The position numbers and the translations under genes were made by a program. Source: a candidate division FCPU426 bacterium (lineage in GTDB: Bacteria; Oederibacteriota; JAAXVQ01; JAUVAV01). Taken from it: 64,000 nt of DNA. The stretch spans positions 23,198-87,197 of the forward strand of contig JAUVAV010000007.1 of assembly GCA_030591525.1 (NCBI GenBank). The letters are read 5' to 3'. Shown here piece by piece: positions 1 to 64,000 of this stretch (the first letter of the stretch is position 1; the number at the start of each line of letters is the position of its first letter). The notes under the pieces were generated by a model. That model saw only the letters and a list, made by a program, of their open reading frames with translations, was not told the DNA's origin and did not search any database.

Positions 1-198
1 TATTTCAAAAGGTTTGCGTATCCGGCTGATATCCACTGGCCGGGAAAAGTATTCATCTGCCGGACGATGGTTAACAAAAATATTTCCTTGACCCGGCTTT
101 AAACGAACACGGGCTACCGAGGTTTTTCGCCGGCCGGTAGCTAGAAATTCCAATGCCACCGCTTCCTTGTCTGGTTTAACCGTTTTATTTTCTTCCAT
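1..198 (-). CDS. rpsI: 30S ribosomal protein S9 (partial, N-terminal part)
   Basis: The minus frame starting with ATG at 198 encodes 66 residues and runs off the left edge without a stop. The last part reads [17 protein letters not shown], the conserved N-terminal block of S9, followed by GNIFVN. S9 is a small-subunit ribosomal protein whose C-terminal tail, not present here, reaches the P site. It lies one base after the rplM stop, the usual rplM-rpsI pair, so the two are almost certainly co-transcribed. The first 15 or so residues are a short lineage-specific extension. The ORF track does not list it because it is cut by the edge. Confidence 0.93.
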
Positions 199-199
199 C

Positions 200-628
200 T
201 TATATCTCCATTTTTTCCGGTTTTTGGGCTTGCTGACTATGCTCGGATCCCCGATAAATCATTAATTTCTTTATCATGGCGCGTCCCAATGAATTCTTCG
301 GCAGCATTCCTTTGACTGCCAACATAAATATCCGCTGCGGATTTTTTTCCATTAGAACACGGTAAGGAGTAGCCTTGGTTCCTCCCGGCCAGCCGGAATG
401 ACGAAAATCTGTTTTTTGATCGAGTTTCTTGCCGGTTAATCTGATTTTTTCCGCGTTAACGGCTATTATATGATCCCCGGTATCCAGGTGGGGAGTAAAA
501 ATCGCCTTATGCTTGCCCTTTAAAATAGCAGCCACCCGGCTGGCAGCCCGGCCCAGGACTTTGCCTTCCAGATCAATCAGGTACCATTTCCGCTCGACCT
601 TCCCGGTTTTGGGAAAAGGCGTCGACAT
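200..628 (-). CDS. rplM: 50S ribosomal protein L13
   Basis: A 142-residue protein of normal L13 length with the family landmarks [19 protein letters not shown] near the N terminus, the [12 protein letters not shown] block and [18 protein letters not shown] toward the C terminus. L13 is an early-assembling large-subunit protein bound to 23S rRNA. The start at 628 is preceded by AAGGAGG with good spacing. It is followed one base later by rpsI. A sigma70-like promoter lies just upstream at the end of thiL, so the pair can be transcribed independently of thiL. Confidence 0.97.
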
Positions 629-676
629 AATAAAATCCTCCTTGCGATTACATTACCTTTACTAAATAAGTTGAAT

Positions 677-705
677 AACTTACCGGATTCTTCGCTCTCT
701 GTCAA
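677..705 (-). promoter_or_regulatory. Putative sigma70 promoter of rplM-rpsI
   Basis: On the minus strand TTGACA (700-705) is followed after exactly 17 bases by TAAGTT (677-682). The -35 hexamer is perfect and the -10 is weak. The -35 overlaps the thiL stop codon, so the promoter is built into the end of the previous gene. It lies about 50 bases before the rplM start. Confidence 0.55.
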
Positions 706-1730
706 GGCAAAAAATCCCTTTTTTCACTTGCTCCATGCTCCCATCCGGAAGGCATATCTACCCGACAGCCGTCGGGCCGGGTTAAATAAAGCCCCTCGCG
801 CTGCGGAAGGATTTTCCCCACTACAGTGCATATGGTTCCGGTACGTTTCCGCAGCTTATTTATTAATTTCGGCGCATGCGGGGATGGACAGGAGAACAGC
901 AATTCATAATCTTCCCCTCCGCAAAGGGCCAAGTCCAGAGGATTGCATTTCAAAGCCCGGGCCGCCATGCGTGCTTCCAGGGAAACCGGTAATTGAGAGG
1001 CAAAAATACAGGCCCCGGTTTGGCTGGCCTGAGTTAAACGGCGGGTATCACCTGCCAGCCCATCCGAGAGATCTATCATAGCACGCACCTTTCCCGATTG
1101 GGCCAATAAGTTTCCCTCTCTTAGGCGTGGTAGCGGGCGTAACCAGCGCTGTACTACCCGGTCCCGCACCGGAATTCTTAGCCGCGGACGCCGCAGCAGG
1201 CCTAACCCGGCGGAAGCGGTTCCCAATTCACCCGTTACCAACAGCAGGTCTCCCGGCCGGGCGCCGGTCCGCCTGATTACTGCGCCGGCCGCCGCTGTTC
1301 CCTGCACAGTTAAAGAAACCATTATCGGCCCGGGAGATAAAACCGTATCGCCCCCGGCCAGCCGAACGCCAAAGCGGCTCAACTCACCGACCAGACCGTC
1401 AATCAGGCGTATTATAAATGGGCGCGCTGTTTTCGCAGGCAGCGCCAGCACGAGAAAAGCGCGTTGCGGAGTCCCGCCCATGGCTGCAATATCCGATAGA
1501 TTCACAGCCGCGCTTTTTACACCCAGGGATTCCGGATCACACCAGGGTGATTCCCAATGCACACCTTCCACCAGCGCATCACAAGTAATAAGCTCGAGTT
1601 TCCGGGGATCTACACAATGGGCGGACGTGTCGTCGCCAATGCCAATCTGGTCTCTTACTCCCAACCGGCCGCTTCGCTGACGAATGAGATCGATTATTTG
1701 GAATTCCTGCCAACTATTTTTTTTGCGCAT
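702..1730 (-). CDS. thiL: Thiamine-monophosphate kinase
   Basis: A 342-residue ThiL, which phosphorylates thiamine monophosphate to the cofactor thiamine diphosphate with ATP. Conserved metal and nucleotide sites are visible in order: IGIGDD near residue 30, CDALVEGVHW near 50, AAVNLSDIAAMGG near 75, GGDTV near 120, the long Gly-rich TGELGTASAGL block, DLSDGLAGD near 220 and GGEDYELLF near 270. The start is ATG at 1730, preceded by AAAGG. About 20 bases further upstream is a stop codon belonging to a leftover copy of the 3' end of the TPR gene at 3982, which suggests thiL once followed that gene directly. Confidence 0.95.
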   Translation of the reverse strand: MRKKNSWQEFQIIDLIRQRSGRLGVRDQIGIGDDTSAHCVDPRKLELITCDALVEGVHWESPWCDPESLGVKSAAVNLSDIAAMGGTPQRAFLVLALPAKTARPFIIRLIDGLVGELSRFGVRLAGGDTVLSPGPIMVSLTVQGTAAAGAVIRRTGARPGDLLLVTGELGTASAGLGLLRRPRLRIPVRDRVVQRWLRPLPRLREGNLLAQSGKVRAMIDLSDGLAGDTRRLTQASQTGACIFASQLPVSLEARMAARALKCNPLDLALCGGEDYELLFSCPSPHAPKLINKLRKRTGTICTVVGKILPQREGLYLTRPDGCRVDMPSGWEHGASEKRDFLP

Positions 1731-1750
1731 TATGAGCCTTTGCTATGCCG

Positions 1751-1801
1751 CTATTTTCCCCACTGTAATATGCCGGGGAAATTACTTCCCATATTCAGAC
1801 G
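1751..1801 (-). pseudogene. Leftover copy of the 3' end of the TPR gene at 3982-4833
   Basis: Read on the minus strand this stretch encodes RLNMGSNFPGILQWGK followed by a stop. The TPR gene ends RLNMGKKSPGISQWGK followed by a stop. I count 12 of 16 residues and 41 of 51 bases identical. No ORF of any length precedes the fragment, so it is a relic. Weaker similarity seems to continue for about 15 bases to the right. It lies about 20 bases before the thiL start, in the position expected for the end of an operon-mate gene. Confidence 0.75.
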
Positions 1802-1862
1802 TCGAGGTGATAGGGGGCGGTTTAATCTTTCCCTACTTTTATACATTGTCGGCAGCAGAATT

Positions 1863-2915
1863 TTATCTCAATTCTATTTTATGGTCATCATAAATTAAGT
1901 AAGTCTTATCGTTTTTACCGGTTTCAAACCATATTATTTCCCCTGACACATAATTCCCGACACTTTCTTCAATTAAGGAATTGACTATTTCTTTATTCGT
2001 AAGATCAACTAATAGATAGGTCGTTTCAACCCGTCCTTGAATTTCAGCGGGCATTGATATTAAAATCGCCCATTGCTTATCTTTCGAAACTTCAATAAGT
2101 TGCAGCACTGATGAGGCAGCATTGTAAACGGCAACACCATGATTATCATCATCCAGTAATAATACGTTTTTATCCTTACTTAAATAAACTTTATTAATTT
2201 TATTGGATGCGGTTTTCTTACGAGAAACAAAACTGTCATTAAAGAATATTTCAGAGATGCAAACATCTTCATATTTAGTTCCTGATTTGGTTTCCAATAT
2301 TTCGATTTGCAAAACAAAGCATGTATCCGCTATGGGCAACCTATTAATAGAATTATAGTTGTGCAGCACTTTTTTTCTAAACTCAGATAATTCCTGGGCG
2401 GAATATTTTAACGGAAACGATTGGATGCCAAAACTATCGTCCAGTTGAATAGTTTTTTTAGGCGGAAATCCAATAGCTTTATATAGTACTCTGTTTTCAG
2501 AAACATATCCATCAGGATTAACCGCAAAATAAACCGAAAACCTTAGTTTTTCAGGTCGCCCATTTTGATAATACAGTTTTTTGCTCTTTCCGTATCCTGC
2601 GAAAATGCTTATCATTATTCTATTAAGTTCAGGCAATTTTATGAATATTGAAGAATTGTTTTTATCCGGACCGCTTACCCAGCAAGTATTAAAATCTGCA
2701 TCGAATAAATTGGATGGCGGATAACGATGATTATGGCTATGGTTTACTTCAAATTGAGCATATTCCATTGTATCAAGCAGGCTAATATCTACCCAGTTGA
2801 TTTTCTGCTGGGCTGAAACATTTTTAAATGGAAAGAGACTAATAACCAAAATAATAATACTTAGATTATAGTAAGCTCTGAATCCATTTATAGGTATCTT
2901 TTGAAGAAAATCCAT
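1863..2915 (-). CDS. Exported protein with NADase-type glycan-binding (discoidin-like) domain
   Basis: The ORF runs from 2957, but that start lies 92 bases inside the preceding gene, so the ATG at 2915 (MDFLQK) is a more likely start; a later start is possible. A hydrophobic stretch LSIIILVISLFPF ending in a VSA-Q site looks like a signal peptide. Then YPPSNLFDADFNTCWVSG resembles the core of the NADase-type glycan-binding / discoidin-like domain (a YPP-NLFDGD--TAWVEG pattern), followed by beta-rich sequence. Function is unknown; carbohydrate or surface binding is inference. Codon use is AT-rich compared with the neighbours and the gene pairs with the lipoprotein just upstream. Confidence 0.7.
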   Translation of the reverse strand: MDFLQKIPINGFRAYYNLSIIILVISLFPFKNVSAQQKINWVDISLLDTMEYAQFEVNHSHNHRYPPSNLFDADFNTCWVSGPDKNNSSIFIKLPELNRIMISIFAGYGKSKKLYYQNGRPEKLRFSVYFAVNPDGYVSENRVLYKAIGFPPKKTIQLDDSFGIQSFPLKYSAQELSEFRKKVLHNYNSINRLPIADTCFVLQIEILETKSGTKYEDVCISEIFFNDSFVSRKKTASNKINKVYLSKDKNVLLLDDDNHGVAVYNAASSVLQLIEVSKDKQWAILISMPAEIQGRVETTYLLVDLTNKEIVNSLIEESVGNYVSGEIIWFETGKNDKTYLIYDDHKIELR

Positions 2916-3729
2916 ACTTTGCTTTCTCATAACTTTCCAGGCTATTTTTAAATTCATCCATCTTTTTGAGTAAGTCCTTGATTTCCTGCTTGCTCAGTTT
3001 TGATATAATTTGTTCTATTACCGCCCGCCGGGTAATAGCAGAACCGTTATGCAAATAGATAGTTTCCTCAATATAAGCCTTATCGGATTTTGGATAAATA
3101 TCTTGTATTACCAATCCCCAATCCGCCAAGGGAAGCGCTGATAATTTCCTGTTTAATTCGGTCCGGTTAGCTCTATTGGCTGCTTGGCTTTTTTGATAAA
3201 CAGAACTGAACAGCGATGAATCTACTATAGACACCTTTTTTTCATTGATATTATAAGCATATGTTTTACTGTATTTTTCTTTTAGAGAGCGCGCTTCCAA
3301 GGAGTCGTTTGAATGCTCAATCCAAAAAGCCCATCCCGAAACAGGATTTATGCTGTAATAAATTAAAGCATCATTAAAAGCAATTTTTACATCATACCTG
3401 CCTTTGCTATTCCCCAGTAGTTCTGTTATATCCTTAAAATCTACCGCCTCTGTCAATTGTTTATTTTTCGGATTAAAAATATAGAGTCCTACATCCTTTA
3501 TTAAATAATCCGGTATCCCACCATCAGGAAAGGCAGCTATTCCTTTGGCACGTCGGTATGCGCTTTTGGAAGCTACCAAGGCAATTTCGGAATGCTCTGT
3601 GTTCCACTGAGCGCCCCCATGAACTGTATAATCTAAAGAAACATGCTCAGAATAGCAGGACGTCAAGAGCAAAGATAATCCTGCTATTAATACAAATAGT
3701 AATCGACTATTAATACGAAAACCGGACAT
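2866..3729 (-). CDS. Putative lipoprotein of unknown function
   Basis: The 287-residue product begins with a short basic stretch and the hydrophobic run LLFVLIAGLSLLLTSC. LTSC is a good lipobox, so the mature protein should be lipid-anchored at Cys25. The remainder has no family I recognise; it is rich in Lys, Ser, Tyr and Asn and ends with a charged helical segment (KEIKDLLKKMDEFK type). It overlaps the start of the NADase-domain gene, implying translational coupling. Both genes are clearly AT-rich and lie between two copies of the TPR-gene 3' end, so this pair is probably acquired. Confidence 0.7.
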   Translation of the reverse strand: MSGFRINSRLLFVLIAGLSLLLTSCYSEHVSLDYTVHGGAQWNTEHSEIALVASKSAYRRAKGIAAFPDGGIPDYLIKDVGLYIFNPKNKQLTEAVDFKDITELLGNSKGRYDVKIAFNDALIYYSINPVSGWAFWIEHSNDSLEARSLKEKYSKTYAYNINEKKVSIVDSSLFSSVYQKSQAANRANRTELNRKLSALPLADWGLVIQDIYPKSDKAYIEETIYLHNGSAITRRAVIEQIISKLSKQEIKDLLKKMDEFKNSLESYEKAKYGFSSKDTYKWIQSLL

Positions 3730-3928
3730 TACGTTAACCTGTTTTTTGAGGATATTTCATAATGATTATTCCAAAGTTGTCATTCCCGCATGCTTGCAGC
3801 GGAATTACGCCTCTCCCCCCATAGGGGTTTGGCAGCAGAACCTTATTTTAATTACAGCCCCCTTTATAAACGCTTCACTTTATGAAGCTATTATAAGGAC
3901 TTATCGCTTCACGGTCAACCGCTCATGA

Positions 3929-3958
3929 ATTCTCCCCGCAGCAAGCTGCGGGGAATTA
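3929..3958. repeat. Short GC-rich hairpin, REP-like
   Basis: CCCCGCAG-CAAG-CTGCGGGG forms a perfect 8-bp stem with a 4-base loop, in the 250-base gap between the lipoprotein pair and the TPR gene. The flanks (GAATT/AATTA) extend the symmetry slightly. It could act as a weak terminator but has no U-tract on the minus strand; I treat it as a dispersed repeat. Confidence 0.5.
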
Positions 3959-3981
3959 CAAGTTAAATATTATTATTACTA

Positions 3982-4833
3982 TTATTTCCCCCACTGCGAT
4001 ATACCGGGTGATTTCTTTCCCATATTCAGACGTTGGAGACGGCGGCGGGCCTCGTCACGCATAGCCGCAGGATATTTCTCCATCACGGTTTGGTAGGCTT
4101 GGCGGGCCTCCGCCCGGTTTCCCAGCTTTTCATGACAACTGCCCTGATGCACCAGGGCATCAGCCGCCAGGAATCCGCCCGGATAATCGTTAATTAAACC
4201 GGCGTAAGCCGCCACCGCCTTGTCCCAGCGTTTAGCATCTTCCAGCACTTTACCCTGTCCCAGCCGGGCTTCGGCATCCCAGTCACTCTGGGGATACTTT
4301 TGGGATATCTCCGCATAAGTTTTAAGCGCCGTTTCCCAATCTCCGGCCTTATTCTGGCTTTCAGCAATTCTTAACCCCGTCCAGGCCTGCATAACTCCAC
4401 TGGATTCCTCCATCTGCAGACGCCGATAGGTTTCAACCGCTTGAGACCATTGGTTTTGTTCATAGTAAAGATCTCCCAGACCTATGAGGGCCTGCTGAAT
4501 TTGTTCCTGGCTTACATGCTTTTTTTTCATGATTTTTTGATACTGGGATATAGCCGCCTTATACCTTTTAGCCAGGGTAAGGTTCCGAGCGGTTTTGAAA
4601 TGCCTTTGCATAACTTTGTGAGGGTTTCCCCAACCGGTAAAGTAACCATATCCCTGAACCAGGGCTAAAATTAAAAGCACTCCTCCCAAGGTAATCAGCC
4701 AGAAACGGCGTGAAGCCTGGAGCGTAACCTCCGGTCCGGGGGGCGTTCCGGCGGATTTCGAGGTTGTAGAAGCTGCTTTTTTCGGTTTGGCCCGGCGTGA
4801 TGATTTTATGCTCTGCTTAGCGGATTTCGACAC
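3982..4833 (-). CDS. Membrane-anchored TPR protein
   Basis: The open frame reaches 4944, but a GTG at 4833 (MSKSAKQS) has AGGAGG about 9 bases upstream and avoids a 40-base overlap with the previous gene, so I choose it (283 residues). A Lys/Ser-rich cytoplasmic tail is followed by one membrane segment (FWLITLGGVLLILALVQGYGYF) and then about five TPR-like repeats to the end (for example the GLGDLYYEQNQWSQAVETY and LGQGKVLEDAKRWDKAVAAY units). Architecture resembles YfgM/CpoB-type envelope helpers. No enzyme motif. It precedes the lipoprotein pair, and a relic of its 3' end lies before thiL. Confidence 0.8.
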   Translation of the reverse strand: MSKSAKQSIKSSRRAKPKKAASTTSKSAGTPPGPEVTLQASRRFWLITLGGVLLILALVQGYGYFTGWGNPHKVMQRHFKTARNLTLAKRYKAAISQYQKIMKKKHVSQEQIQQALIGLGDLYYEQNQWSQAVETYRRLQMEESSGVMQAWTGLRIAESQNKAGDWETALKTYAEISQKYPQSDWDAEARLGQGKVLEDAKRWDKAVAAYAGLINDYPGGFLAADALVHQGSCHEKLGNRAEARQAYQTVMEKYPAAMRDEARRRLQRLNMGKKSPGISQWGK

Positions 4834-4900
4834 TGCTTTTTTCCTCCTCAAGTTTTTTAATACGTTAGCGCTTCTCCCCCGCTCTTCAGAGCGGGGGATT

Positions 4901-5269
4901 TTAAGGAGCTGCCACCCATGCCTCTCCCCGGCACCTGGATCCATCCGGCGCCCGCCCCTGGACTACAATCTGATAGCGTCCCGGATCCCAGACCGCGGTT
5001 AGGGGTATTTGGGTCGTAAAAGTCCAGGTTCTCCCCTCATCTTTGGTCTTGAGATGTACTACCGGAGAACCGGGCATATCCAAACGTCCGGTAACCGCCT
5101 GCGTTCCGATCGGCGCTTTAACCTGAATAGTCACTATGCTCCCGGGATACACGGTCTGCGGTGTAATGGTCACTTCCAAAATCTGGGCAGGTTTCATTAG
5201 TCCGGCGCATCCCGTGACGCCCGATATCACCAGAAAAAGCATTACGGTCTTGAGCTCCCGGCCAGGCAT
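4901..5269 (-). CDS. Small lipoprotein with Ig-like fold
   Basis: The 122-residue product has a signal sequence ending in VTGCAG, a lipobox with Cys21. The mature part is about 95 residues of alternating beta strands with a W-x-F / W-D-P-G-R-Y pattern seen in bacterial Ig-like domains, but I do not recognise a named family. Its ATG overlaps the stop of the CBS gene (TAATG), a standard sign of translational coupling, and AGGAGG precedes it. It probably belongs to one transcript with the CBS and TPR genes. Confidence 0.75.
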   Translation of the reverse strand: MPGRELKTVMLFLVISGVTGCAGLMKPAQILEVTITPQTVYPGSIVTIQVKAPIGTQAVTGRLDMPGSPVVHLKTKDEGRTWTFTTQIPLTAVWDPGRYQIVVQGRAPDGSRCRGEAWVAAP

Positions 5270-5730
5270 TACTCCTCCTTGGCTATGGCCCGAACCATAT
5301 CGGCTTTACCGACAATTCCCACCAGACGGTTGTTGTCCATTACCGGCAGCAGGTGCCGTTTTTTTTCATGCATAATAGTGGCTATCTCCTGGAGGCCGGT
5401 GTCCGGCGAGAGGGTAATTACATCACGCGTCATAATATCCTCGACTTTTCCACCGATTATTTTTTGAAGTTCAGGTTCATATTTATGCGGACTTTCCAAA
5501 TAAATAACCGCATCAAAGATAGTTATTACCGTGGGAAGATGAACCGCGGTATTCCGGAAAATCAGATCCCCTTCTGTTGCGATGCCTGTTATCCGGCCGT
5601 TCTGATCAATTACAGGAGCCCCGGAAATAGCATGTTTGAGCAGAAAATGGGCCAGTGCTTTCACGCTGGTTTCCGGCGTAACCGTTAAAACTTTAGTAGT
5701 CATAATATCCCGAGCCTTAATATTTTTCAT
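5269..5730 (-). CDS. CBS-domain protein
   Basis: A 153-residue protein made of two CBS motifs: RDIMTTKVLTVTPETSV...GAPVIDQNGRITGIATEGDL at residues 6-60, and VEDIMTRDVITLSPDTGLQEIA...LPVMDNNRLVGIVGKADMVRA at 97-150. A CBS pair forms one Bateman module that binds adenosyl nucleotides and usually acts as a regulatory sensor. There is no attached enzyme domain, so the partner is unknown. AAGGAGG precedes the ATG. First gene of the CBS-lipoprotein-TPR run. Confidence 0.9.
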   Translation of the reverse strand: MKNIKARDIMTTKVLTVTPETSVKALAHFLLKHAISGAPVIDQNGRITGIATEGDLIFRNTAVHLPTVITIFDAVIYLESPHKYEPELQKIIGGKVEDIMTRDVITLSPDTGLQEIATIMHEKKRHLLPVMDNNRLVGIVGKADMVRAIAKEE

Positions 5731-6035
5731 ACTGCCTCCTTTTCTTTCTCAGCGCATTGTCAAAAAAATCTACATATTTCTGTTCTGATAGCCGCAGGCC
5801 TCAGCCTGCGAATAATTAATCAGGATTCTAGAAGCCTGAGCATTTAGTCGATTTTAATATAAATAATTCCTCTCCCTCGAGGGGAGAGGTTAGGTAAGAG
5901 TGCGATTTTAAAGACTTTTATCACCCTCCCCTTTATCCCCTCCCGTCAAAAAGGGAGGGGAATACTTGAATTCCGGACTAAATGCTCAAGCTCCTCATTC
6001 CATTCTGCGCAGGCTGAAACCTGCGCTTACCATTT
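5731..6035. other. Gene-free region with nested repeats
   Basis: About 300 bases between nnrDE and the CBS gene. It holds a copy of the MITE-like family A (5838-5987) inserted between two related GC-rich palindromes: CGCAGGCCTCAGCCTGCG near 5792-5809 and GCGCAGGCTGAAACCTGCGC near 6007-6026. No ORF with coding character is visible. A promoter for the CBS operon should lie further left on the minus strand but I could not identify it. Confidence 0.6.
5838..5987. repeat. MITE-like repeat family A, copy 1
   Basis: Bounded by perfect 12-bp inverted repeats GAGCATTTAGTC / GACTAAATGCTC (5838-5849 and 5976-5987), with near symmetry extending to AGCYTGAGC outside. The inside holds two hairpins, CCTCTCCCTCGAGGGGAGAGG and CCCCTCCCGTCAAAAAGGGAGGGG, joined by an A/T-rich linker. 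No ORF. Related copies are at 11369-11527, 26241-26403, 58356-58450 and 60250-60382. Confidence 0.8.
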
Positions 6036-7622
6036 TTACTTCATACCATATTTAGCATTACCCTTACTCCCGCGCAATTGCCGGAAGACAAAGGGAATAG
6101 CGTCAGCAACCTCCCGCGCGCGAACTCCCAGCCCACCGGGATCCATCCCCGCCAATTCTCCGGCCCGGCCGTGCAGATAAACCGCTAAAGCCGCCGCGTC
6201 GTATGGCTCCAGTTGCTGCGCGGACAAGGCGGCTGCCACGCCGGACAATACATCACCGGTTCCGGCGGTTGCCAAGGCCGGCGTTCCGGCCCCGATGATT
6301 CTAAGCCGGCCTTCCGGACTTGCCACCACGGTATGAGGTCCTTTAAGCAGAATAGTCGCCGCATACCGCCGGGCCAGTTCCCGGGTTATTGCCCAGCGTT
6401 CGGCCCTGATTTTTTCAGGCGGAACGCCCCTCAGCCGGCCGGCCTCTCCTTCATGGGGCGTTAAAATCAGGGCGGGAAGGCTGCGTGACCGTCTTAACCG
6501 TTGGACACCGGCCAGAGCGTGCAAGGCGTCGGCATCAACTACTATGCTCCGAGGTCCGGAAGCCTCCCGGATAAAGGCCCGGACCAGCTGAAAAACCTTG
6601 GAGGTTCTTCCCAGTCCCGGTCCTATTACTATGGCATCCTGCTCCCGGGCTATGCTTAGCAGGGGTTTTAATGCCGCTCCGGCCAAATCCCCGTTTTTAT
6701 CTCCGGGCAAAGGGCAGCATATTTCTTCCAACACATGCTGACGAACTATCAGATCTAATGGCTTAGGATAGGCCAGGGTAACATATCCCGCGCCCGCTCG
6801 TATGGCTCCCCGGCTGGCCAGCAGTAAGGCTCCATGATATTGGGCTGATCCCCCGATAATTAAAACCTTGCCCGCCGTACGCTTATGCGCGTCTCTCGCG
6901 CGTTGAGGCAAAATAACGGCCGCGGCCGGGTCATTGAAATACGCTGTGTCATCAGCTTGGGGATATAAAAGTTCCGGTGGAAATCCAATGGAATCAACTG
7001 CCCATGCTCCGACCCAAGCCATAGCTTGCGGTTGAAAAAGTCCCTTTTTAGGCAGTCCGAAGGTTAAAGTGAAGTCAGCCCGCACGGTCGGTCGTCCGGG
7101 CTCACCGGTATCTGCATTCAATCCAGAAGGCAGATCAACGGCTAAGACCTTTACGCGCATGGAATTGAGAGTTCGTATAACACTCGCTACCGGCTCACGC
7201 GGTGAACCTGCTACTCCGATTCCTAAAAGAGCATCCACCACTAAATCCACATCCAAAAAAGGTTGGAGGGTTTTTCCGGAAAAATCATTATTTAACTTTA
7301 TAATTTTTATTTTTTTCGGGTTCAGCCGTTTAAAATTAGCCGCGGTTTCCGGTGCCAACCGGCTCTTGGTCGGCAATATAACGGATACGTGCATCCCGGA
7401 TCCTGCCAGCAGGCGGGCGCAGACCAACCCGTCTCCGCCATTTTTTCCTCTGCCGGCCAAGACTGCTACTTTAGGCTGTGGCGTCGATTCCAGCATGGAG
7501 TGAGCTTGCTCGGCCAGGCTTCGCCCTGCGCGTTCCATCAATTCCAAACCAGGGATACCATATTGAGCAGTAGCCGCGGCATCAACCGCCTGCATCCCCT
7601 GCCTGCCAACAATTTTCAGCAA
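6036..7622 (-). CDS. nnr: Bifunctional NAD(P)H-hydrate epimerase / ADP-dependent NAD(P)H-hydrate dehydratase
   Basis: A fusion of a YjeF-N epimerase domain (about residues 1-220, with the NGGDGLVCARLL motif and a conserved late VDLPSGLNADTG) and a ribokinase-like dehydratase domain (about 240-520, with IGPGLGRTSK, VVDADALHAL, LTPHEGEAGRL and the late GTGDVLSGVAAAL anion-hole motif). It repairs damaged NAD(P)HX to NAD(P)H. The open frame begins with TTG at 7640, but TTG at 7622 (MLKIVGRQGMQAVD) has AAGGAG 9 bases upstream and matches the family N terminus better. It follows the OmpA-fusion gene closely. Confidence 0.95.
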   Translation of the reverse strand: MLKIVGRQGMQAVDAAATAQYGIPGLELMERAGRSLAEQAHSMLESTPQPKVAVLAGRGKNGGDGLVCARLLAGSGMHVSVILPTKSRLAPETAANFKRLNPKKIKIIKLNNDFSGKTLQPFLDVDLVVDALLGIGVAGSPREPVASVIRTLNSMRVKVLAVDLPSGLNADTGEPGRPTVRADFTLTFGLPKKGLFQPQAMAWVGAWAVDSIGFPPELLYPQADDTAYFNDPAAAVILPQRARDAHKRTAGKVLIIGGSAQYHGALLLASRGAIRAGAGYVTLAYPKPLDLIVRQHVLEEICCPLPGDKNGDLAGAALKPLLSIAREQDAIVIGPGLGRTSKVFQLVRAFIREASGPRSIVVDADALHALAGVQRLRRSRSLPALILTPHEGEAGRLRGVPPEKIRAERWAITRELARRYAATILLKGPHTVVASPEGRLRIIGAGTPALATAGTGDVLSGVAAALSAQQLEPYDAAALAVYLHGRAGELAGMDPGGLGVRAREVADAIPFVFRQLRGSKGNAKYGMK

Positions 7623-7667
7623 TGGATAAATCTCCTTCAAGCGGAGGGCCTTTTTCGAATATTCACG

Positions 7668-9527
7668 CTACTTCCGGTAAATAATAGTAATTTCAACCCG
7701 CCGGTTCTTTTTTCTCCCAGCTGCCGTCTGGTTGCTCGCCACCGGGTGCTTGCTTCCCCGTCCCCGGACATTAACATTGCGAAGCGTAATTTTATAGGTA
7801 GCAGCCAAATACCTCACCACACTATCTCCCCGCTTCTGGGATAGCAAAAACTCCCCCTCTTTCTCTCTACCGCTGTCCGTATGACCTTCCACGATAATTT
7901 TTATATAAGGCCTGCTTTTTATCTGCTTGGCCGCATTTTTCAGGATTTTTATACTGGCGGACCTCAGGTCATAAGAGCCTTCTTCAAAATATATCAGAGG
8001 CAGCTTGGCTTCCGCGGCATCCTCCCTGGTCTCCTCCCGGGCCAAAAGCACCGTTTGATCCACTACCTTGCCGGTAAAATGCTCCACCGTACCATCTTTC
8101 ATCAGCACTTCAAACTCATAGGTGCAGAAGATCGTCTCGGAAAGAGCCTTCCCCTTACGGTCCTTACCTTCCCATTTAATTTTCCCGGGAGGCCCTTTTC
8201 CGGAAAAACCTTTTACCGGCCGGCCCTTACCGTCTAATATCTTCATCCCCCAATGTTCAACCTGCTTCCGGTCTCTCACTTCTAATTTGAAAATCGCTTT
8301 TTCAATTTTGGTCTTTTCACGGGAATGCAACACGCTTTCCACTTTCACCTGAATCGCTTTTCGTTCCGTTAACTGCGCAATTTTAGGTACCAAGACCTCG
8401 TCCATCTCTTCCAAGCCTTCCGCTTCTACCAGCTTGGGAGTTTCCCGCAAGGGCGCTTGCCGGGATTTATCCTTGGGCACCGCTTTTTTCTTCACCGGTT
8501 TAGTTGTTTGCTTCCGGACTTTCTTTTTAGGTTTCACCGGACCGACCGCCGGCTTTTTTCCTTTCTGCGATTCAAACCCGGCAGTAAAGGAAATACGATG
8601 GGTAGTCCCCAGCGCGCCAAAAGGCAAAAACGCGTAATCCAGGCTGAAACTCCGATAATAAACGCTTACCCCGGCCGCAAGTCCGGCCATATCCCCATTT
8701 TGATTAATCTCTGAAATTTTGTACCCGACACGTCCGGCTAATATTCCGAGATATTTATACTCCAGACCCAAATTCGTATAAAACGGTTGGTCCAGAGGAA
8801 ACGGCACCTCAAGATCCACTACCGCTCTAAAGCCGTCTTTTTGGGAATCTATTAAATTGTAAGCCAGGCCCAATCTGAGATTTAGCGGCAAATTATAACC
8901 TTCTAAAGACATTCCCAGATTTCGTATCATCACGCCGGCGTCCAGGTTTTTGATTACACCCCTGGTCTGCAATCCCAGATCCACGGCCAGGGCGACGCTG
9001 CTGAAAGTATCAATATTTTCCGAAATCATTTTTAAGGTGCCGCCCAGGCTGCATCCCGGCAGCCACAACCGGCTGCCATACCCTGCTGAAAGAATCATAG
9101 CATAAGGACTGAATTTCTCATCCAGCGGAAGAGGATATCCGCTGGGGTCTACATCGATTTTTTCAAATTCACCGAAATTAAAATAACTTGCATTGATGCC
9201 GATGCCGCCATCCTGGAGGGGATGAGCATAACTGGCGCATAGATGCTGAATCTCACCCAGCCAAAAATTATGCATATAGGAAACTTGGGGTATTTTAATC
9301 TGAGTAAGACCGGCGGGATTCCAATAAAGAGCATACACATCGTCAGCCACCGCTGTATGCGCCTCGCCCATCCCCGCGGCTTCCGCGCCAATTCCTATCT
9401 GTAATATTTTACCGGCGGTTTTTAATATCGTGTCTCCGCCCCAGACCGAGATCGGCAATCCCATACCAAGCACAATAATAATCGGCAAACCTTTTTTTAG
9501 TATGATAAACGTACCCTCCATATACAT
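7668..9527 (-). CDS. PorV/PorQ-like outer-membrane barrel fused to an OmpA C-terminal domain
   Basis: The ORF starts at 9581; ATG at 9527 with GGTGA upstream gives a better signal peptide (LPIIIVLGMGLPISVWG). Residues about 30-310 match the PorV/PorQ family: GAEAAGMGEAHTAVADDVYALYWNPAGL is its hallmark opening (split here only by length), followed by a predicted beta barrel. A Lys/Pro-rich linker (KKKVRKQTTKPVKKKAVPK) leads to a FlgD-like domain (IKWEGKDRKGKA) and an OmpA peptidoglycan-binding domain (IIVEGHTDSGREKEGEF, then RRVEI). PorV proteins work in type IX secretion in Bacteroidetes; here that role is only a possibility. Outer membrane, tethered to peptidoglycan. Confidence 0.8.
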   Translation of the reverse strand: MYMEGTFIILKKGLPIIIVLGMGLPISVWGGDTILKTAGKILQIGIGAEAAGMGEAHTAVADDVYALYWNPAGLTQIKIPQVSYMHNFWLGEIQHLCASYAHPLQDGGIGINASYFNFGEFEKIDVDPSGYPLPLDEKFSPYAMILSAGYGSRLWLPGCSLGGTLKMISENIDTFSSVALAVDLGLQTRGVIKNLDAGVMIRNLGMSLEGYNLPLNLRLGLAYNLIDSQKDGFRAVVDLEVPFPLDQPFYTNLGLEYKYLGILAGRVGYKISEINQNGDMAGLAAGVSVYYRSFSLDYAFLPFGALGTTHRISFTAGFESQKGKKPAVGPVKPKKKVRKQTTKPVKKKAVPKDKSRQAPLRETPKLVEAEGLEEMDEVLVPKIAQLTERKAIQVKVESVLHSREKTKIEKAIFKLEVRDRKQVEHWGMKILDGKGRPVKGFSGKGPPGKIKWEGKDRKGKALSETIFCTYEFEVLMKDGTVEHFTGKVVDQTVLLAREETREDAAEAKLPLIYFEEGSYDLRSASIKILKNAAKQIKSRPYIKIIVEGHTDSGREKEGEFLLSQKRGDSVVRYLAATYKITLRNVNVRGRGSKHPVASNQTAAGRKKNRRVEITIIYRK

Positions 9528-9581
9528 AATCACCGTCTTGGGTAAGCCGGAATAGGATACGGCCACCAGGAGCTTGAACAT

Positions 9582-9914
9582 TTAGTGCGTTTTGTCATCC
9601 CGGCGAAAGCCGGGCTCCAGATTAATTTGGACAAGAATGATATTTTATCAAATTATTCCTAATAAATCAAATTCAAACCTGGTTTTTACTGGGAATGGCC
9701 GGTTAAGGTCCCAACGCTTAATATCTCTCCTGGATTCCGGCCTGTCCTGGATGGTTTAGTCCAGGGGATGGTTTAGTCCAGGGCTAAAGTCATGCCGGAA
9801 TGACAACCAAGGTGTCACCCCGGCGAAAGCCGGGGTCTAGGAAGACAGAATTGACTCTGGTTACTACTTTTTTCATTAATTGTAACCCAGTATTTTTCAT
9901 ATCGTCAGAAGCTA
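9582..9914. repeat. Gene-free region of dispersed repeats (family R3)
   Basis: Contains two CCCGGCGAAAGCCGGG-type hairpins (near 9598 and 9810), a GTCATTCCGGCAT-type unit, and the doubled phrase GGATGGTTTAGTCCAGGG near 9751-9784, which recurs inverted at 41710-41745. No coding sequence. The stretch 9640-9700 is AT-rich and could hold the promoter of the PorV-OmpA gene, but no clear hexamer pair is visible. Confidence 0.6.
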
Positions 9915-11321
9915 TTAACGTTGCCCTATAACCTGGATTTTTAAAAAATTAGCCCGGCTTTTAACCGGCGAACTGGCCAGCACGACCATCTTTTCTCCCC
10001 GGCGTAGTATCCGGTTTTTAAGCAGGCATTTTTCCGCCTCCTGAACCACGGCTTCGATATCCGGCTGGTTCTTGATTACTATTGATTGAATCCCCCAATA
10101 TAACTGTAATTGCCGGCAAATCCCGGGGTCATGGGCCAAAGCAATCACCGGTACGCGGGGACGTTGCCGCGCAGCCAATTTAGCGGTACGTCCGGAGTTG
10201 GTAAATATCACTAATGCCCGGGCCTCGGCCTTCTCGGCCAAATTTACTCCCGCCGCAACCATCATGTCCTCCGGGCTATTAAAGAGGGCGCGCGCGTTTA
10301 GGCGATTATACTCCGGCGAAGCCTCTGCTTCCTTAATAATTCTAGCCATCATGGCCGCGGATTGGCGCGGGTAAAGTCCGGCCGCGGTTTCCCCGGAAAG
10401 CATAACCGCATCCGTCCCGTCAAATATTGCATTGGCAACATCCGAGGCTTCCGCGCGGGTCGGTGTTGGTTTTCGCATCATGGATTGAAGCATCTGGGTG
10501 GCGGTAATTACCATGCGTCCTGATTGATTAGCCAGAGCGATGATGCGCTTCTGCAAAATAGGAACCTGTTCCGGGCTCATTTCCACTCCCAGGTCCCCCC
10601 GGGCGATCATTACACCGTCCGCCGCCTGTATAATCTCTGCCAGACAGGGTATGGCTTGGGGTTTCTCTATTTTGGCAATAATGCCGGCCGTGGATCCGGC
10701 ACGGAGAACCAGCTTCCGGAGTTTTATCAATTCCTCCGGACGCCGGACAAAAGACAAAGCCACATAGTCCATGCCTAATTTTAATCCAAACTTCAAATCA
10801 ATGCGGTCTTTGGCGGTCAAGGCCGGCAGGCTGACGGCTATCCCGGGTAAATTAACCCCCTTATGATCTTTAAGCCGACCGCCGGTTTCCACCCGGCAGA
10901 AAACCTCCTGCTTGATAATCCGCAGTACTTTCAGTTTTAACAACCCGTCATCAAGCAATATTCGATCCCCGGGCTGAACATCTTCGGCCAGGCGGGGATA
11001 CCCTATGGGAATAACCTTATCAGCCCCCAGCAGGGGCTGGGCGGTAAGTCTGACTTCTGTGGAAGGAATTAATTCCATTTGGCCGTGGCGCAGCCGGCCT
11101 ATGCGCAGTTTGGGCCCGGTCAGATCCAGCATCGAGGCCACAATTTTCCCCGATCTTTTGGCCTCGCTTTTTAAAAGCTGGAAGCGCCGGGCATGTTCCT
11201 GATGCGACCCATGGGAAAAATTAAAACGCGCGCAGTCCATGCCGGCGCGCAGCAGGCCGGTTAATACCCCCGGCTGATCCGTGGCCGGGCCCAGGGTATA
11301 AACCTGCTTAGTTCGCAGCAT
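9915..11321 (-). CDS. pyk: Pyruvate kinase
   Basis: A 468-residue pyruvate kinase, converting phosphoenolpyruvate and ADP to pyruvate and ATP. The N terminus KQVYTLGPATDQPG is a diverged form of the usual TKIVATIGPAS. ARFNFSHG near residue 33 carries the substrate-binding Arg; IIAKIEKPQAI near 215 carries the catalytic Lys; VMIARGDLGVEM near 240 carries the metal-binding Asp; TATQMLQSM follows near 280. The C-terminal allosteric domain is present but there is no PEP-utiliser extension. AAGGATTGAAAT precedes the ATG. It stands alone between repeat-filled gaps. Confidence 0.95.
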   Translation of the reverse strand: MLRTKQVYTLGPATDQPGVLTGLLRAGMDCARFNFSHGSHQEHARRFQLLKSEAKRSGKIVASMLDLTGPKLRIGRLRHGQMELIPSTEVRLTAQPLLGADKVIPIGYPRLAEDVQPGDRILLDDGLLKLKVLRIIKQEVFCRVETGGRLKDHKGVNLPGIAVSLPALTAKDRIDLKFGLKLGMDYVALSFVRRPEELIKLRKLVLRAGSTAGIIAKIEKPQAIPCLAEIIQAADGVMIARGDLGVEMSPEQVPILQKRIIALANQSGRMVITATQMLQSMMRKPTPTRAEASDVANAIFDGTDAVMLSGETAAGLYPRQSAAMMARIIKEAEASPEYNRLNARALFNSPEDMMVAAGVNLAEKAEARALVIFTNSGRTAKLAARQRPRVPVIALAHDPGICRQLQLYWGIQSIVIKNQPDIEAVVQEAEKCLLKNRILRRGEKMVVLASSPVKSRANFLKIQVIGQR

Positions 11322-11368
11322 ATTTCAATCCTTTGGTTTATTTTAGGCACCTAATTAGTATAAGGAAC

Positions 11369-11527
11369 CTGAATAATTAGCCCAGAATTCAAGTATTCCC
11401 CTCCCTTTTTGACGGGAGGGGATAAAGGGGAGGGTGATAAAAGCCTTTAAAATCGCACCCTCACCTAACCTCTCCCCTCGAGGGAGAGGAATTATTTCTA
11501 TTAAAATCGACTAAATGTTCAAGCTCC
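11369..11527. repeat. MITE-like repeat family A, copy 2
   Basis: Same plan as copy 1 but in the opposite orientation: AATTAGCCCAGAATTCAAGTATTCC at the left and TCGACTAAATGTTCAAGCTCC at the right, with the two G/C hairpins inside. Terminal repeats are partly eroded on the left. It lies between pyk and pgpA. Confidence 0.75.
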
Positions 11528-11557
11528 TAGGAAGATTTTTTCCGCAACAGAACTCAA

Positions 11558-12007
11558 CTAAAAAGGCAGAAAATAACGCCCGGCTTGGAGAATCAGATTA
11601 GTGTAAATTCCGGCCAGAACATCATCCACCATTATGCCCCAACCACCCGGCAGATTCTGCGAACGGTTAATGGGGAAGGGTTTCCAGATATCAAAAAGAC
11701 GTAAAAGAAAAAAAGCGGCCAGGGGATAAAACCAATGGTGCGGAAGACAGGCCACGGCTATCAGATAGCCGGTCACTTCATCAATGACCACGGCGTGGGG
11801 GTCTGTTTGCTTAAGCAGTTGTTCGGCTTGGCGGGAAGACCAGACACCTATCGCAAATAGCGCTATGGTAATACCAATATAAAGACCGGTATGGCCCCGC
11901 AGAAGAAAATACGGCAATACTGCCAGACCGGAGGCCAGGGTCCCGGAGGCCAGAGGAAAATAGCCGGCTCCCCCCACGGTGGCAATCAAGAGGATTAAAA
12001 TTTTCAT
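11558..12007 (-). CDS. pgpA: Phosphatidylglycerophosphatase A
   Basis: A 149-residue membrane protein of the PgpA family, which removes the phosphate from phosphatidylglycerophosphate to give phosphatidylglycerol. The family signatures are present in order: GTLASG near residue 22, VIDEVTGYLIAV near 75, FFLLRLFDIWKPFPI near 100 and GGWGIMVDDVLAGIY near 122. Its ATG overlaps the pgsA stop by 4 bases, so the two consecutive steps of phosphatidylglycerol synthesis are translationally coupled. Confidence 0.94.
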   Translation of the reverse strand: MKILILLIATVGGAGYFPLASGTLASGLAVLPYFLLRGHTGLYIGITIALFAIGVWSSRQAEQLLKQTDPHAVVIDEVTGYLIAVACLPHHWFYPLAAFFLLRLFDIWKPFPINRSQNLPGGWGIMVDDVLAGIYTNLILQAGRYFLPF

Positions 12008-12648
12008 TCGTTGGGATTTCGGAAGAGTTCTTTGTTTTTTATCAAGTATTCCATGCCCGAATACAAGGACAGCGCCGCCGCTACGAACAGACAGGCATAC
12101 GGCGCATAAGCAATCACCAATAAAAGAATTTCCCCTCCCAGACCCAGCGCATGTAAAGTCTGCTCCCAGGGCGGAGCCCAGGCCTCCAGAGATTTTACCA
12201 GCACACTAACTACCATAATCATGAGTATGGCTACAATCTGGGAGATGGTTTTATGCTTGCCCGAAGCCGAGGCTGGGATTACCCTCCCCTGCACTGCTGC
12301 CAATACCCGCATCCCGGTTATGGCAAATTCACGGCCGATAATCAGTATCACCATCCACGCCGGCGCCAGGCCTAACTGCACAAAAGATATGAAGGCCGAA
12401 GCCATTAATAATTTATCCGCCAGCGGATCCATAATCCGGCCGAAGTTGGTAACCAGGTTGTGCTCCCGGGCCAAGCGGCCGTCCCAATAATCCGTCAGCG
12501 CCGCAGCGCCAAAAACCAACAAGGCCAGGTAAGCGCCGGCTAAAGTATCTGTGAGAATACAAACCATTAAAATCGGCACGGCCGCTATGCGTGCCAAGGT
12601 AAGCTTATTGGGTAAATTCAGCTGCTGAAAACTCGTCCATCCGCTCAA
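12004..12648 (-). CDS. pgsA: CDP-diacylglycerol-glycerol-3-phosphate 3-phosphatidyltransferase
   Basis: A 214-residue integral membrane enzyme of the CDP-alcohol phosphatidyltransferase family. The metal-binding motif D-G-x2-A-R-x8-G-x3-D-x3-D is complete (DGRLAREHNLVTNFGRIMD, then LADK). N-terminal LNLPNKLTLARI is typical of PgsA. It makes phosphatidylglycerophosphate from CDP-diacylglycerol and glycerol 3-phosphate. The start is TTG overlapping the rimO stop (TTGA), with AGGAG 7 bases upstream. PgpA, the next enzyme, follows with a 4-base overlap. Confidence 0.94.
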   Translation of the reverse strand: MSGWTSFQQLNLPNKLTLARIAAVPILMVCILTDTLAGAYLALLVFGAAALTDYWDGRLAREHNLVTNFGRIMDPLADKLLMASAFISFVQLGLAPAWMVILIIGREFAITGMRVLAAVQGRVIPASASGKHKTISQIVAILMIMVVSVLVKSLEAWAPPWEQTLHALGLGGEILLLVIAYAPYACLFVAAALSLYSGMEYLIKNKELFRNPNE

Positions 12649-13970
12649 AGTATAACTCCTGTCAAGTCATGATCCGTGGATCCGGTTACCCGAACCTGTA
12701 TGATTTCACCCGGCCGGGCCCGGCCGGTCACTATAATTCCGCCGTCCACTTCAGGCGCATCCCTAAAAGTACGAGCAATAATATGCTTTTGACCCGAAGG
12801 CTCTTCCACCAGGCACTCCATTTTCGAGCCCACAAAGGAAACCAACCGTTGCCGGCTAATCCCGGCCTGCAGGTCCATCAACTCGTGCTGCCGGCGCTTC
12901 CGCAGAGGCGCTGAAATCCGGCCTAACATCGTGGCCGCGGGTGTACCTTTCTCCCGCCAATAAGGAAATACGCCCAAACGGTCGAAACGGGCCTGCTTTA
13001 TAAAACTCACCAACTCCTGGTACTCAGTCCGGCTTTCGCCGGGAAAACCGGTGATCAGCGTGGTTCGCAACGCAATCCCGGGCACCTGTTGACGTAAATG
13101 GGCGATTAATTTCAGGAACTTATCTCCATTTCCCGAGCGTCCCATGCGTCTTAATATTTTTCGGCTGGCATGCTGCAAAGGCATATCCAGATATTTACAT
13201 AATTTGCTTTGGCCGGCTAAACGCTGAATAAGTCCGGCGGAAATCCCGTCCGGATAGACGTACATTAAACGTATCCAATGTACTGAGGGAACTTTGACCA
13301 ACCGGTCAAGCAGGTCCGTCAGTCCAAAACGTCCGCCTAGATCATTTCCATAACTGGTAATATCCTGGGCAACAAGAATTAATTCCCGAACCCCCTCGGC
13401 TGCCAGGGCTTCGGCTTCTCCGACAATAGCATCTATCGGCCGGGAATGCAAGGGGCCTCTTAAGGCGGGTATCAGGCAAAATGTGCATTTCCGTGAACAT
13501 CCCTCCGCGATTTTTAAATACGCGGTTCCGGGAGAGGAAAGCAGCACGCGTTCATTTCTCTCTTTTGAAAAGCCGGGTTTGACAACCCTCCGGCCAAGAG
13601 CCGATTTTTCCACAGCCGCTACCAGGCATTCTAGTTTCCCGGGAGGAAAGGCATAATCCAGTTCCGGAATAGCGGCCCGGACTTTTTTCTCGCCATATTT
13701 AGAAACCAAACAGCTGGCCGCAATTAATATTTTAATGCGTCTTTGCCGCTTTAAAACCGCGGCTTCCACCAAAACCTGGAGCGTTTCCTCCTCCGCCGGC
13801 CGGATAAAAGCGCAGGTGTTAACAATCAGGATATCCGTGTTTTCGGGATCATGCACCGGCCTATAACCCCGGTGTTTAAACGCGCCTAATATCTCTTCCG
13901 CATCCACCTGATTTTTAGGACAACCCAGATTGATTATGCAGACACGCGGTTTATATCGGGTATTTAACAT
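12645..13970 (-). CDS. rimO: Ribosomal protein S12 methylthiotransferase
   Basis: A radical SAM methylthiotransferase of the MiaB/RimO family, 441 residues from the chosen start. The N-terminal UPF0004 domain has VCIINLGCPKNQVDAE, the radical SAM cluster motif is CSRKCTFC, and a TRAM-like C-terminal domain follows. The CPKNQVD form and length favour RimO over MiaB. It adds a methylthio group to an aspartate of S12. The ORF track starts at 14027, inside a hairpin repeat; ATG at 13970 has GGAG 6 bases upstream and gives the normal N terminus. Confidence 0.93.
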   Translation of the reverse strand: MLNTRYKPRVCIINLGCPKNQVDAEEILGAFKHRGYRPVHDPENTDILIVNTCAFIRPAEEETLQVLVEAAVLKRQRRIKILIAASCLVSKYGEKKVRAAIPELDYAFPPGKLECLVAAVEKSALGRRVVKPGFSKERNERVLLSSPGTAYLKIAEGCSRKCTFCLIPALRGPLHSRPIDAIVGEAEALAAEGVRELILVAQDITSYGNDLGGRFGLTDLLDRLVKVPSVHWIRLMYVYPDGISAGLIQRLAGQSKLCKYLDMPLQHASRKILRRMGRSGNGDKFLKLIAHLRQQVPGIALRTTLITGFPGESRTEYQELVSFIKQARFDRLGVFPYWREKGTPAATMLGRISAPLRKRRQHELMDLQAGISRQRLVSFVGSKMECLVEEPSGQKHIIARTFRDAPEVDGGIIVTGRARPGEIIQVRVTGSTDHDLTGVIL

Positions 13971-13980
13971 TTTAACTCCA

Positions 13981-14058
13981 GTAGAGACGCCCAATTTGGG
14001 CGTCATCCCGGACAGGCAGGAATTCAAGGGTAGAGACGCCCAATTTGGGCGTCTCTAC
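13981..14058. repeat. Mosaic of two GTAGAGACGCCC hairpins
   Basis: A complete 29-base palindrome, GTAGAGACGCCCAATTTGGGCGTCTCTAC apart from its centre, lies at 14030-14058. A second copy at 13981-14004 has its right arm replaced by CATCCCGGACAGGCAGGAATTC, a piece of the R3 repeat family. It fills the gap between yajQ and rimO. Confidence 0.7.
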
Positions 14059-14069
14059 AAAACCATCCC

Positions 14070-14567
14070 TTAACGGTAATTCACGAATTCTACGTGGATT
14101 TTCAGATCAGCCTCGCGGATCTTTTGCTGTACCAGCTGCAAATCATCCAGTACCTGGCCGGAAATACGCACTTGATCGCTTTGAATGGCGGCCTGAACTT
14201 TCAGTTTTAGCTGCTTGATTATTTTGACTATCTCCCGGGCTTTCTCAGTGGGAATTCCGTTCTGAAGCCGGTATTCCTGACGGGCGCTCCCGCCGGAGGC
14301 CACTTCAATCTGGCCACGCTCGACCGCCTCCAGGGGAATCCGGCGCTTGGCCATCCGGCTCTCCAGCACCTCGGCCAGGGACTTCAGGCGGAAATCACTC
14401 TCCGCCGTAAGCGTCAGAATCATTTGTTTCTGGTCAAATACCACGCGAGCCTGAGAGCCTTTAAAATCGTAACGCTGCGAGATTTCCCGTTCAGTTTGCT
14501 GCACAGCATTAACGATTTCCGGCTGGTCTAATTTGCATACTATATCAAAGGAATGTTCTTTTGACAT
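14070..14567 (-). CDS. YajQ family nucleotide-binding protein
   Basis: A 165-residue protein matching the YajQ/UPF0234 family across its length: HSFDIVCKLDQPEIVNAV at the start, ISQRYDFKGS near residue 29, and KKIKQLKLKVQAAIQSDQVRI-type sequence followed by DDLQLVQQ. Family members bind nucleotides, and in some bacteria cyclic di-GMP; the precise role here is unknown. TTAGGAGTCATT precedes the ATG. It lies 12 bases after the RodZ-like gene. Confidence 0.92.
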   Translation of the reverse strand: MSKEHSFDIVCKLDQPEIVNAVQQTEREISQRYDFKGSQARVVFDQKQMILTLTAESDFRLKSLAEVLESRMAKRRIPLEAVERGQIEVASGGSARQEYRLQNGIPTEKAREIVKIIKQLKLKVQAAIQSDQVRISGQVLDDLQLVQQKIREADLKIHVEFVNYR

Positions 14568-14579
14568 AATGACTCCTAA

Positions 14580-15383
14580 TTATTTTTTTTCTTCCGGCGC
14601 CGGTTTGGGCCGTTTTCGTTCAAAAACCACTTCTTTTCGGACATCGCCCTGCCGGCCCAAGGAAGGCTGCAGTTCGCCGTTAAAAGTCACTTCAATACCG
14701 CCCGCATTACCGGTCCAGAGCATAAAACGTTCCTTAGCCCGCCAGGTCCTCTCCTGGCCCGCTTTTAAAGTAATATCCGGTTCTTGTCGCCCATCGGCCA
14801 TTATCGTAATCCAGGTTTTTTCCTTAGCCTTGATCTTTAAGGTCATTTCTTCCTGCCTGCCGGGAAGCTGCTCGACATTCTGGGCTCCAGATTCCGCGCC
14901 GGATTCATCTTGAACGTGAACTTTCTGAGCAGGTGCTTTATGCTCCGCTTTGGGCCAAAGTAAAAAAATTCCGGCGCCCAACCCCGCTAAAAACAACATA
15001 GAGAGTAACGGCAGCCAGGTGGATTGATTGCTTTCGCGCGACTCTTCCGTGCCCTCGGGTGGTTCCTCTTCTGCTTCCGGCAGCAAACGCTTCATACGCT
15101 TGTATTGATTTACTATCTGTTCCTCGTCCATTTCAAGATATTTGGCATAGGCTCTCAAGAACCCCAGAATGTAAGTGTCGCAGGATATGATTTCGAAGCG
15201 CCCTTCCTCAAGTCCTTCCAGATACCTTTTGCCGATTTTGGTATGTTCCGCTACTTCTATGATCGATATCCCCCGCGCCTTGCGTTGTTTGCGAAGCTGC
15301 TCTCCGATTTCCACCTGCTCCCGGCCGGGCGGCATCACGTTTTGCCCTCCATCCGCTTCGACTCGCTGGGAATGTTTATTCAT
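14580..15383 (-). CDS. RodZ-like HTH membrane protein
   Basis: A 267-residue protein with the RodZ layout: a cytoplasmic HTH domain at about 25-90 (GEQLRKQRKARGISIIEVA, then YILGFLRAYAKYL), an acidic linker, one membrane helix (LPLLSMLFLAGLGAGIFLLW) and a periplasmic DUF4115-type beta domain (WITIMADG, GQERTWRAKE, GGIEVTFNGE). RodZ links MreB to the cell wall machinery. No MreB genes are in the window. It sits between lolA and yajQ in a run of closely spaced genes. Confidence 0.85.
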   Translation of the reverse strand: MNKHSQRVEADGGQNVMPPGREQVEIGEQLRKQRKARGISIIEVAEHTKIGKRYLEGLEEGRFEIISCDTYILGFLRAYAKYLEMDEEQIVNQYKRMKRLLPEAEEEPPEGTEESRESNQSTWLPLLSMLFLAGLGAGIFLLWPKAEHKAPAQKVHVQDESGAESGAQNVEQLPGRQEEMTLKIKAKEKTWITIMADGRQEPDITLKAGQERTWRAKERFMLWTGNAGGIEVTFNGELQPSLGRQGDVRKEVVFERKRPKPAPEEKK

Positions 15384-15400
15384 TTAGTTTAACCCCCTGA

Positions 15401-16201
15401 TTATTTTGACGGCCAGAACATCTCAATTACTTCCGCCTCCGCGGGTGGAGTAAAATTAAACCAGGCAGAAGACATTGGGTTATAATTAATCTTCACATTT
15501 CCAAATTCCACCTGGACACGCCGCGCGGCCTCAATCTCCATGCGGCAAGGCAACAAGTATTTTCCTCCCAGCCAAAGCAGTACCCGCGTAAACCCCAAGG
15601 CCTCTCCCTCTCTGGGAATCAGCTCATACTGCCGGATTCCATTTTTTTTAACATCAGCAGCCAGGCGTTTTACCCGGCATTGCGAAATAAGTTTCGGCAA
15701 ACCGCCGCCCAGCTCCAGAAAAATATCATTAGGCTCCAGGACTGAAGGCAGCGCCTGGATCTGAACCTGGTTGATTTTTTCGAGGTAAAGCCAGCGCTTG
15801 GTCCCATCGGAAACCAAGAGCTGGCGTTCCGGCTGCTCATACTGTACGCGGTAGCGGCGGCCGGAAGCCAGCCAAACTTTGCCCTGGGCCGCAAAATCCT
15901 GTCCCGCCCGGGCCGCACCGATAATTTTAAAGGAAAAGTCGGCGGTTAAATTTTTTATCGCTTGCTGAGCTGTGGTTATTTCATCAGCCGCTGGGCTCGG
16001 CCTAACCGGCAGACCGGCGGGCTGATCCGGCCGGGGAGCAGCCGTGACTGCCGGCGTCGCCTGCTCCGGCGTGGAATGGCTCTGCCCGGGCCGGTCCGGG
16101 GTTTTCGGCATTGTGGGAGTAAGCCCGGGTTTTCGGCCCGCACCTGTCCCCATCAGCAATAAACCCAGTATTGCCACGCCCCACACCCGCTTGGCAATCA
16201 T
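15401..16201 (-). CDS. LolA-like outer-membrane lipoprotein carrier
   Basis: A 266-residue exported protein. After a hydrophobic N terminus and a long Pro/Thr/Ala-rich linker (about residues 25-75) comes a LolA-like domain: QAIKNLTADFSF, GKVWLASGRRYRVQYEQP, LLVSDGTKRWLYLEKINQV and a late GFTRVLLWLGGKYLLP. LolA shuttles lipoproteins across the periplasm, fitting the many lipoproteins in this window. The linker is longer than in E. coli LolA. Its ATG overlaps the ftsK stop (ATGA). Confidence 0.85.
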   Translation of the reverse strand: MIAKRVWGVAILGLLLMGTGAGRKPGLTPTMPKTPDRPGQSHSTPEQATPAVTAAPRPDQPAGLPVRPSPAADEITTAQQAIKNLTADFSFKIIGAARAGQDFAAQGKVWLASGRRYRVQYEQPERQLLVSDGTKRWLYLEKINQVQIQALPSVLEPNDIFLELGGGLPKLISQCRVKRLAADVKKNGIRQYELIPREGEALGFTRVLLWLGGKYLLPCRMEIEAARRVQVEFGNVKINYNPMSSAWFNFTPPAEAEVIEMFWPSK

Positions 16202-18606
16202 GCTTCCTCCCTGGCATCTCCGGACTGGATTCCCGCTTCTTCCGGCTGGACCAATACCCGGCGGGGACGGCTTCCTTCCGGCGGTCCGACAACTCCATTT
16301 TCTTCCATCTTATCCAGCAGGCGGGCGGCCCGGGAATAACCTACCTTAAGCCGGCGCTGCAGCATAGAGGTACTGGCCTGTTTGGCGCGTACTACCCAGG
16401 CCACGGCCTGTTCATAAAGATCATCCTCCGTTGCTCCGCCTTCCAGGCCGATGCTGCCCGTTTTCAGCCTGGCACTGGAAAATTCCGGATCAAAGACCGG
16501 GGTCCCTTGTTTTCTCCAAAAATCCGCAATCCTATCAACCTCAGCCGTAGTGACAAAAACTCCCTGGACCCGCAGCGGCTTGCCGGCCGAAGCCGGAGCA
16601 TACAGCATATCTCCGCGGCCCAGCAAGGCATCCGCGCCATTGGCATCAAGGATGGTTCGGGAGTCCACCTTGGAGGAAACTTGAAAAGCTATGCGCGACG
16701 GAAAATTAGCTTTGATTACGCCGGTAATTACATCGACCGAGGGACGCTGAGTAGCCAATACCATATGTATGCCCACTCCCCGGGCCATTTGCGCCAAACG
16801 GGTAATCGTGCTTTCGACTTCATTGGCTGACACCAGCATCAAATCCGCAAGTTCATCGATAAATACTATGATATAAGGCATATGCGAAGGCGCCGGCCCT
16901 AAGGCCGCGCATTCTTCCGGTTCCATAGTTTGGCGTTCCGCCGCCTCGGCCGCTACTTGCCGGTTATAATCAACAATGCTTCGAACCCCCATGGCGGCGA
17001 AAAGCTTGTAGCGTTCCTCCATTTCCCGGACCAAAAGCTTCAAGGCCATGGCCGCTTCCCGGCTGTCGGTAATCACCGGACTCTTCAAATGCGGAATGCC
17101 GTTGTAATTGGTTAATTCCACCCGCTTGGGATCAATCATAAGAAATTTTACCTGCTCCGGCGTGGCCCGATAGAGCAAACTACTGATAATGGCATTAATA
17201 CACGCGCTCTTGCCTGAACCGGTAGCGCCGGCGATAAGCAGATGGGGCATGCTCTCAAGCTGCGCCAGGATCTGCCGGCCTCCGATGTCTTTTCCGACCG
17301 CAAAGGTTAAAATCGAATCGGAAGCAGTGAATCCTTCAATAGCCAGCATTTCCTTTAAAACCACCACCTGCTTCTGCTGATTGGGAATTTCAATCCCCAC
17401 CGCGCCCTTGCCCGGTATAGGCGCCTCAATGCGCACATGCTCGGCACGCATAGCCAGGGCTATATCATCTCCCAAAGAAATGATCCGGTTGACTTTTACG
17501 CCCGGAGAAGGCTGCAGTTCATACCGCGTAACCACCGGCCCGGGACAAACTTCCACCACTCGGGCCTCCACTCCAAACTGACTTAGGGCTTGCTCCAGCG
17601 TCCGGCTCATGTTTTGGAAATATTCATCCGAAATCGCAGAATTCTCTTGGGGAGCGTTGAGCATTTCCAAACCCGGCAGGGAGTAATTTTTATTTTCCCG
17701 GCAGCATGAATCGGTCTTTTCCACGGACAGGAAATTTGACATATCGGCTTCAGCCTTGGCCGCCCTGATTTTAATCGGCGGACGTTCCTCTGTCCTGCTG
17801 TCAGCCTGCTCGCTGCCCGGTGAAAGACGGCCGGCTCTAACCGGGCTTGAGGAGGAAGCTCGATTAGTATCCGGCGATGAGCAAGATTTCCGGCGGCCGG
17901 CATAATCAAATTGAGACCGCGAAGCTTGACGGGTTTTTTTCATCACGTCGCGCATATAACCTATCCCGCGCCGCAATACTTTAACCAGATAAGGCTCTGC
18001 TTCCAACAGGTAAAGAGAGATCACCAATATGGTTCCGCAGATAATGTAAGCTCCCACCGTGGAGAATACGGTAACCGTCAGGCTTTCCAGGCGGTCGGCT
18101 ATCAATCCCCCGGCCGGTATAGAAATCTCACCCCACACTCTGAAAATCTTGGGAAGGCTTTTCCAAAAAACCCCGGCGCCTTCCCAGGTATAAAATTGTT
18201 TAACCATGGCCAGGTGAATAGTCCGGGCATGGATTAGTTCTACCAATATCCCCAAAGCCAAGACCGCTAGTATCAAACCCAGCATTTTAAAGGGCGCTCT
18301 TTCAATCCGGCTGGCTTTAAATACCAGGAATCCATAAACCAGGGTTCCCGCCGGCAGCAGGTAAATCAATACGCCCATCAAGGCAAAACCTATTCTAAAC
18401 ATAATTTCGCCGCTGGGACCTAAAGCATTCTGCCCGGCGGAGTGCGGCCAAATGGCAACGAGCAGTAGAAGGCTCAGCGCCCACCAGGCAATAGCTTTAA
18501 TCTCATTGCGGCGCCGGCCGGAAAATATTTCCCGCAGGGTAATCCGGCCGGACACGTTTTGTTTCGCTTGCTTTTTTTTTCTGATACGTGCAAATAGAAC
18601 CCGCAT
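16198..18606 (-). CDS. ftsK: DNA translocase FtsK/SpoIIIE
   Basis: An 802-residue translocase. Four hydrophobic segments in the first 190 residues anchor it in the membrane, a variable Ser/Arg-rich linker follows, and the RecA-like motor has Walker A GATGSGKSACINAI, LMIDPKRVELTNY and Walker B IIVFIDELADLM. A C-terminal winged-helix gamma domain (SMLQRRLKVGYSRAARLLDKME) recognises polar DNA sequences. It pumps chromosomal DNA through the division septum. The linker is shorter than in E. coli FtsK, closer to SpoIIIE. It overlaps lolA and follows RNase J by only 9 bases. Confidence 0.96.
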   Translation of the reverse strand: MRVLFARIRKKKQAKQNVSGRITLREIFSGRRRNEIKAIAWWALSLLLLVAIWPHSAGQNALGPSGEIMFRIGFALMGVLIYLLPAGTLVYGFLVFKASRIERAPFKMLGLILAVLALGILVELIHARTIHLAMVKQFYTWEGAGVFWKSLPKIFRVWGEISIPAGGLIADRLESLTVTVFSTVGAYIICGTILVISLYLLEAEPYLVKVLRRGIGYMRDVMKKTRQASRSQFDYAGRRKSCSSPDTNRASSSSPVRAGRLSPGSEQADSRTEERPPIKIRAAKAEADMSNFLSVEKTDSCCRENKNYSLPGLEMLNAPQENSAISDEYFQNMSRTLEQALSQFGVEARVVEVCPGPVVTRYELQPSPGVKVNRIISLGDDIALAMRAEHVRIEAPIPGKGAVGIEIPNQQKQVVVLKEMLAIEGFTASDSILTFAVGKDIGGRQILAQLESMPHLLIAGATGSGKSACINAIISSLLYRATPEQVKFLMIDPKRVELTNYNGIPHLKSPVITDSREAAMALKLLVREMEERYKLFAAMGVRSIVDYNRQVAAEAAERQTMEPEECAALGPAPSHMPYIIVFIDELADLMLVSANEVESTITRLAQMARGVGIHMVLATQRPSVDVITGVIKANFPSRIAFQVSSKVDSRTILDANGADALLGRGDMLYAPASAGKPLRVQGVFVTTAEVDRIADFWRKQGTPVFDPEFSSARLKTGSIGLEGGATEDDLYEQAVAWVVRAKQASTSMLQRRLKVGYSRAARLLDKMEENGVVGPPEGSRPRRVLVQPEEAGIQSGDAREEA

Positions 18607-18615
18607 AATAAATAT

Positions 18616-20280
18616 TTAGACCTCCATAATGACCGGAATGATCATGGGAAAGCGCATTATTTCTTTCTTAAAGTATCTTTTTAAAGCACTGCGCACCTGA
18701 TCCTGCAGCACCGGAATATCCAAAATACCTTCCATGGTTTCCTGGCTAAGCACTTCCTGCAAGATCGTCACTGCTCCCTCGGTCAGGCGCGCCGTCTCAT
18801 GTCCGTCCGCAATGCCACGCGTGATCAAGTCCGGTCCGGACAACAAGGCTCCGGTCTGCCGGTTCAGACCCAGTATTGCCACCACCATGCCGTCCTCTGA
18901 CAGATGCTGGCGATCCCGAAGGACTATGTGACCAACATCGCCTACGCTTTTGCCATCCACCAGAACATTTCCGGCGCTCACCTTTCCAGCCCGTCGCAAA
19001 GTTTCACGGGTTAGCTCCGCCCGGTCGCCGTTTTCCAGAATTAATATCTTATCTTCCGGCATTCCCAGTTCACGTGCCAGTTCGGCGTGATGATAGAGAT
19101 GGCGGGTTTCTCCATGGATCGGAATAAAATGCCGGGGACGAATAATATTATGCATGATTTTCAGTTCTTCCCGCGCGGCGTGCCCGGAAACATGAATTTC
19201 ACTTACCCGCTCATAATGCACCCGGCAGCCTAAACGAAATAAACGGTTGATCATGTTTCCTATACGGCGCTCATTACCGGGTATGGTCCGGGCCGAGATA
19301 ATCACGGTATCCCCGGGCTTAAGTTTCAGGTCCCGGTTCTCACCGACCGCAGCCCGGGCTAACGCCGATTTCGGCTCACCCTGGCTGCCGGTAGTCATTA
19401 CCACGGTTTTCTCGGAAGGAAGTTTTAGCAGATCATTCCAGGTCCGCCAAAGATTTTCAGGAATCTGAAGATAACCCAGTTCCTGCGCCGTACGCATGTT
19501 TTTCACCATACTCCGGCCCAGTACTCCCAAAGAGCGCTGGTAGCGCACCGTAGTATTGGCCACCTGCTGAAAGCGATGGATATTACTGGAAAAACACGCG
19601 ATTACCACCCGTTGCGGAGCGTCCCGGATAATTTCATCAAAAGCCACTCCGACTTCCCGTTCTGAAAGCGTATACCCGGCACGTTCTACATTGGTGGAAT
19701 CCGCCAATAAGATATCCACTCCCCGCCGGCCTAGTTCGCCGAACTTGCCCAGATCAGTGAATTCGTTGTTCAGCGGCGTGGGATCAAGTTTGAAATCACC
19801 GGTATGGACTATCAGTCCTGCGGGCGTGGTTATTCCCAAACCGATCCCATCTACAATGGAATGGGCCACCGGTATGAATTCCAGTTGAAACGGCCCCAAG
19901 GTCAAACTTCCGCCGGCCTTAATTTCATGCAAGGAGACCTCGCCCGGCAGATTATGCTCTTCCAGTTTATTTCGTACCATACCCAGGGTCATCCGCGTCC
20001 CATAAACCGGCACTAATAATTGCCGAAGGACATACGGCAACGCCCCGACATGATCTTCGTGGCCATGCGTGAGAATAATTCCCAATACCCGGTCACGGTT
20101 TTCCAGTAAAAAGGAAATATCCGGGATAATAAAATCAATTCCCGGTTGATCCTCGGTGGGAAAAGTCATGCCTGCATCCACCACCAATATCCGGCCCCCG
20201 CAATCCAGGGCCAGCATATTTTTTCCAATTTCACCAAGTCCGCCTAAGGGAATTAACGCGCAAGTCGTTTCCTCTTTCAA
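18616..20280 (-). CDS. rnj: Ribonuclease J
   Basis: A metallo-beta-lactamase/beta-CASP nuclease of about 555 residues. The catalytic motif LTHGHEDHVGALPYVL is near residue 75; HTGDFKLDP, DSTNVERAGYT, TTGSQGEP, VSGHA and HGETRHL follow in the order of RNase J. It degrades and processes RNA with 5'-exo and endo activity. The open frame starts at TTG 20292, but TTG at 20280 (MKEETTCALIPLGGLGEIG) has GGAG 6 bases upstream. A TATAAT-like -10 at 20322-20327 without a good -35, and a small CGTGAT/ATCACG hairpin at 20301-20316, lie in front. Confidence 0.95.
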   Translation of the reverse strand: MKEETTCALIPLGGLGEIGKNMLALDCGGRILVVDAGMTFPTEDQPGIDFIIPDISFLLENRDRVLGIILTHGHEDHVGALPYVLRQLLVPVYGTRMTLGMVRNKLEEHNLPGEVSLHEIKAGGSLTLGPFQLEFIPVAHSIVDGIGLGITTPAGLIVHTGDFKLDPTPLNNEFTDLGKFGELGRRGVDILLADSTNVERAGYTLSEREVGVAFDEIIRDAPQRVVIACFSSNIHRFQQVANTTVRYQRSLGVLGRSMVKNMRTAQELGYLQIPENLWRTWNDLLKLPSEKTVVMTTGSQGEPKSALARAAVGENRDLKLKPGDTVIISARTIPGNERRIGNMINRLFRLGCRVHYERVSEIHVSGHAAREELKIMHNIIRPRHFIPIHGETRHLYHHAELARELGMPEDKILILENGDRAELTRETLRRAGKVSAGNVLVDGKSVGDVGHIVLRDRQHLSEDGMVVAILGLNRQTGALLSGPDLITRGIADGHETARLTEGAVTILQEVLSQETMEGILDIPVLQDQVRSALKRYFKKEIMRFPMIIPVIMEV

Positions 20281-20360
20281 TCCAATCTCCAATCTTGATT
20301 CGTGATAAAAATCACGTAATAATTATAGCTTCCCCACACGTAAAAATCTGATCACGTGGC

Positions 20361-20409
20361 GTAGGGGCGACGCATGCGTCGCCCCTACAACTGCCGGTGA
20401 TGCCATAAC
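20361..20409. repeat. GTAGGGGCGACGC palindrome (family R1/R2)
   Basis: GTAGGGGCGACGC-AT-GCGTCGCCCCTAC is a perfect palindrome at 20361-20388, followed by AACTGCCGGTGATGCCATAAC, a tail that recurs near 20972 and, altered, after other copies. It lies in the gene-free stretch 20293-20621, which otherwise contains no coding sequence. Confidence 0.75.
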
Positions 20410-20558
20410 AAACATTTAAATATTATTCCGGTAATGGCCGCTAATCATCCATACCAAATCCAAGTTTTGGTATTATATCAAAATGATCATCCAGAAGCCA
20501 AATAAAAAACCCGCCCAACCCAAAATGCTGTCTTGGGCCGAACGGATATTTAACCATA

Positions 20559-20603
20559 AATAAAACAACGTAGAATGTTTTTTTCATTCTACGTTGTTTT
20601 ATT
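20559..20603 (-). terminator. Strong hairpin downstream of the Lys-rich ORF
   Basis: TAAAACAACGTAGAATG (20561-20577) and CATTCTACGTTGTTTTA (20585-20601) form a perfect 17-bp stem, 19 bp counting flanking A-T pairs, with a 7-base homopolymer loop. On the minus strand the stem ends in GTTTTATTTA, so it fits an intrinsic terminator for the small gene at 20622-20696. Confidence 0.7.
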
Positions 20604-20621
20604 AAAACTATTACCGGTTTA

Positions 20622-20696
20622 TTATTTCTTTTTCTTTGCGGTCTTCTTGGCTGCTTTTTTTGTCGCCTTCTTCACAACCTTCTTCTTCGTAGCCAT
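20622..20696 (-). CDS. Tiny Lys-rich, histone H1-like peptide
   Basis: A 24-codon ORF, too short for the ORF track: MATKKKVVKKATKKAAKKTA followed by four Lys. It is made almost only of Lys, Ala, Thr and Val, like the AAKK tails of bacterial histone H1-like proteins. The ATG is preceded by a GGGGGA stretch about 9 bases away, and a strong terminator-like hairpin follows about 20 bases after the stop. Both support a real short gene. DNA or RNA binding is inferred from charge only. It lies in an otherwise repeat-filled gap. Alternatively it is the remnant of a longer H1-like gene. Confidence 0.6.
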   Translation of the reverse strand: MATKKKVVKKATKKAAKKTAKKKK

Positions 20697-20998
20697 TCGT
20701 GTTAATCCCCCTTCTCTATATAGTGGGTACTAAAATAAATCAAATACAATATATAGTTATCAAAATATCTGTTTTTTGTCAACCATAAAAACCGCAGTAA
20801 ATATTTTTTCTGTTTCGTCCTGGAACCGCCGGCAACAGTAGGGGCCGCCTTCCATGCCGGCTCATGAATTTTACGTCGTACGGGCGGGCAGACACGGAAG
20901 TCCGCCCCTACGAAAAACGTCATTATAACAAAGTATGCGAACGCCGAGGCGTTTAATTAAATGCCTCTGCCACTGCCGGTGATGCCATAACGTAAGGC
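20697..20998. repeat. Gene-free region with GTAGGGGC repeats
   Basis: Holds a unit from GTAGGGGCCGCCTTCC to GGAAGTCCGCCCCTAC (20838-20911) and a second piece around 20940-20994 containing GAGGCGTTTAATTAAATGCCTC and the CTGCCGGTGATGCCATAAC tail. AT-rich bases at 20705-20790 could hold the promoter of the Lys-rich ORF. No ORF here looks coding; the listed 73-residue frame reads through the repeats. Confidence 0.6.
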
Positions 20999-22282
20999 TT
21001 ATATGCTGATATCCGGAAACGGTGTTTTGGGCAGGGGGCCGATCATGGCCGAGGTCATGGGAGCTTCCAGGAACAAATCACGGGCCAGGTCGAGAATATC
21101 CTGTTTGGAAATGCGGCCCAGCGCGCGCAGGACAGCGGGGATGCCGGCATGCTTCTGAAGATAATCCTCTTCCTGAAGCATCTGCCACATATGCGATGAC
21201 GAACTCTCCAGGGAAAGTAACAAACCGCCCTGCATTTGCTCACGAACATCATGCCATTCCTGGTCGGTGATCAGACGCGTGGAAATACTTCGTAATTCAT
21301 CGTGAACAATCTGCATGGCGTGTTTAAATTTTCGGGGGTGACAGGCCAGGTATACTCCCGCCGCTCCGGTATCGCGAAAAAAATCCATGAAAGAATAAAT
21401 GGAATAAGCCAGCGCTCTTCGCTCCCGTACCTCGTGAAACAAGCGCGAATTGGTGCCGGCCCCCAGAATGTTCGAGAGCGCCGCGGCTGTCAGCCGCCGT
21501 TTATCTTCATAGGGGAGCCCTTTAAATCCTATGCAGATATGCAATTGTTCAAGACGCCGATGCTCTTTCCGGGACTTAAAGGCCAGGGCCGCAACCGGTG
21601 GGCCGGGCTCGGCCCTCTCTTCTTGCTGAGCCGGCTTTCCGAAATATCGTTTTGCCAGTTTGCTTGCCTCCGCGGGCCGTACATTTCCGGCAATGGCCAG
21701 TATCAGGTTTGGAGGCTGGTAATGGCGCTGCAGATACTTGCGCAAATCGCGGCAGGTCACGTTTTTCAGTCCGGCCCGGGTTCCCAGAATCGGTCGCCCC
21801 AGCGGATGATTGGGCCAGAGGGCTTGGGCAAAACGGTCATGGATTAACTCGTCCGGCGCGTCTTCATACATTCTGATTTCCTCGAGAATAATCCGCTTCT
21901 CTTTTTCCAGGCTGCTGGAATTAAATCGGTAATTGGTTAGCATATCTGAAATTACATCCAGGGCCAGGGAAAGGTAGGAGGCCGGTACCTTGGCATAATA
22001 GGTGGTATTCTCACGGCCGGTACAGGCATCCAGATAACCGCCGACCGCGGTCAGTACCCGCGCGAGTTCGCGCATGCTCCGGCGCCGGGTTCCCTGGAAG
22101 AGCATATGCTCTATAAGATGGCTCCATCCCATTTCCTGCCGGGTTTCATCCCGGGAACCGGTTTTTACGCTCAGCCCAACGGAGACTGAAACCAGGCCGG
22201 GAAGCGGCTGGACCAGCAAGGTAAGTCCATTACTGAATACTTCCCGCTGTATAGGCTCAATCCGGTATTTAAGTGTTTGCAA
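20999..22282 (-). CDS. M16 family zinc metallopeptidase
   Basis: A 427-residue pitrilysin-family peptidase with the inverted zinc motif HLIEH at residues 55-59 and the distal Glu in EEIRMYED about 75 residues later, as expected for M16. Two M16 half-domains are present: the catalytic N-terminal and the inactive C-terminal with YAYSIYSF-type sequence. Related single-chain bacterial enzymes resemble mitochondrial processing peptidase beta. Substrate unknown; no signal peptide is visible, so it is probably cytoplasmic. The start is a TTG overlapping the 3' end of the mutase gene by 14 bases. Confidence 0.92.
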   Translation of the reverse strand: MQTLKYRIEPIQREVFSNGLTLLVQPLPGLVSVSVGLSVKTGSRDETRQEMGWSHLIEHMLFQGTRRRSMRELARVLTAVGGYLDACTGRENTTYYAKVPASYLSLALDVISDMLTNYRFNSSSLEKEKRIILEEIRMYEDAPDELIHDRFAQALWPNHPLGRPILGTRAGLKNVTCRDLRKYLQRHYQPPNLILAIAGNVRPAEASKLAKRYFGKPAQQEERAEPGPPVAALAFKSRKEHRRLEQLHICIGFKGLPYEDKRRLTAAALSNILGAGTNSRLFHEVRERRALAYSIYSFMDFFRDTGAAGVYLACHPRKFKHAMQIVHDELRSISTRLITDQEWHDVREQMQGGLLLSLESSSSHMWQMLQEEDYLQKHAGIPAVLRALGRISKQDILDLARDLFLEAPMTSAMIGPLPKTPFPDISI

Positions 22283-23684
22283 GGAGCCTGCGTCCCTCCC
22301 CGGCTAAACGCCTCAAGCCCTGCCTACTCCTTGCTTCCAGGTATAATCTGGCTACCGGCTCGGTACCTGATAAACGGATAGCCAGCCAGGTACCATCTTG
22401 TAAAAGGTATTTATAACCATCTGTATTGTCTATTGCCACCACCCGGCGCCCGGCTAATTTGTCCGGACGGTATTTATCCAGCCGCCGCCGCAATTTCAGC
22501 CCGGCCCCGGAGTTGGGCAATTGGACATTGACCCGGTCTGTTATTATGGTACCGACCCGTCTATGGATGGACTTCAATATGGCTCCCAGGCTCCGTTTTT
22601 CCCGGGCCACCAGTTCAGCCATTAGTAAGCAAGCTAAAATGCCGTCTTTTTCCGGGATATGATTGGCAATGGTCAGGCCGCCGCTCTCCTCTCCCCCGGC
22701 CAGAAAACCGCCCCTCAGCATACTCTCCCCAATATATTTAAATCCCACCGGCGTAACTTCGACCGGCAGGTTATGCTGCCCGGCCACGGCATCCACCAGA
22801 TGGCTGGTAACCACTGAACGCACCACGCGGCCGCGCCAGCCGCGATGCCGCACCAGTAAATATACGGTCAAAGCCAGAACCTCGTTGGGCGTAATATACG
22901 TTCCATCCGCGTCGATTACGCCAAAGCGGTCCGCGTCTCCGTCCGTGCCCAAGACCAGGCAAGAACCCTGCTTTTTCATAAGCCCTGCGGCTTCCCGCAG
23001 ATGCTCGGCATTCGGTTCCGGGGCGTTCCCGCCAAATAAGGTATCACGCCAATCATGCAATACTTCCACTCGGCAGCCGGCCCGGCGCAAGGCCTCTGCC
23101 AAATATCCCTGTCCGGCGCCGTAAAGAGGATCGGCTATGATTTTTAATTTGGCCCGGCGCAATATTGGCATAGCTGCCAGCTTATCAAGGCGCTTGAAAT
23201 AAGCCGGCTTGGGATCAAAAATAATAATCTTCCCTTGCCTAATTCCCCGGGGCGGCTTGCCGCCCCCCTGCGCCAACCAACGGTTGGCTTCTCTTTCAAT
23301 CGGCTGGACTTCCTCCTTGGTTGCCGGCCCGCCAAAAGCATTCGACCACTTGAATCCCTGATAAACCGCCGGATTGTGACTCGCGGTAAAATTAATACCG
23401 CCCGCCAATCCCAGATTCTGAATGCCCAGTGCCAGGGCCGGAGTAGGCGCCGGGCCTTCCACCAGGTGGACTGTGAGACCCTCTTCGCTGAGTATGACAG
23501 CGGCATGCCGGGAAAATTCCTCGGAAAGGAACCGCGGATCATGCCCGATTAACACCCCGCGGCTTGCCAGCCGCCGGGCTTTTAAGTAACGGGCCACTGC
23601 CCGGGTAACTGCCGTTACTTTACTGAAAGTAAATCCATCCGCAATAATATCACGCCACCCGGAAGTCCCGAATTTAATGCTCAC
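22269..23684 (-). CDS. Phosphoglucomutase/phosphomannomutase
   Basis: A 471-residue alpha-D-phosphohexomutase with all four active-site signatures: the phosphoserine loop FTASHNPAVYQG near residue 98, the metal loop GTDGDADRFGV near 245, the sugar loop GGEESGGLTI near 335 and the phosphate-binding RLSGTEPVARLY near 440. It interconverts hexose 1- and 6-phosphates; specificity cannot be read from sequence. The GTG start has GGAGAG upstream. It lies 12 bases after the pyrophosphorylase/PMM fusion and may supply its mannose 1-phosphate, since the fused PMM domain looks inactive. Confidence 0.93.
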   Translation of the reverse strand: MSIKFGTSGWRDIIADGFTFSKVTAVTRAVARYLKARRLASRGVLIGHDPRFLSEEFSRHAAVILSEEGLTVHLVEGPAPTPALALGIQNLGLAGGINFTASHNPAVYQGFKWSNAFGGPATKEEVQPIEREANRWLAQGGGKPPRGIRQGKIIIFDPKPAYFKRLDKLAAMPILRRAKLKIIADPLYGAGQGYLAEALRRAGCRVEVLHDWRDTLFGGNAPEPNAEHLREAAGLMKKQGSCLVLGTDGDADRFGVIDADGTYITPNEVLALTVYLLVRHRGWRGRVVRSVVTSHLVDAVAGQHNLPVEVTPVGFKYIGESMLRGGFLAGGEESGGLTIANHIPEKDGILACLLMAELVAREKRSLGAILKSIHRRVGTIITDRVNVQLPNSGAGLKLRRRLDKYRPDKLAGRRVVAIDNTDGYKYLLQDGTWLAIRLSGTEPVARLYLEARSRQGLRRLAGEGRRLLANT

Positions 23685-23696
23685 TATTCAACTCTC

Positions 23697-26192
23697 CTAT
23701 CCTTGCCATTCCTGGATCATTTGGGTATAGCGCAGAAGCAGTTGCTGGCTTTGTTCTGAATTAACGCCTTCGACATTAATATGAAAAAAAGGTTTATCCG
23801 CGTCCGGCATAATCAGGACCCAGGATTTGCCGTGCCAAATTTTTACGCCGTCTAATAACTGGACTTTTTCTGACCGCGTAGCCTCAATCAATCGGCGCAT
23901 AATAGCGCCTTTTTGTTCCCACGAACAGGCTATTTGGCGGCGCAGCATGTGGATCGGAGGGATTTGGTCAACCAATCGGCTAAGCGGCTCTTGGGCACCG
24001 GCCAGCAGTTCCAGGAGTTTGGCCGTAGCCATCATAGAATCAAAAGCCGGTTGAAACTGCGGAAAGATATATCCTCCCCGGGGCTCACCCAGAAAATCCA
24101 GCCGGCGCCGGCCGGCCGCCTCCATAATGGCCGTGTACGGAGTCTTGGTCCGCAGGACCCGGCCGTTGTACTGCTGCGCGAGATCTTCAGTTATCCGGGA
24201 GGCGGAAATCGGCACTCCAATGCGCGCGCCGTTCTTGGCCTTAAGCACTAACAGCGTCATCACGGCCAGGGCCAGGTCATCGTCCAGGATTCTCCCGGTA
24301 TCATCAACAATATATATTTTTTGCGCTCCGGCGTCCATCATTACTCCCAGATGCGCTTTGAGAGTACCCACGATTTCTCCCAGCCTTTTCAACGATTGGT
24401 CGAATTCCTCCGGACCCTTGGTTAAACGGGTTCCGTCCGGATAAGAGTTGAGCGCGATAACTTCGCAGTGAAGATCGCCCAATACCTGCGGAAAAATCCC
24501 CACCGCGCTTCCCCAGGCATAATCAATTACTACCTTGAATTTTGCCCGCCGGATTTTATCATGGTCCAGAACGCGCATGAATCCTTCCTGGTAGTATTCC
24601 AGGGCCCGGGGAGGAAACATAACTTCCCCGGCCGCTTCCATCTCCGCCCGGGGAAAGTCCTCTCTAAAAAACAGGTTTTCGATCCCTTTCTCCTTGGCGC
24701 CGGACAGTTCTTTGCCATGAGCGTCAAAAAACTTAATATCCATGATCATGGCATCATAAGGCGATTTGCGGACATGAAACCCACCGGCCACTTTAAGTGC
24801 CCTCACTGAATAACGCGCCACCGGCGTAGGCACAACACGCAGGTCATAAACATTAATCCCCACTGAAGCCAAGCCTGTCATGATGGCACGGTCAATAATA
24901 CGCGAGGTCTTGTGATGGTCCCGGCTGGAAATAACAAAATCTCCCTTACTCAGGGAGGCGCCATAAGCGGCTCCCAGCTTGGCGGCAAATTCCGGTGTGA
25001 TCTCGATGTTTCCCAGACCCGAGACTCCATAGGCATCAAATATATGTTTTGACCATCGTTCTCCCCAGATCAAGGAGGTCGAGAGCGTGGTTCCTTCTTC
25101 GATAATTTTATAGGGCCAAACTTTTACCTCAGCCTTCACTGTGGCATCTTCGCCTATGCTGCAATGCTCCGCCACCACGGCCCCTACGCCGATATAAGTC
25201 CGTGATCCGACCCGGCAGTCATTTGCCAGGGTCACCTCTTTTAAATTGGCTCCATTCCCAATGGAGACATTATCCCAGATTATACAGCCGATCAGTTTTG
25301 ACCCTTCGCCTATCCGGCAGGAGGCTCCCATCACCGTGTTGGCGATCCGCACATTAGGTCCGATCCAGCAATAATCTCCCAGTACTACTCCTTGCTCCAG
25401 CTCGGCCGAAGGATCAATATAGCATTCTGCGCCGATTAAATTTCCCTTGACCCATTCCCCCCGCCCCGGATCAACCAAATCCTTCCCGGCCCGGAGGGCA
25501 TCGTAATGCGCCTGCCGGTACTCGGTCAAGTTGCCGACATCCTTCCAATAGCAGTTTTCGGCAATATAGCCGTAGATCGGGACCTTGGCGTACAGCATTT
25601 CGGGAAATAATTGTTTGCTGAAATCATATTCCTCCGGGGGTATCCTATCCAGCACCTCGGGTTCCAGAATATAAATACCGGTATTAATCGTATCGGAAAA
25701 CACCTCGCCCCATCCCGGCTTCTCCATAAAACGGGAGACCCGGCCGTCGTCGCGGGTTATAACAATTCCGTAAGCCAGCGGATTATCCACCCGTCCCAGC
25801 ACTAAAGTGGCTTGGGCCTTTTTTTCCTTATGATAAGCCACTGCCCGGGACAGATCAATGTTGGTAAGCACATCGCCGGAAATAACTAAAAAAGTGTCCC
25901 GGCCCAAAAACTGCGCGGCTTGCTTGACGCAGCCAGCGGTGCCCAAATCCGAGTCCGGCAGCAGGTAGGAAATGTGGATCCCCCAAGCGGAGCCGTCGCC
26001 GAAGTATTCCTGTATAACCTCGGGCTGGAAATAGAGGGCGACTACGAACTCTGTGAAGCCATGCTTCTTTAATAAATTGAAAATATGCTCCAACATCGGC
26101 TGGTTTAACAGGGGGACCATGGGTTTGGGAATGTTGCAGGTAAGCGGACGCAGCCTGGTTCCAAAACCGCCGGCCATAATTATTGCTTTCAT
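23697..26192 (-). CDS. Mannose-1-phosphate guanylyltransferase fused to a degenerate phosphomannomutase-like domain
   Basis: An 831-residue fusion. Residues 1-235 are a nucleotidyltransferase (MAGGFGTRLRPLT and IPKPMVPLLNQPM), 250-370 a left-handed beta-helix of hexapeptide repeats, and 375-831 a phosphohexomutase-like region. In the last part the phosphoserine loop reads FHVRKSPYDAM instead of TASHNP, and the metal loop reads MDAGAQKIYIVDD instead of DGDADR, so mutase activity is unlikely. Similar fusions occur in other bacteria. GDP-mannose or another NDP-sugar is the likely product. ATG with AGGAAG upstream. Confidence 0.9.
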   Translation of the reverse strand: MKAIIMAGGFGTRLRPLTCNIPKPMVPLLNQPMLEHIFNLLKKHGFTEFVVALYFQPEVIQEYFGDGSAWGIHISYLLPDSDLGTAGCVKQAAQFLGRDTFLVISGDVLTNIDLSRAVAYHKEKKAQATLVLGRVDNPLAYGIVITRDDGRVSRFMEKPGWGEVFSDTINTGIYILEPEVLDRIPPEEYDFSKQLFPEMLYAKVPIYGYIAENCYWKDVGNLTEYRQAHYDALRAGKDLVDPGRGEWVKGNLIGAECYIDPSAELEQGVVLGDYCWIGPNVRIANTVMGASCRIGEGSKLIGCIIWDNVSIGNGANLKEVTLANDCRVGSRTYIGVGAVVAEHCSIGEDATVKAEVKVWPYKIIEEGTTLSTSLIWGERWSKHIFDAYGVSGLGNIEITPEFAAKLGAAYGASLSKGDFVISSRDHHKTSRIIDRAIMTGLASVGINVYDLRVVPTPVARYSVRALKVAGGFHVRKSPYDAMIMDIKFFDAHGKELSGAKEKGIENLFFREDFPRAEMEAAGEVMFPPRALEYYQEGFMRVLDHDKIRRAKFKVVIDYAWGSAVGIFPQVLGDLHCEVIALNSYPDGTRLTKGPEEFDQSLKRLGEIVGTLKAHLGVMMDAGAQKIYIVDDTGRILDDDLALAVMTLLVLKAKNGARIGVPISASRITEDLAQQYNGRVLRTKTPYTAIMEAAGRRRLDFLGEPRGGYIFPQFQPAFDSMMATAKLLELLAGAQEPLSRLVDQIPPIHMLRRQIACSWEQKGAIMRRLIEATRSEKVQLLDGVKIWHGKSWVLIMPDADKPFFHINVEGVNSEQSQQLLLRYTQMIQEWQG

Positions 26193-26240
26193 TAATACTT
26201 CCTACCTTTCCTTTGCGACGACTTACCATAGGTTTTTTTA

Positions 26241-26403
26241 CTAATTAGTTTCTGTTGTGGAAAGTCAAAATGAATTCCTCCCCCTTGAGGGGGGAGGTTA
26301 GGTGGGGGTGTTTTTAAAAGCTTTTTACACCCTCCCCTTAATCCCCTCCCATAAAGGGAGGGGAATTACCTATTTGAAAATCCGACTAATTCCTCAAGCT
26401 CCC
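26241..26403. repeat. MITE-like repeat family A, copy 3 (diverged)
   Basis: Keeps the two hairpins (CCTCCCCCTTGAGGGGGGAGG and CCCCTCCCATAAAGGGAGGGG) and a right end GACTAATTCCTCAAGCTCC, but the left terminal repeat is hard to recognise. It occupies most of the 220-base gap between the AsmA gene and the pyrophosphorylase fusion. Confidence 0.65.
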
Positions 26404-26412
26404 AGCTACTGA

Positions 26413-28731
26413 CTATTTAAAAAGATTTTTCAAATTGAAATCCTTCAATTTCTCCTTGGCCTTGTTCAACTCCCGGTTTAGATCCTGCTTGATCTCTTCC
26501 GGCGGTTTATTCTTCTGTTTGGTTATAAATTTTCCGACTTTTTTACCCGCCTCATCGGCAGCGGTCTTAATTTTTCTTTTAGCCTTGCCCGCGAATTGTT
26601 TCCGGATCCAATCCCAATCCGGCTTCACGCCCGGTTTCTTAATCGGTCCGTTTAAAACCACTGGTATCGTGACCCACCCGCGGTCATCCTTGAGAATCTC
26701 GTTATATTTTCGAAATTCCGGCGACAGCTCTTTCGCTGCCCTCGGATGCAGGCGCGGGCGCAGTTTAAAATCCTGGAAAGCCGCCTTAAAGGTCAATTTC
26801 CCGTTGGCAGTCATCCGAATATCGCCGGCTTCGCCCCGGGGCCCGGATTCCGCCGTGAATTTCGTAACTTTTACTATCTGTTGGCCCAGGGAAAATTCCA
26901 TAACAGTATGATCAAAAGGGATATCCTGCTTTAATTTATCACTCCCGAACCATTGCGCCAGTTTATCCTGAAACGCGAATTGGCGGAGAGATCCTTTTTT
27001 CAGGGTAAAGCTGCCCTGGCCCTTCAAGGCCGGCTTGGCCTTGGCAGAGTGCATACCGCTTCCGGAAATATCCATTTGTCCGCTCAGAATTCCTGTCATT
27101 TTGCTTTTTAACTCGGAAATCAGTTCCGGCTTCTTGAGCTTGGCTGCTATAAAAGTATCTACTACGTCGTTTAAAAGCGGTTCCAAATTCACGTTCCGGA
27201 CCTGGGTTTTAATGGTATAGCGCAGCACTTTCCCGGTAAAATCCAACTGCAGGCTGTCTTTAATACTTCCCTGATATCCCCGCAGCGTTCCCGAACTCTT
27301 AAGCCGGCGTTTATTCAAATTCATGGAAAAATCCATAGCCCCAAGCTTGACTGCTCCCAATCGCAGGCCGCCGAGCTTGGCCTCGCCATCCACCTTGAGA
27401 TTAGCCGGGATTAATTTCCGGGCATCCGGCTCCGGCCGGGCCAAAACCGTCCTGGTCGCCGGAGGTTGGTCCGTATTGGCCGGGTCCGGCGGTTTGGGCA
27501 TGAGAGCCAACAGGGCATCCATATCCAGCAAATCGCTTTCCAGCTTCCACTTGACAGTGGCCTTCAGCCGGCCGGGTTTTAAGGTATCCGGTTGCCGCAA
27601 ATCAAATCCCCGGGCCTGGAGAGAGGCACGGAAAGATTGTCCGGCCAACCGGCCGGTTAAGGTTTTAAGCGTTATTTTATCCGGAAGTATAATCAGCGCA
27701 GCGGATAAATCCTGCAGTAATGCTTTATCTTTATAACTCGCTTCCAGGCCCGCGATCTGCAGGCGGCTGGAAAATGATAACTTTCCGGGCCCGTCTTTTA
27801 CCGGGCCTTTCGCTTTAAAGTCGATTTCCGCTGTACCACCTACTTTCATTTCACGCGGCATTTTTTTCCGCACTGGCAACGGCAAGAGCTTGTTTAATAC
27901 CCGGTTGAAATCGGCCTTAACTTTCCCGGAAAGGTCCAGGCTCGGCTCGGTAAGGACTTTTTCCACCTGGCCCTCAGCTCTCACCTTAACGCCCGGAAGA
28001 TCCAGGATAAACTCCTCCAGGATAAATTCCTCCTGAAGGTAGTTGAAGCGCCAACTTGTTTCCACCGCCAGGGGAATGGTCTGCCCCATGCTCTGGAGCT
28101 TTACCTCCAAATTAACTTTTACCGGGGTAAGACCGGCCAGGGTTAAATTTTGGATGCTTAAATTAAAATCCTCCAGGCGCTGTTCGCTCTTTTTTGCGAG
28201 ATCACGATAAATCAGGGAAGCATCCGATATTTCCACGCGGGCGATCAGCAATTCAACCGGCAGCCGGGTGGGGGTCTTGATTTTGCTTTCAGGTTTAGGC
28301 GCGGAAACGGAAGGAGGGGGAAGCATATCGGAAAAATTAAATCGGCCGTCTGCCTTTTTCTCAATCAGCAGCTGCGGCCGCTTTAACTTAACCGCCTTAA
28401 TCATTACTTTTCCCGCCAGCAAGGGCAGCAAACGGTACTGGAGAGACGCAATTTCATCGGTCAAAAGCGGTTCTTGGGAAAAACCCCGGGCATTTTCGAT
28501 CTTTAGATCCTTTATCTCGATCCCTCGAAAAACATTAAAGTGGATGGAACCAATGGTGACCCGGTGATGGATAGTCTCGGAAATTTTTTCTTCCGCGCGG
28601 GTTTTAATCTTTTCCCAGGGAATAAAACGCGGAACTATGACGAGCGCCAGTCCTGCCACAAGTACTATCCCCAGCGCGGAGATGTACAAAAACCGGCCGA
28701 TACGGAATCGCGGTTTGGGATTATTAGTCAT
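26413..28731 (-). CDS. AsmA family protein
   Basis: A 772-residue protein with one N-terminal membrane helix (FLYISALGIVLVAGLALVIVPRFI) followed at once by IHFNVFRGIEIKDLKIEN, the typical AsmA opening, and a long periplasmic beta-rich body. The LSGQMDISGSGMHSAKAKPALKG block in the C-terminal third is the conserved AsmA_2-like segment (RGSFTLKKGSLRQF type). AsmA proteins form bridge-like grooves that move phospholipids to the outer membrane. The C terminus is Lys-rich. It follows recA by about 50 bases. Confidence 0.88.
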   Translation of the reverse strand: MTNNPKPRFRIGRFLYISALGIVLVAGLALVIVPRFIPWEKIKTRAEEKISETIHHRVTIGSIHFNVFRGIEIKDLKIENARGFSQEPLLTDEIASLQYRLLPLLAGKVMIKAVKLKRPQLLIEKKADGRFNFSDMLPPPSVSAPKPESKIKTPTRLPVELLIARVEISDASLIYRDLAKKSEQRLEDFNLSIQNLTLAGLTPVKVNLEVKLQSMGQTIPLAVETSWRFNYLQEEFILEEFILDLPGVKVRAEGQVEKVLTEPSLDLSGKVKADFNRVLNKLLPLPVRKKMPREMKVGGTAEIDFKAKGPVKDGPGKLSFSSRLQIAGLEASYKDKALLQDLSAALIILPDKITLKTLTGRLAGQSFRASLQARGFDLRQPDTLKPGRLKATVKWKLESDLLDMDALLALMPKPPDPANTDQPPATRTVLARPEPDARKLIPANLKVDGEAKLGGLRLGAVKLGAMDFSMNLNKRRLKSSGTLRGYQGSIKDSLQLDFTGKVLRYTIKTQVRNVNLEPLLNDVVDTFIAAKLKKPELISELKSKMTGILSGQMDISGSGMHSAKAKPALKGQGSFTLKKGSLRQFAFQDKLAQWFGSDKLKQDIPFDHTVMEFSLGQQIVKVTKFTAESGPRGEAGDIRMTANGKLTFKAAFQDFKLRPRLHPRAAKELSPEFRKYNEILKDDRGWVTIPVVLNGPIKKPGVKPDWDWIRKQFAGKAKRKIKTAADEAGKKVGKFITKQKNKPPEEIKQDLNRELNKAKEKLKDFNLKNLFK

Positions 28732-28780
28732 TTTAAAAGACTACCCTCGCTGATAATTGTCTGATCCGGCTGACCCGAAA

Positions 28781-29860
28781 CTAATTGCGTCGTCCGGAGC
28801 GCGCGGTTTGGGCCACTTCCGGATCCGGGCTTGCCCCTTTCCCGTTGTTGTTGTTCTCCGGTTCCGGCTGCGTAATTGGCATAAGTTTTTCCCGGATTAA
28901 CTTCTCAATCTCCTGCGCGGTCTCTGTGTGCTCTTTTAGAAAGGCCTTAACCGCTTCCCGGCCCTGGCCGATCCGTTGGCCTTGAAAGGAAAACCAGGCG
29001 CCGGATTTTTCCACGATTTCCTGGGCTACTCCCATATCAATCAGGTCGCCTTCTTTGGAAATGCCTTCCCCAAACATAATATCAAAAACAGCCATTCCGA
29101 AAGGAGGCGCTACCTTATTTTTCACTACCTTAACCTTCACCCGGTTCCCGACGGCTTCCTGGCCCTGTTTAATGGTTTCGATCCGCCGAATATCCAGACG
29201 CAGACTGGAATAAAACTTAAGCGCCCGCCCGCCGGGCGTGACTTCCGGATTACCAAACATTACGCCGATTTTTTCCCGGAGCTGATTAATAAAAACAATG
29301 GAAGTGGCAGCCCGGCTGCTGATCGCGGTTAATTTTCGCAGGGCCTGGGACATCAAGCGGGCCTGCAGTCCCATATGCGAATCTCCCATCTCACCTTCAA
29401 TCTCAGCCCGGGGAACCAGGGCTGCAACCGAGTCAATCACAATCATATCCAGAGCCCCGGAACGAACCAGGGTCTCGGCAATATCCAGAGCCTGCTCCCC
29501 GGAATCCGGCTGAGAGATGAGCAAATTATCAATATCCACGCCGATCTTGCGGGCGTACTCCGGATCAAGGGCATGCTCGGCATCGATAAAAGCAGCGTTC
29601 CCTCCCGCTTTTTGGGTCTGCGCGACGATATGCTGAGCCAGAGTGGTCTTGCCCGATGATTCGGGACCAAAAAGTTCTATAATGCGTCCCCGCGGAATTC
29701 CGCCCACCCCGATGGCCGTATCCAGTGAGATCGAACCGGTCGAAATCGCCTTGACATCAATCACCGGGCGCTCGCTGAATTTCATTATCGTGCCCTTGCC
29801 GAACTGTTTTTCGATCTGGGAAATAGCCAATTCCAGGGCCCGGGATTTTTCATTCGCCAT
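28781..29860 (-). CDS. recA: Recombinase RecA
   Basis: RecA of 359 residues from ATG at 29860, which has GGAGG 9 bases upstream; the ORF track begins five codons earlier without an SD. Walker A GPESSGKT is at residues 65-72, Walker [13 protein letters not shown] near 140, loop L2 sequence [19 protein letters not shown] near 190-210, all intact. It forms the filament for homologous recombination and SOS induction. No recX or lexA follows. A strong promoter lies upstream; I cannot identify a LexA site. Confidence 0.98.
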
Positions 29861-29959
29861 AATATAAGCCTCCATGTAATGAAATAGATGCCTTTCTTTC
29901 AGATCAGGGAAGAAGGAGGTAAGAAATTCTTAAAATCAAGGCATTTAATTTGAAATGGG

Positions 29960-29989
29960 ATTTTAGCATGGGGTTTTAAGGCGTGTCAA
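29960..29989 (-). promoter_or_regulatory. Putative sigma70 promoter of recA
   Basis: Minus strand TTGACA (29984-29989), 18-base spacer, TAAAAT (29960-29965) preceded by TGC, giving an extended -10. A palindrome GCCGG-TAA-CCGGC lies 20 bases upstream at 30010-30022 and may be a regulatory site for recA or for the divergent gene; no known SOS box is recognised. Confidence 0.7.
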
Positions 29990-30106
29990 GAAGGTTTAGG
30001 TGGTATTTAGCCGGTAACCGGCTGCTGCTTTTTTAACATTGTTATATAAATCGGTCTATGATAAAAGCTATAGTTCCGGGGACACCCCGGAATGAGGAAA
30101 TCACTT

Positions 30107-32341
30107 ATGATTAATACCCTGGCGGATAATCCCGGGCGGCAATTAAAGCTCAGAAATAAGCTGCTTTTATTCTGTTTAGTCACTCTCTCTTTCGGTTATT
30201 TATTGATAATGAACGCCTGGATAGTCGATGATGCTTACATCACTTTTCGTACCATTTATAATTCCATGAATGGTTTCGGATTGGTCTGGAACCCCGGCGA
30301 GCGGGTACAAGCTTACACCCATCCTTTATGGCTGCTTTTAGTTTCCCTGGTTTATTTTTTCACCCGCGAATTTTACTTTACCGGCATATTTTTAAGTATC
30401 GCCTGTGTTTTATTCACAGTTAATTTAATCATGTTTAAATTAACCAGGACTAATCTCAAGCCGCTCCTGGGACTGGCGCTTTTAAGTCTGTCAAAAGCTT
30501 TCATTGATTATTCAACCTCCGGGCTGGAAAACCCCTTGACTTATATATTGCTGGCAATTTTTCTTATCCTGTATTTTAACCAGCGTCATGATTTAAGACA
30601 ATTATTCTATTTAAGTTTGATAACCTCCCTTGCCCTCTTGACGCGCATGGATAATTTTCTGCTTTTCGCGCTTCCCTTGATTTATGTTTTTTATCAAACC
30701 CGTAAATATAATCTTAATACCCGCGCCGGTTACATTTTAGCCGGGTTTTCCCCTTTTATTTTATGGGAGATGTTTTCCCTGTTTTATTATGGATTTCCTT
30801 TCCCTAATACGGCCTATGCCAAATTAAATACCGGGGTCGAGACTGTCACTTTAATAAAACTGGGATTTAAATACCTGGAACACTCTTGGCGCCTTGATCC
30901 GGTAACTCTGGTAGTGATTGCTTCAGGTATATTCCTGCCTCTAGCTAGAAAAAACCTTAAACCCTGCATGCTTAGTTTAGGCCTGGCTTTATATTTAATA
31001 TATATAGTATTAATCGGTGGAGACTCAATGAGCGGCCGTTTTTTAGCCGCCCCCTTTTTGGCAAGTGTGATATTACTTATTAAAATCCCGTTTAATTCCC
31101 ATCGATTACATCTAATCGTAATTATTTCAATTTTATTCTATGTTTTTTTCTCGCCCTTTAATCCCTGGAAAAGCCATCCTGACTATGGAAAAAACATCAT
31201 GCCGATATATAATATCCACACCATTGATGACACCCGGGGCGGATATTATCAAATGACCGGTTTATTAAGAAAATCGCCCGGATCTCATTTCGGGATAAAA
31301 TCAGGCGAAAATCTTAGAAGCAGCGGTGCGCGCGTCTTCGTATATCCTCTGGTGGGTTTTTTAGGGTTTTATGCCGGTCCCGGCGTATACATCATTGATG
31401 TTTTAGCTTTAGCCGATCCTTTGCTGGCGCGTTTACCGTGCGTTTCGCATGGATGGAGAATCGGGCATTTCACCCGGAAACTCCCCGAGGGGTATTTCGA
31501 AACCATTCAAGCCGGCGGCAACCGAATACAGAATGCTAATTTGAAATGTTATTATGCTAAGCTGATGAATATTACACGCGGCAGATTATTTAGTTTAGCG
31601 CGCTTGCTTGACATCGTCAAAATGAATCTGGGGTTTTATAATCACTTGATTGCTTTTGATTTTTATAAAAGCCGGATATCCACCTATCAGGAACGAATGC
31701 TTATCCGGGCCGCCTTATTATTGCTTTCCGCCCCCGGACGGGATGAGTATGCCGATTTAATCAACCAAGGCAATCATGCCGCGTTTGGAGATAATTGGAA
31801 AACCGCTTGTGAATTTTGGGAAAAAGGCAAAGCCTTAAAACCGGAGGGCGTAGAAGCCGGCGCTAATTTAGGGGTCTACTATGAAAGAAAAGAAGAATCA
31901 TTTAAAGCTTTACAAGCATACCAACAAGTCGCTGATAAATTAGGCTTACCCTGGACGGAATATCACCAGCAGATAACCGAGGTTATTAATTCATCAAAAA
32001 AGAGAGATCACGCAGGCGATAAAAACCTCCCTTCAGCAACGCATTTCCGACGAAACCTGGCAACCGCCAATACCCATGATCATTACACGCAATTAGTCGC
32101 GCAAGGCAATCAAGCCGCCCGGCTGAACAATTTTGCCCAAGCTAAACAATTATGGCATGCGGCTTATAAACTCCGGCCGGACCGGCCCGAAGCCAGGGCC
32201 AACCTGGGAGTATATTATGAAAAAGCCGGCGACTTAAAACCGGCTCTAAAACATTATAAACATGCCGCCCAACGGCTCGGAAGCCCCTGGGACCAGTATT
32301 ATAAACACGTTCAATCGCGTATAACCGGAGAAATCAAATAA
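30107..32341 (+). CDS. GT-C glycosyltransferase (AftB-like) with C-terminal TPR tail
   Basis: About 744 residues. ATG at 30107 has GAGG 9 bases upstream, better than ATG at 30092. The first 350 residues hold about ten membrane helices. The first periplasmic loop has WIVDDAYITFR and NPGERVQAYTHPLW, the pattern of polyprenyl-phosphate-dependent GT-C enzymes related to mycobacterial arabinofuranosyltransferase AftB; the DD pair is the likely catalytic base. The C-terminal 190 residues contain two TPR-like modules (GANLGVYYERK and ARANLGVYYEKAG). The acceptor is unknown. The module recurs in the lipoprotein at 33209. Divergent from recA. Confidence 0.8.
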   Translation: MINTLADNPGRQLKLRNKLLLFCLVTLSFGYLLIMNAWIVDDAYITFRTIYNSMNGFGLVWNPGERVQAYTHPLWLLLVSLVYFFTREFYFTGIFLSIACVLFTVNLIMFKLTRTNLKPLLGLALLSLSKAFIDYSTSGLENPLTYILLAIFLILYFNQRHDLRQLFYLSLITSLALLTRMDNFLLFALPLIYVFYQTRKYNLNTRAGYILAGFSPFILWEMFSLFYYGFPFPNTAYAKLNTGVETVTLIKLGFKYLEHSWRLDPVTLVVIASGIFLPLARKNLKPCMLSLGLALYLIYIVLIGGDSMSGRFLAAPFLASVILLIKIPFNSHRLHLIVIISILFYVFFSPFNPWKSHPDYGKNIMPIYNIHTIDDTRGGYYQMTGLLRKSPGSHFGIKSGENLRSSGARVFVYPLVGFLGFYAGPGVYIIDVLALADPLLARLPCVSHGWRIGHFTRKLPEGYFETIQAGGNRIQNANLKCYYAKLMNITRGRLFSLARLLDIVKMNLGFYNHLIAFDFYKSRISTYQERMLIRAALLLLSAPGRDEYADLINQGNHAAFGDNWKTACEFWEKGKALKPEGVEAGANLGVYYERKEESFKALQAYQQVADKLGLPWTEYHQQITEVINSSKKRDHAGDKNLPSATHFRRNLATANTHDHYTQLVAQGNQAARLNNFAQAKQLWHAAYKLRPDRPEARANLGVYYEKAGDLKPALKHYKHAAQRLGSPWDQYYKHVQSRITGEIK

Positions 32342-32428
32342 ACATCCCTGTTGTTCCTACCGCCCGGTTTATTATGCCTCTCATTGCCCTACGTAGTTCC
32401 GGAACTAAATAAGAACTAATATTTCGAA

Positions 32429-32450
32429 ATACTCGAGTATATAGTATAAT
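32429..32450 (+). promoter_or_regulatory. Promoter-like -10 with palindrome before alkD
   Basis: TATAAT at 32445-32450 lies 45 bases before the AlkD start. The perfect 12-base palindrome ATACTCGAGTAT (32429-32440) sits in the spacer, and GTTCCGGAAC (32395-32404) is a second palindrome further up. The -35 is poor. A repressor site is possible; the pairing of sites is inference. Confidence 0.4.
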
Positions 32451-32495
32451 TTAATCGCTTCATGCGAAATTCATTTGAAAGGGATTTAAAAAATT

Positions 32496-33200
32496 ATGTC
32501 GTTGAAATTAAACGCGCTCCGGAAAAGCCTGCAAAAACAGGCTGATCCGCATAAAGCCAGAATATTGCAAGGTTTTTTCAAAACCGGTCCGGGCGAATAC
32601 GGCGAGAATGATATCTTCATCGGCGTGCCAGTCCCGGAATTGCGAAAACTGGCTAAAATTTTCCCTGCCCTGGAACTTAAAGACCTCCAGGTTCTGATCC
32701 AGTCCCGGATTCATGAAGAAAGACAGGTCGCACTGTTTATTCTAATCATACAATTCAATCACGGCCCCACGGCCCGGCAAAAAGCTGTCTACAGTTTTTA
32801 TCTTCGCAACCTGCGTTTCATTAACAACTGGGACCTGGTTGACGCCTCGGCTGAACATATCCTTGGGGCTTATTTAGCGGATAAAGACAAAACGCTGTTA
32901 AACCGGCTGGCGCATTCCCGGAACTTCTGGAAAAGACGTATCGCCATCCTCTCGACTTTCCATTATATTAAAAAAGGGGAATTCGACGAGACGCTTAAAA
33001 TAGCCAGGTTACTTTTGCATGACAGCGAAGATTTAATTCACAAGGCAGTAGGCTGGCTGCTGCGCGAAATCGGCAAGCGGAATCTTAAAGCTGGGGAAGA
33101 CTTTCTCAGGCAACATTATAAAACCATGCCCCGAACCATGCTGCGTTATGCCATTGAACGCTTTCCCGAACCCAAACGCCGGGCATATTTGAAGGGATAG
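32496..33200 (+). CDS. DNA alkylation repair glycosylase AlkD
   Basis: A 234-residue HEAT-like repeat protein of the AlkD family, which excises cationic alkylated purines without base flipping. The active-site residues known from Bacillus cereus AlkD are visible: W112 and D116 in NNWDLVD and W187 in KAVGWLLREIGK, with FIGVPVPELR near residue 41 and FWKRRIAILSTFHYI near 144. AAGGGA precedes the ATG. It stands as a single gene between the glycosyltransferase and the TPR lipoprotein and points toward the latter. Confidence 0.93.
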   Translation: MSLKLNALRKSLQKQADPHKARILQGFFKTGPGEYGENDIFIGVPVPELRKLAKIFPALELKDLQVLIQSRIHEERQVALFILIIQFNHGPTARQKAVYSFYLRNLRFINNWDLVDASAEHILGAYLADKDKTLLNRLAHSRNFWKRRIAILSTFHYIKKGEFDETLKIARLLLHDSEDLIHKAVGWLLREIGKRNLKAGEDFLRQHYKTMPRTMLRYAIERFPEPKRRAYLKG

Positions 33201-33208
33201 ATGTTTAA

Positions 33209-34294
33209 TTATTTTGGCGTCGCGTTCCTTTTCTTTTTATCCAGCAAGCCCTTAACCTGGGCCGCATAATCAGTCCAGGGCGGGCCCAGTTTATCAGCCA
33301 CAAATTTATAATCCTTCAGCGCCTGTTCAAAATTACCGGTATGCTCGCGCAAAACCCCCAGGTTGGCCCGGGCCTCCGGCCGTTCGGGTTCCAACGCCGC
33401 TGCGCGGAGCCATAAACTTCCGGCCTCCTCCCAGTTGTTCTGCCAGGCGTTCCGGATGCCGTTTTTCACCAAACGGGAATATTCGTCCCGGCCGGCCGCG
33501 TCAATCAGCCGGCGCCGGCGTGTAATGGTTCGGGTTAGCAGGTCCTTTACTAAACGCCGCGCTGCCGGCCCTAGCAATTGGTTGATTAATTCATGCTCCG
33601 GCTTCCAATTCCCTTTGCGAATACCGCCTTCCTCCTCCACGGACAGGAAGTTTCTGCGTATTTGGATGCTGTTTTCCCATAAAACCGCACTGTCTTTGGT
33701 TCTAACCAGCCGGGCTCCGGCCTGTATCATCACGGTTCGCGTGATTTTCCTGCGCCAAAAATCTTTATAAACCGGGATGATTTTCACAACCACACGCGTA
33801 TTCCCATTAGCATCAATAATTTTTCTGGTCCGGCGTTCTTCCCCGACTTTGCGCCTAAAGGTTTCGGACTTAACATCTTTATGGAGACGTATTCCGGTAA
33901 GATCTCCAAAGAGCAGCGCATCGGTCTGCAGTTCTTCTCCGATTTGAAATATTACTCTTGATTTTTGAAAATGGCTGGGGACTAAACGCCGCGCTCTCAG
34001 TATTGGCCGGGATACTGCAGGAAGAATAATCCGGTACTGATCTTGTTGGCTAAAAACCCGGCTTACCAGATCGGCAAATTTCTGGCCGTAAATTTTACGG
34101 CCCAGAGGCACGGCGAAGTCCAGTATGGCCAGGCTTTGCACCCGGGGCAATACCACCCGGCTCTCGCCCTGCACGGTAAATTCAACTACACGCGTAAGCG
34201 AGGCGCATCCGGGCAGACCGGGAACAGCAAGCAGCATTAAAATTAGTGATTTTCGGCTCCATGGAAGTCCGGTTAAAAGCTTAATTAACTGCAC
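33209..34294 (-). CDS. Lipoprotein with C-terminal TPR module
   Basis: A 361-residue protein from a GTG start. The signal peptide ends LPGCAS, a clear lipobox (Cys near residue 30). The middle (about 45-260) has VQSLAILDF, ELQTDALLFGDL and SAVLWENSIQIRR, the pattern of CsgG/TolB-like surface lipoproteins that use a Rossmann-like fold, though the family is uncertain. The end (about 275-355) is a TPR module, DEYSRLVKNG...ARANLGVLREHTGNFEQAL...VADKLGPPW, closely matching the tail of the glycosyltransferase at 30107. The two genes are convergent, with alkD between. Confidence 0.75.
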   Translation of the reverse strand: MQLIKLLTGLPWSRKSLILMLLAVPGLPGCASLTRVVEFTVQGESRVVLPRVQSLAILDFAVPLGRKIYGQKFADLVSRVFSQQDQYRIILPAVSRPILRARRLVPSHFQKSRVIFQIGEELQTDALLFGDLTGIRLHKDVKSETFRRKVGEERRTRKIIDANGNTRVVVKIIPVYKDFWRRKITRTVMIQAGARLVRTKDSAVLWENSIQIRRNFLSVEEEGGIRKGNWKPEHELINQLLGPAARRLVKDLLTRTITRRRRLIDAAGRDEYSRLVKNGIRNAWQNNWEEAGSLWLRAAALEPERPEARANLGVLREHTGNFEQALKDYKFVADKLGPPWTDYAAQVKGLLDKKKRNATPK

Positions 34295-34680
34295 TGATAA
34301 ATTACTACCTTATTCTTGAGCTGGACAGGATTTTTGTAACATATTAGCCATACGTTATAACCAAATATTAACTCTGTATTCCTAGACTGTGTCGCAACTC
34401 TGTTTTTGAGCAATTTCATTAAGTTTGTCATTTCGAGGCGTAGCCGAGAAATCTCCAAACGTCCTTTTAAATTAAGCGTTTTCGTGGAGATTCCTCACTA
34501 CGTTCGGAATGACAAAGTAACACAAATGCTTCTGAAAAACTATTATGACACAGCCTGTTCCGCCGGGGTGACGCCCTAGTTGTCATTCCGGCATGATTTT
34601 AGCCGGAATCCAGGGAATAATTAAAACCGAATGGCTAATATATTACGGGTTTTTTCATCAATCCCTACCCCAGTAGCAGC
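34295..34680. other. Gene-free region with nested inverted-repeat elements
   Basis: Family R2 ends lie at GTAACATATTAGCC (34336-34349) and GGCTAATATATTAC (34633-34646), matching in 13 of 14 bases. Between them a second element, about 34384-34557, has imperfect inverted ends starting AGACTGTGTC / GACACAGCCT with inner GTCATTTCGA / GGAATGAC blocks, and then an R3-type unit, GTCATTCCGGCATGATTTTAGCCGGAAT, near 34580. No ORF. Confidence 0.65.
34384..34557. repeat. MITE-like element with long imperfect inverted repeats
   Basis: The first and last 50 or so bases are imperfect inverted copies: AGACTGTGTCGCAACTCTG at the left against AGGCTGTGTCATAATAGTT read inward from the right, both running on to TTTGTCATT(T/C)CGA. 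The centre includes GGAGATT/AATCTCC arms. It lies inside an R2-bounded segment. Confidence 0.65.
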
Positions 34681-37600
34681 TTACCTCGTGAGCAAAATTT
34701 TCCCAACAATTTTTTCTTTGCCGGGGCTGGTAATAATATACATATATATCCCGGTTGCTACTTCCTCTCCCTGCTTATTCTGCCCATCCCAGGTTTCCCG
34801 GGATGCCGCGGCATCCCATTGTCTGATCAATTCTCCGGAAAGCGTGAAAATCCGGATATTCGCATCCAATGGAAGATTCTCAAATTTCAAAACCTGGCCC
34901 ACCGCGGTCCGGGGATTAAACGGGTTCGGAAATACGCGAATAGCCTCCGGCGCAGACGGCAGGGTTGGGGTGGCAGTGGGGGTAGGCGTTGAAGAGAACG
35001 TAGGCGTAGCCCATATCCAGGCAGTGCCGGTGGGAGTAGGCGAAAAAGCCGGCGTCAGGGTTGCGGTCACAGAGGGGGTAAATACCGGCGAGACGGTAAT
35101 GGTCAGGGTGAATGTCATGGTAGGTGTATTAGTCGGGGTTATGGTAGGCGTAGCGCTGTTTAAAGGTGTGGCCGAACCGGTCGGGGTCGGCGTATAAGTC
35201 ACTGAAACCGTGGGCGTGGGCGAGATAGTCAAGGTCAGGGTAATCGTCCGGCTGGCTGTGGGCGTTGTGGTCAAACTCGGTGTCCCGGTCGAGGTAACAG
35301 TAAGCGTGACAGTGGCGGTATATGAGGCTGTCGGACTCTTGGTACAAGTCAATGTGGCAGTGGGGGTAGCCGTAAAACTCGGCGTTCCGGTAAGCGTGGG
35401 CGTAGGCGTAAAAGTCATGGTCACGGTCGGGGTGGCCGTAGAACTCGGTGTTCCGGTAAACGTAGGCGTAGGTGTAAAAGTCATGGTCACGGTCGGGGTG
35501 GCCGTAGAACTCGGCGTTCCGGTAAGCGTGGACGTAGGTGTAGAAGTCATGGTCGCGGTCGGGGTGACCGTATAAGTTGACGTGGGCGTATTTGTGGGCG
35601 TCATGGTCAAAGTAAGCGTAGGCGAGAAATGCGGAGTATTAGTAGAAGTCGGTGAAATTGTTGATGTCATGGTGCTGGTCAAGGTCGCGGTCATTGTCAT
35701 GGTCGGCGTAAAAGTCAAGGTCCCGGTCGTACTCGGCGTAATCGTGGGGGTTCCGGTGAAAGTCGCGGTACTGGTCAGAGTATAAGTCAAAGTCGCTGTG
35801 GAAGTAAAAGTGGGCGTCCCGGTTGGGCTTGGGCTGGGCGTCGGGGTAAAGCTTATAGTCGGGCTAGGCGTTACCGTAGATGTAGGCGTGAAGCTAGAGG
35901 TACCGGTCAAGGTCGGGCTGGGCGTAGCTGTAAAAGTTATGGTCGGTGTGGAAGTCGGGGTTGGCGTGACGGTCGCAGTATATGTTCCGGTAGCAGTGGT
36001 AGTATAAGTCGGCGTGCATGTATTGGTAGGCGTAGGGGTAAAGCTCGGCGTCACGGTGGAAGTAGCAGTATACGTAGCCGTACACGTAGGCGTGGCGGTC
36101 GGTGTAGAAGTTCCGGTATAAGTCGGCGTGCAAGTATACGTAGGCGTAGGGGTAAAGCTCGGCGTCACGGTGGAAGTGGCAGTATAGGTAGCCGTAAACG
36201 TAGGCGTGGCGATCGGCGTAGGCGTTCCGGTATGGGTCAGCGTGCCGGTTGCGGTCGGCGTCGGGGTAAAGCTCGGCGTCACGGTGGAAGTAGCTGTACA
36301 CGTAGCCGTAAACGTAGGCGTGGCGCTCGGCGTAGGCGTTCCGGTATGGGTCGGTGTGCCGGTCGCGGTCGGAGTAATGGTCACGGTCGGAGTATAAACC
36401 ACTGCCGTAGTGTGAAGGTTGTTGGAATATTCAGTAAATTCCGTCATCCCGCTTGTATATTCCACGTGCGCCTGGTTATCCCACCCAACGGCGGACTGTA
36501 ACAGAAAGGTCACGGTCACGCTGCCGGAGTCCCCGATATCCAGGTTTCCCAGGTCCCAGGTTACCACGCCGCCGCCCGGAATGCCTCCGCCGGTGCATGA
36601 AATGTAGGTCGCATTAGCCGGATAAGGATCTGTCAGGATTACGTCATAGGCAATACCGGAAACATTCTGATAAGAAATCGTATAGGTGATCTGTTCGCCT
36701 ACTTCCGCTTCCCCTGGGCCGGTTTTGGTTAAATACATCTTGGGAACCACTTCATAAGCAGCCGGCGATTCAAAGAGCGAATTGTAGTAATAGCGCAGCA
36801 TGGGCGCGCTGGTACTGGTGCTGTAAGGCAGAGCAGGATTCGATTCATGGCCGGTCAAATAAGAAACCTTGCCCGCCGTCCTAATGCCTTTATAATGACC
36901 GTTCATGAATAAAAGCGGAAATTCGTAATCAGGATCACCATCCAGGCTGAGCCGGTCGACGACAATAATGGAGGATTCGCCGCCGTAAAATATACTTCCA
37001 TCCGCCAGCCCGAAAGCGGCCAGATGCGAGGAATCCAAAGTGGTCCAGTCCCCTACTGCCTGGCCGGCCGGCGCATCCGCCAGTTCATTGATAAAACTTA
37101 ATGGCTGGGTAGCGGTATGCCGGAATCCATTGGTAGTAAGCCAATGCCCGTGCCCGCCGTAGATCCAATCCGCGCGCGCGAGCGGAGTCGTGGATATAAT
37201 ATCATTTTCCAAAGCTTCCACTGCAATGCATTGCGCGTATATATGGGCGCTGCCATAGGTCAGATAGGTGTCCATTTCCGCCACGGTCTCAATGGCATTG
37301 TCCGTGGCCACGGAGTCTAGTAGGCCCTCCTCCGGTCCCAGTTCCCCGCCGCCGCCGTATTGGCCGATGGGATAAGCGCTCCAATGATAGGTTACGATTG
37401 CGCCGTAGGCCGGCAAACCGTCGGCTTCCAGGAAAAGGGCTCCGTCATGGTGATTAGTGGTAGTGGGTCCGGCAATCTCATCCTCATCCAGCACATCGGG
37501 TGAAGAATTCGGCCAGTTGCCGCCTTGGGAATCCCGTATTCCGGCCGGACCCATATATTTGGTCCGGAACATACTGGGCGCTCCCTTGGGATCGCTGTTG

Positions 37601-40600
37601 TGATAATAAGCGATCTTGGGGGCTGCCAAAAGTTTGCGGAAAATCGGGGCTACCAGTGATTGCCCGGCATCTGTATATTGATGGACATTTACAATATTTA
37701 CCTGGCTCTCGTTCCAGGCCGTAATAATTGCCATGGCGGCCGTGGAATTGGAATGAGCAATAATAAAGGGGCCGCCATTGTAAGCCGCACTATTATATAT
37801 CTCGCTGGTACGAACACACTGGGTCTGCGAGGCGATAAAGTCGGTTTCTTCATAAGCCTTATAGGATTTTATTGACCAATGGACGGGAATACCGTTTTTA
37901 AGCAGGTCATAAACCAGCCCATAGGCGCGCCACATCCCGTAGTCCTGGTTGGTGCGGCCGGAGTTGATATCCATGGGAATAATCAAGGTCCCAGCCTCAA
38001 AAGTATGATCTGCATTGGGCGTGGCCGTGGGGCTGCAGGTCCAGGTCGCGGTCAGGGTAACAGTCGCGGTCGGCGTAGCTGTTACTATGGGTGAAGCGGT
38101 CAAAGTACAGGTATGGGTAGGTGTCGGCGTTACACTGGCAGTAGCCGTAGGGGTGGGAGTTATGGTCACAGTACAGGTTCCCGTAGCGGTTGGCGTTACA
38201 GTTGAAGTCATGGTAGGAGTTGGACTATTGGTCGCAGTATTGGTTGCCGTTGCGGTAGTGGTCGCGGTCGGGGTACTGGTCGCGGTCGCAGTACTGGTCG
38301 CAGTTACGGTCGGAGTTACGCTGAAAGTCGGCGTAAAGCTGGGGGTTGCGGACGGGGTATGCGTAGCCGTAGGAGTAGCGGTCGGTGTAATGGTCACAGT
38401 ATAGGTCGGCGTGCCGGTGAAAGTCGGCGTAAAAGTTGGGGTGTCAGTCGGTGTGGCCGTGCTGGTAGAGGTCGGCGTAAAAGTCGGGGTGCCAGTCGGT
38501 GTGGCTGTGCTGGTAAAGGTCGGCGTAAAAGTCGGGGTGTCAGTCGGTGTGGCCGTGCTGGTAAAGGTCGGCGTAAAAGTCGGGGTGTCAGTCGGTGTGG
38601 CCGTGCTGGTAGGGGTAGGTGTCACAGTAGGCGAAATGGTGGAAGTTGGAGTAATTGTTAATGTGTGAATAACATTGGTCGATGTGGGAGATATAGTCGA
38701 GGTAACAGTAATGCTAGGAGTAGCTGTATACGTCGGTGTAATGGTGGGTGTGGAAGTTACCGTGGGAGTGGCGGAATAGGTCGGTGTACTGGTAGAGGTT
38801 ATCGTAGAGGTCGAAGTGCACGTAGGCGTAAAGGTCGCGGTCGGAGTCGCGGTCGGAGTCGCGGTCGGAGTCGCGGTCGGGGTCGCGGTTGGGGTCGCGG
38901 TCGGGGTCGCGGTCGGGGTCGCGGTTGGGGTCGCGGTCGGAGTCGCGGTCGGAGTCGCGGTTGGGGTCGTGGTCGGGGTCGCGGTCGGGGTCGCGGTCGC
39001 GGTCGCGGTTGGGGTCGCGGTCGGGGTCGCGGTCGGGGTAAAGGTAAAAGTACTGGTAACCGTCGGAGTAGACGTCAAGGTGGGAGTGGAGGTTAAAGTA
39101 GGTGTTGTGCTTGCGGTTATGGTAGGCGTACCGGTTAAAGTCACACTGGGCGTAGCTGTAGGGGTCGGGGTCATTGTCAAGGTCATAGTGGGAGTGGCAG
39201 TCAAGGTCGGGGTAATGGTCGGTGTCGGCGTACTGGTAAAAGTCGGGGTAAATGTCGGGGTAGGCGTGGGAGGAAGCCAGTATTCCAGATTAATCTGTGA
39301 AATCCGGGGAGAAAGATTGGTATTAGTCGTGGTTAATTCCGCTTTCCATTTCAGCCTGGTTCCTTCATAGCCGCTGTCGAAGATCGTGGCCACACCCGGA
39401 GTAGCCTGGATCCAGTAAGTATGCGGATCCGCCAACTGTCCATTGACAGTGATCCAATAATCCACATCGGTCCCGGTAGGAATAGTATCTATCGCGGTCA
39501 AGGTAACAGAGTAAAAAAACTCGGTTGAGCTGGCTACAATGGTTGATTGCGCCCATTTCGGCTGCTCGTAAATTGGTCCATACCGGTTAATGCGGGCTTC
39601 CCCGCCGCCCAGCAGCCAGTATTCCCCGCTCCATTCCAGGGAGTTAATGGAGGAGGTGCCAAAATATATCAGTTCATCGGACATATCTACGGCCGTGGTA
39701 CCCCAATCCCAGTCGTATTTATTGAGTTTCGCATTGGCCCCTCCGATCAACCAATACTGGTCCAGATCGCTGTAAGCTAAAGTCTTAACAGTATCGCTGG
39801 CAAAGCCGGTCAGGGTTATCCATTCCCAATACAAAAAATTCAAATGATAAACTCTCACTCGCTGCGGCGAGGTCACGCCGCCTACCATGAAACGGTGGTT
39901 ACCCGAGACATTCGCATATCCGATAGCATTGATATCTGTAAATCCGGAGGCAAGGCCGGTGAAACTGGTTCCATTGTATCTTGCCAGTTTTCCGGCACCT
40001 CCCCCGATCATCCAGATGCCGCCCCCGGAGCTTATCGCCTGCACCGCGTCCGTCGCTTCAAATACCCCGGAGAGATCAAGATTTGTAAAACTGCTTCCAT
40101 TATAACTTTTCAACTGCCGGCCAGTGCCGCCGATCAGCCACTCAGTCCCGTTCCAATGAATCGCCCTTACACTTCCCGCAAATCCCAAGGCCGTGGTCAA
40201 GTCGGTTGCAGAAGTTCCATTGTAGCTTACCAGTTTGGCCGAACTCCCGCCGATCAGCCAGTAATTCTCATTTCCATCCAGAGCCAGGACATTTTCCCCG
40301 CTCCAGTCCGCATCCACCAGGGCATCGCTTATATCCTCAAATAAAACCCCATTGTAGCGGTTCAAGCTTTCATTGTTTCCGCCCAATAATAGCAGGCCGT
40401 TGCTGTCCGCACCGATCGCATTGATCTCCTCAATCCCAAAATCCTTTATCTGCCCGGACAGGTCCGTATAGGTAGTAGAAGCGGCATCACCAGTATGGCG
40501 GTTTAAACAGGCCTGGCCGCCTCCCAAGAGCCACTCACTGCTCCCCCACTCCAAGGCATAAATCGGATTACTGCTCCCAAAACCAGCCAAATCACCGGAT

Positions 40601-41595
40601 TGTTCCCTCCAGTTACTCCCGTCCCAGGAATAAACCACAGCGGCTTGACCTGTTCCGTTTCCGCCGATTAACCAGTAATTCTGATCTCCATTATAATCCA
40701 GCGCGAAAATATTAACCATTGAGGATACATTGCCTGATAAATTCGTGAATGTACTTCCATCGTACTTCATCAGTTTTCCGCCGCTGCCCCCGATCAGCCA
40801 TTGGCTGCCATCCCATCCGATGGTACGTACGATGTTCGTTCCAAAGGCCGAGCTCTGCAATTCGGAACTCAAATCCGTAAATGTGCCTGATTCGTATTTG
40901 CACAGGTGGCCGCCGTCGCCGCCAATCAGCCAGTAGGTACCATTAAATCCTATGGCATAGGCGTTTGTCGTGCTCAGAAAATATCCGGTCGAACCTGCCA
41001 GGCTGGTAAAGGTCCCGTCGTACTTGTTCAGCCGCCCGTTGTCCCCGGCGATCAGCCAGAAATTCTCAGAAGCTCCGCCGCCGTATCGCAAGGCATTGAT
41101 ATTCTGGCTGACCCAGCTTGCCAGATTTCCGGATTGATCGGTAAAGCTGCTGCCATTGTAGAAATTAAGCTTCTTGCCCTCACCTCCGAGCAGCCAGAGA
41201 TTGTTATTATACCAGATGGAACGGATAGCACTATTGCCAAAGGATTGAAGATCAGGCGAGAGATTGGTCCAGGCAGAACCGTTGTAGCTGTTTATCTTCG
41301 CGCCTTTTCCACCGACCAGCCAAATACTTCCATTATTATGGATAGCGCGTATTTCGCCTCCCCAATTAACCAGACCGCCGGGCTGGCTGAAGACATGGGA
41401 AGCATGAAGATAAACCTGCCCCAGTGAGGTATCCCAATTTGCAGTGGTCTCACCGCTGTCCTTATAAACATCTGTGTTGAAAGTCTCTACAAAATTAGCG
41501 GCATAGACGCTGGAGGAAAGTGTGAGGGAGGTTAAAAATATCAATAAAATGTTACACTGGTATATCTTTTTTATTTTAAGAAATCGTATCAGCAC
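34681..41595 (-). CDS. Giant surface protein: propeller repeats, Thr/Pro stalks, DUF11 and FlgD-like C-terminal domain
   Basis: About 2304 residues from GTG at 41595, which has AGGGAG upstream; the ORF track starts 13 codons earlier without an SD. After a signal peptide ([17 protein letters not shown]) residues about 60-700 contain 14 repeats of about 50 residues built round W-L-I-G-G (IWLVGG, LWLLGG, YWLIGG and so on), enough for two seven-bladed propellers. Then: a Thr/Pro stalk (about 785-1205), a central domain starting [15 protein letters not shown] (1210-1630), a DUF11-type Ig repeat (to about 1740), a second Thr/Pro stalk (to 2225) and a C-terminal FlgD-like domain with [10 protein letters not shown] and [11 protein letters not shown]. 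Probably secreted and surface bound. Function unknown. Confidence 0.88.
35340..35570. repeat. Tandem repeat of about 75 bases in the second Thr/Pro stalk
   Basis: Three near-identical units of the form GTTCCGGTAA-CGT-GG-CGTAGG-GTAAAAGTCATGGTCACGG (written with gaps) follow one another in frame. At protein level they give repeated [19 protein letters not shown]-like units. The near identity suggests recent expansion. Confidence 0.75.
35990..36400. repeat. Tandem repeat of about 115 bases in the second Thr/Pro stalk
   Basis: Units sharing GGGGTAAAGCTCGGCGTCAC followed by GGTGGAAGT recur four times, about 115 bases apart (near 36030, 36150, 36260). Reads in frame as Thr/Pro-rich sequence with [14 protein letters not shown]-type blocks. 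Confidence 0.7.
38405..38615. repeat. Tandem repeat of about 57 bases in the first Thr/Pro stalk
   Basis: Four units of GTCGGCGTAAAAGTCGGGGT plus GTCAGTCGGTGTGGCCGTGC with only a few changes. They encode repeated [16 protein letters not shown] blocks. Length is a multiple of three, so copy-number change keeps the frame. Confidence 0.8.
38830..39045. repeat. Short-period (6/12-base) repeat in the first Thr/Pro stalk
   Basis: About 200 bases of GTCGCGGTCGGG-type units (periods of 6 and 12 bases), encoding alternating Thr-Pro-Thr-Ala on the minus strand. This is the most regular stretch in the window and a likely slippage site. Confidence 0.85.
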
Positions 41596-42008
41596 TTTAA
41601 CACTCCCTTTAAGAGATATTGCGCTGAAAAACATATTTATAGCTAGACTTTTGCAAATTTATATTTTTGCAGTATTTCTTTGTCACATTCCGGCATGCTT
41701 GAAGCCCTGGACTAAACCATCCCCTGGACTAAACCATCCAGGACAGGCAGGAATCCAGAAATTGGCTTTTTTAAAAGCTTTTTGTGGACCCCGGCTTTCG
41801 CCGGCTGACGAATAAAACAATAAAACTTTAAAAATCACAAAAAATTGTGAAATTTGTATGAGTTGAGTTATATTTTTATTGTTAAGTATCTAAGTATTAT
41901 TATATTTTATATAATATACACTGTCAACTTATTTGTCACAACAACAAAATATATTTGCTGTTATTGACAATACATGATGAACGCCTGGGCCGGCATATGG
42001 AGCAGTCC
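41596..42008. other. Gene-free leader of the giant surface-protein gene
   Basis: Holds R3-type repeats (about 41690-41812, with CCCTGGACTAAACCATCC twice, the inverse of the pair near 9751-9784) inside what would be a roughly 300-base 5' leader, and a very AT-rich block 41815-41960 carrying the promoter. No ORF. Confidence 0.65.
41899..41927 (-). promoter_or_regulatory. Exact consensus sigma70 promoter of the giant protein gene
   Basis: Minus strand TTGACA (41922-41927), exactly 17 bases, TATAAT (41899-41904). Both hexamers match the consensus at every base, in AT-rich surroundings. Transcription would start near 41892, about 300 bases before the GTG start. Confidence 0.85.
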
Positions 42009-43814
42009 CTACTGTGTTTTTATCCTCCGGGCCAGTGCCAAACTGATCCCTGGCAAGGCGGATATTTCTTTTTCCGATGCTTCCAGAACAGCCTCTACAC
42101 TGCCAAATTTCCGCAACAACAGGCTGCGCCGGGCCGGACCCAGCCCAATCACTCTATCCAGACTTGAGCTATGCATCCGGCGGCTTCTCAGTTTGCGATG
42201 ATAGGTTAAGGCAAAGCGATGGGCCTCGTCCCTGAGCTGGATTAAAATTTTTAAGGCCGGACTGGCCCGTGGCAAGCATAATGGTTCTGCTTTTTCGGGT
42301 AGATATATTTTTTCCTCTTTTTTTGCCAAGCCGACTATAGCCAGATGTTCAAGTTCCAGTTCTCTCAATACAGCCCGGCCGGCGGAAACCTGACCTGCTC
42401 CGCCATCCACCACGATAAGATCAGGCCTTGGTTCATGAGCGGAGGATACGCGCCGCAGCCGGCGGAAAAGAACCTCCTGCAACATGGCAAAATCATCGGC
42501 TCCCTTGACAGTCCTGATCCGGTAATGCCGGTAAGCGGATTTATCCGGCTTGCCATTTACGAAAACCACCCGGGAGCCTACAGCATCCTGCCCCGAAATA
42601 TTTGAAATATCATAGCCCTCCAGACGCCTGGGCAGGCCGGAAATATCCAGACTATATGCCAGGTCCTTCAGCAGCTTGGGTTCTGCTTCCTCCCCGTCGT
42701 TGGTATTATCCTCTGAACTCTGTTTTAAATATAGCCAGGCATTGGCCTCCGCCATTTTCAACAGCTTGGCTTCCTCCGCATTTTCGGGCAAACGCAGCGC
42801 CACTGGTCCCTGGCGCCGGGTTTTCAGCCATTTTTGGATCACGCTTTTATCCTGCGGATAGACGGTTAAAATCACTTCCGGCGGAATCGAGACCGGCCGG
42901 GAATAATACTGGACAATAATCCGCGAGAGAATTTCCGCGGTTGGATGGGAACCCACGTGCTGAAGATAATAATGCCGGCGGCCTTCTAAATTTCCGGCAC
43001 GAACATTAAATAATTCCACCGTGGCGGAACCCCGGGCTCTGGCCAGCCCCAGTATATCCCGGTCTTCCCGGCCGGGCGAACTTACCACCGGCTGGGCCCG
43101 TACTTTTTGGATGGTATCCAATTGGTCGCGAAGCAAGGCCGCCTGCTCAAATCGCCTCTCATCCGAAGCTTTTTGCATGGCACGCCGAATACCACTTGAG
43201 ATGGAATCCGTCCCGCCTTCCAGAAAATCCACAACATCTTTTACGCGCCGGGCATAAACCTTGGGCTGAACCCCGGCTGCACAAATACCATCGCATTGCC
43301 CCATTTGCAGGTAGAGGCACGGCCGCTTTCGGCGGGAATAATCTTTTATACGGGTTTGACATAACCGGAGCCGGAAATGCCGTGAAATAAACCGTGCCGT
43401 ATCCTTGAGCGAGGCCGTGGGAAACGGCCCAAAATAACGCGCCTCATCAATAAAAGGCTTGCGGGTAACCATCAGCCTCGGAAATTCCTCCTGCACTGTG
43501 AGCTTTAGATAAGGATAGCTCTTGTCATCCCGCAATAATATATTATAGCGTGGACTATGCTTTTTAATCAGGTTGTTTTCCAGTACTAAAGCCTCGACTT
43601 CGGAGGAAGTGGCCAGGTACTCCAGGCTCTTGATCCGGGAAACCAGGGCCCGGGTTTTAGGGTCCAACCGGTTGGAAGTGCGGAAATACGAGACCAGACG
43701 TTTACTCAGGGATACGGCTTTCCCGATATAAATAATTTTTCCTTGCTGGTCCCGCATTAAATAAACACCGGGAAGGTCGGGAGGAGAGAGGCGGCGAAGA
43801 TCCTCGAGCTTCAT
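42009..43814 (-). CDS. uvrC: Excinuclease ABC subunit C
   Basis: A 601-residue UvrC. The N-terminal GIY-YIG nuclease is visible (GVYLMRDQQGKIIYIGKAVSL at about 19-39), then a Cys-rich stretch (CLYLQMGQCDGIC), a UVR motif that binds UvrB (DERRFEQAALLRDQLDTI near 215), the C-terminal RNase H-like nuclease (EGYDISNISGQDAVGSRVVF, VDGGAGQVSAG) and two HhH motifs at the end (IGLGPARRSLLLRKFGSVE). It makes both incisions in nucleotide excision repair. It lies 6 bases after uvrB. Confidence 0.97.
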   Translation of the reverse strand: MKLEDLRRLSPPDLPGVYLMRDQQGKIIYIGKAVSLSKRLVSYFRTSNRLDPKTRALVSRIKSLEYLATSSEVEALVLENNLIKKHSPRYNILLRDDKSYPYLKLTVQEEFPRLMVTRKPFIDEARYFGPFPTASLKDTARFISRHFRLRLCQTRIKDYSRRKRPCLYLQMGQCDGICAAGVQPKVYARRVKDVVDFLEGGTDSISSGIRRAMQKASDERRFEQAALLRDQLDTIQKVRAQPVVSSPGREDRDILGLARARGSATVELFNVRAGNLEGRRHYYLQHVGSHPTAEILSRIIVQYYSRPVSIPPEVILTVYPQDKSVIQKWLKTRRQGPVALRLPENAEEAKLLKMAEANAWLYLKQSSEDNTNDGEEAEPKLLKDLAYSLDISGLPRRLEGYDISNISGQDAVGSRVVFVNGKPDKSAYRHYRIRTVKGADDFAMLQEVLFRRLRRVSSAHEPRPDLIVVDGGAGQVSAGRAVLRELELEHLAIVGLAKKEEKIYLPEKAEPLCLPRASPALKILIQLRDEAHRFALTYHRKLRSRRMHSSSLDRVIGLGPARRSLLLRKFGSVEAVLEASEKEISALPGISLALARRIKTQ

Positions 43815-43820
43815 GTTTTC

Positions 43821-45911
43821 TTAGCTCTCCCGGCCCAGCCGGCGAGCGACCCGTTTTTCCACTTGGCGTGGAACACGGCGCATTTTTCTTTTTCGGGATC
43901 TTCGCTCAGACGGGGAAGGCAGAAAAGCCCGGCCGGGATTCAAATTCCTCAGGTCAGCAATTTGATCACGCAATTCAGCCGCCTGTTCGAAGTCCAATTG
44001 CAAAGCGGTTTTTCTCATCTCGGCTTCTAAGGCCACTATCCTCCTGGGAATCTCCTCGGGCATGAGATACTCCCCGGATACTTCCCGGGCCGAAGGAACG
44101 GTAAAATAATCCATCTCGCTGACCGTGCCCAGGATCGTCCGGATATTTTTACGTATTCCTTCAGGCGTGATGTTATGCTGCCGGTTATACGCCAATTGTT
44201 TTTCCCGGCGGCGGTTGGTCTCGGAAACAGCCCGGCTTATGGATCGGGTTATAGTATCAGCATACAATATTACCTCGCCCCCCACATGCCGGGCTGCCCG
44301 GCCGATGGTTTGAATCAAAGCTGTGGCAGATCTTAAAAAACCCTCCTTGTCCGCATCCAGAATAGCAACCAGCGAAACCTCCGGAATATCCAGGCCTTCC
44401 CGCAGCAAATTAATGCCTATCAGGCAGTCAAACTCCCCGGCCCGCAGATCACGAATAATCTTGACTCGCTCCAGAGTTTCTATCCCCGAATGGAGATAAC
44501 CGACCTTCACTTCCATTTGCGCCAGATAACCGGTCAAGTCTTCGGCCATACGCTTGGTCAGCGTGGTTACCAGTGTCCGCTCTTGCTTGAGCGTCCGCTT
44601 CCGGATCTCGCCTAATAAATGATCAACCTGACCGGCTGCCGGGTTCACGGTTATTGCGGGATCAATGAGTCCGGTGGGACGGATAATCTGCTCCACCACG
44701 CATGAGCCGCTGCGCTTTAATTCATACTCCGACGGGGTCGCCGAAACAAAGAGCATTTGCCTTACCCGCTGCTCGAACTCCTCAAAATAGAGGGGCCGGT
44801 TGTCATAAGCCGAAGGCAGGCGAAAACCGTTTTCCACCAGGGCTTTTTTACGGGAACGGTCGCCGCTGTGCATGGCGCGCAATTGGGGCAGGGTTACATG
44901 GGATTCGTCAATCACCACCAGTGAGTCCGGGGGGAAATAATCCAGCAGCGTAAAGGGCGGCGCTCCCGGCAGGCGTCCGTCCAGATGCCGTGAATAATTT
45001 TCTATTCCCTGGCAATAACCCAGCTCCCGGATCATTTCCAGGTCGAATTCCGTGCGCCGCTTGAGACGCTCAGCCTCCAGGATTTTTCCGGCTTTTTCCA
45101 ATTCCGGCACCTGCTGTTTCATCTCCGCCCGGATGGACTTGACAGCCTGTTCAATCCGGTCACCGGGCATAACGTAGTGGCGCGCAGGATAGATTTTCAG
45201 ACTTTGCAACCTCTGCTTGGTCTCCCCGCTCAGGGGATCGATGCGGCTGATTGTTTCCAGAGTATTGCCGAAGAAATCCAGGCGAAAGGCGTTTTCATCA
45301 TAGGCCGGGAAAATCTCCACTACGTCGCCCTTGACCCGGAAGCGGCCCCGGAAAAAATCCAGATCGCCCCGGAGATATTGCATTTCCACCAGACGGCGAA
45401 GAAAATTTTCCCGGGCCAGGGTTTGTCCGGTTTCCAGATGCAGATACATTTTGCGGTAGATCTCCGGCGAACCGATCCCGAAAATGCAGGAGACCGAGGC
45501 CACTACTATGGTGTCCCGGCATTCCATCAAGGCATGGGTGGTTTCCAAACGCAGACGGTCCAGTTCTTCATTAATCGAGGCATCTTTTTCTATATAGGTA
45601 TCGGATCCGGCCAGGTAGGCCTCCGGCTGGTAATAATCATAGTAGGAGACAAAATAACGTACCGCGTTTTCGGGGAAAAATTCCTTGAATTCCCCGTAAA
45701 GCTGGGCCGCCAGGGTTTTATTATGGGAGATAACCAGGGTGGGACGCTGCAGGCGCTCTATAACATTAGCAATGGTAAACGTTTTACCCGACCCGGTAAC
45801 CCCTAATAAGGTAAGGGCCGGTGATCCGTTCTGCAGGTAGCAAGAGAGAGCGTCTATGGCATGAGGCTGATCACCGCTGGGCCGATACTCGGATTTCAGC
45901 TGGAATGACAT
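43821..45911 (-). CDS. uvrB: Excinuclease ABC subunit B
   Basis: A 696-residue UvrB with Walker A GVTGSGKT at 37-44, the damage-sensing beta-hairpin region [11 protein letters not shown] near 95, [10 protein letters not shown] near 340, helicase motif VI region [12 protein letters not shown] near 545 and a C-terminal UVR motif ([16 protein letters not shown]) that contacts UvrC, followed by a Lys/Arg-rich tail. It verifies damage and recruits UvrC. Adjacent uvrC and the TPR gene upstream form one transcript. Confidence 0.98.
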
Positions 45912-45926
45912 GCCAATAGATTCAGT

Positions 45927-47084
45927 TCACAAATTTTTCTTAGCGTAAATCTGCTTTAGCAGTCCGCGTACATCCACATTTTGGGAATCCAGCTCCAATA
46001 TGCGTTGACAAAGCTGCATGGCCTCGACCAGCAGATTTTGGTTGATATACATAGCGGCCTGGGTCATAATCTCATTCAATTCCCGCTCCTTTTTACTTTC
46101 AGCCTGTGTCTGCTGGGACGCGGATTTTTTCCCGGCCTCCGGCATCTTCCTCTTTTGCGTCTTATCCCGGTTCCGCTTATGCTTAACGGCATGCCGCAGC
46201 TGTTCCTCGGCCTTGATCTTTAGTTTTTCCATTTTCTCCTTGGATTTATTCGATTCGCCGGCCGGCGGCAATGACGGGCCGGCCTTGGCCAACTGTTTGG
46301 CCCGCTCGATACTTTTTTGGCTTTCAGAATTTATCCGCGTCCAAACCGTGGCGGCCTTATCATGCCGGCTAATCTTGTGATACAAGTCGTGCAATTTCCG
46401 GCGGGCCTCGGCGTCTTGAGGTTGCAGACGGAGAATAGTAATATAGGTTTCTACGGCCTCATCCCAGGCTTGACGTTCTTCATACCGCGCGGCCAGAAGA
46501 TAGAGGTTTTTCACCACTTCGGCGTTCTTCTCCATTCCCTCTGCATCTTTGCCGGAAGCCTCCCCGGTTGGCTGGAAAACATCCCCAGGTGCCGGGGTGG
46601 CTTTTGAACGCCGGGCCTGCTGCTCCACCCTCCGGGTCTCAATCTCGGCCATTTTATCCGCTACCAGAGAATGGCCGGGCACTTTTTCTGCCAGGCGTTC
46701 ACATATTTCAGCAGCATTTTTCAAAGATCCGCGAAGTATGAATTCATCCACTTCCACCAAACGGACGCGGATCACTTCCTCAATTTTAATTTTTGTTTCC
46801 TTACGTTCCGGCTCCAGCTTTAAAATATGCTGCAAGGTTTGCAACGCCTTATCCAAACTGTTCGTTGCGCGCAGCAGATTGACGGCTTTCATGAATTCAT
46901 TAATGGCCGGTTCTTTTTTTTCCTGGTGGATATAAATCTGAGCTATCATATTGTGGATAAGAAAATCCATGGGATCCAGGTCCACAAGTTTTTTATACTC
47001 CTCCAGCGCACGTTCCCATTTCTCGCTCTGGTAATAATTATAAGCAACTTTAAGGATAATCCGTTTTTTTTCCTGTTCACCCAT
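45927..47084 (-). CDS. TPR protein upstream of uvrBC
   Basis: A 385-residue soluble protein with no signal peptide. Two groups of TPR-like repeats are visible: residues 8-120 (YNYYQSEKWERALEEYKKL, HNMIAQIYIHQEKKEPAINEF) and 190-245 (LAARYEERQAWDEAVETYI), then a highly charged Lys/Glu/Gln coiled-coil-like region (about 265-335) and a final repeat. No enzyme motif. It ends 15 bases before uvrB and is the promoter-proximal gene of that operon. A link to repair is only suggested by context. Confidence 0.8.
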   Translation of the reverse strand: MGEQEKKRIILKVAYNYYQSEKWERALEEYKKLVDLDPMDFLIHNMIAQIYIHQEKKEPAINEFMKAVNLLRATNSLDKALQTLQHILKLEPERKETKIKIEEVIRVRLVEVDEFILRGSLKNAAEICERLAEKVPGHSLVADKMAEIETRRVEQQARRSKATPAPGDVFQPTGEASGKDAEGMEKNAEVVKNLYLLAARYEERQAWDEAVETYITILRLQPQDAEARRKLHDLYHKISRHDKAATVWTRINSESQKSIERAKQLAKAGPSLPPAGESNKSKEKMEKLKIKAEEQLRHAVKHKRNRDKTQKRKMPEAGKKSASQQTQAESKKERELNEIMTQAAMYINQNLLVEAMQLCQRILELDSQNVDVRGLLKQIYAKKNL

Positions 47085-47124
47085 AGTTTTATCCCGTAGT
47101 TAATTTCCTCAAATTCAGGGGCAG

Positions 47125-47153
47125 ATTATACCCGCCGGCTTCCGGGTTGGCAA
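47125..47153 (-). promoter_or_regulatory. Putative sigma70 promoter of the TPR-uvrB-uvrC operon
   Basis: Minus strand TTGCCA (47148-47153), 17-base spacer, TATAAT (47125-47130). The -10 is perfect. It lies about 40 bases before the TPR start codon. Confidence 0.65.
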
Positions 47154-47195
47154 GCTGAAACTGGAAAGGCCGGTGGGACCGGCCCTAAATTTAAT

Positions 47196-47225
47196 TTGGA
47201 CAAAAATAATTCTAAGTGTTAATAT
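47196..47225 (+). promoter_or_regulatory. Putative sigma70 promoter of the CvpA gene
   Basis: Plus strand TTGGAC (47196-47201), 18-base spacer, TAATAT (47220-47225), about 35 bases before the ATG. Divergent from the TPR-uvrBC promoter. Confidence 0.5.
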
Positions 47226-47258
47226 ACGTTTTAAATATTTAAAAATCTGGAGAGCAAT

Positions 47259-47750
47259 ATGCATCTTTTAGATATCATAATCATAGTCTGTCTAGCCTTG
47301 GGATTTCTACTGGGCTGGAAACTCCGGGCCATCCATCTGGCGGGAATGGGTCTATCCCTTATTGCCGGCATATTAATAGCCAACCATTACTATCCCCAAC
47401 TGATGGACTCCTTCCGGCAGTTTCCCTTGCCGGTCAGCCGAATTTTATCATGGCTGGTACTTTTTCTCGTTACAGCCGTCACGATTTCCATTTTGGGCGG
47501 ACTAATTTCCAAGGCTTTCGAAGTCATACGGCTTAAATGGCTCGATCATCTCCTGGGCGCCGCATTAGGCGTCGGCTTTATCCTCGGACTACTGATAATC
47601 GGGCTTACCACCCTGGAACATTTGTCGCGAATTTACCGTTGGCGGATCGTCCAGCATTCCACTTTGTCCGCCCCCCTGTTGAAAGCCACCCGTCCCTTGA
47701 CCCGGCAATGTCTGGCCGCCTTCCCGAAACTCAGACGGGTTTTAAAGTAA
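47259..47750 (+). CDS. CvpA family membrane protein
   Basis: A 163-residue protein with four hydrophobic segments, starting LLDIIIIVCLALGFLLGWKLRAI, the usual CvpA opening, followed by VSRILSWLVLFLVTAV and WLDHLLGAALGVGFILGLL, the conserved D-x-x-L-G-x-x-x-G block. CvpA is needed for colicin V production in E. coli and more generally for envelope homeostasis; mechanism unclear. ATG with GGAG upstream. It is the only plus-strand gene between 33 and 64 kb. Confidence 0.85.
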   Translation: MHLLDIIIIVCLALGFLLGWKLRAIHLAGMGLSLIAGILIANHYYPQLMDSFRQFPLPVSRILSWLVLFLVTAVTISILGGLISKAFEVIRLKWLDHLLGAALGVGFILGLLIIGLTTLEHLSRIYRWRIVQHSTLSAPLLKATRPLTRQCLAAFPKLRRVLK

Positions 47751-47780
47751 GGGCGGAGACACGACCCGGCCCTGCGGTTG

Positions 47781-47862
47781 GGCGGACATGGAAGTCCGCC
47801 CCTACGAAAAAATAAAAATCCTATGCATTGGTAGGGGCGGGCCTCCGTGCCCGCCCTTTATA
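47781..47862. repeat. Two GGGCGGAC/GTCCGCCC hairpins between cvpA and pheS
   Basis: GGGCGGACATGGAAGTCCGCCC followed by CTAC (from 47780) and GTAGGGGCGGGCCTCCGTGCCCGCCC (near 47831-47858) are copies of family R1. They separate the convergent ends of cvpA and pheS and could act as a bidirectional terminator, although neither has a clear U-tract. Confidence 0.7.
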
Positions 47863-47868
47863 TTAGAA

Positions 47869-48882
47869 TTAGAATTGCTCCAGAAACCTCAAATCATTCT
47901 CGAAAAAATATCGTATATTGTCGATACCGTACTTGAGCATGGCTATGCGTTCCACCCCCATCCCAAAGGCAAAACCCGTGTAGGCCTCGGGATCAATGCG
48001 GCCCGCCCGCAGAACCCCGGGATGCACCATCCCGGCTCCCAAAATCTCCATCCATCCGGTTCCCTTGCATAAAGAGCAGCCCCGGCCGGCGCATTTTACG
48101 CAGGTCATATCGACTTCTGCCGAAGGCTCGGTAAAGGGGAAAAAACTCGGCCGGAAACGCAACCGGGCCTTTTCTCCGAAGATACGGTGTATAAATAAAG
48201 CCAACACCTCTTTTAATTCCGCAAAAGAGACCTCCCGGTCCACCAGCAATCCTTCCACCTGGTGAAACATAGCAGAATGAGTTGCGTCATCGTCCACCCG
48301 GTAGGTCTTGCCGGGCATAATCGCACGGATGGGAGGAGACTGTTCTTCCATTAAGCGCATTTGCACGGGAGAGGTATGAGTCCGCAAGAGAATTTTATCC
48401 GAAATAAAAAAAGTATCGTGCATATCCCGCGCCGGATGCTCGGTCGGGAAATTCATGGATTCAAAATTATAGTAATCCGTCTCCACTTCCGGGCCTTCCA
48501 CCACGGCAAATCCCATGGCCGTAAATATTTCCTCGATTTCCCGCAGTGTGCGATTCAAAATGTGCAACCGCCCCATTTCCGGGGGCCGTCCGGGCAGCGT
48601 AGGATCTATGCTCCCTTCCTGATCTGAGGCCCAACCGCTATTTTTTAACTTAATCACCCGTTCCTCAATCAATTGCAACAATTGATGCTTGACCTCATTG
48701 GCCGCCTGGCCGGCGGCTGCCCGTTTTTCGGATGGCAGATCTTTAAGACCATGAAGCAAGGCGGTTAGGCGGCCTTTCCGTCCCAGGATTTGAACCCGGA
48801 TTTCTTCCAGAGCTTTGAGATTAGAAATCTTCTGCACCGCCTCACGGCTCTCACGGTAAATCGCTTCCAACCGATCCTTCAC
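47869..48882 (-). CDS. pheS: Phenylalanyl-tRNA synthetase alpha chain
   Basis: A 337-residue class II synthetase subunit: N-terminal coiled coil (1-90), motif 1 region PTEHPARDMHDTFF, motif 2 RTHTSPVQMR and FHQVEGLLVD, and motif 3 near the C terminus (GFAFGMGVERIAMLKYGI). It catalyses charging of tRNA-Phe together with PheT. A CVKCAGRGCSLCKGTGW insert in the C-terminal half is Cys-rich, as in many bacterial PheS. It overlaps the methyltransferase stop by 4 bases. pheT does not follow; a convergent cvpA does. Confidence 0.96.
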   Translation of the reverse strand: MKDRLEAIYRESREAVQKISNLKALEEIRVQILGRKGRLTALLHGLKDLPSEKRAAAGQAANEVKHQLLQLIEERVIKLKNSGWASDQEGSIDPTLPGRPPEMGRLHILNRTLREIEEIFTAMGFAVVEGPEVETDYYNFESMNFPTEHPARDMHDTFFISDKILLRTHTSPVQMRLMEEQSPPIRAIMPGKTYRVDDDATHSAMFHQVEGLLVDREVSFAELKEVLALFIHRIFGEKARLRFRPSFFPFTEPSAEVDMTCVKCAGRGCSLCKGTGWMEILGAGMVHPGVLRAGRIDPEAYTGFAFGMGVERIAMLKYGIDNIRYFFENDLRFLEQF

Positions 48883-49703
48883 TCTCTAACCTCCCGTTTC
48901 CTGGCATTCACAAGGCGTCGCTGACGCAGCGCTTCGTAAACCATAATGCTCCCGGCCACGGCGACATTCAAGGATTCCATCCCGCCGGGCATGGGTATCT
49001 GCACTGCTTGCCCACAGGCCTGGATTATTTCCGGCCCCAGACCTCCCCCCTCTCCGCCCAGAACCAGCAGGGTCGATCCGGTCCAGTCAGAAGCAGTATA
49101 AGGTCTTCCACCTTTCGGAACCGCAGCCAAAGTCTGAATACCCAACCTTTTGCATTGGGCCAGCACTGCGGCCGGGTCCGCGTCTTCTATAACCGGCAGT
49201 TTAAATATTGACCCGGCCGAGGCGCGTAAAGTTTTCGGCGATGAAAGTTCAACACAATTACAACTCAGCCACATACCGGTTCCCCCGGCCGCCGCCAAGG
49301 TCCTCACTAAAGTCCCAAGGTTTCCCGGATCTTGCAGCCCGACACCCAGTACGCCTATAAACTCCATATGGCCGGCCTTTTGCCATATTTCTTCTTCCCG
49401 CCATACGGGACGCGGCACCACGGCTAAAATCCCCCCGGGCTGCTCGGTTACGGAAAGCCATGTCATCTGTTTAAGTGATGCAATAGAAGTGGAAATACCG
49501 GCGGCCGCCAGGCTATGAATCAAATCCGGTCTCCGGGTCCAAAAATCCGAGGTCCCGATTACTGCCTCTATGGGGCGGCCTTCGTGCAGCGCTTCTTCCA
49601 ACAGCCGTTCACTCTCCAGCAGCGTAAACCCGGCGGTCAGCCGTTCCTGCTTGGAGTGCAAAGCCCGGATTTTTCCACATCCGCGCTTGGAAAGAGGAAG
49701 CAA
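48879..49703 (-). CDS. TrmH/SpoU family RNA 2'-O-methyltransferase
   Basis: A 274-residue SPOUT methyltransferase. Family motifs: motif 1 DPGNLGTLVRTLAAAG near 130, motif 2 LLVLGGEGGGL near 220 and motif 3 IPMPGGMESLNVAVAGSIMVYEAL near 243, forming the knotted SAM-binding site. An N-terminal L30e-like substrate-binding domain precedes. Substrate (rRNA or tRNA) cannot be read from sequence. The start is uncertain: the frame opens with TTG at 49703 and no SD is visible, and no earlier good start exists before the rplT stop. It lies in the common rplT-trmH-pheS order. Confidence 0.92.
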   Translation of the reverse strand: MLPLSKRGCGKIRALHSKQERLTAGFTLLESERLLEEALHEGRPIEAVIGTSDFWTRRPDLIHSLAAAGISTSIASLKQMTWLSVTEQPGGILAVVPRPVWREEEIWQKAGHMEFIGVLGVGLQDPGNLGTLVRTLAAAGGTGMWLSCNCVELSSPKTLRASAGSIFKLPVIEDADPAAVLAQCKRLGIQTLAAVPKGGRPYTASDWTGSTLLVLGGEGGGLGPEIIQACGQAVQIPMPGGMESLNVAVAGSIMVYEALRQRRLVNARKREVRE

Positions 49704-49728
49704 GGAGGACAGAAAATTAACCCTTGTA

Positions 49729-50088
49729 TTAGGCGGCCAAAGCCTGCTTGGCTAGGGCGGCAATCTCGGTGAAAACCGGATCGTCGTTAAAGGCAAACTC
49801 GGCCAAAATTTTGCGGTCAATATTTATATTGGCTATCTTTAATCCCCTGATAAACTGGGAGTAGGAAAGCCCGTTTTGACGGGAAGCGGCATTAATGCGG
49901 GCAATCCAAAGTCCGCGAAAATCCCTTTTCCGGGTGCGGCGGTCACGCGTAGCGTATTTAAGGCTGTGGCGCACCTGCTCATTGGCCATCTGAAACTGGT
50001 TCTTCTTGGCGCCCCAGTATCCTTTGGCGCGATCAAAAACTTTCTTTTTACGGGCGCGGGTTGTCACGCCCCCTTTAACTCTCGGCAT
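49729..50088 (-). CDS. rplT: 50S ribosomal protein L20
   Basis: A 119-residue L20 of normal length, beginning [25 protein letters not shown] with the basic RNA-binding extension, then [25 protein letters not shown]20 is an early assembly protein and in several bacteria represses its own operon by binding the mRNA leader. AAGGAGG precedes the ATG. Separated from rpmI by a family R2 repeat. Confidence 0.97.
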
Positions 50089-50137
50089 AACTCAACATCC
50101 TCCTTGCAGTTTCTTTAAACCCTATCATTTACCGAAC

Positions 50138-50275
50138 GTAATATATTAGCCCTTAGCTTTCCCGCAGGTGAATATTTCCTGCTTTTTTTCAGTGCCACCC
50201 ACGGGGCTGTAGGGGCGACGCAAGCGTCGCCCCTACAGCTGCCGATGAAGCCATAACGGATAGCTAATATATTAC
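50138..50275. repeat. Family R2 element between rpmI and rplT
   Basis: Ends GTAATATATTAGC (50138-50150) and GCTAATATATTAC (50263-50275) are perfect 13-bp inverted repeats. Inside are a stretch CTTTCCCGCAGGTGAATATTTC, a GTAGGGGCGACGC-AA-GCGTCGCCCCTAC palindrome and CAGCTGCCGATGAAGCCATAAC. A relative lies at 52501-52612 and R2 ends occur at 34336 and 34646. The hairpin lies inside a ribosomal-protein operon. Confidence 0.8.
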
Positions 50276-50322
50276 TACAAAATGCGTGAAGTCCGCTAAA
50301 ACCGGGCTTTCCGTAATCAGTA

Positions 50323-50520
50323 CTAACTATATGGCATTACGCTTTTTATATTTTTGGCTACTTGACCTTTAATCTCAATATTATTGCGCATTTGCCGTTT
50401 GCTTTTTGGATCCTTATCACTCAGCAAATGCCGGCGTCCGGTGGCCTTGGCCAGCACTTTGCCGTTTTTAGTGACACGAAAACGCTTGGCCGCCTTCTTT
50501 TTAGTTTTAAGTTTATACAT
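50323..50520 (-). CDS. rpmI: 50S ribosomal protein L35
   Basis: From ATG at 50520 (MYKLKTKKKAAKRFRVTKNG) the product is 65 residues, the normal L35 length; the ORF track starts 8 codons earlier without family support. RRHLLSDKDPKSKRQMR is the conserved C-terminal block. L35 is a small basic large-subunit protein. GGAGAAGG lies 7 bases before the start. Confidence 0.95.
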   Translation of the reverse strand: MYKLKTKKKAAKRFRVTKNGKVLAKATGRRHLLSDKDPKSKRQMRNNIEIKGQVAKNIKSVMPYS

Positions 50521-50614
50521 TCTCCTGCCTTCTCCTTTCTTCACATCTCAAACATGTTGACTGGTTTTGGTTTTAAATGAATACCTTAATTATTAATTAG
50601 CTCTGGTTGGGAAA

Positions 50615-51160
50615 TTAATCGCTTTTATTGGCGGACTTAACCGGATGATCAACCTTTTTCGGAGCAATCATCATAACCATGTTCCGTCCCTCTACGCGAG
50701 GCATGGATTCCACTATCACTTTATCCAGCAGTTCACCTACCAGCTTATCCAGGATTTTACGTCCCAATTCAATATGATCCATTTCCCGGCCCCGGTACAT
50801 AATGGTTACTTTAACCTTATTTCCCTCCCCGATAAAACGTAAAACATGGGCTTTTTTAGTTTTATAATCATGCTGATCGATCTTAGGACGAAATTTAATC
50901 TCTTTTACATGAATTATATGCTGGCGTTTACGGGCTTCCTTTTCGCGTTTTCTCTGTTCAAAACGGTATTTTCCGTAATTAAAAATTTTGCAAACCGGTG
51001 GTTTTGCTTCCGGAGAAACTTCAACCAAATCCTGATCCTGTGTTTCGGCTAAATTCAGGGCCTCACGCAGCGGCATAACTCCCAACTGCTCGCCTTGCGC
51101 CGCGATCACCCTTACTTCCCTGGCCTTAATTTCCTCATTAATTCTTTGTTCTTGGATAAT
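50615..51160 (-). CDS. infC: Translation initiation factor IF-3 with AUU (or AUC) start
   Basis: The ORF track starts at a GTG (51109), cutting the N-terminal domain. Reading on upstream in frame gives RINEEIKAREVRV, the conserved IF-3 opening. No ATG/GTG/TTG lies before it, but AGGAGGTG (51163-51170) stands 4 bases before ATT (51158-51160) and 7 before ATC. An AUU start would give 181 residues, like E. coli IF-3, which also starts at AUU and is thereby self-regulated. The rest is intact: CKIFNYGKYRFEQRKREKEA, KEIKFRPKI, VTIMYRGREM. IF-3 checks start-codon pairing on the 30S subunit. Confidence 0.85.
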   Translation of the reverse strand: MIQEQRINEEIKAREVRVIAAQGEQLGVMPLREALNLAETQDQDLVEVSPEAKPPVCKIFNYGKYRFEQRKREKEARKRQHIIHVKEIKFRPKIDQHDYKTKKAHVLRFIGEGNKVKVTIMYRGREMDHIELGRKILDKLVGELLDKVIVESMPRVEGRNMVMMIAPKKVDHPVKSANKSD

Positions 51161-51184
51161 TTCACCTCCTGATTTTATTTAAAA

Positions 51185-51215
51185 AAAAAGCGGATGATAA
51201 TATCATCCGCTTTTT
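51185..51215 (-). terminator. Intrinsic terminator / attenuator in the infC leader
   Basis: AAAAAGCGGATGATA / TATCATCCGCTTTTT are perfect inverted arms; on the minus strand GCGGATGAT-x-ATCATCCGC is followed by nine U. It lies in the sense direction only 15 bases before the infC Shine-Dalgarno, so it must be bypassed for expression. CATCCGCTT upstream in the same RNA (from plus 51282-51290) is identical to the 3' arm and can pair with the 5' arm, making an antiterminator. Confidence 0.8.
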
Positions 51216-51338
51216 CAGACCTTAATCTCCAGGAAATTTATCCCCAGCCCGGACTGGCTGCCTAAGGCGCCGCCGGGCGAGAAGCGGATGCTTCTGCTTT
51301 ATATATCCCTATTTTTAGGATATTTTCACTTTTGCTTA

Positions 51339-51367
51339 AATATACGGACAAAAAACAGAAATGTCAA
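51339..51367 (-). promoter_or_regulatory. infC: sigma70 promoter of the infC operon
   Basis: Minus strand TTGACA (51362-51367), exactly 17 bases, TATATT (51339-51344). Transcription would begin near 51332, leaving a leader of about 170 bases before the IF-3 start. Confidence 0.8.
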
Positions 51368-51428
51368 GGTTAAAAATGTAGGGGCGGGTTTCAAAGCCGC
51401 CCCTAGAGGAGGGGACGGTTGTCTCCTG

Positions 51429-51839
51429 CTACGCCTCCGGCGGCCGTATTTTCAGCTTATCCAGAATTCCGTTGATAAACCCCCCCGAATCCTCAGTACT
51501 GTATTTTTTTGCCATTTCAATCGCCTCATTCATAATCACGTTACCGGGCACTTCCGGGCAATGTTGCAACTCGTAAACCGCCATACGTAGAATATTACGG
51601 TCCACGCCGGCAATCCGGTTAAATTCCCAGTTATGCGTCTGTTTCGTGATCAAGCGGTCGATTTGGTCCAAGTCGCTTATAACACCGCGGGTTAAGGTTT
51701 CAGCATATTCCAGAACTTCAGGCGAAGCCTTCTGTCCGGAAGTAAAATAAGAAACAACCTCATTAACCTTTAATTGTCCCATATCAACCTGAAAAAGCAT
51801 TTTAAAAGCCATTTCCCGTGATTGACGCCTGCGTCCCAT
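51429..51839 (-). CDS. nusB: Transcription antitermination factor NusB
   Basis: From ATG at 51839 (MGRRRQSREMAFKMLFQVD) the protein has 136 residues, normal for NusB; the ORF track runs 38 codons upstream into a MITE. Conserved blocks: RESAMKMLFQ-like start, NRIAGVDRNILRMAVYEL near 80 and VIMNEAIEMAKKYSTEDSGGFINGILDK at the end. It binds boxA RNA with NusE in rRNA antitermination. The RBS AAAGG, 9 bases upstream, belongs to the inserted element at 51845-52001. It follows ribH, a common order. Confidence 0.95.
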   Translation of the reverse strand: MGRRRQSREMAFKMLFQVDMGQLKVNEVVSYFTSGQKASPEVLEYAETLTRGVISDLDQIDRLITKQTHNWEFNRIAGVDRNILRMAVYELQHCPEVPGNVIMNEAIEMAKKYSTEDSGGFINGILDKLKIRPPEA

Positions 51840-51844
51840 AGTCT

Positions 51845-52001
51845 GTAACCTTTCAGTTATGGTACTAAAATCGCATTGTGATAAAGTAAGCGTTGAGAAT
51901 AGAAAATCTAAAATTGACCGCATTTGAATATTATTATCATCTTTAAGGTTCAAATGCTTCGTAACTTATCAGTCATGTTAGTACCATGACTGATAAGTTA
52001 C
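51845..52001. mobile_element. MITE-like insertion at the nusB start, with 8-bp target duplication
   Basis: 157 bases bounded by 24-bp imperfect inverted repeats, GTAACCTTTCAGTTATGGTA (left) and the same sequence with three changes read inward from the right, 21 of 24 matching. It is flanked by the 8-base direct repeat CATAGTCT (51837-51844 and 52002-52009). The right end also forms a 17-bp hairpin with its own mirror copy at 51961-51977. No ORF of its own. Removal of one duplicate and the element would place nusB 19 bases after ribH behind AGAGG. Confidence 0.88.
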
Positions 52002-52016
52002 CATAGTCTGCCTCTT

Positions 52017-52481
52017 TTACTTTATTTCTCCATATAAATTCACCATTTCAATCGCAGCCAGACCGGCCGCAAAACCCTTATTTCCCGCTTTAGTACCCGC
52101 TCTTTCAATAGCCTGTTCCAGGGTATCCGTAGTAATAATTCCGTAAATAATGGGAACTCCGGTTTCCAATGCGGCCTGGGCCACTCCTTTGGCCGCTTCC
52201 GAAGCCACAAAATTAAAATGGGGAGTGCTTCCCCGAATAATCGCTCCCAGGCAGATTACAGCATCAAACCTTCCGGAGGCGGCGGCTTTTTTTGCTATGT
52301 AGGGAATTTCAAACGCTCCCGGAACCCATGCCATTTCCAGGTGCTCATCTTGGGCCCCATGCCGCAGCAGCGCATCCTTGGCGCCTTCCAGTAATTTAGT
52401 GGAAATAAATTCATTAAATCGGCTGACTACCAGGAAATATTTCTTTCCCTCGGAAATTAATTTACCCTCATAAATTTTCAT
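52017..52481 (-). CDS. ribH: 6,7-dimethyl-8-ribityllumazine synthase
   Basis: The likely start is the second of two adjacent ATGs (52481), 7 bases after AGGAGG; product 154 residues. Lumazine synthase landmarks: [16 protein letters not shown] near 20, [15 protein letters not shown] near 55, [16 protein letters not shown] near 80 with the catalytic His, and the C-terminal [17 protein letters not shown]. It condenses the ribityl pyrimidine with dihydroxybutanone phosphate. Last rib gene of the FMN-riboswitch operon, followed by nusB. Confidence 0.96.
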
Positions 52482-52500
52482 CATCTGACCTCCTTGATTT

Positions 52501-52612
52501 GTAATACATTTGCCATTCGCTTTTCCGCATGTGAATATTTCACCCACAGAATGTAGGGGCGACGCATGCGCCGCCCCTATAACTGCAACCTAACGTATGT
52601 CTGATATATGCC
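52501..52612. repeat. Family R2-like element between ribBA and ribH
   Basis: Begins GTAATACATTTGCCATTCG and contains TTTCCGCATGTGAATATTTC and a GTAGGGGCGACGC-GCCGCCCCTAT hairpin, matching the 50138-50275 copy through most of its length; the right end is eroded. It lies in the riboflavin operon. Confidence 0.7.
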
Positions 52613-52618
52613 ACCTCT

Positions 52619-53818
52619 CTACACCTCCAACATATGCCCGAGTTTTTTTTTCTTGGTTTTAATATAGCGCCGGTTGCACTCTGTCACACCCGCCTGCAAA
52701 GGAACCCGCTTAACAATTTTCAACCCATATCCTTCCAGACCCACGATTTTGCGGGGATTATTGGTCAGCAACCGAATGCGGCTCAAACCCAGATCAGCCA
52801 GAATTTGCGCCCCGGTTCCATAGTCCCGCAAATCAGCCGGAAATCCGAGCTTTTCATTGGCCTGTACTGTATCCAGACCCTGTTCCTGAAGATGATAGGC
52901 CTTAACTTTGTTCGCCAGTCCGATTCCCCGTCCCTCCTGACGCATGTAAAGCAGGACGCCGTTTCCTTCCTTCTCTATCATAGTTAAAGCCCGGTGTAAT
53001 TGTTCTCCACAATCGCATTGCAGGGATCCCAGTGCATCACCGGTCAAACACTCGGAATGCACCCTTACCAGCGGAGTCTTCCCTCCCGGTCTGGAAAGAG
53101 ATCCCTTGACCAGGGCCAGGTGAGTTCCCGGTTCACCCACTGATTCATACGCCATAAGCTTAAATGTTCCCCACCGGGTTTGGATCCTGGTTTCCGCCAC
53201 TCGTTGCACCAGTTTTTCATGATGCCGCCTGAACCTGATCAAGTCGGCAATGCTGATGATTTTCAAGCCGTGACGCCGGGCAAAGCGTTTAAGCTGAGGC
53301 AGGCGCGCCATGGTCCCATCAGAATTCATGATTTCACAGATCACTCCGGCCAGGGGTAGTCCGGCCAGGCGGACCAAATCAATAGCCGCCTCGGTATGTC
53401 CGGCCCGAGTCAGAATTCCCCCTTCGCGGGCGCGCAGGGGAAAAACATGCCCGGGTTTTATAAGCTCCCGGCTTTGCGTATGCGGGCTGATTAAAGTTTT
53501 AATAGTATGGGCTCGATCATGCGCCGATATTCCGGTAGTTATCCCCTGCCGGGCATCCACCGAAACTGTAAACGCGGTTCGCAGCCGGTCGGCGTTTTCA
53601 CTCACCATGGCCCCCAGGTTCAGCTTACTCAGCCTTTCCTCGGTCATGGGCACGCAAATCAGGCCCCGGCCATACCTGGCCATAAAATTGATATTCTGAG
53701 CAGTCACTTTGGCGCCTGCCATCAGCAGATCTCCCTCATTTTCCCGATCAGCATCATCAACCACAATCAGCATTCGTCCGTTGCGTATATCGTCAATAGC
53801 GTCCTTGATTTTTTGCAT
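52619..53818 (-). CDS. ribBA: Bifunctional DHBP synthase / GTP cyclohydrolase II
   Basis: A 399-residue fusion. RibB half (1-200): DDADRENEGDL with acidic metal ligands, GITTGISAHDRAHTI and GILTRAGHTEAAIDL. RibA half (205-399): HSECLTGDALGSLQCDCGEQL with the three zinc cysteines, RQEGRGIGLANKVKAY and ADLRDYGTGAQIL. It makes both riboflavin precursors, from ribulose 5-phosphate and from GTP. All catalytic motifs are intact in both halves. Starts 14 bases after ribE. Confidence 0.97.
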   Translation of the reverse strand: MQKIKDAIDDIRNGRMLIVVDDADRENEGDLLMAGAKVTAQNINFMARYGRGLICVPMTEERLSKLNLGAMVSENADRLRTAFTVSVDARQGITTGISAHDRAHTIKTLISPHTQSRELIKPGHVFPLRAREGGILTRAGHTEAAIDLVRLAGLPLAGVICEIMNSDGTMARLPQLKRFARRHGLKIISIADLIRFRRHHEKLVQRVAETRIQTRWGTFKLMAYESVGEPGTHLALVKGSLSRPGGKTPLVRVHSECLTGDALGSLQCDCGEQLHRALTMIEKEGNGVLLYMRQEGRGIGLANKVKAYHLQEQGLDTVQANEKLGFPADLRDYGTGAQILADLGLSRIRLLTNNPRKIVGLEGYGLKIVKRVPLQAGVTECNRRYIKTKKKKLGHMLEV

Positions 53819-53832
53819 ATTAATACCTCTTT

Positions 53833-54480
53833 TTATACATATCCGGTTTCCGCCAGCTTTTCGAGCGTCAAGTCTGATTTGTCGATTTGCGCCGTATTTA
53901 TACGCTCCAGGTAGCGGGCCAATAAATCCACTTCCAAATTTACCTGCTTCCCGTTAACCAAGCCTCCCAGATTAGTTCGGGACAGAGTATAAGGAATCAG
54001 GGCGATGGCAAAACGGTTATCGGGCATTATTTCAGCCACGGTTAAACTAACCCCATTAACCGCAATCGAGCCCTTTTCAGCGATAAAGCGGCTTAAATTC
54101 CCGGGAAACTGCACCTCCAACCTTTGGGCTCCCTTTTCCTGCTTGACCGCGGTTACGGTTCCAGTGCCGTCAACATGGCCGGCAACAAAATGTCCGTCCA
54201 GGCGGCCGCCCAGGGTAAGCGAACGTTCCAGATTTACTCTCTCGCCCACTGTCCAGTCCGGCAAAATGGTTCTCTGTACGGTCTCGGGCACAGCTTGAAC
54301 CGTAAACTCCTGGTCCTGGATTTTCACAATGGTTAAGCATACTCCACTAACCGCTATTGAATCACCCGGCTTTATATCAGAAGAGCATATTTCCGGTGCC
54401 AAAACGGACAAGGATAAAATTTCCGTTCCGGAAATAAAACGGGTGATTTTTCCGATTTCTTCAATCAAGCCGGTAAACAT
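53833..54480 (-). CDS. ribE: Riboflavin synthase alpha chain
   Basis: A 215-residue protein with two lumazine-binding repeats: MFTGLIEEIGKI at the start with GDSIAVSGVCLTIVK, and FVAGHVDGTGTV...GSIAVNGVSLTVAE in the second half. It disproportionates two lumazines to riboflavin. Between ribD and ribBA in the operon; the upstream gap of about 110 bases is filled by R1 repeats. Confidence 0.96.
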   Translation of the reverse strand: MFTGLIEEIGKITRFISGTEILSLSVLAPEICSSDIKPGDSIAVSGVCLTIVKIQDQEFTVQAVPETVQRTILPDWTVGERVNLERSLTLGGRLDGHFVAGHVDGTGTVTAVKQEKGAQRLEVQFPGNLSRFIAEKGSIAVNGVSLTVAEIMPDNRFAIALIPYTLSRTNLGGLVNGKQVNLEVDLLARYLERINTAQIDKSDLTLEKLAETGYV

Positions 54481-54514
54481 ACGGGAGCTCCTTCCTGCAC
54501 AGCTAAAGCCTGCT

Positions 54515-54595
54515 GTAGGGGCCGGCTTCCATGCCGGCCCGGGGATTAAAAATTATGCATATTATCATCGGGCGGGCACGGAGGCCCGCCCCTAC
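54515..54595. repeat. R1 hairpin pair overlapping the ribD stop codon
   Basis: Bounded by GTAGGGGCCGGC and GCCCGCCCCTAC. The right end's CTAC is the reverse complement of GTAG, whose TAG is the ribD stop at 54592-54594. Two hairpins, GGCCGGCTTCCATGCCGGCC and GGGCGGGCACGGAGGCCCGCCC, with an AT-rich middle. Confidence 0.8.
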
Positions 54596-55716
54596 GTCTT
54601 ATACGGCGTAGCCGTTACCAGCATATCCCGGCCCAGCGGCTTCCATGATACATCCTTTAATAAAACCGCGCGGTCCGGATGTTCCACTCCCAGACCGCCG
54701 ACTACCCCCACCGCCTGACGCCCACCGATTAATTTTGGAGCCAGAATAAATTCTATCCGGTCCGCCAGTATCCGGCGGCCGGGACTGCCAAGTCCTAAAA
54801 AAGCGGCATGAACCTCGGAACCGCCTTCCACTAAAACGAAATTCGCTCCGGCTTGCCCTAAACGCAGCAAGAGCTCTTCCAGGTCAACCCGGCCCTGCCG
54901 GCCGGGAAGATGCCAAACCTCTACCTGGTTTCCCGGCTTCCGGACCGGCGGTTGCTTGGTGCCGTTGGCAATCACAACTCGTTGTATTTCCGCGGTTTTA
55001 AATATTTTTAGATCCGCCGGTATCTTATCGTGTCCCTCGAGAATAATCCGGATCGGGCAACGAGAGGCCACGCCGGGGGCCAGCCGGACACTTAACTCAG
55101 GATCATCCTTGATAGCCGTACGTCCTCCTACTATGATCGCATCCGCCAGCGCACGCAGCTGGTGGGCATGCTTCCTGGCGTCCGGTCCGGATATCCAGCG
55201 GGATGCTCCGCCAACACAGGCTATCTTACCGTCCAGGGAGAGTGCCGCTTTACAAACTACAAAAGGACGTCCGGTGGTAATCCTTTTAATAAATACCTCG
55301 TTTAACCGGCCGGCGTCCCCGGCCAATAGTCCGACTTCCACCTTAATTCCGGCCCGCCGCAGCCGGCGAAACCCGCGGCCGGAAACTTCCGGATTTGGAT
55401 CTTTCATTGCCGCCACTACCCGTTTAATTCCGGCTTGTATAATGGCCGGCGCGCAGGGAGGAGTCCGGCCCTGGTGCGCACACGGTTCCAGGTTAACATA
55501 AAGGGTTGCCCCGTGCGCCCGGCGGCCGGCCTGCCGCAAAGCATGGATCTCAGCATGCGGGCCGCCGGGCCGATAGTGCCGGCCCGCGCCCACTACCTTC
55601 CGGCCTTTTTGAACCACCACGGCCCCCACCATGGGGTTGGGCCAGGTCCGTCCATACCCTTTTTGGGCCAGATCTAAAACCATTGTCATATATTTTTTAT
55701 CTTGCGCCGTCCACAT
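54592..55716 (-). CDS. ribD: Riboflavin biosynthesis deaminase/reductase RibD
   Basis: A 374-residue fusion. The deaminase part has HAE at residues 54-56 and the zinc cysteines C79 and C88 in EPCAHQGRTPPC; the reductase part opens PFVVCKAALSLDGKIA and has VEGGSEVHAAFL. It performs two successive steps from the GTP-derived pyrimidine. The ATG at 55716 directly abuts the U-tract of the riboswitch terminator. The stop codon comes from an R1 repeat, but overall length is normal. Confidence 0.96.
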   Translation of the reverse strand: MWTAQDKKYMTMVLDLAQKGYGRTWPNPMVGAVVVQKGRKVVGAGRHYRPGGPHAEIHALRQAGRRAHGATLYVNLEPCAHQGRTPPCAPAIIQAGIKRVVAAMKDPNPEVSGRGFRRLRRAGIKVEVGLLAGDAGRLNEVFIKRITTGRPFVVCKAALSLDGKIACVGGASRWISGPDARKHAHQLRALADAIIVGGRTAIKDDPELSVRLAPGVASRCPIRIILEGHDKIPADLKIFKTAEIQRVVIANGTKQPPVRKPGNQVEVWHLPGRQGRVDLEELLLRLGQAGANFVLVEGGSEVHAAFLGLGSPGRRILADRIEFILAPKLIGGRQAVGVVGGLGVEHPDRAVLLKDVSWKPLGRDMLVTATPYKT

Positions 55717-55746
55717 AAAAAAACCCCGCAGCCGTGGCTTCGGGGC
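55717..55746 (-). terminator. Riboswitch expression platform: terminator that also covers the ribD ribosome binding site
   Basis: On the minus strand GCCCCGAAGCC-ACGGCTGCGGGG forms a GC-rich hairpin, followed by seven U (55717-55723) and at once by the ribD AUG. The GGGG of the 3' arm is the only SD-like sequence before the start, so folding would both end transcription and hide the RBS. The 5' arm GCCCCGAAG is complementary to CTTCGGGGC at the start of the aptamer. Confidence 0.8.
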
Positions 55747-55759
55747 ATTAATTAAAAAC

Positions 55760-55887
55760 GCCTTCTCCCTTCCCGACTTTAACGGTCGGCCCCGGAATTA
55801 CACCGGATCAATTCCCGATTAATATAACAGCCGGGAACTCGCGGGCTTTCACCGCCGGTGGGGACTCTCACCCCGCCCCGAAGACTT
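55760..55887 (-). promoter_or_regulatory. FMN riboswitch (RFN element) aptamer
   Basis: Read on the minus strand the region contains the strongly conserved RFN segments: CTTCGGGGCGGGGTGA, TCCCCACCGGCGGTGA, AAGCCCGCGAG, CCGGTGTAATTCCGGGGCCGAC and the closing GGGAGAAGG. It senses FMN and controls the riboflavin genes downstream (ribD-ribE-ribBA-ribH). A 9-base segment of its 5' strand can pair with the terminator 5' arm, providing the antiterminator for the FMN-free state. Confidence 0.95.
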
Positions 55888-55895
55888 AAATGATT

Positions 55896-56099
55896 TGTAA
55901 GGGCGGACATGGAAGTCCGCCCCTACAAAAACATCATAACCACAGACTCAAATGATTTGTAGGGGCCGGTTTCCATGCCGGCCCGATAAAACAACCGTAT
56001 CCGTATTTCTAAGGGCGGACATGGAAGTCCGCCCCTACAAAAACAAGATAACCACAGACTTACATAATTCGTAGGGGGCCGGCTTCCATGCCGGCCCAA
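55896..56099. repeat. Tandem alternating R1 hairpins upstream of the riboswitch
   Basis: Four hairpins in a row, two GGGCGGACATGGAAGTCCGCCC units alternating with two GGGCCGGCTTCCATGCCGGCCC units, each pair about 95 bases. Units share ACCACAGACT and TGATTTGTA-type linkers. They fill the gap between the riboflavin operon and the OmpA-like gene and must be transcribed through unless a promoter hides in them. Confidence 0.8.
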
Positions 56100-56110
56100 T
56101 AATACTACTC

Positions 56111-57040
56111 TCAGCGAATTTTGAAGATCACTTTTTCAACCCGGGATTTTTGTGCCGCCAACTTAAATTTCTGTTTGGAAAGCAGCAGTCTTTCTTCAAA
56201 ATATTTCTGGATCATTTCCCCTTTAGTTTTTGCGGCATCAATATCTTTGGCATAGGATTCAATTACCAGGGGATAATTTTGCTTGGCCGTCAGTAGGTCC
56301 GCCACCTCTCGTAAATATAGCGCACCTTTCTTGGTAATTTCCGTTTTACGCCCTTTTCTTTCCAATACAACATCATAAACAATCTGCGCCACGGTTATAC
56401 CGCCCTGCTCATAAAGCAGGGACTCCAGAATAATTGGCTTGCCCATCTGGCTGGTAGGGTTGGAAGCCACGTCTATAATGGAAAAAATGTAAGAATAGGA
56501 TGTTCCCACGTCAAGCATTTTTTCGTTTTTTCCCATTCCATCCCAGTTGATTTTCTTCGGTAGTTTGCTTCGGCCTGAAAAATCCTTAAAAACATTTCCA
56601 AAACTATCTGTTATCCGCAAACGCCATTTGGCAATTTTCACTTTACTGTTATAACGGGGACGAAGCGTCAGAATCGGCGGACTTTTAAATAACTGGATAA
56701 AGGGCGAGGCCGCCTGTACGCTGTTCAGCTTACTCACAATGGATACGCCCGGACGAGCCATCGCGGTCGGTGTAACATCCAAGACGTAATTCTCCGTCTT
56801 AACGTAAGGAACCGCTATCTCGTCGACATCAAAAGAAACATCTGGCTCCGGTTTTTCCACCTTGACCTTCAACCGGTGGACGCCCCGAATAACCACCTCT
56901 TGTTGTCCGGATTCATCAGCCGCTGCCGGTTTTTCCGAAGCTTCGGCCGGCTGGTTTTTATCCGCCGCTAATAACGGGCCGGATAAACCCAGTAACCCGC
57001 ATAAGCTTAAGGTTATAATAACTTCTCCACGTTTGATCAT
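56111..57040 (-). CDS. Periplasmic protein with FlgD-like and OmpA-like parts
   Basis: A 309-residue exported protein: signal peptide ending PLLAADK, a Glu/Ala-rich linker, a FlgD-like Ig domain at about 150-215 (WRLRITDSFGNVFKDFSG, INWDGMGKNEKMLDVGTSYSY) and a C-terminal region (ITVAQIVYDVVL...LREVADLL) that resembles an OmpA domain but lacks its usual NxxLSxxRA and Asp/Arg peptidoglycan-binding motifs. Role unknown. It is the last gene after tonB, 4 bases downstream, so it is probably part of the TonB/ExbBD system. Confidence 0.75.
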   Translation of the reverse strand: MIKRGEVIITLSLCGLLGLSGPLLAADKNQPAEASEKPAAADESGQQEVVIRGVHRLKVKVEKPEPDVSFDVDEIAVPYVKTENYVLDVTPTAMARPGVSIVSKLNSVQAASPFIQLFKSPPILTLRPRYNSKVKIAKWRLRITDSFGNVFKDFSGRSKLPKKINWDGMGKNEKMLDVGTSYSYIFSIIDVASNPTSQMGKPIILESLLYEQGGITVAQIVYDVVLERKGRKTEITKKGALYLREVADLLTAKQNYPLVIESYAKDIDAAKTKGEMIQKYFEERLLLSKQKFKLAAQKSRVEKVIFKIR

Positions 57041-57044
57041 GCTT

Positions 57045-58085
57045 TCACCTCGACAGCCGGAAATAGAAGATTATTACGCCTTCCTGTTCTTCTTGCCGTT
57101 CACTGCTTCCCAGAGGCGCAAATCTAAAAGCCTTCATCGCTTTAATCGCAAGCTTGTCCATTTCTGAATATCCCGAACTTTGCTCCACGTATAAATTAGA
57201 TTTAACCTGCCCGTTGGAAAAAACAAAAAAATGAAGGGAAACTGTGCATTCCAGACCCTGCTCCTCGGCCCAGCGCGGGTATTTAGGAAGATATTTCTCC
57301 AATATGCGGCGATTCTTCAGCGGTCCGAAAATCTGAAAAGTATTGCCTTGCCGCTTAATCGTCAAATTGGCCGTGGAAAAATCCATTTGCTTCTTTTTAG
57401 CCGCCGGCTTTTTAATCGTCGGCATATCAGCCAGTGCCCCTCCCCGGGCTTTAAGATTTGCCCGCCGCGCAAACCTCTGGGCATTGACGATCGGAGCCTG
57501 CTTTCCCGGAAGCCAACCGCTTTTTTTACCGAGCTTGATTCCAGAGGGAAGGCGGGAGGCACTTGATGCCAGGGAATCCATCTTTTTACCCATTTTCAAG
57601 GGATTGATATTCATAGCCGACGGCCCTTTAACCGCCTTCCGGCCTACCAGATCTAAAGGTTTCCCTATCATGGCGGGTTTATCCAAATCCTTTTTCTGTC
57701 CAAGTTTTAACGCATCCGGCATAAGCGGGGCGGCCAGCTCCGCCTGCTTTTTTGGCAGTTCCATAGGTAGTTTTTGGGCAAGCATGTCATCGGCCTTTAA
57801 AGGTATCACCTGTTTCAAAAAATCCCATACATTTTTCTGTTCCGGCGGCGGCGCCATGGGCAGCGGCGGCGCCAGCGGTTCGGGTATGGGAATAATCTGT
57901 TCCACCAGCGTAATCTCGGTCAATTGTATATCGCTCTGCTGCTGTTGCTGAGATATTAAAGCGGCCAGAAACATAATACCGGCATGCATCAAAATCGATA
58001 AAGTTCCGCCTTTGGTCAGACCAGGCAAATCATAGTCTGCTGCGAATTTCATATCTTCTTCGATAGTTACCCGTATCCTGCTCAT
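57045..58085 (-). CDS. TonB-like energy-transducing protein
   Basis: A 346-residue protein with the TonB plan: cytoplasmic tail of about 25 residues, one membrane helix with the ExbB-contact pattern SILMHAGIMFLAALI, a Pro-rich stretch (PIPEPLAPPLPMAPPPE), a long Lys/Pro/Ala-rich periplasmic spacer and a C-terminal TonB domain (about 270-346) with VSLHFFVFSNGQV and SEMDKLAIKAMKAFRFAP. It carries proton-motive energy to outer-membrane partners. Unlike usual gene orders, the ExbD genes lie upstream, separated by 400 bases of repeats. Confidence 0.88.
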   Translation of the reverse strand: MSRIRVTIEEDMKFAADYDLPGLTKGGTLSILMHAGIMFLAALISQQQQQSDIQLTEITLVEQIIPIPEPLAPPLPMAPPPEQKNVWDFLKQVIPLKADDMLAQKLPMELPKKQAELAAPLMPDALKLGQKKDLDKPAMIGKPLDLVGRKAVKGPSAMNINPLKMGKKMDSLASSASRLPSGIKLGKKSGWLPGKQAPIVNAQRFARRANLKARGGALADMPTIKKPAAKKKQMDFSTANLTIKRQGNTFQIFGPLKNRRILEKYLPKYPRWAEEQGLECTVSLHFFVFSNGQVKSNLYVEQSSGYSEMDKLAIKAMKAFRFAPLGSSERQEEQEGVIIFYFRLSR

Positions 58086-58118
58086 AAATTCATGCTTCCT
58101 TATACTTTGTTAATAATA

Positions 58119-58259
58119 GATTCTGCTGCAAAACCCCTAAGAAGTCATTGCGAGCGACAATAGGGAGCGCGGCAATCTGATTTTATCCTTATAAAATCGA
58201 GATTGCTTCGTCGCTGCCGCTCCTCGCAAAGACAGCAAAAAGGGTTTTGCAGTAGAATC
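58119..58259. repeat. MITE-like element with GATTCTGCTGCAAAACCC ends
   Basis: Ends GATTCTGCTGCAAAACCC (58119-58136) and GGGTTTTGCAGTAGAATC (58242-58259) match in 17 of 18 bases as inverted repeats. The inside holds GCGAGCGACAATAGGGAGCG and CGAGATTGCTTCGTCGCTGC, also partly inverted. About 141 bases, no ORF. Confidence 0.75.
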
Positions 58260-58355
58260 ATAATATAACCAGCTAACCATGTTATTTTATTTGCCACACG
58301 CTGCGTAGGGGCGTTTAATTAAACGCCCCTACAACTGCCAGCCATGCCCTAACTA

Positions 58356-58450
58356 GAAGCTTAAGCATTAGTCCAGAATTCAAGTATTCCCCTCCCTTTT
58401 TGACGGGAGGGGATATAACCTCTCCCCTCGAGGGAGAGGAATTTATTGAT
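58356..58450. repeat. MITE-like repeat family A, copy 4 (internally deleted)
   Basis: Begins AGCTTAAGCATTAGTCCAGAATTC and keeps the CCCCTCCCTTTTTGACGGGAGGGG hairpin and CTCTCCCCTCGAGGGAGAGG, but the middle linker and the right terminal repeat are missing. Confidence 0.65.
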
Positions 58451-58483
58451 CTTTCCGCAACAAAAACTAATTAAATATATTAC

Positions 58484-58891
58484 CTACTTTTTATGCTCCG
58501 TGGCGAATACCATTTTATTCGCGCCCAGTTCCTTGGCCAAATCCAAGACCTTTAAAACAATGCCGTGATTGGTCAGTTTATCCGCCCGGATAATCACAAA
58601 CTTTTCCGAACTTTGCTGTAATTTCAGAGTCAACTCGGGTTTAAGCTCCTCGAGTGTAACCTCCTTGGCGTCGACCGCCAAATTTTCGTCCTCATCAATG
58701 GTAATGGTAATATTTTCAGACGATTCGCCTTCATCCGTAATGGCTTTAGGTAGTTCCACTTGCATAATCGGCTGGCTGAAAAGGGGAGCCGTCACCATGA
58801 AAATTATAACCAGCACCAGACATACATCCACCAAGGGAGTTACATTAATCGCTGTGATCGGTTCATCCGCACTGCCACCTGCACCGCCCAT
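58484..58891 (-). CDS. ExbD-like biopolymer transporter, second copy
   Basis: From ATG at 58891 (MGGAGGSADEPITAINVTPLVD) the protein has 135 residues; GGGAGG lies 8 bases upstream. The ORF track starts 42 codons earlier inside the previous gene. ExbD signature: one membrane helix with the proton-path Asp in INVTPLVDVCLVLVIIFMV, then a periplasmic domain ending HGIVLKVLDLAKELG. Works with ExbB and TonB or a Tol-like partner. Follows another exbD by 13 bases. Confidence 0.92.
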   Translation of the reverse strand: MGGAGGSADEPITAINVTPLVDVCLVLVIIFMVTAPLFSQPIMQVELPKAITDEGESSENITITIDEDENLAVDAKEVTLEELKPELTLKLQQSSEKFVIIRADKLTNHGIVLKVLDLAKELGANKMVFATEHKK

Positions 58892-58904
58892 AATCTGTTC
58901 CTCC

Positions 58905-59351
58905 CTATCGCCGGCGCCCTTTTTTGCGCCGCTTTTTATCCAGTTTACCCTTAACCGGGGGGCGCATAATGGAAAGTCCCTCGGCCCCGCTTTGCTTGGA
59001 AATATCCAGCACCTCAACCATTACTCCATGTTTAACATCCTCATCCGAGGTAATGGTTACTACTTTTTTTTTGTTGACCTTAAGTTTCGCCGTCAACAAA
59101 GCGGGCAACGATTCCAGGGTTACGGGTTTGTTGTTTAAATAAATACCCTTGGCCGTAAGCCGCAGAGACACGGACTCCTTCTGTGAAACCTGGCCCTCCG
59201 CGGCGTCAACCCGGCTGCTGGCCACGATAATTCCGGCCTGCATGATCATGGGCGCGGTTACCATAAAGATAATAACCAATACCAGGCATACATCCACCAG
59301 GGGAGTTACATTAATTTCGGTAATCGCTTCTTCTCCGCCTGCCATTCCCAT
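58905..59351 (-). CDS. ExbD-like biopolymer transporter, first copy
   Basis: A 148-residue ExbD with INVTPLVDVCLVLVIIFMV at residues 13-31 carrying the key Asp, a periplasmic domain with VVTITSDEDVKHGVMVEVLDI and a strongly basic C-terminal tail (KRRKKGRRR). GGGAGG precedes the ATG. Two adjacent ExbD copies are common in TonB- and Tol-like systems of this kind. It is separated from exbB by a 157-base gap that holds an R3 repeat. Confidence 0.92.
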   Translation of the reverse strand: MGMAGGEEAITEINVTPLVDVCLVLVIIFMVTAPMIMQAGIIVASSRVDAAEGQVSQKESVSLRLTAKGIYLNNKPVTLESLPALLTAKLKVNKKKVVTITSDEDVKHGVMVEVLDISKQSGAEGLSIMRPPVKGKLDKKRRKKGRRR

Positions 59352-59384
59352 CAGCTTTTACCTCCCACCCAGAACTAAAAAGGT

Positions 59385-59477
59385 TGTCATTCCCGCGAAA
59401 GCGGGAATCCAGGACTTTGCTTGAAAACCGCTACAATCAAGTCCCTGGATTCCGGCTAAAATCATGCCGGAATGACC
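59385..59477. repeat. R3 hairpin unit between exbD and exbB
   Basis: GTCATTCCCGCGAAAGCGGGAATCC at the left and a GGATTCCGGCTAAAATCATGCC hairpin at the right form an inverted pair around an AT-rich middle. It interrupts the exbB-exbD spacing. Confidence 0.65.
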
Positions 59478-59508
59478 GAAATACGCAGTTCTACTTTCCC
59501 AGCTTGCC

Positions 59509-60159
59509 TTATCGTTTTCGGCTGCTGCCGCCTTCTTCTTTCTTGACCTCCAGCATTACCAAATAGCGTGTGGCCACGGCTTCCATCTCAACCGACATGG
59601 TTTTTACTTTCCGCATAAAAAAATTAAAGATCATAACGCAGGGAATAGCTACGGCCAATCCTCCGGCCGTGGCCACCAGCGCCTCGGCAATACCGGCGGC
59701 CACAACGGTAGGCCCGCCGGATCCGGACGCAGCCAGATCATGAAAAGCCTTGATAATTCCCACCACGGTGCCGAACAATCCGATAAAGGGTGCCGCATTA
59801 CCTAAAGTCCCCAATACTCCCAGATACCTTTCCAGTTTCACCCGCTCCTCTTCCCTGGCCGCAGACAACAGCTCTTGCAATTGGTTATAAGGCAGCTGGT
59901 GATTGATCAGACCCACGCGCAGTACCGCGGCCACCGGGCTGCGGTCGCGTTCGCAAAGTGTGATGGCCCCCTGATAATCATCATTTTCCAGGGACATTTT
60001 TATCCGGGAAAGAAAGCGGGTGGAATCCCCCTTGGCCCGCCGGTAAAAAAGAAAGCGTTCCACTGTAAAAGTCACGGCCAGAATCGAACATAGTAACAGA
60101 ATCATTAATGTAAAACTGCTCCGGAATATTTGGATATAATCAAGATTACCGAGATCCAT
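59509..60159 (-). CDS. ExbB/TolQ/MotA-family proton channel protein
   Basis: A 216-residue protein with three membrane segments: FTLMILLLCSILAVTFTV near the start, then LGVLGTLGNAAPFIGLFGTVVGIIKAF and GLAVAIPCVMIFNFF, the two conserved blocks of the ExbB family whose helices form the proton channel with ExbD. It energises TonB at the inner membrane. ATG start, closely upstream gene is the large TPR protein; a family A repeat lies between. Confidence 0.94.
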   Translation of the reverse strand: MDLGNLDYIQIFRSSFTLMILLLCSILAVTFTVERFLFYRRAKGDSTRFLSRIKMSLENDDYQGAITLCERDRSPVAAVLRVGLINHQLPYNQLQELLSAAREEERVKLERYLGVLGTLGNAAPFIGLFGTVVGIIKAFHDLAASGSGGPTVVAAGIAEALVATAGGLAVAIPCVMIFNFFMRKVKTMSVEMEAVATRYLVMLEVKKEEGGSSRKR

Positions 60160-60249
60160 TTTTTACCCTCCTGAAGTTATTTGCTTTATGGTTTTATCTC
60201 CGTTCTTCAATCATAAATGTTCACTTAAGGTACTAATATTTTCCCACTA

Positions 60250-60382
60250 GGAGAATGAGCAATTAGTCCAGCATTCAAGTATTCCCCTCCCTTTTTGACG
60301 GGAGGGATCGCACCCTCACCTAACCTCTCCCCTCAAGGGAGAGGAATTATTTATATTAAAATCGACTAAATGTTCAAGCTCC
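60250..60382. repeat. MITE-like repeat family A, copy 5 (internally deleted)
   Basis: Starts GAATGAGCAATTAGTCCAG and ends TCGACTAAATGTTCAAGCTCC, with both hairpins but without the linker segment GGATAAAGGGGAGGGTG. Lies between the TPR gene and exbB. Confidence 0.7.
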
Positions 60383-60402
60383 CAGCTTACGACACAGTTA
60401 TT

Positions 60403-63400
60403 TTACTTCTTTTTTTTATCCGTTTTTTTCGAACCAGCACCCGTCTTTTTCGCCAGAAATTCATTTACCGCGGCTTTATGCTCTATTTTTATAATCGATA
60501 AGCGGCTCTTCGCGGCCTGGGTCCACTCGGGCTTGCCTCCGGAGGTGGACAAATCCCCGTAAACTCCGTAAGCCGGACCCCACTGCTGGGTCTCTTCATA
60601 CAGCGCACCCAATTTCGCCAAGGCGGTTAAGCGGTAAACCTCATTTTTAGGCCGCAGCAAACGCATTTTCTCAAAGGTCTTGGCCGCCTCGGTTTTATTT
60701 TCCAACTGCATATAGGCGTCGGCAATGGAATACAGCATTTCAGCTTTTTGTTCGGCGAATTCTTTTTTTCCAAGCATTTCCTGATATATTTTAATTGCGG
60801 ACTGAAAACGTTTTTCTTCCTGGTAGGTACTGGCAATCTGGATAAGAGCTTCTTTAGCCCTGGTATCTTTGGGATACCGCTTGTAGAACTCGGTATAAGT
60901 CATTATTGCCTGCCGCCATTTTTTAAGCTTTTTATAGCACAAGGCAATATTATAAAACGCGTTGGGGGCATAATCCGTCTTGGAATCCAAATCCACTATG
61001 GACTGGTAGGCTTCTATGGCCGCCTCATAATCCTCTTTGGCAAAATAAGCTCCGCCCAGGCGCAAACGTATATCCGGAGCCAATTCATGCGTGCCAAAAT
61101 TACGTACAAAAGCTTTGTAATTCCGGATCGCTTTATCGCGCTGCCCCAATCCTTCGTAGGCCACCGCCATATAATACTGGGCGTTGGGCAGGAGTGAACT
61201 CTCCGGATAATCGGCTATGAGCTGCCGGAAAGCCGCTATTGTCTGTTCCAGGTTCTTTTCCTGGTAATATATCTCCCCCACCCGGTAGAGGGCATCAATG
61301 GCCAGGCGGCTTCGCGGGAATTTCTTGACAAATTCCATCAACTGAGGAACCGCATCGGCTGTGGCGCCCTTGCGGTAATAACTAAGTTGTATTCCCTCCA
61401 TGGCGTCCTTGACCTTGGGATCTTCGGGATAATCGTTAATGAATTTTTTATAAGCCGCAACCGCCTGGTCATCCCGCTTGGCATTGTAGTAGGCTTGGGC
61501 GATATGAATCTGCATTTCCTTGCGATAAGGATTCTGATCTTCCGGCCACTGCTCGAGCAGGCGATAGGCGGCAATGGCCTCATCATATTTTTGAGCCTTG
61601 AAAAAAGTTTCTCCCATCCGAAAAGCCGCTTCCGGAGCCTTATCGCTTTTCTTGTAATAGGTAACCACTTTTTTCCAGGCATCAATGGCATTGGCGTAAT
61701 ACTCCAACTGATAATAGGCCTGACCGGCATAAAAAAGAGCATCCCCGGCTTCGGGCATTTTGGGGTTTTCCTTGGCAAAGCGCTCGTAGTTTACAATTGC
61801 GTCCTCGTACTTCTTGCCGTTGAAAAGGCCGTGTGCCAGCATCAGGGAACCGTAGATTTTCAGTTTGGCCGGCGCATCCCCGCTTTCCGCCAGATTCTGG
61901 GCGGTTTTGCGGGCCAGACGGTACTTGCCCAATTCAAAATAACTGTAAGCCAGGCCTAGTTGGGCCCAGTTTAAAACCGGTGAATCCGAAAAATTTTCCA
62001 CGATTTTTTTAAACTGCCCCGCGGCTTGGGAAAACATATTCATGTGGTAGTAAGCCTCGCCCAGATAGAAATAGGAAAGCGAGCGCCATGTGCTCTTGGA
62101 AGGCGGAAAATTCGCGGCCAGCACCTTAAGAATATAATGGGTGGTGGAGATAAGCTGTTCATATTGCTGGGGTATGTAAAAAGCCATTTGCAAAGATGCC
62201 AGGGCGGCATCGGAAATATCCGAATATTTATACTTCATTAAAATGCTTTGATAGATCGGAACCGCCTGCCCGTATAATTCCTGCTTAAAATAGCTGTTCG
62301 CCAGCAGATAGGTGGCCAGCTGCACGTTCTCATGAATAGGATAAGTAGTCAAAAATTGCTTGAAAGTCTTTAAAGCTTCCGGGATCCGGCCGCTGCGCAG
62401 CATAGTCCAGCCCGCTTTGAATTTCGCGCTGCCGGCAACGTAGGTATTGGGATATTGCGTCACCGTTTGATTATAAGCCGCGATCGCCTCTTCCTCTCGT
62501 TCCAGTTGACGAAGGCACTCTCCTTTTAGATACATCGCGTAGCTCGCCAGGCTGGAGCGTTCGGTTTCGGCCAGCAGAACTTTAAATCTCTTCAGCGCCG
62601 AGGCGAAATCCTCCTGCCGCATATAACAGACTCCCAGTTTGTATAGGGCATTCGCGCGATATTTTGAGGTAGGATAGGCTGCCATAAAGGCCTGGAATTC
62701 CTTGACCGCCACGGAATAATTCCTGCCCTTGTAGTAGGTATCAGCCTTGCTGTAAGCGGCATCCAGTACAAAGATGGAATCAGGGTGCTGCTGTACGATT
62801 TTCTTAAACTTCGCCGCGGCCGGCAGGTAACGGCCCAGGTTTTCAAGGCAGCGGCCTTCATAATAAACCGCCGCATCGCCTTCCACGCACTGGAAATACT
62901 GCAAAGCCTGGGCGTACTGCTGGTTGTAATAATAAATCAGACCCAGGGGCATTTTTACCTTTTTTTCCGTCCTATAATGAGGAAAACGCCGGGTAAGCCG
63001 TTCAATGGCAGCCGCGGCGTTGCGCCATTTACGGCGCGCGATATGACACAGGGCCTGGCCGTAATAGGCTTCGGCCCTTAAAAAAGAACCGGGATACTTT
63101 TCCATAAAGCTTTGCCAAAGCTTAAGGGCGCCTTTATAATCCTTTTGATTATAAGCGCACTCACCCAGACGATAGCCGGCGGAAGGGGAAAAAGACTGGT
63201 TGGGATACCGCTTTAGAAATTCCTGGAATGACTTGGAGGCCTTTTCATAAAAACCCTGTTGAAAGCGGGTTTCCGCCGCCATATACAAGGCCCGCGGCGC
63301 CCGGGCCATTCTGGGAAACTGCTTGTAATATTCCTGCCATAATCCCGGCAGACTCTTATCCTGGGGATCGGCGATCGTGGCTTCAAACGCATCCTGCCAA

Positions 63401-63513
63401 CCCTGCTTGGCCGCCTTTTCTTTTTCCAGATCAACGGCCCAGCCCGTACTTGCTCCTACTGCATAAATCGCCAACCCTGCCAAAACCGTAAGGAAATTTG
63501 CTTTACCCGGCAT
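60403..63513 (-). CDS. Large periplasmic TPR protein of the ExbB-TonB cluster
   Basis: A 1036-residue exported protein: signal peptide ending STGWAV, then about 25 TPR repeats of 34-37 residues from residue 40 to 1000 (recurring forms such as LYKLGVCYMRQEDFASALKRF and AFRMGETFFKAQKYDEAIAAY), and a Lys-rich C terminus. The pattern is like CpoB/YbgF and BamD-type helpers but much longer. It likely forms a long solenoid scaffold. Next genes are ExbB, two ExbD and TonB, so a role in an energised envelope process is inferred. Confidence 0.88.
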   Translation of the reverse strand: MPGKANFLTVLAGLAIYAVGASTGWAVDLEKEKAAKQGWQDAFEATIADPQDKSLPGLWQEYYKQFPRMARAPRALYMAAETRFQQGFYEKASKSFQEFLKRYPNQSFSPSAGYRLGECAYNQKDYKGALKLWQSFMEKYPGSFLRAEAYYGQALCHIARRKWRNAAAAIERLTRRFPHYRTEKKVKMPLGLIYYYNQQYAQALQYFQCVEGDAAVYYEGRCLENLGRYLPAAAKFKKIVQQHPDSIFVLDAAYSKADTYYKGRNYSVAVKEFQAFMAAYPTSKYRANALYKLGVCYMRQEDFASALKRFKVLLAETERSSLASYAMYLKGECLRQLEREEEAIAAYNQTVTQYPNTYVAGSAKFKAGWTMLRSGRIPEALKTFKQFLTTYPIHENVQLATYLLANSYFKQELYGQAVPIYQSILMKYKYSDISDAALASLQMAFYIPQQYEQLISTTHYILKVLAANFPPSKSTWRSLSYFYLGEAYYHMNMFSQAAGQFKKIVENFSDSPVLNWAQLGLAYSYFELGKYRLARKTAQNLAESGDAPAKLKIYGSLMLAHGLFNGKKYEDAIVNYERFAKENPKMPEAGDALFYAGQAYYQLEYYANAIDAWKKVVTYYKKSDKAPEAAFRMGETFFKAQKYDEAIAAYRLLEQWPEDQNPYRKEMQIHIAQAYYNAKRDDQAVAAYKKFINDYPEDPKVKDAMEGIQLSYYRKGATADAVPQLMEFVKKFPRSRLAIDALYRVGEIYYQEKNLEQTIAAFRQLIADYPESSLLPNAQYYMAVAYEGLGQRDKAIRNYKAFVRNFGTHELAPDIRLRLGGAYFAKEDYEAAIEAYQSIVDLDSKTDYAPNAFYNIALCYKKLKKWRQAIMTYTEFYKRYPKDTRAKEALIQIASTYQEEKRFQSAIKIYQEMLGKKEFAEQKAEMLYSIADAYMQLENKTEAAKTFEKMRLLRPKNEVYRLTALAKLGALYEETQQWGPAYGVYGDLSTSGGKPEWTQAAKSRLSIIKIEHKAAVNEFLAKKTGAGSKKTDKKKK

Positions 63514-63615
63514 AATATTTCCCCTTTTAAAATTTTAATCCCGCATTATTTTACCGCAAAGATATAGAGACTGTAAAGTAATTAAAGGATATTTTTAAAA
63601 AACCATCTCAGACCA

Positions 63616-64000
63616 TCAGTCCAGCTCCAGTCCGCCATCCCCGCCCAGCGGAACCGCGCTCTGGATTTTAACGGACTCGATATTTGTTTTAATAACTTTA
63701 CCGTTGGCATCGGTAATAATCAACTGCGAACTGAAATTACCATCCGGAGCCGGCAATCCCCGGTCATCCTTGCCGTTCCATACTATTTGGTTGGGCGGAT
63801 TGTCTTCTCCGGAATAGGTGCGTACGATATCCCCGTTTTGATCCTTAATATTCATCTCCCACTCCTGGATGGTATATTTGGATACCGCGGTCACGGCAAA
63901 AGTTGTGGTTTTCCTGATACCCACGGGCGAGAAAATCTTAGGCGTGGCCTTAATACTGACCTCAAATCCGCCGAACGAATACCCGGCCGAAATTTTATGG
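63616..64000 (-). CDS. Partial exported protein with FlgD-like Ig domain
   Basis: The frame stays open to the right edge, beyond the ORF-track start at 63924 (a GTG inside the gene), so the N terminus is outside. The visible 127 residues show a FlgD-type Ig domain: YTIQEWEMNIKDQNGDIVRT, then IVWNGKDDRGLPAPDGNFS and VIKTNIESVKIQ. The Trp-Asn-Gly-Lys-Asp form is shared with the domains at 7668, 34681 and 56111. Downstream genes are the large TPR protein and ExbB-TonB. Function unknown. Confidence 0.75.
   Translation of the reverse strand, partial: HKISAGYSFGGFEVSIKATPKIFSPVGIRKTTTFAVTAVSKYTIQEWEMNIKDQNGDIVRTYSGEDNPPNQIVWNGKDDRGLPAPDGNFSSQLIITDANGKVIKTNIESVKIQSAVPLGGDGGLELD

Follow-up and report, generated by a model that had tools for sequence, protein, structure and literature searches.

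The junction of ribH and nusB raises the question of which signal starts translation of a gene whose start codon has been struck by a mobile element. The window analysed here, the whole stretch of 64,000 nucleotides, carries a rib operon on its minus strand. The last two genes of the operon are ribH, coding for lumazine synthase (52017-52484, minus strand; TIGR00114, 3.4e-51, NCBIfam), and then nusB (51429-51839, minus strand; TIGR01951, 1.1e-43, NCBIfam), which is intact and gives the sole NusB match in the genome. An FMN riboswitch (Rfam match, minus strand, 55756-55889) lies upstream of the operon, and a ribosomal protein L20 leader was matched by Rfam at 51176-51305, also on the minus strand. 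Our main reading, to which we give a probability of about 70%, is that a MITE with IS66/ISBst12-like ends inserted at the nusB start, that nusB would now be translated from a GAAAGG in its terminal inverted repeat (TIR), and that hits of this kind are tolerated.

The element occupies 51845-52001 (157 bp; plus orientation is defined by the palindrome at the right end). Its 24-bp ends, the left one at 51845-51868 (plus) and the right one at 51978-52001 (minus), match at 21 of 24 positions (GTAACCTTTCAGTTATGGTACTAA vs. GTAACTTATCAGTCATGGTACTAA). This agrees with the earlier note, which had described 157 bases with such ends and an 8-base duplication. Both 8-bp target-site duplications, CATAGTCT, are perfect and each includes the ATG of nusB, as had also been proposed: in the nusB-proximal copy (51837-51844), CAT at 51837-51839 is the present start codon on the minus strand, and in the ribH-proximal copy (52002-52009), CAT at 52002-52004 is a second ATG, placed beside the original Shine-Dalgarno (SD) sequence and cut off from nusB. 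The element is non-coding and has no ORF of its own; an Rfam search gave no match inside it, and neither a promoter nor an intrinsic terminator was found there. The 17-bp hairpin noticed earlier between the two genes does exist, but is really a 41-nt palindrome (51961-52001) composed of the right end and a third terminal-repeat copy on its inner side, with arms that co-vary between copies; no T run follows it on the nusB strand. An internal hairpin, GCATTTGAATATTA / TAAGGTTCAAATGC (51920-51957), is part of the middle of the element, which resembles a repeat module present elsewhere in the phylum.

An empty site, which the earlier note had proposed to seek in close relatives, was found in G001, a relative of the same genus whose NusB is 82% identical at the amino acid level. 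Its ribH-nusB junction, CCCATATTTGACCTCTTTTAC, has exactly the length of that in the window minus the element and one duplicate. In all six relatives compared (G001-G006) ribH and nusB overlap or lie at most ~40 nt apart, without this insert. As the G001 site is empty and none of the six carries the insert, the insertion is placed after the split from G001. Excision in silico restores the ribH-nusB junction, as claimed before, with a spacer between AGAGG and ATG of 6 nt rather than 7. We thus have a short, non-coding element with inverted ends, target duplications, an empty site and dispersed copies, all features of a MITE. A non-autonomous MITE would have entered the nusB translation start, at the end of the rib operon, after the two species had separated. 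With the 8-bp duplication came a second start codon, so that nusB stayed intact while its own SD was moved 165 nt upstream; the ribH-nusB gap grew from 17 nt at the reconstructed empty site to 182 nt.

The sequence upstream of nusB now reads CTGAAAGGTTAC-AGACT-ATG. The TIR-borne SD, GAAAGG (51849-51854, minus strand), stands 9 nt before the ATG, at the long edge of the usual SD spacing. The 16S rRNA tail was taken from a genome of the same family, the gene being absent from the draft itself; it reads CACCTCCTTTCT, and CCUUUC within it can pair with GAAAGG. Computed duplex energies with this tail were -7.4 kcal/mol for nusB as it is now, -5.9 for the empty site and -7.1 for the native site of G001. 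The medians were -7.6 for 40 genes of the window and -2.9 for random 20-mers, 4.5% of which pair as strongly as nusB, so that its pairing energy is not exceptional. By this computation, the new SD pairs no less strongly than the native site. Its predicted accessibility (0.58) is close to that at the reconstructed empty site (0.53). TIR:TIR pairing was predicted to sequester the new SD solely when the inner palindrome arm was removed, in which case accessibility fell from 0.58 to 0.22; as an idea, the palindrome may thus shield the SD. In another relative, G004, GGGAAAGG natively precedes the nusB ATG. Taken together with the NicO case described below, pairing energy and predicted accessibility support, at a 9-nt spacing, the earlier suggestion that AAAGG of the terminal repeat has taken over the SD role. 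Translation of nusB would then begin at this GAAAGG through pairing with CCUUUC at the 16S rRNA end.

A feature overlooked by the earlier note bears on this reading. The native AGAGG-CAGACT-ATG is intact beside ribH (52002-52015; SD at 52011-52015, minus strand, 6 nt before the original ATG), because the duplication carries the ATG. The two ATGs share a frame at a distance of 165 nt (55 codons), and this frame is open from 51953 into nusB. Hence the TIR-borne SD could be incidental, with nusB translation due mainly to ribosomes starting at the native SD and ATG, stopping after 8 sense codons and re-initiating at nusB, or taking an in-frame ATG within the element as their start. By direct reading, the native ATG now opens ATG GTA ACT TAT CAG TCA TGG TAC TAA, a 9-codon frame (MVTYQSWY-stop; 51978-52004, minus strand) whose TAA lies in the palindrome loop. 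However, 138 nt separate this stop from the nusB ATG, which is far for re-initiation. An internal start at 51921-51923 (minus strand) would add a 28-residue N-terminal extension to NusB, but no SD-like sequence precedes that ATG (GATGATAATAATATTCAA), and NusB proteins in G001-G005 begin with MGRRRQ at the position matching the present start. We consider an incidental role of the TIR-borne SD unlikely.

Use of the terminal repeat as an SD is further suggested by a second insertion. A 288-bp relative of the MITE lies between a DUF1007 gene (PF06226) and a NicO gene (PF03824), both assigned by Pfam, in the window's own genome (G000:C81:32968-33255). Its duplication, now with one or two mismatches, includes the NicO ATG. 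Before the insertion, stop and start codons appear to have overlapped here as ATGA, with scarcely any SD. The element end now gives GAAAGG-CTGCC-ATG, with a 5-nt spacer, and a duplex energy of -7.2; the empty site, as inferred, gives -1.7. This insertion also occurs in G001, reduced to ~57 bp but with GAAAGGCTGCC-ATG unchanged; the remnant keeps GGGAAAGGCTGCC-ATG, with a duplex energy of -8.0. At the DUF1007-NicO pair (L125/L126, near 1200-1500), extra internal repeats are seen in the element of G000, and most of the element has been lost in G001. The NicO insertion is older than that at nusB and has the same arrangement, kept in the sister species. Its retained end in G001 is the best evidence for use of such an end, although conservation of GAAAGGCTGCCATG there could be due to chance, given one locus and ~87% identity in the gene. 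Only these two start-codon cases, nusB and NicO, are known. The second, older insertion with the same TIR-derived SD is new here, and the outcome at NicO would be the same as at nusB.

The geometry of the element bears on both cases. With AAAGG placed 4 nt in from the element end and a duplication of 8 bp, any captured ATG falls 4-9 nt downstream of the SD. A broader reading, which we put forward tentatively and rate somewhat below even odds, is that the terminal repeat carries a portable ribosome-binding site, phased by the 8-bp duplication for any captured start codon, and that such insertions uncouple the genes of an operon and are open to domestication. The element would then decay with its SD-bearing end retained, as at NicO in G000 and G001. 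The left-end allele CCTTTC alone gives GAAAGG; the consensus CCTATC yields GATAGG, with a duplex energy of -4.1. The GAAAGG allele is common to the nusB copy and sister copies L002-L004, and hence came with the element rather than being selected at nusB.

The own genome, a draft of 91 contigs and 2.7 Mb, contains ~21 long copies at 87-100% identity, most with recognisable 8-bp duplications; other copies with the same ends, which the earlier note had suggested looking for, are thus present, and with the empty site in G001 neither of the two refuting conditions set in that note applies. Fewer copies were found in G001, G003 and G005. Two sisters of the nusB copy at 98.7% indicate that movement was recent. 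Named records matching the ends bear the label candidate division FCPU426, Candidatus Firestonebacteria or simply 'bacterium'. Quite different repeats stand between the same ends in G005, in elements of ~150-300 bp. Five such loci (L090 820-1052, L091 928-1225, L095 1516-1711, L097 868-1015 and L098 2172-2363) share the terminal repeats around unrelated interiors of the CCCCCTTTT... and GTCATTCCCG... types, as though intergenic repeats of other kinds were being mobilised by these ends. Between the two arms of the palindrome, each copy shows 0-2 differences over 17 positions; between the left and right ends there are 2 or more, and at six pair positions changes have occurred on both sides. These paired changes would reflect either selection for the hairpin or template-switch correction, and the data are compatible with both. 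Even in old copies the right-end palindrome stays self-complementary by paired changes as the left end decays, and solitary palindromes occur at L022 and at G005:C197:4088-4128.

We also compared insertion sites with positions drawn at random from those permitted in the same loci, with genes called by a simple hexamer model. At distances chosen after the fact, 11 of 21 copies lay within 15 nt of a stop codon vs. 4.2 expected (P ~0.0002), and for gene boundaries the count within 15 nt was 14 of 21 vs. 7.4 expected. With the same post hoc reading of distances, start codons were not enriched (2 of 21 copies within 10 nt vs. 3.0 expected). Targeting of gene-junction or translation-initiation sequences by the transposase, with the start-codon insertions reflecting target choice rather than survival, is in our view quite improbable; the clustering at boundaries and stop codons would fit such targeting, but start codons alone show no excess and no clear motif is common to the duplications. 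The lack of start-codon enrichment suggests that the end geometry probably lets insertions at start codons survive. On the survival reading, such insertions would not be targeted and are probably tolerated when the GAAAGG allele of the TIR faces the gene. In two copies, at G000:C17 (L003 near 1501) and G000:C41 (L011 near 1646), the terminal GTAA seems to give the adjoining gene its TAA stop. That the junction is an assembly artefact is highly improbable: chimeric joins may arise at repeats in a 91-contig metagenome-assembled draft, but the element is short, its duplication is perfect, and the sequences on either side are syntenic with G001 and meet again at the exact empty-site length.

The parentage of the family was sought through its transposase. 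No IS66 transposase (PF03050, PF13007) was found in the own genome, and none linked to such ends in relatives and the family; G005 has one degraded IS66 transposase remnant, not linked to the ends. The TIR pattern, searched in the own, family and 45 phylum genomes, returned MITE-sized elements only. A full-length transposase with the same ends, which the earlier note had also proposed to seek, did not turn up between matching ends in any of the genomes searched, though draft assemblies may miss one. Stretches beside single TIRs in G005 and G001 (L089, L094, L096, L099, L100), considered as transposase loci, contained ordinary genes instead. The element has ends beginning with GTAA and makes an 8-bp duplication, as in the IS66/ISBst12 group, but no IS66 transposase linked to such ends was found; we regard this parentage as a lead, not as membership.

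If the main reading is true, a transposon can strike the start codon of an operon gene, even that of the transcription factor NusB, without loss of the gene. The support would be two independent insertions, one conserved between species, of an SD-replacing terminal repeat. The nusB locus would then offer, in an uncultivated phylum, a case, open to direct testing, in which closely spaced and probably coupled translation has given way to independent initiation.

Bacterial MITEs bring promoters, hairpins or stop codons to the genes beside them. We found no clear precedent in the open-access literature for a MITE end supplying an SD, which is weak evidence of absence. Like REP/BIME sequences, the element brings a stable palindrome into transcribed DNA, frequently close to stop codons; REPs lack long inverted ends and 8-bp duplications, whereas both are present here, which sets the element apart from that class. 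The TIR contains a single TAACTGA and no tandem heptamers, and we judged the resemblance to the TAACTGA repeats of Beggiatoaceae (PMC4679880) to be a coincidence. ISDge4, of the ISBst12 group of the IS66 family, has the ends GTAACTGCTCAGCA / GTGACTACTCAGCA and an 8-bp direct repeat (PMC12898284). The MITE ends similarly begin with GTAAC-NNN-TCAG and are flanked by an 8-bp duplication, but end positions agree at only 9 of 14 and the MITE has no transposase inside it or elsewhere in the genome. In Streptococcus pneumoniae, 36 genes take their stop codon from a BOX element, and no good SD sequences were reported for BOX-encoded start-side frames in that study (PMC3049150). The present family resembles BOX, RUP and SPRITE as small repeats at gene ends, with a stop codon apparently provided by the GTAA end in some copies; BOX differs in being modular. 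For MITEAba12, outward promoters and possible fusions were discussed (PMC6382973), and it shares with our element a short, gene-free body, inverted ends, target duplications, many copies and the ability to alter neighbouring genes. The difference is that a Shine-Dalgarno sequence seems to come from the end of our element, and that one end is a palindrome with a third copy of the repeat.
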